From the NCBI GenBank assembly GCA_002338895.1, contig DDJH01000198.1, positions 9,305-19,570 of the forward strand: a stretch of DNA of 10,266 nucleotides, given 5' to 3'. Positions 1 through 10,266 of the stretch are shown here, piece after piece. Numbering within the stretch: the stretch's first letter is position 1; every line of letters begins with the position of its first letter. Both the position numbers and the translations under genes were made by a program. Below the pieces are notes generated by a model. The model did no database searches. It was given only the letters and a program-made list of their open reading frames with translations, and had not been told where the DNA came from. The DNA comes from Lentisphaeria bacterium UBA1829 (GTDB lineage Bacteria; Verrucomicrobiota; Lentisphaeria; Victivallales; UBA1829).

Positions 1-157
1 AGCCGTCGCCGTCTTCATGATTGCGGAAGGAGCGGACCAGTTTGCCGTAATCGACTTTTCTGAGCCGGTTTTCGGTCGTGAGGCGGATTGCTTTCCCGAG
101 CCGGCCGTGCAGAGTGACGGAGCCGGCGGGAAATGCGGAAAGAATGTCGTTGTTCAT
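1..157 (-). CDS. N-terminal fragment, GH127-like (beta-L-arabinofuranosidase-type) protein
   Basis: Only the first 52 codons are in the window; the gene continues past base 1. The start ATG (155-157 on the complement) has an AAGGA Shine-Dalgarno (166-170) eight bases upstream. The visible protein begins MNNDILSAFPAG, then has a G-R-L-G-K-A-I segment (about residues 18-24) followed by T-E-N-R-L-R-K-V-D-Y and a short R-S-F-R-N-H stretch. This 'GxLGxxIxxxxxNRLLxxDxxxLxxPF' pattern is what I associate with the N-terminus of GH127/DUF1680 proteins, which include beta-L-arabinofuranosidases acting on plant arabinans and glycoproteins. It lies downstream of, and in the same direction as, the GH36-like gene, so the two are probably co-transcribed and divergent from the LacI gene. 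No signal peptide is visible, suggesting a cytoplasmic enzyme. The family call rests on a short stretch and could be wrong; that this is a real gene start is more certain. Confidence 0.6.
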   Translation of the reverse strand, partial: MNNDILSAFPAGSVTLHGRLGKAIRLTTENRLRKVDYGKLVRSFRNHEDGDG

Positions 158-204
158 GCGTTCAGTCCTTGCTGTTCATTTCAAAAAGGGGATCGTGTAC
201 AGAT

Positions 205-221
205 CGTTCCGGTGCGGAACG
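205..221. repeat. Perfect 7-3-7 inverted repeat in the gap between the two glycosidase genes
   Basis: CGTTCCG, GTG, CGGAACG: seven-base arms around a three-base centre, about 50 bases before the start of the GH127-like gene. It could form a small hairpin in the mRNA between the two co-directional genes, or be a protein-binding dyad. No T-run follows on the minus strand, so it does not look like a terminator. The rest of 158-340 shows no promoter I can defend and one doubtful small frame, described in the findings. Confidence 0.4.
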
Positions 222-340
222 TCTCCTCCTGCCGCCGGGCGTCCGGGAAAGGCGGAATGTTTTCCCTGCGCCGATCTTCCGAATCCTTTCTTTTCCCGGA
301 GAACCGGAGCGGAAGACCGGACGGCGGAGGAAGTTCCGTT

Positions 341-1978
341 TCATCCGTTTCTGTTCGGCGTGCTGTGCGAGCGGTGAAGATTGCGCCGGACCAGAGGAAT
401 CAGGATGTCCAGAAGTTCCGCATCCTCCAGATCCTCTTCGTTGACATACAGCGAGACCGAGCCCAGAGATTCCATCTCCCGGAAGAAATCGTATCCTCCG
501 CGATAGGAGAACAGCCCGTATGAGACATGGTCGGGATCAATCGGCAGTCCGTATCCGACGGCTTTGGCAATCCGGGCACGGATCCGCATCTCCTCCAGTC
601 CATGTTCCGGCAGAGCCGTGAAGTCGTTCAGACGGATCATCGTCTGCCACGGCGTGAAATACGGATTCAGACTCTGGCAGAGGATCTGCGCATCGGGTTT
701 GACCGCCGTCATCGCCTCGTACACCAACCGGAAGCGCTCCCGGATGAACCCGACTCCGCAGACGGAGCACTGACCCGGAACTTTCGGAACCAGAGCGGTG
801 AAATCATATTTGATTCCGTCGGCATTGAAGCATCCCGGATCGTCGGAGAGAAGGCGGTGCGCATCTTCCCGGAGGCGGTTTCGCCATGCGGGGGAATCCG
901 GATTCTGCATGTTTCCGTCGAGCTTCTCCTCTTCCGGCAGTCCGGACGCATAGGTGCAGAGCCAGAGCAGAACACGCCGTCCCTCCGCATGGCGCCGGTC
1001 GATGAACGCCCGGAGATCCGGCCACTTCCGCGGATCGCTTTTCCAGATCCCGTGCGTTTTCGGATCACCCCAGAAGTCGTCCAGAATCAGAATGTCGAAA
1101 TCGAGCCCTTTGGATTCGAGCTGGCGGATCATGGATTCATACCGCTCCTCCGTGCAGAGATCCTGACGGCTCTTCTGAAGCCGCCAGCCGCACAGCGCCA
1201 CTCCGGTGTGCCATGCCGGATTCTTCCGGAGAGACGGCCGGAAGCGCCCCGTGCTCACGATTGTCTCCGCGTGGCGCGTGAAGATTTCGAATTCGTCCGC
1301 CAGATCGAATCGCAGGACCAGAGCGGGGACCGAAAGGGTGCGGCACGGTGCTTTGTACCCTTTGTAACCGACATTCCAGCAGAAATCGTGTCCGCTTCCC
1401 GGCAGGGAGTCAAATTCATAGAAATCGAATTCATGATCTTCCGGCTCCAGTTCGAATCCCATCCAGCGTCCGTTTTCCTGACGGGCGGAGAAGCACCAGG
1501 GCGCCGGAGACATCAGGCCGGGGGAGAGCTGGACAGGTTCTTCCCGTCGCAGATAGTGTCCGATCGGAAGGGTCCGGTCCGGCCACGAGGGCGTAAAGAG
1601 CCGGTCGCTGAACAGTTTCGAGCCGCGCCCCAGATAGAAGTTGTCCGGAAGAAAGACCTCGCCTCCCGTCCGCTCCGCTTTGAATTCAATCCGGTCGGAA
1701 TAGAACGTCAGAGTGGTCCGGATCGAATTTTCGCATCGGAAGACCAGTTCCATTTTTTCTCTTTCGCCGCAGCATTCCTCCGGTTCCTGTTCGAGAACAA
1801 AGCGCCCCGGCGCAAGCTCCGTCCCCGCGTCCGGGGAGAGAAGCAGATCCGCATACGGGGAGCCTTTCGCAAAACAGCGCAGAATCCCGTCCCGGCTTCG
1901 AAGAAGACAGGTGTAGCTTTCCGTATGCAAATCCATCGTTCCGTGGTCCCGGTGATAACAGCAGGTAAATGACCTCAT
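341..1978 (-). CDS. Glycoside hydrolase, GH36/GH31-like TIM-barrel (alpha-galactosidase superfamily)
   Basis: A 545-residue protein with a beta-rich N-terminal half (about 1-245) and a TIM-barrel half (about 255-510). Barrel landmarks match clan GH-D/GH31-type retaining glycosidases: D-I-L-I-L-D-D-F-W around 295-303, W-K-S-D-P-R-K-W-P-D at 312-321 (the 'D..KFPD' motif), H330-x-x-G-x-x-V-x-L-W, then G-I-K-Y-D-F with D392 as probable nucleophile, and R-L-N-D with D452 as candidate acid/base. It would release an alpha-linked sugar, perhaps alpha-galactose, from an oligosaccharide; the exact specificity is not readable. No signal peptide is seen, so it is probably cytoplasmic. The start at 1978 is preferred over an internal ATG at 1936 because GGAAAGGGA sits seven bases upstream. 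A strong promoter lies at 2038-2066. It is divergent from lacI and upstream of the GH127-like gene, which suggests a LacI-controlled catabolic operon. The N-terminal half is too divergent for me to name a GH family with certainty. Confidence 0.8.
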   Translation of the reverse strand: MRSFTCCYHRDHGTMDLHTESYTCLLRSRDGILRCFAKGSPYADLLLSPDAGTELAPGRFVLEQEPEECCGEREKMELVFRCENSIRTTLTFYSDRIEFKAERTGGEVFLPDNFYLGRGSKLFSDRLFTPSWPDRTLPIGHYLRREEPVQLSPGLMSPAPWCFSARQENGRWMGFELEPEDHEFDFYEFDSLPGSGHDFCWNVGYKGYKAPCRTLSVPALVLRFDLADEFEIFTRHAETIVSTGRFRPSLRKNPAWHTGVALCGWRLQKSRQDLCTEERYESMIRQLESKGLDFDILILDDFWGDPKTHGIWKSDPRKWPDLRAFIDRRHAEGRRVLLWLCTYASGLPEEEKLDGNMQNPDSPAWRNRLREDAHRLLSDDPGCFNADGIKYDFTALVPKVPGQCSVCGVGFIRERFRLVYEAMTAVKPDAQILCQSLNPYFTPWQTMIRLNDFTALPEHGLEEMRIRARIAKAVGYGLPIDPDHVSYGLFSYRGGYDFFREMESLGSVSLYVNEEDLEDAELLDILIPLVRRNLHRSHSTPNRNG

Positions 1979-2037
1979 GAAAAATTCCCTTTCCTGAAAA
2001 ATTCGATTCCTTCCCGAGCTGTTCTTTATATTATAAT

Positions 2038-2066
2038 ATTATACAGGATCCATCGCCATCCGGCAA
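2038..2066 (-). promoter_or_regulatory. Sigma70-type promoter of the glycosidase operon
   Basis: Reading the minus strand, TTGCCG (2061-2066) and a perfect TATAAT (2038-2043) are separated by 17 bases. Transcription would start near 2031, leaving about 50 bases of leader before the ATG at 1978. The -10 lies in a perfect 12 bp palindrome, TATAATATTATA (2032-2043), and a second minus-strand TATAAT occurs at 2030-2035. The palindrome may simply be AT-rich promoter sequence or may be a repressor target. Confidence 0.6.
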
Positions 2067-2108
2067 GAGCGGATCTCCGAAAAGAACTGAAACAAAATGA
2101 ACAATGAC

Positions 2109-2137
2109 TTGACAGAGCAAAGAGATGGTGGCATTGT
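2109..2137 (+). promoter_or_regulatory. Probable lacI promoter with overlapping inverted repeat
   Basis: A perfect -35, TTGACA (2109-2114), is followed 17 bases on by a weak -10, CATTGT (2132-2137). The start would be near 2144, giving a leader of about 20 bases that still contains the Shine-Dalgarno AAGGAG (2148-2153). ACAATG (2101-2106) and CATTGT (2132-2137) form an inverted pair that brackets the -35 and covers the -10, as an autoregulatory operator might. The -35 is convincing; the -10 and the operator idea are weak. Confidence 0.4.
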
Positions 2138-2162
2138 ATCTTTCCGGAAGGAGAATCGATCG

Positions 2163-3122
2163 ATGACTCGGAAAGTTACAATGGAGGATCTTGCCCGGGA
2201 GGCGGGATGTTCGCGTCCGCAGGTGTCGCGCGCGTTCAACGGCAAGGCGAATGTCGCTCCGGAGGTCCGCGCCCGGATTCTGGAGGCCGCCGCAAAACTC
2301 AACTACCGGAATACGGCAAACCGGCACCGGATCCGCATTGCCGTCATATCCAACGGAGTCGGAGGAAGTTACACCCAGCGGATTCTGGATGCTCTGATGA
2401 AAAGCGCTCTTCGGCGAAACTGGATTTTCCAGATCGTCCCGGAGCAGAATCTGGAGCAGATTTCTCCATATTTTTACGATGGAGCCGTTTCTCTGATCTA
2501 CAATCAGGTCTGGGCGCGGAAGTGGGTGGAGGAGCGTTCCATTCCGCTGGTCATGGTCAACAGCTACGGGACCGCGTTCGACCGGATCTGCTCCGTGGAT
2601 CCGGATCCTCTCCAGGGAAGCCGGATCGTGCTCCGCCATCTGAAAAGACTGGGACACCGGAAAATCGCACGGGTCCATTTTGTCGGCGAAATGCAGACAA
2701 CCTACCGTCGCGGAGAGAAAGAGTTCCTGCAGGCTGCCGCACAGCTGAATCTGGGGGATTCCGTCCGCAATTTCCAGTTCTCCTCCCCGTCGACTCTGAA
2801 CGATGCCCTCCGTTCCGTCCTTGCCGAAAAATTCACCGCCATTTACATGATTCATCAGAATCTGGCTCTTCCCGCCGCCGCTGCGATTCAGCAGACGGGG
2901 TGCCGTATCCCGGAAGAGTGTTCCCTGATCACCTATGAACTTCCCGGAATCTCCGAGTACCTGACTCCACCCCATACGACCGTGGATTTCGATTATGAGA
3001 CGATCGCAAACCGCGCTCTGGACGAGCTTCGTCTGCGGATGCTCGGCAAAGGGACCGACGGCGGATCCATCCGGATTCCGAATTTCCTGATCATCCGCTC
3101 TTCGACCGGCCCCTGCCGATAA
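2163..3122 (+). CDS. LacI-family transcriptional regulator
   Basis: A 319-residue repressor-type regulator. Residues 4-25 form the LacI helix-turn-helix (V-T-M-E-D-L-A-R-E-A-G, then S-R-P-Q-V-S-R-A-F-N-G), and residues 56-319 form the periplasmic-binding-protein-like sugar-sensing domain ending in the usual R-S-S-T motif. The start at 2163 is chosen because AAGGAG sits nine bases upstream and the protein then begins at the family's usual point; an in-frame ATG at 2097 would add 22 unlikely residues and lies upstream of the promoter. Two oddities: the second-helix positions that usually read the operator are Arg-Pro instead of the common Tyr-Gln or Thr-Thr, and the hinge helix after L-N-Y is shortened and degenerate (R-N-T-A-N-R-H-R runs straight into the first core strand). 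It is divergent from the GH36-like gene and is its probable regulator, with an unidentified sugar as effector. Confidence 0.93.
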   Translation: MTRKVTMEDLAREAGCSRPQVSRAFNGKANVAPEVRARILEAAAKLNYRNTANRHRIRIAVISNGVGGSYTQRILDALMKSALRRNWIFQIVPEQNLEQISPYFYDGAVSLIYNQVWARKWVEERSIPLVMVNSYGTAFDRICSVDPDPLQGSRIVLRHLKRLGHRKIARVHFVGEMQTTYRRGEKEFLQAAAQLNLGDSVRNFQFSSPSTLNDALRSVLAEKFTAIYMIHQNLALPAAAAIQQTGCRIPEECSLITYELPGISEYLTPPHTTVDFDYETIANRALDELRLRMLGKGTDGGSIRIPNFLIIRSSTGPCR

Positions 3123-3135
3123 CCCATCCCTGCAG

Positions 3136-3495
3136 TCACTGAACCGGGGCGCCGAACCGGTTTTCTTCCAGATCGCCGGGCAGAATGTACAGAATCAGCA
3201 GAATGATCGCTCCGAGACACGGAAGAAGATAGAGCAGCTGCAGCCATCCGCTGAGATTCCGGTCATGAAGACGGCGGGCTCCTACACTGAGACACGGAAG
3301 AAGAACCGCAAGACTGTACAACCCTCCCAGAATCCGCACGCCGATGATGGCGTCAACAATCCCCAGAATGAGGGAGATGATGAAGTTGAACAGGAAAAAG
3401 TACCAGAACTCTTTCCGTCCCGCCCGTCCTTCAAAGCAGATGTACTTGTTCCTGAAGATGTCCGCCGCGTTGCTGATCAGTGTTCTCTGTTCCAT
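3136..3495 (-). CDS. DUF805 family small membrane protein (YhaH-like)
   Basis: A 119-residue integral membrane protein typical in size for DUF805. Signatures are F-E-G-R-A-G-R-K-E-F-W at 21-31, A-R-R-L-H-D-R-N-L-S-G-W at 73-84, and a C-terminal P-G-D-x-x-x-N-R-F-G. Three or four hydrophobic stretches are visible (about 31-51, 54-72 and 83-105). The molecular function of the family is unknown and nothing here adds to it. The start at 3495 has an AGAGG Shine-Dalgarno about eight bases upstream. It follows the DeoR gene in the same direction after 156 bases, with its own possible promoter at 3568-3595, and converges on lacI with 13 bases between the stop codons. Its placement between two regulators looks incidental rather than functional. 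Confidence 0.93.
   Translation of the reverse strand: MEQRTLISNAADIFRNKYICFEGRAGRKEFWYFFLFNFIISLILGIVDAIIGVRILGGLYSLAVLLPCLSVGARRLHDRNLSGWLQLLYLLPCLGAIILLILYILPGDLEENRFGAPVQ
3141..3166 (+). terminator. Possible Rho-independent terminator of lacI
   Basis: AACCGG (3142-3147), a nine-base loop, CCGGTT (3157-3162) and then TTCTT form a GC-rich hairpin with a T-rich tail starting 19 bases after the lacI stop. It lies inside the last codons of the convergent DUF805 gene, which starts its overlap-free end only 13 bases away. The stem is short and the T-run is imperfect, so this is tentative. Confidence 0.4.
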
Positions 3496-3535
3496 GGCTG
3501 TTTCCTCTCTGTTCGATGTTTTGAATTGTTTTGAG

Positions 3536-3554
3536 CCGATCTTTGCAAAGTCGG
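3536..3554. repeat. Nested dyad in the DUF805 leader
   Basis: CCGA, T, CTTTGCAAAG, TCGG. The 10 bp core (3541-3550) is a perfect palindrome and the outer CCGA/TCGG arms continue it with a single unpaired T. It could be an operator downstream of the proposed promoter or a hairpin in the leader. The plus-strand copy is followed by TCTTTT, but no plus-strand gene ends here, so a terminator role is unlikely. Confidence 0.4.
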
Positions 3555-3567
3555 TCTTTTCAGAACT

Positions 3568-3595
3568 AATCTATGTCCTCTGGAGCGTTTTTCAA
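3568..3595 (-). promoter_or_regulatory. Possible promoter of the DUF805 gene
   Basis: On the minus strand TTGAAA (3590-3595) and TAGATT (3568-3573) are 16 bases apart. The start would be near 3561, so the leader would include the dyad at 3536-3554. The match is moderate (about four or five of six in each box). Confidence 0.35.
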
Positions 3596-3651
3596 GTCTC
3601 TCCGGAGCTTTGCGGAACTTTTTTACGGATTTCTGAGAGAGAAAAGACGGA

Positions 3652-4374
3652 TCAGTCACTGAGAATGCGGTCGAAATCCGCGCGCGTTCCGAGCCGGAAG
3701 AGCCCGGAGCGGTTGAATTTGCTGCGGTCGGCCAGAAGATACCGTTTCTTCGCCACCTCCAGAACCTTCAGAAGCAAAGTCGAGTGATACTCGTGGTTGG
3801 TCGTGACCAGATCGCCGTCGATTCCGAACGCGGAGATGAAGGCTTTGGAGATCGAGAGCCTCTCCAGTTCCCGGATTGCCGCCTGTCCGAGAAACGCATT
3901 CAGCTGAAGGTCAAACGTCCCTCCCAGCGAAATGAGAACATAATGCGGCGGAAATTTGTGAAAATTCTGGATGATCATCGCGGAATTCGTCACAATCGTC
4001 AGATTGGAAAACGAGGATTCCAGAAGGCGTTCCGCCAGAAAGAACACCGTTGTCGACGAGTCCAGAAACACGATGTCCCCTTCCGAAATTTCGCGCATCG
4101 CCAGTTCGGAAATCCGGTGCTTGTGCTTCTGGTTCCAGTTGATGCGCTCCTGAAAGGTGGAGGAAAGAACGGTCATCTTGTCCGTTGCCTCCACCGGATC
4201 GATATAGGCGACGCCCCCGTGGACCTTTCGCGCCTGATTGTTCCGCACCAGACTGGCGATATCCCGGTGAATGGTCGCCGGTGAGACTCCGAAATGCTCC
4301 ATCAGCTCGTTGACCGAACAGTATTTCTTCTGTTTCAGATAGTCGATGATGGCAAAGGTTCTCAAATTCTTCAT
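3652..4374 (-). CDS. DeoR-family transcriptional regulator of sugar metabolism
   Basis: A 240-residue regulator of normal family length. The N-terminal winged helix (about 1-60) includes Y-C-S-V-N-E-L-M-E-H-F-G-V-S-P-A-T-I-H-R-D-I (18-39) and the wing signature R-K-V-H-G-G-V. The C-terminal domain is the DeoR sugar-phosphate sensor, related to ribose-5-phosphate isomerase, with F-L-D-S-S-T-T corresponding to the usual D-x-G-T-T, N-S-A, G-G-T-F-D and a final A-D-R-S-K-F near the C-terminus. The start at 4374 is preferred to an ATG at 4389 because GAGGGA lies seven bases upstream of it, while the earlier ATG has no ribosome site. Four AATGAGA repeats lie upstream (4431-4488), suggesting autoregulation. 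The gene lies downstream of the ADP-ribosylglycohydrolase-like gene on the same strand and may respond to a phosphorylated sugar from that pathway; the target sugar is not readable. Confidence 0.94.
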   Translation of the reverse strand: MKNLRTFAIIDYLKQKKYCSVNELMEHFGVSPATIHRDIASLVRNNQARKVHGGVAYIDPVEATDKMTVLSSTFQERINWNQKHKHRISELAMREISEGDIVFLDSSTTVFFLAERLLESSFSNLTIVTNSAMIIQNFHKFPPHYVLISLGGTFDLQLNAFLGQAAIRELERLSISKAFISAFGIDGDLVTTNHEYHSTLLLKVLEVAKKRYLLADRSKFNRSGLFRLGTRADFDRILSD

Positions 4375-4404
4375 ATCCGGTTCCCTCATTCATTTGGCAG
4401 GGAT

Positions 4405-4432
4405 ACTATATCCCGGAATCCCCGTTCTGCAA
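4405..4432 (-). promoter_or_regulatory. Probable deoR promoter with dyad over the -10
   Basis: On the minus strand a good -10, TATAGT (4405-4410), is preceded after 16 bases by a weak -35, TTGCAG (4427-4432). The -10 sits at the centre of a perfect 6-3-6 inverted repeat, GGGATACTATATCCC (4400-4414). The first AATGAGA repeat (4431-4437) overlaps the -35. A regulator bound at either element would block transcription. Confidence 0.42.
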
Positions 4433-4488
4433 TGAGAAAAAAATGAGAATTTTGAAAAAAATGAGAGATTCCGTTCAGAAAAATGAGA
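4431..4488. repeat. Four direct AATGAGA repeats, candidate DeoR operator
   Basis: Identical AATGAGA heptamers start at 4431, 4442, 4460 and 4482, mostly preceded by runs of A and, for the first and last, by CCGTTC (4422-4427 and 4471-4476). Start-to-start spacings are 11, 18 and 22 bases. Operators of DeoR-family proteins are often arrays of short direct repeats next to the regulator's own promoter, so this is the natural target of the adjacent gene product. A reversed CTCATT copy occurs at 4385-4390 near the ribosome site. Confidence 0.55.
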
Positions 4489-4490
4489 AA

Positions 4491-4527
4491 TCCGCATCCG
4501 ATAAGCTAGAATTCTTCCAGATGCGGA
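4491..4527 (-). terminator. Probable terminator of the ADP-ribosylglycohydrolase-like gene
   Basis: TCCGCATC (4491-4498) and GATGCGGA (4520-4527) form a perfect eight-base stem around a 21-base loop. Reading the minus strand the stem is followed by TTTCTCATTTTT. It lies 35 bases after the stop codon at 4562. A smaller hairpin, ACAGG-ACAA-CCTGT (4539-4552), sits between the two. The loop is long and the T-run interrupted, so termination may be partial. The tail overlaps the last AATGAGA repeat. Confidence 0.5.
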
Positions 4528-4561
4528 CTCCCTTGTTTACAGGACAACCTGTTTCAATTTC

Positions 4562-6013
4562 TCACACTTCAAACGCGTGGGGAAGCCAGTGATTGGCCGT
4601 GTCGGCGATTCCGAACACCAGTTCAGCAGATTTCATGTCCGGACTGGCCGGAGCCAGAGCAATCTGCAGGGAATGGCTTCCCTGTTCGAGTTGCAGCTCC
4701 GCAAGCTGGTTCTGCATGGCCCGGTGGAAGGCGGGGAGCATGCCGCCGCTTTCGCGTCCGAATCGGAAAACTCCGTCCACTCCGACCTGCAGATTCGCCG
4801 GTGTGCAGACCAGAAGACGGATCTTCTGCGCACGTTCCAGGTGAAACTTTATTTCCAGAACCCACATGGAATTTCCGGGAAGAGAGGTAAAGTCGATCGT
4901 GGAGCAGCTTCCCGGCAGGAGAATGTTTTCCGGATTGTCCATCGGGATCGGATGGAACTTCCGGAAGTCGGCGGCGAACCACGGGTGGAAGATGGACCGT
5001 CTGGCCGGAATGGCGTAGGCGGCCGGATCAAAGGGGGGAAGCGGGGGAACGGAGAGCGTGACGGTCTCTCGAAGCGAAAGCACCAGATTGGTGAACTTTT
5101 CGAGCGTGTCGGGCGGCCGGATTCCGGTGATCTCCGGACTGACGACAAGGGAGTGCCCGATCGGTTTCAGCCACTCCTCCGGGATCCCGGCAGGATTGAG
5201 GATTCCGAGGATGGCGCCGATGGTGGCTCCGGTGCAGTCGGCATCCTGTCCGCAGTTCACGGCAAGACAGATGCTTTTTCCAAAGTCGCCGCCGCCCAGC
5301 AGAAGGGCCATCGTGACAAACGGAAGATTCATCTTTACATCGGTGAAGTTGACGTTGCCGTATTTTTTCATGATGTTGGTCCGGACCGATTCCCATGCCG
5401 CGTCCTTGTCGCACCAGGCGACCGTGTCGCGAATGGCGCAGGCGAGGGTGGAATCCGCCGGAATGTGTTCCAGCGCCATCCGGATCAGCTCCCGCGGATC
5501 GGAGTGCGTAAAGGCCAGACTTTCGAGCGCGGCGAGGAATTGTTCGGCATAGATTCCGTTTCCGGCGTGATCGACGCACGCGTCTTCAAACGCATACTGG
5601 ACGGCGAGAGCGGGATTGCCCGGCGCAAGACAGGCCCAGAGTTCGCTGCGGATGGCGGCGCCGAGTCCGTCGGTGAACCAGTTGTCGTAGGATCCGCTGT
5701 ACGGAGCGGGGATGCCCCGTCGGAGATTGCGGATGGCCACGCCGTATTCGTCGAAGGGAAAGGCGATGCACTCCGGCCAGGCTTTTGCGAAGTTGTCCCG
5801 GCAGACGACGCCTTTCCAGTCCGTCGCCAGTTTGCAGGCCCAGAGAACCTGAAGATCGAGGTCGTCGTTCGGCATCATTGTGGTCGGGACCGGATCGTAA
5901 TAGGTGAGGTTCAGCGGACCGGCGCTTCCCTCCCACGGTTGTCCCAGAGTTCCGCCGACGGCCTTTCCGAGCCAGGCTCCCAGCACTTTTTCCCTGTATT
6001 CGCTGTTTGTCAT
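4562..6013 (-). CDS. ADP-ribosylglycohydrolase-fold protein with C-terminal beta-rich domain
   Basis: A 483-residue protein. Residues 1-315 are the all-helical ADP-ribosylglycohydrolase (DraG/ARH) fold: V-L-G-A-W-L-G-K-A-V-G-G-T-L-G-Q-P-W-E at 10-28, P-N-D-D-L-D at 48-53 where the family usually has T-D-D-T, and G-Q-D-A-D-C-T-G-A-T-I-G-A-I-L-G at 255-270 for the usual G-x-D-x-D-T. The acidic residues D50, D51, D257 and D259 suggest the dimetal site is largely kept. Residues from about 340 look like an appended beta-sandwich (alternating hydrophobic strands), not part of the basic fold. Family members cleave ADP-ribose from proteins or related ribosides, but many carbohydrate-cluster paralogues have no tested substrate, and this looks like one of those. 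The start has GGAGG nine bases upstream, plus a strong promoter and a dyad at the expected transcription start. The next gene on the strand is the DeoR regulator. Confidence 0.92.
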   Translation of the reverse strand: MTNSEYREKVLGAWLGKAVGGTLGQPWEGSAGPLNLTYYDPVPTTMMPNDDLDLQVLWACKLATDWKGVVCRDNFAKAWPECIAFPFDEYGVAIRNLRRGIPAPYSGSYDNWFTDGLGAAIRSELWACLAPGNPALAVQYAFEDACVDHAGNGIYAEQFLAALESLAFTHSDPRELIRMALEHIPADSTLACAIRDTVAWCDKDAAWESVRTNIMKKYGNVNFTDVKMNLPFVTMALLLGGGDFGKSICLAVNCGQDADCTGATIGAILGILNPAGIPEEWLKPIGHSLVVSPEITGIRPPDTLEKFTNLVLSLRETVTLSVPPLPPFDPAAYAIPARRSIFHPWFAADFRKFHPIPMDNPENILLPGSCSTIDFTSLPGNSMWVLEIKFHLERAQKIRLLVCTPANLQVGVDGVFRFGRESGGMLPAFHRAMQNQLAELQLEQGSHSLQIALAPASPDMKSAELVFGIADTANHWLPHAFEV

Positions 6014-6060
6014 ATCTGTCGTCCTCCCATCGTGTTGAAAGAGATTGGTAAACTGTATAC

Positions 6061-6073
6061 TGCAACTGTTGCA
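6061..6073. promoter_or_regulatory. 13 bp dyad operator candidate at the transcription start
   Basis: TGCAACTGTTGCA is a perfect dyad with six-base arms and a one-base centre. It touches the -10 box (6073-6078) and covers the predicted start near 6066, a classic repressor position. A GTATAC palindrome (6055-6060) adjoins it. The half-site TGCAAC resembles those of LacI- or GntR-type regulators, but I cannot assign the protein. Confidence 0.5.
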
Positions 6074-6101
6074 ATATAGAGCTGTTCCGAAGAAAAGTCA
6101 A
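6073..6101 (-). promoter_or_regulatory. Promoter of the ADP-ribosylglycohydrolase-like gene
   Basis: On the minus strand TTGACT (6096-6101) and TATATT (6073-6078) are separated by exactly 17 bases, with five of six matches in each box. Transcription would begin near 6066, giving a leader of about 50 bases to the ATG at 6013. Confidence 0.65.
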
Positions 6102-6240
6102 GGGTTTTCCGGGAAAAAACAGGGGGACGGCGTTCCATGAATATGTTTTCGGAGGGGGAGGGGATGATTTTCCCGGCGGAATGGTTCCGGAATCCGGGTG
6201 AAAGACGGGGTGAAAAATCCGCTGGAAATGAATTTCCGGC

Positions 6241-6269
6241 TTGCAATTCCCCCACGGGGAAGATATAGT
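6241..6269 (+). promoter_or_regulatory. Promoter of the nucleotide-sugar operon with dyad in the spacer
   Basis: TTGCAA (6241-6246) and TATAGT (6264-6269) are 17 bases apart, placing the start near 6276. The spacer contains a perfect 6-3-6 inverted repeat, TTCCCCCACGGGGAA (6247-6261), which a regulator could occupy between the two boxes. Confidence 0.5.
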
Positions 6270-6333
6270 ACGGAAAAAGGGACGGTTCGTCTCTAGTCTT
6301 TCAATGAGTTTGGATGGGATTGCGGTACAGAAT

Positions 6334-7278
6334 ATGCAGAAAAATGCCAGACTGTGGATCGCCGGACATACCGGAATGGTCGGCAGTGCACTTCTTCGAA
6401 AATTGACGGAAAACGGATATTCCAATTTCCTGCTGAGAAGTCATTCGGAGCTGGATCTTCGAGATGCTTCCGCCGTGGAAACGTTCGTGCAGAAGGAACG
6501 CCCGGAACTGGTGATTCTCGCCGCCGCGAAGGTCGGCGGAATTTCGGCAAACCGCGAATTCATGGCGGAATTCCTGCTGGAGAATCTGCAGATTCAGAAC
6601 AATGTGATCTCCTCCGCATGGAAACACGGCGTGAAGAAACTCTGTTTTCTCGCAAGCAACTGCATCTATCCGCGGGAGGCGGCACAGCCGTTCCGGGAGG
6701 AGTCCCTGCTGGATGGTCCGCCGGAAACGACCAATGAAGGATATGCGCTGGCGAAGATCGCCGGTCTCCGGCTCTGTCAGTATCTGAGCCGGCAGTACGG
6801 ACTGCGGACCATTTCGCTGATTCCCTGCTGCCTGTATGGAAAAAACGATCATTTCGAGCCGGAACGCTCGCATGTGATGGCAGCAATGGTCAAACGGTTC
6901 TGCGATGCGGCGGATTCCGGAGTGAACGAGGTGGTCTGCTGGGGAAGTGGAACGCCGAAACGGGAGTTCCTCAATGTGGATGACTTCGCAGAGATCGCCT
7001 GCAATTTGTTTGAGACTTATGAGGATCCCGGGGTGCTGAATGTCGGTTCCGCAGAGGAAATCGGAATGCGCGAACTGGCGGAACGGGTTGCCGCATGCGC
7101 GGGGTATCGCGGAACGATCCGGTGGGATCGTTCAAAACCGGATGGAATAGCCCGTAAAATACTGGACAGTTCCCGGCTTCATGCGTGGTCGTCGTGGCGT
7201 CCGCGCATCGCTCTGGAGGAGGGGATTCGGAGCATGATCGAAGAGTACCGCTCCAAAAAGAGCAGGAGGCGCGTGTGA
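6334..7278 (+). CDS. fcl: GDP-L-fucose synthase-like NADPH epimerase/reductase
   Basis: A 314-residue extended short-chain dehydrogenase. The G-H-T-G-M-V-G nucleotide-binding loop is at 11-17, and the catalytic set of the fucose synthase family is complete: S108 and C110 in S-N-C-I-Y-P, Y137 and K141 in Y-A-L-A-K, H180. These fall one residue after E. coli Fcl S107, C109, Y136, K140 and H179, which supports the start at 6334; an ATG at 6304 would add ten residues. Neither start has a good ribosome site. The enzyme class epimerises C3/C5 and reduces C4 of a GDP-4-keto-6-deoxy sugar. W-G-S-G-x-x-x-R-E-F-L-x-V-D-D (203-217) is also typical. It is first in the operon; its stop overlaps the next start (GTGA). 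No GDP-mannose dehydratase is in the window. Given the neighbouring His-type dehydratase, it could be a ColC-like GDP-colitose synthase or act on a GDP-heptose, since these share the same scaffold. Confidence 0.92.
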   Translation: MQKNARLWIAGHTGMVGSALLRKLTENGYSNFLLRSHSELDLRDASAVETFVQKERPELVILAAAKVGGISANREFMAEFLLENLQIQNNVISSAWKHGVKKLCFLASNCIYPREAAQPFREESLLDGPPETTNEGYALAKIAGLRLCQYLSRQYGLRTISLIPCCLYGKNDHFEPERSHVMAAMVKRFCDAADSGVNEVVCWGSGTPKREFLNVDDFAEIACNLFETYEDPGVLNVGSAEEIGMRELAERVAACAGYRGTIRWDRSKPDGIARKILDSSRLHAWSSWRPRIALEEGIRSMIEEYRSKKSRRRV

Positions 7279-8261
7279 TTATTTCCAGAACGCCCTATCG
7301 GATCTCGTTTTTTGGAGGCGGAAGCGATTTTCCGGAGCACTTCCGGGAATATGGAAGCTGTGTGCTGGCGTGCGCAATCAATAAATACTGTTTTCTCAAT
7401 GTCCGGAAGCTGCCGCCGTTTTTTGAACACAAGTACCGGGCGGTGTATTCCAGAATCGAAAATATCCGGTCGGTGGAGGAGATTCAGCATCCGTCGATCC
7501 GTGCGGTGCTGCAATATTTCCATCTTCCGGAAGGGATTTCGGTGATTCACGACGGGGATATCCCCGCCCGCAGCGGAATCGGATCGAGTTCCGCATTCAC
7601 GGTGGGACTGCTGAACAGCATGTTTACTTTGACCGGATGTCACGCGTCCAAGCGGCTGCTGGCGGAAACGGCGATTCATATTGAACAGAATCTGATTCGG
7701 GAGACGGTCGGATGTCAGGATCAGATCAGCTGCGCGTACGGCGGGTTGAATTTGATTGAGTTTCATCGGAACGGATCGTTCCGGGTTCTTCCGCTGGATT
7801 TGGAGCAGCCGCGGCTGGATGAGCTGAAATCGTCGCTGCTGCTGATTTATACGGGGATCAGCCGGATCTCTTCCGAGGTGGCGGCGGAGCAGAAAAGCAG
7901 AATTCGGAACAATGCGGGGATGCTGAATGAACTGTCGGAAATGGCCCGCCGCGCGGATGAGCTGCTCCGGTCGGACCGGGAGCTTTCGGAGTTCGGACTT
8001 CTGCTGCATGAGGCGTGGAAGATCAAGAGAGGGCTTTCCACCAAGATTTCGTCGGAGTATCTGGACGGGGTTTATGAGAAGGCCCGTTCGGCGGGGGCGG
8101 TCGGAGGAAAACTGCTCGGAGCGGGAGCGGGAGGGTTCATGCTGTTTTTTGTCCCGCCCGATCGGAGAAGCCGCGTGCTGGAGGCGCTTGACGGTTTCCT
8201 GAATGTGCCGTTCGATTTTGAAATGGACGGATCCAGCATCGTATTCAACGGAGGAGCATGA
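7275..8261 (+). CDS. hddA: GHMP kinase, D-glycero-alpha-D-manno-heptose-7-phosphate kinase type
   Basis: A 328-residue GHMP-superfamily sugar kinase. The N-terminus I-I-S-R-T-P-Y-R-I-S-F-F-G-G-G-S-D (2-18) is characteristic of the HddA group, the phosphate-binding loop P-A-R-S-G-I-G-S-S-S-A is at 97-107, and the third motif G-G-K-L-L-G-A-G-A-G-G-F is at 277-288. HddA phosphorylates C1 of D-glycero-D-manno-heptose 7-phosphate on the route to GDP-heptose; related members phosphorylate fucose or other sugars at C1, so the substrate is inferred. The start is a GTG at 7275 with AGGAGG five bases upstream; the GTGA overlap with the previous stop implies translational coupling. The bisphosphatase, isomerase and guanylyltransferase needed for GDP-heptose are not in the window and might follow downstream. 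Confidence 0.9.
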   Translation: MIISRTPYRISFFGGGSDFPEHFREYGSCVLACAINKYCFLNVRKLPPFFEHKYRAVYSRIENIRSVEEIQHPSIRAVLQYFHLPEGISVIHDGDIPARSGIGSSSAFTVGLLNSMFTLTGCHASKRLLAETAIHIEQNLIRETVGCQDQISCAYGGLNLIEFHRNGSFRVLPLDLEQPRLDELKSSLLLIYTGISRISSEVAAEQKSRIRNNAGMLNELSEMARRADELLRSDRELSEFGLLLHEAWKIKRGLSTKISSEYLDGVYEKARSAGAVGGKLLGAGAGGFMLFFVPPDRRSRVLEALDGFLNVPFDFEMDGSSIVFNGGA

Positions 8262-8263
8262 TT

Positions 8264-9436
8264 ATGGAACCCTTTCCCCTGATGAACGATAATATTACCC
8301 GGGAGGATGTGGATGCGCTGATCGCATTTCTGGATACAATGCCGCGTCTGACCCAGTCGGCGCGCGTGGCGGAATTCGAGAAGGCGTGGAGCCGCTGGCT
8401 CGGTGTGAAGCACAGTGTGTTTGTGAATTCAGGGGCTTCGGCAAATTTTATCACGATCGGAGCTTTTCGATATTTGTATGGAGGGGGCGGAGAGATCATC
8501 GTTCCACCGCTGACATGGGTTTCCGACATCTCTTCCGTGCTTCTGCATGGATTCACCCCGGTGTTTGCGGATATTGATCCGAGGCATCTCGGGATGGCGG
8601 AGGAGAGAATTCTGGAGGCGGTGACCGACCGCACCCGGGCGGTATTCCTGACGCATGTGCAGGGATTCGACGCGTTGAGCGACCGTCTTCTGGCGGAGCT
8701 GAAGAGGAGAAACATCCCGCTGATCGAGGATGTCTGCGAATCGCATGGAGCCACGCATGGAGGACGGAAACTGGGGTCGTTCGGTCTTGCATCGGATTTT
8801 TCGTTCTACTTTGCCCATCACATGAGCACGATCGAGGGGGGGATGGTGTGCACGGACTCCGATGAATTTTACGAGGCGGTGCGGATGTACCGTTCGCACG
8901 GGATGGCGCGGGAGATCTCGGATCCGGAGAGGAAGAGAAAAATTGCGGAGGAGAATCCACAGGTGTCGCCGGATTTCACATTTCTGGTTCCGTCCTGCAA
9001 CTTTCGCGGAACGGAGATCGGAGGGGTTCTCGGACTCTCCCAGCTGAAGCGTCTGGATGAGAACAACCGGAGGAGGACGGAGAATTTTCACCGTTTTCTG
9101 AAGGAGATTGATCCGGAACGGTTCCGGACGGAATTCCGAGTGGAGGGCTCGTCCAACTATGCGTTTCCGCTGGTGATCCGGCAGAAGGACTTTGCGTTCC
9201 GCGACCGGCTGGAAAAGCGGATGCGGGAATACCGGATCGAATTCCGCCGCGGCAATGCCGGAGGAGGCAACCAGCTGCGGCAGCCGTATTTGAAGGGGAT
9301 CGTTCCGCCGGATGAATACCGGAAGTATCCTGAGGTGGAACATATTCATGATTTTGGGTATTATATAGGAAATTATCCGACGCTCCCGCCGGAACGCGTG
9401 TCGGAGCTCTGCCGGATACTCAATGAAGCGAGGTGA
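8264..9436 (+). CDS. DegT/DnrJ/EryC1-fold PLP enzyme with His replacing the catalytic Lys (ColD-like 3-dehydratase)
   Basis: A 390-residue fold-type I PLP protein, close to the 388 residues of ColD. V-N-S-G-A-S-A-N (54-61) binds the cofactor phosphate, E-D-V-C-E-S (155-160) supplies D156 for the pyridine nitrogen, and S-F-Y-F-A-H-H-M-S-T-I-E-G-G (180-193) aligns without gaps with the ArnB-type S-F-H-A-I-K-N-I-T-x-x-E-G-G. The aminotransferase lysine is therefore His185. This swap is the mark of sugar 3-dehydratases: ColD (H188) and the E1 enzyme of CDP-ascarylose synthesis. The clustered cysteines of the iron-sulfur E1/RfbH enzymes are absent, which favours a ColD-like mechanism using PLP and glutamate. 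The likely product is a 4-keto-3-deoxy nucleotide sugar. GGAGG at 8250-8254 is better spaced for the ATG at 8264 than for the ATG at 8258, which overlaps the kinase stop. Automatic annotation would probably call it an aminotransferase. Confidence 0.9.
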   Translation: MEPFPLMNDNITREDVDALIAFLDTMPRLTQSARVAEFEKAWSRWLGVKHSVFVNSGASANFITIGAFRYLYGGGGEIIVPPLTWVSDISSVLLHGFTPVFADIDPRHLGMAEERILEAVTDRTRAVFLTHVQGFDALSDRLLAELKRRNIPLIEDVCESHGATHGGRKLGSFGLASDFSFYFAHHMSTIEGGMVCTDSDEFYEAVRMYRSHGMAREISDPERKRKIAEENPQVSPDFTFLVPSCNFRGTEIGGVLGLSQLKRLDENNRRRTENFHRFLKEIDPERFRTEFRVEGSSNYAFPLVIRQKDFAFRDRLEKRMREYRIEFRRGNAGGGNQLRQPYLKGIVPPDEYRKYPEVEHIHDFGYYIGNYPTLPPERVSELCRILNEAR

Positions 9437-9440
9437 TGAG

Positions 9441-10266
9441 ATGAGTCAAACAATTCTGATGACAGGCGGAGGCGGCTATCTGGGATCCATTATGACGCCG
9501 TATCTGCTTTCACTCGGTTACGAAGTGACGGTGCTGGACAACTTTCTGTTCCGTCAGAACTCGCTGCTCGACTGTTGCGCCCATCCGAAATTTCATGTGG
9601 TTCGGGGCGACTGCCGGGATGAAGCGCTGATGAAGGAGCTGGTTCCCAGGTTTGATGTTCTTATTCCGCTGGCCGCCCTGGTGGGAGCGCCCCTCTGCGA
9701 GCAGGACAGAATCGGAGCGGTGACGGTGAACCGGGATGCGGTTCGGATGCTGGTGCGTCTGGCCTCTCCGTCGCAACAGATCGTCATGCCGATCACGAAC
9801 TCCGGATACGGGATTGGAGAGAGCGGGAAGTTCTGCACGGAGGAGACGCCTCTGCGACCGGTCTCCCTGTATGGACGAGTGAAGGTCGAGGCGGAGGAGG
9901 CGGTCCTTTCGCGGGAGAACAGTGTGAGTCTGCGCCTGGCGACGGTGTTCGGCGCGAGTCCCCGGATGCGTCTGGATCTTCTTGTGAACGATTTTGTCTA
10001 CCGGGCGGTGAACGATCGGGCGGTGGTGATTTTTGAAGGACATTTCAAACGCAACTACATCCATGTCCGGGATGTGGCGCGTGCGTTTGCGCATGTGATC
10101 GGGAATTTCTCCGCGATGAAGGGGAATGCATACAATGTGGGACTTTCGACGGCGAATCTGTCGAAACTGGAGTTGTGCGAGGTGATCCGGAAACACCTTC
10201 CCCGTTTTGTGTATCTGGAGTCGAAGATCGGAGAGGATCCGGACAAGCGCGATTATATTGTTTCCA
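9441..10266 (+). CDS. NAD-dependent epimerase/dehydratase (extended SDR), 3' end outside the window
   Basis: The first 275 codons of an extended short-chain dehydrogenase acting on nucleotide sugars. The Rossmann motif G-G-G-G-Y-L-G is at 9-15, an acidic residue D33 ends the second strand (NAD preference), T-N-S-G-Y-G is at 119-124, and the catalytic pair is Y144 and K148 in S-L-Y-G-R-V-K. R-N-Y-I-H-V-R-D-V-A (204-213) is the usual substrate-side motif. Most of a typical 310-340 residue protein is present. It starts four bases after the previous stop with AGGTG five bases upstream, so it belongs to the operon. It could be a 4-epimerase, 4,6-dehydratase or 4-ketoreductase; the sequence does not separate these. 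If it is a reductase it could finish the 3-deoxy sugar made by the PLP enzyme. Confidence 0.9.
   Translation, partial: MSQTILMTGGGGYLGSIMTPYLLSLGYEVTVLDNFLFRQNSLLDCCAHPKFHVVRGDCRDEALMKELVPRFDVLIPLAALVGAPLCEQDRIGAVTVNRDAVRMLVRLASPSQQIVMPITNSGYGIGESGKFCTEETPLRPVSLYGRVKVEAEEAVLSRENSVSLRLATVFGASPRMRLDLLVNDFVYRAVNDRAVVIFEGHFKRNYIHVRDVARAFAHVIGNFSAMKGNAYNVGLSTANLSKLELCEVIRKHLPRFVYLESKIGEDPDKRDYIVS

What the first reader, a model, noticed from the sequence alone, without database searches (positions are those of the whole stretch)
8801..8845. Histidine in place of the PLP Schiff-base lysine: a sugar 3-dehydratase likely to be mislabelled as an aminotransferase
Residues 180-193 of the DegT-fold protein align gap-free with the lysine motif of ArnB-type aminotransferases, and the lysine position is His185. 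Established knowledge: the same swap in ColD (GDP-4-keto-6-deoxy-D-mannose 3-dehydratase) and in E1 of CDP-ascarylose synthesis turns transamination into C3 dehydration. The cysteine cluster of E1 is missing, pointing to ColD chemistry. Inference: this operon makes a 3-deoxy sugar.
Basis: partly seen in the sequence, partly recalled or inferred. Interest (0 to 1): 0.7.

Follow-up and report, generated by a model that had tools for sequence, protein, structure and literature searches.

The report
Sugar 3-dehydratase in heptose-branching operon
The gene is most likely a sugar-deoxygenating enzyme, not an aminotransferase, and it sits in a widely shared gene set that probably turns an activated seven-carbon sugar into a 3-deoxy sugar with a two-carbon side branch.

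Summary
Window 8258-9436 encodes a DegT-fold protein with His (codon 8816-8818) where aminotransferases carry the PLP lysine. The position aligns with ColD His188, is invariant in aligned relatives, and no other lysine is invariant. A tree puts the protein in the ColD-type clade, apart from E1/RfbH (three of their conserved cysteines are absent) and from Lys-type aminotransferases. ColD-type C3-dehydratase is well supported. Across 51 related loci plus the window, the gene travels with the kinase, a nucleotidyltransferase, a Cj1427-like dehydrogenase, a B12-radical-SAM gene and a two-subunit ThDP enzyme: split transketolase in 30, PDH-E1-like in 13 (one has both). The two types replace each other between the same neighbours, once between loci whose dehydratases are 93% identical. 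Best reading: GDP-heptose to 4-keto to 3-deoxy-4-keto, then ThDP-dependent two-carbon branching at C4. Dehydratase class is strong, heptose substrate fairly good, branching inferred. Nothing was assayed. New variant of a known kind.

The parts
8264..9436 (+). DegT-fold, His-type (ColD-type) nucleotide-sugar 3-dehydratase; alternative start ATG 8258
8816..8818 (+). CAT codon of the presumed catalytic His (185 from ATG 8264, 187 from ATG 8258), in place of the PLP Schiff-base Lys; equals ColD His188
8801..8845 (+). Active-site motif SFYFAHHMSTIEGGM (the finding's coordinates)
7275..8261 (+). HddA-like GHMP kinase (D-glycero-D-manno-heptose 7-phosphate 1-kinase type), start taken by comparison with L001
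   Evidence: NCBIfam HddA model is the best hit, 132.7 bits but under its cut-off of 600; the L001 protein's best PDB match is a heptose kinase, 3k85, 1.1e-38
9441..10266 (+). Cj1427-like NAD-dependent GDP-heptose C4-dehydrogenase, cut by the window end
6334..7278 (+). GDP-L-fucose-synthase-like (Fcl/ColC/Cj1428 type) epimerase-reductase, start taken by comparison with L001
   Evidence: NCBIfam Fcl 377 bits, cut-off 500; PDB 7ll6 4e-91

Best explanation
The protein is a PLP/PMP-dependent, ColD-type C3-dehydratase. Glutamate loads PMP, the 4-keto sugar forms a ketimine, His185 acts as base and helps expel the C3 hydroxyl, and hydrolysis gives a 3-deoxy-4-keto sugar (mechanism carried over from ColD). 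Its natural substrate is most likely GDP-D-glycero-4-keto-D-lyxo-heptose, made by the adjacent Cj1427-like C4-dehydrogenase from GDP-D-glycero-D-manno-heptose, which the HddA-like kinase and a guanylyltransferase-like enzyme supply. The 3-deoxy-4-keto-heptose is then most likely the ketone acceptor for a two-subunit ThDP enzyme (split transketolase in the sister locus, PDH-E1-like alpha/beta in other lineages), which adds a two-carbon unit at C4 to give a branched nine-carbon 3-deoxy sugar. The Fcl-like enzyme, where present, and a B12-radical-SAM enzyme finish it. Shown: sequences, motif, clade, gene sets, swap of ThDP enzymes. Inferred: every activity, the substrate and the branch.
For: Dehydratase class; review PMC8987622 (passages) says the catalytic Lys is replaced by His in these 3-dehydratases and that the [2Fe-2S] cluster of E1 and SpnQ is absent in ColD. 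Substrate: Cj1427 match; 32 loci and the window give a Cj1427 hit of 48.8-68.2% identity, L028 only a 46-aa fragment; HddA; GmhB-like phosphatase fused to the nucleotidyltransferase in L005 and the same HAD stretch in L002, L003, L006 and L024. PMC10680097 (abstract and passages) mixed Cj1427 with a C. jejuni C3-dehydratase in vitro and obtained GDP-D-glycero-3-deoxy-4-keto-heptose, calling the 3-deoxy-heptoses derived from it novel; here homologues of both lie side by side. gmd is annotated beside the dehydratase in five ColD-type outgroup loci, L073, L074, L075, L079 and L080; no family row has a gmd-like hit above 31.4% identity. Branching: TK in 30 and E1 in 13 of 52, both only in L025; both types between the same neighbours in four arrangements; L010/L038 dehydratases 93% identical with TK versus E1 between HddA and rSAM; 6 label changes on the tree, 3 forced by well-supported branches; 15 of 17 TK-cassette genomes have a further transketolase-N match at E <= 1e-20, 10 of them with a full-length frame of 661-754 aa. 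Azospirillum lipoferum p6 pairs a different ColD-type enzyme with Cj1427-like, E1 alpha and E1 beta genes. PMC12247030 (passages and section 2.3): ThDP enzymes of YerE and E1 type, and by proposal split-gene transketolases, branch keto sugars; YerE acts on CDP-3,6-dideoxy-4-keto-glucose.
Against: The kinase and nucleotidyltransferase fall below the curated cut-offs. A GmhA-model match was found in all 20 genomes tested but never over its cut-off. gmd occurs elsewhere in 14 of those 20 genomes, so GDP-4-keto-6-deoxymannose would be available in many. L018 has a gmd-like gene (147 bits, cut-off 415) between HddA and rSAM and no Cj1427-like gene in its stretch, and L047 has a dehydratase-like SDR directly after the gene besides its Cj1427-like one: some members may act on a 6-deoxy substrate. 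10 of 52 rows show no ThDP gene; several are cut by contig ends, the window among them, but L026 has about 10 kb on both sides and L009, L021, L035, L047 and L049 about 9-10 kb on one side. 19 of 52 rows lack the Cj1427-like gene and 22 lack Fcl within reach. The window itself contains no ThDP, rSAM or nucleotidyltransferase gene; these come from L001 and other loci. The AlphaFold model is weak exactly at the motif (mean pLDDT 61 for residues 181-190), so it does not place the His with confidence. Ser187 of ColD is Ala here.
Confidence: 0.57

Rival explanations
1. ColD proper: it removes the C3 hydroxyl of GDP-4-keto-6-deoxymannose and, with the Fcl-like ColC-type partner in the window, makes GDP-L-colitose.
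For: Best PDB match is ColD; an Fcl-like gene lies two genes upstream; gmd is found elsewhere in 14 of 20 genomes tested, including that of sister L001.
Against: No gmd-like hit in the window or the L001 stretch; the dehydrogenase next door is Cj1427-like; HddA-like kinase in 44 of 52 rows; gmd not found in the three SAR11 genomes tested, which may be incomplete; the colitose route as described in PMC8987622 (passages) names no ThDP or radical-SAM enzyme.
Confidence: 0.12
2. A 3-deoxy-heptose without a branch: the 4-keto group is reduced by the Fcl-like enzyme, while the ThDP pair makes some other metabolite.
For: Fcl-like gene in the window and in 30 of 52 rows in all; C. jejuni C4-reductases reduce 3-deoxy-4-keto-heptoses in vitro (PMC10680097, passages).
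Against: A ThDP gene is more constant than Fcl (42 of 52 against 30 of 52), is present where Fcl is missing (for example L007, L008, L043), and changes type between the same neighbours; in L005 the E1 pair sits in a run of nine genes that are assigned by cluster, none of them an E2.
Confidence: 0.2
3. Still an aminotransferase that works without the lysine.
For: SpnQ, another His enzyme, shows aminotransferase activity when no reductase is present (PMC8987622, passages); Pfam and NCBI names say aminotransferase.
Against: Clade and residues are ColD-type; the same review says transferase activity was not observed for ColD and E1 under similar conditions.
Confidence: 0.05

Closest known systems
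ColD, GDP-4-keto-6-deoxy-D-mannose 3-dehydratase (2gms, 3b8x)
   Same: His188 for Lys, no cysteines at the three E1/RfbH columns, same clade, best sequence and fold match; shares W85, H212, R216 and N370 (Met-8264 numbering), which differ in RfbH
   Different: 26-29% identical; Ala for Ser187; no gmd beside it in the window; heptose-type genes instead
C. jejuni HS:5/HS:11 GDP-heptose C3-dehydratase
   Same: ColD-like enzyme acting on GDP-4-keto-heptoses (PMC10440746, PMC10680097; abstracts and passages)
   Different: That enzyme is 62-67% identical to two known ColD enzymes and in its own cluster follows a 4,6-dehydratase; ours is in a separate clade from ColD and lies beside a Cj1427-like dehydrogenase. 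The two were not compared by sequence here
C. jejuni GDP-heptose pathway (HddA, HddC, Cj1427, Cj1428)
   Same: Homologues of Cj1427 (57%) and HddA, and an Fcl-like reductase
   Different: By the passages read, the C4-dehydrogenase is in serotypes HS:2, 3, 4, 23/36 and 33 and the 3-dehydratase in HS:5, 11, 45 and 60, so no named serotype has both; no ThDP enzyme or radical SAM is mentioned there
Yersiniose A route (3-dehydratase E1, then YerE; the E1 step recalled)
   Same: Logic: a 3-deoxy-4-keto nucleotide sugar receives a two-carbon branch from a ThDP enzyme (PMC12247030, passages)
   Different: CDP-hexose and decarboxylase-type YerE there; GDP-heptose and transketolase/E1 type predicted here
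Streptomyces split-gene transketolases (miharamycin, amipurimycin) and E1-type branching enzymes of antibiotic clusters
   Same: The same two ThDP enzyme types, proposed or shown to branch keto sugars (PMC12247030, section 2.3 and passages)
   Different: The 13 transketolase candidates named there all come from Streptomycetes; here other phyla, and both types occur in one slot

Membership tests
ColD-type (Fe-S-free, His) nucleotide-sugar 3-dehydratases | His in place of the PLP lysine | tested here: met
ColD-type (Fe-S-free, His) nucleotide-sugar 3-dehydratases | No [2Fe-2S] cysteine motif | tested here: met
   three RfbH cysteine columns empty of Cys in 21 of 21 rows; a fourth is kept, as in ColD
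ColD-type (Fe-S-free, His) nucleotide-sugar 3-dehydratases | Groups with ColD apart from E1/RfbH and Lys-type enzymes | tested here: met
   100/98 for the clade of 30 rows; the family itself 100/100
ColD-type (Fe-S-free, His) nucleotide-sugar 3-dehydratases | PLP- and glutamate-dependent C3 deoxygenation of a 4-keto sugar | not testable with these tools
   needs an assay
ColD proper (colitose pathway) | gmd in the same cluster | tested here: not met
   No gmd-like hit in the window or L001 stretch; in 52 rows no hit above 31.4% identity, the strongest in L018 (147 of 415 bits); gmd annotated beside five ColD-type outgroups
E1/RfbH CDP-type 3-dehydrase | [2Fe-2S] cysteines | tested here: not met
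E1/RfbH CDP-type 3-dehydrase | Over the NCBIfam RfbH cut-off (423 bits) | tested here: not met
   149.8 bits
DegT aminotransferases (ArnB, PseC, PerA) | Schiff-base lysine | tested here: not met
GDP-heptose modification pathway (Cj1427 type) | Cj1427 homologue with its TNSGYG/YxxxK residues | tested here: met
GDP-heptose modification pathway (Cj1427 type) | Heptose-specific kinase, guanylyltransferase and GmhA over curated cut-offs | tested here: inconclusive
   matches, but under the cut-offs
ThDP-dependent branched-sugar pathways | Ketone-accepting ThDP enzyme in the cluster | tested here: inconclusive
   ThDP enzyme genes in 42 of 52 rows; acceptor unknown
Yersiniose-type pathway | YerE-type decarboxylase | not tested
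   no YerE reference was searched

The most novel reading that the evidence does not exclude
A widespread, undescribed nucleotide-sugar pathway: GDP-D-glycero-D-manno-heptose is oxidised at C4, deoxygenated at C3 and then branched at C4 by a two-carbon ThDP transfer, giving a GDP-linked nine-carbon 3-deoxy branched sugar for surface polysaccharides, with glycoloyl (transketolase) and acetyl (E1) versions made by swapping one enzyme, and further changed by a B12-radical-SAM enzyme. It would be a natural home of the 3-deoxy-4-keto-heptose that the paper read made by mixing enzymes of different serotypes, and a set of ketone-accepting transketolases outside Streptomyces.
Probability: 0.5. Interest if true: 0.75.

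Novelty: new variant of a known kind. Interest (0 to 1): 0.6.

Why it matters
It corrects a labelling error: the names seen for close relatives are either aminotransferase or CDP-type 3-dehydrase. If the pathway reading holds, it predicts a new class of branched surface sugar in bacteria with ten phylum labels, SAR11 marine bacteria among them. It also makes an open question directly testable: the 2025 review read here says split-gene transketolases have been proposed to add carbon to ketones but that none has been characterised in vitro. Here, close cassettes that differ in the ThDP enzyme form a ready-made comparison.

Tried and rejected
E1/RfbH membership: rejected on cysteines, model score and tree. 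Lysine elsewhere in the site: no invariant lysine column. 4,6-dehydratase role for the neighbouring NAD gene: rejected on the missing Glu and the Cj1427 match. L052, returned as a relative at 26% identity, proved Lys-type (ACFSFYATKTITTGEGG) and was dropped before the counts and the tree; in the tree it sits in the Lys group. First ORF picking misread high-GC loci, so neighbours were re-called by tblastn; that panel contains the loci's own proteins, so the cross-locus clustering carries the homology. A motif script for the NAD gene failed in 33 of 34 rows and was replaced by alignment A2. In the 46-row tree four extra copies (L053, L057, L058, L060) were left out before building, while L054 and L056, from the same genomes as L012 and L016, stayed in; the ColD row is residues 15-375 only, and the program warned that the bootstrap had not quite settled. 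Structure: good fold match but weak confidence at the motif, so not used as evidence for where the His sits; the second-look lists cannot exclude unlisted families. Papers: the nine searches showed no description of this gene set in their listings. The nearest was a polysaccharide cluster of Actinoplanes (wps-2) with split transketolase and DegT genes, named without a sugar pathway in the two passages read (PMC13390465). The papers on ColD and E1 structure and on Cj1427 were not held; what is said about them comes from the reviews and PDB titles or is recalled.

Full report
What is there. The ORF at 8258-9436 is a complete DegT-fold protein. It lies in a tight operon: Fcl-like 6334-7278, HddA-like kinase 7275-8261, the dehydratase, and a NAD-dependent sugar dehydrogenase from 9441 that runs off the window. 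The starts of the neighbours are taken by comparison with sister locus L001, which is collinear with the window at 82-90% DNA identity over its three main blocks. The left half of the window holds a GH31-like ORF, regulators and an ADP-ribosylglycohydrolase-like ORF.

The label. Of the 120 listed relatives 16 carry a printed name: 6 say DegT aminotransferase and 10 say CDP-type 3-dehydrase or E1 (my count). Neither fits well. No NCBIfam model for ColD appeared among the hits.

The substrate. [quoted passage not shown] It lacks the Glu of 4,6-dehydratases: 15 of 15 aligned rows have TNSGYG with the Y and K. In PMC10680097 (abstract and passages) Cj1427 oxidises C4 of GDP-D-glycero-D-manno-heptose, and adding the HS:5 C3-dehydratase gave GDP-D-glycero-3-deoxy-4-keto-heptose, under a heading of novel products. 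The L001 kinase's best PDB match is a heptose kinase. In L005 the nucleotidyltransferase is fused to a GmhB-like phosphatase, and L002, L003, L006 and L024 carry the same HAD stretch. Against this, the heptose-specific models are not reached at their cut-offs, and gmd lies elsewhere in 14 of 20 genomes tested. Four of 52 rows gave a hit to gmd queries, all at 26-31% identity: in L018 it is a gmd-like gene (147 bits, cut-off 415) between HddA and rSAM with no Cj1427-like gene in the stretch, and in L047 a dehydratase-like SDR directly after our gene's relative. So some members may use a 6-deoxy substrate.

The neighbourhood. One scan of genome contigs returned 52 loci. L052 is Lys-type and was dropped. 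With the window this leaves 52 rows. Within 10 kb and above 200 bits: HddA-like kinase 44, radical SAM 38, Cj1427-like 33, nucleotidyltransferase 30, Fcl-like 30, split transketolase (either half) 30, E1-like (either half) 13. Among the 40 rows with at least 10 kb of flank in all: ThDP enzyme 35, radical SAM 34, kinase 36, Cj1427-like 30, nucleotidyltransferase 29, Fcl 23. The scan used peptide patterns from our protein, one of which contains the HH motif, so these loci are biased towards it; the protein search was not restricted to that motif. Record titles map to ten phylum labels, many of them metagenome bins whose labels may be loose.

The ThDP enzyme. Transketolase and E1 occur together only in L025, where the E1 beta piece is about 9 kb away. 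Ten rows have neither; several are cut by contig ends, but L026 has about 10 kb on both sides, and L009, L021, L035, L047 and L049 have 9-10 kb on one side. Complete adjacent pairs number 26 for transketolase (25 loci) and 9 for E1 (9 loci). Both kinds occur between the same neighbours: HddA-x-Fcl, HddA-x-rSAM, HddA-x-dehydratase and Fcl-x-dehydratase. In L010 and L038 the dehydratases are 93% identical while the ThDP enzyme differs. On a 52-row tree with 29 rows labelled TK and 11 E1 (12 unlabelled, 7-kb limit) the label needs 6 changes, 3 forced by well-supported branches. The cassette transketolase is unlikely to be the housekeeping one: 15 of 17 genomes with it have another transketolase-N match at E <= 1e-20 and 10 have a full-length frame of 661-754 aa; G205 and G212 have no other. 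Nearest solved proteins are a split-chain transketolase and PDH E1 alpha.

An independent case. Azospirillum lipoferum plasmid p6 has a His-type enzyme that groups with ColD itself, not with our family, beside a Cj1427-like gene 72.6% identical to the nearest cassette gene, E1 alpha 54% and E1 beta 58%, with a HAD-IIIA gene and a SIS-domain gene within 17 kb. So a different ColD-type enzyme has joined the same kinds of partner.

Inference. A 3-deoxy-4-keto sugar followed by a ThDP two-carbon transfer is the logic of yersiniose A (PMC12247030, passages). Two unlike two-carbon ThDP enzymes filling one slot, next to an enzyme that makes such a ketone, point to two-carbon branching at C4. The review states that split-gene transketolases have been proposed for this in miharamycin and amipurimycin, that 13 candidates all come from Streptomycetes, and that none has been characterised in vitro (section 2.3). 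The role of the B12-radical-SAM enzyme is open; its nearest solved relative is an apramycin oxidoreductase, 6fd2 (recalled as AprD4).

Verdict. Observation confirmed. Dehydratase class about 0.9, heptose substrate about 0.75, two-carbon branch about 0.6, by my judgement. New variant of a known kind.

Noticed in passing
L074 6019-7152 and L079 5974-7167: Cyanophages S-CAM7 and ACG-2014f carry a run of gmd, Fcl-like and His-type (ColD-like) genes, so phages may encode a colitose-type sugar route; the phage enzymes branch next to our family in the tree.
   Followed up: partly
L076 / L085 (Azospirillum lipoferum plasmid p6): A ColD-sister His enzyme with Cj1427-like, E1 alpha, E1 beta, HAD-IIIA and SIS genes; Cj1427-like genes also on four other Azospirillum plasmids, one Sinorhizobium and one Solidesulfovibrio plasmid.
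   Followed up: partly
L018 12304-13314 and L047 11164-12144: gmd- or dehydratase-like SDR genes inside or beside the cassette; L018 lacks a Cj1427-like gene in its stretch, a possible 6-deoxy variant.
   Followed up: partly
L016 1872-6190: Three radical-SAM-like ORFs in a row upstream of the dehydratase.
   Followed up: no
L027 8047-13344: Two split transketolase pairs flank one dehydratase.
   Followed up: no
L012 11939-13051: A second DegT gene just downstream; a DegT gene found in that genome (L061) groups with the Lys-type enzymes.
   Followed up: partly
window 341-6013: GH31-like ORF, LacI-type and DeoR-type regulators, DUF805 and ADP-ribosylglycohydrolase-like ORFs, a different gene set upstream of the sugar operon; largely collinear with L001, except a gap at about 3118-3648.
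   Followed up: no
L040, L043, L045, L047: SAR11 (Pelagibacteraceae) genomes carry the family; L040, L043 and L045 have the transketolase-type cassette without a strong Fcl hit, and gmd was not found in their genomes.
   Followed up: partly
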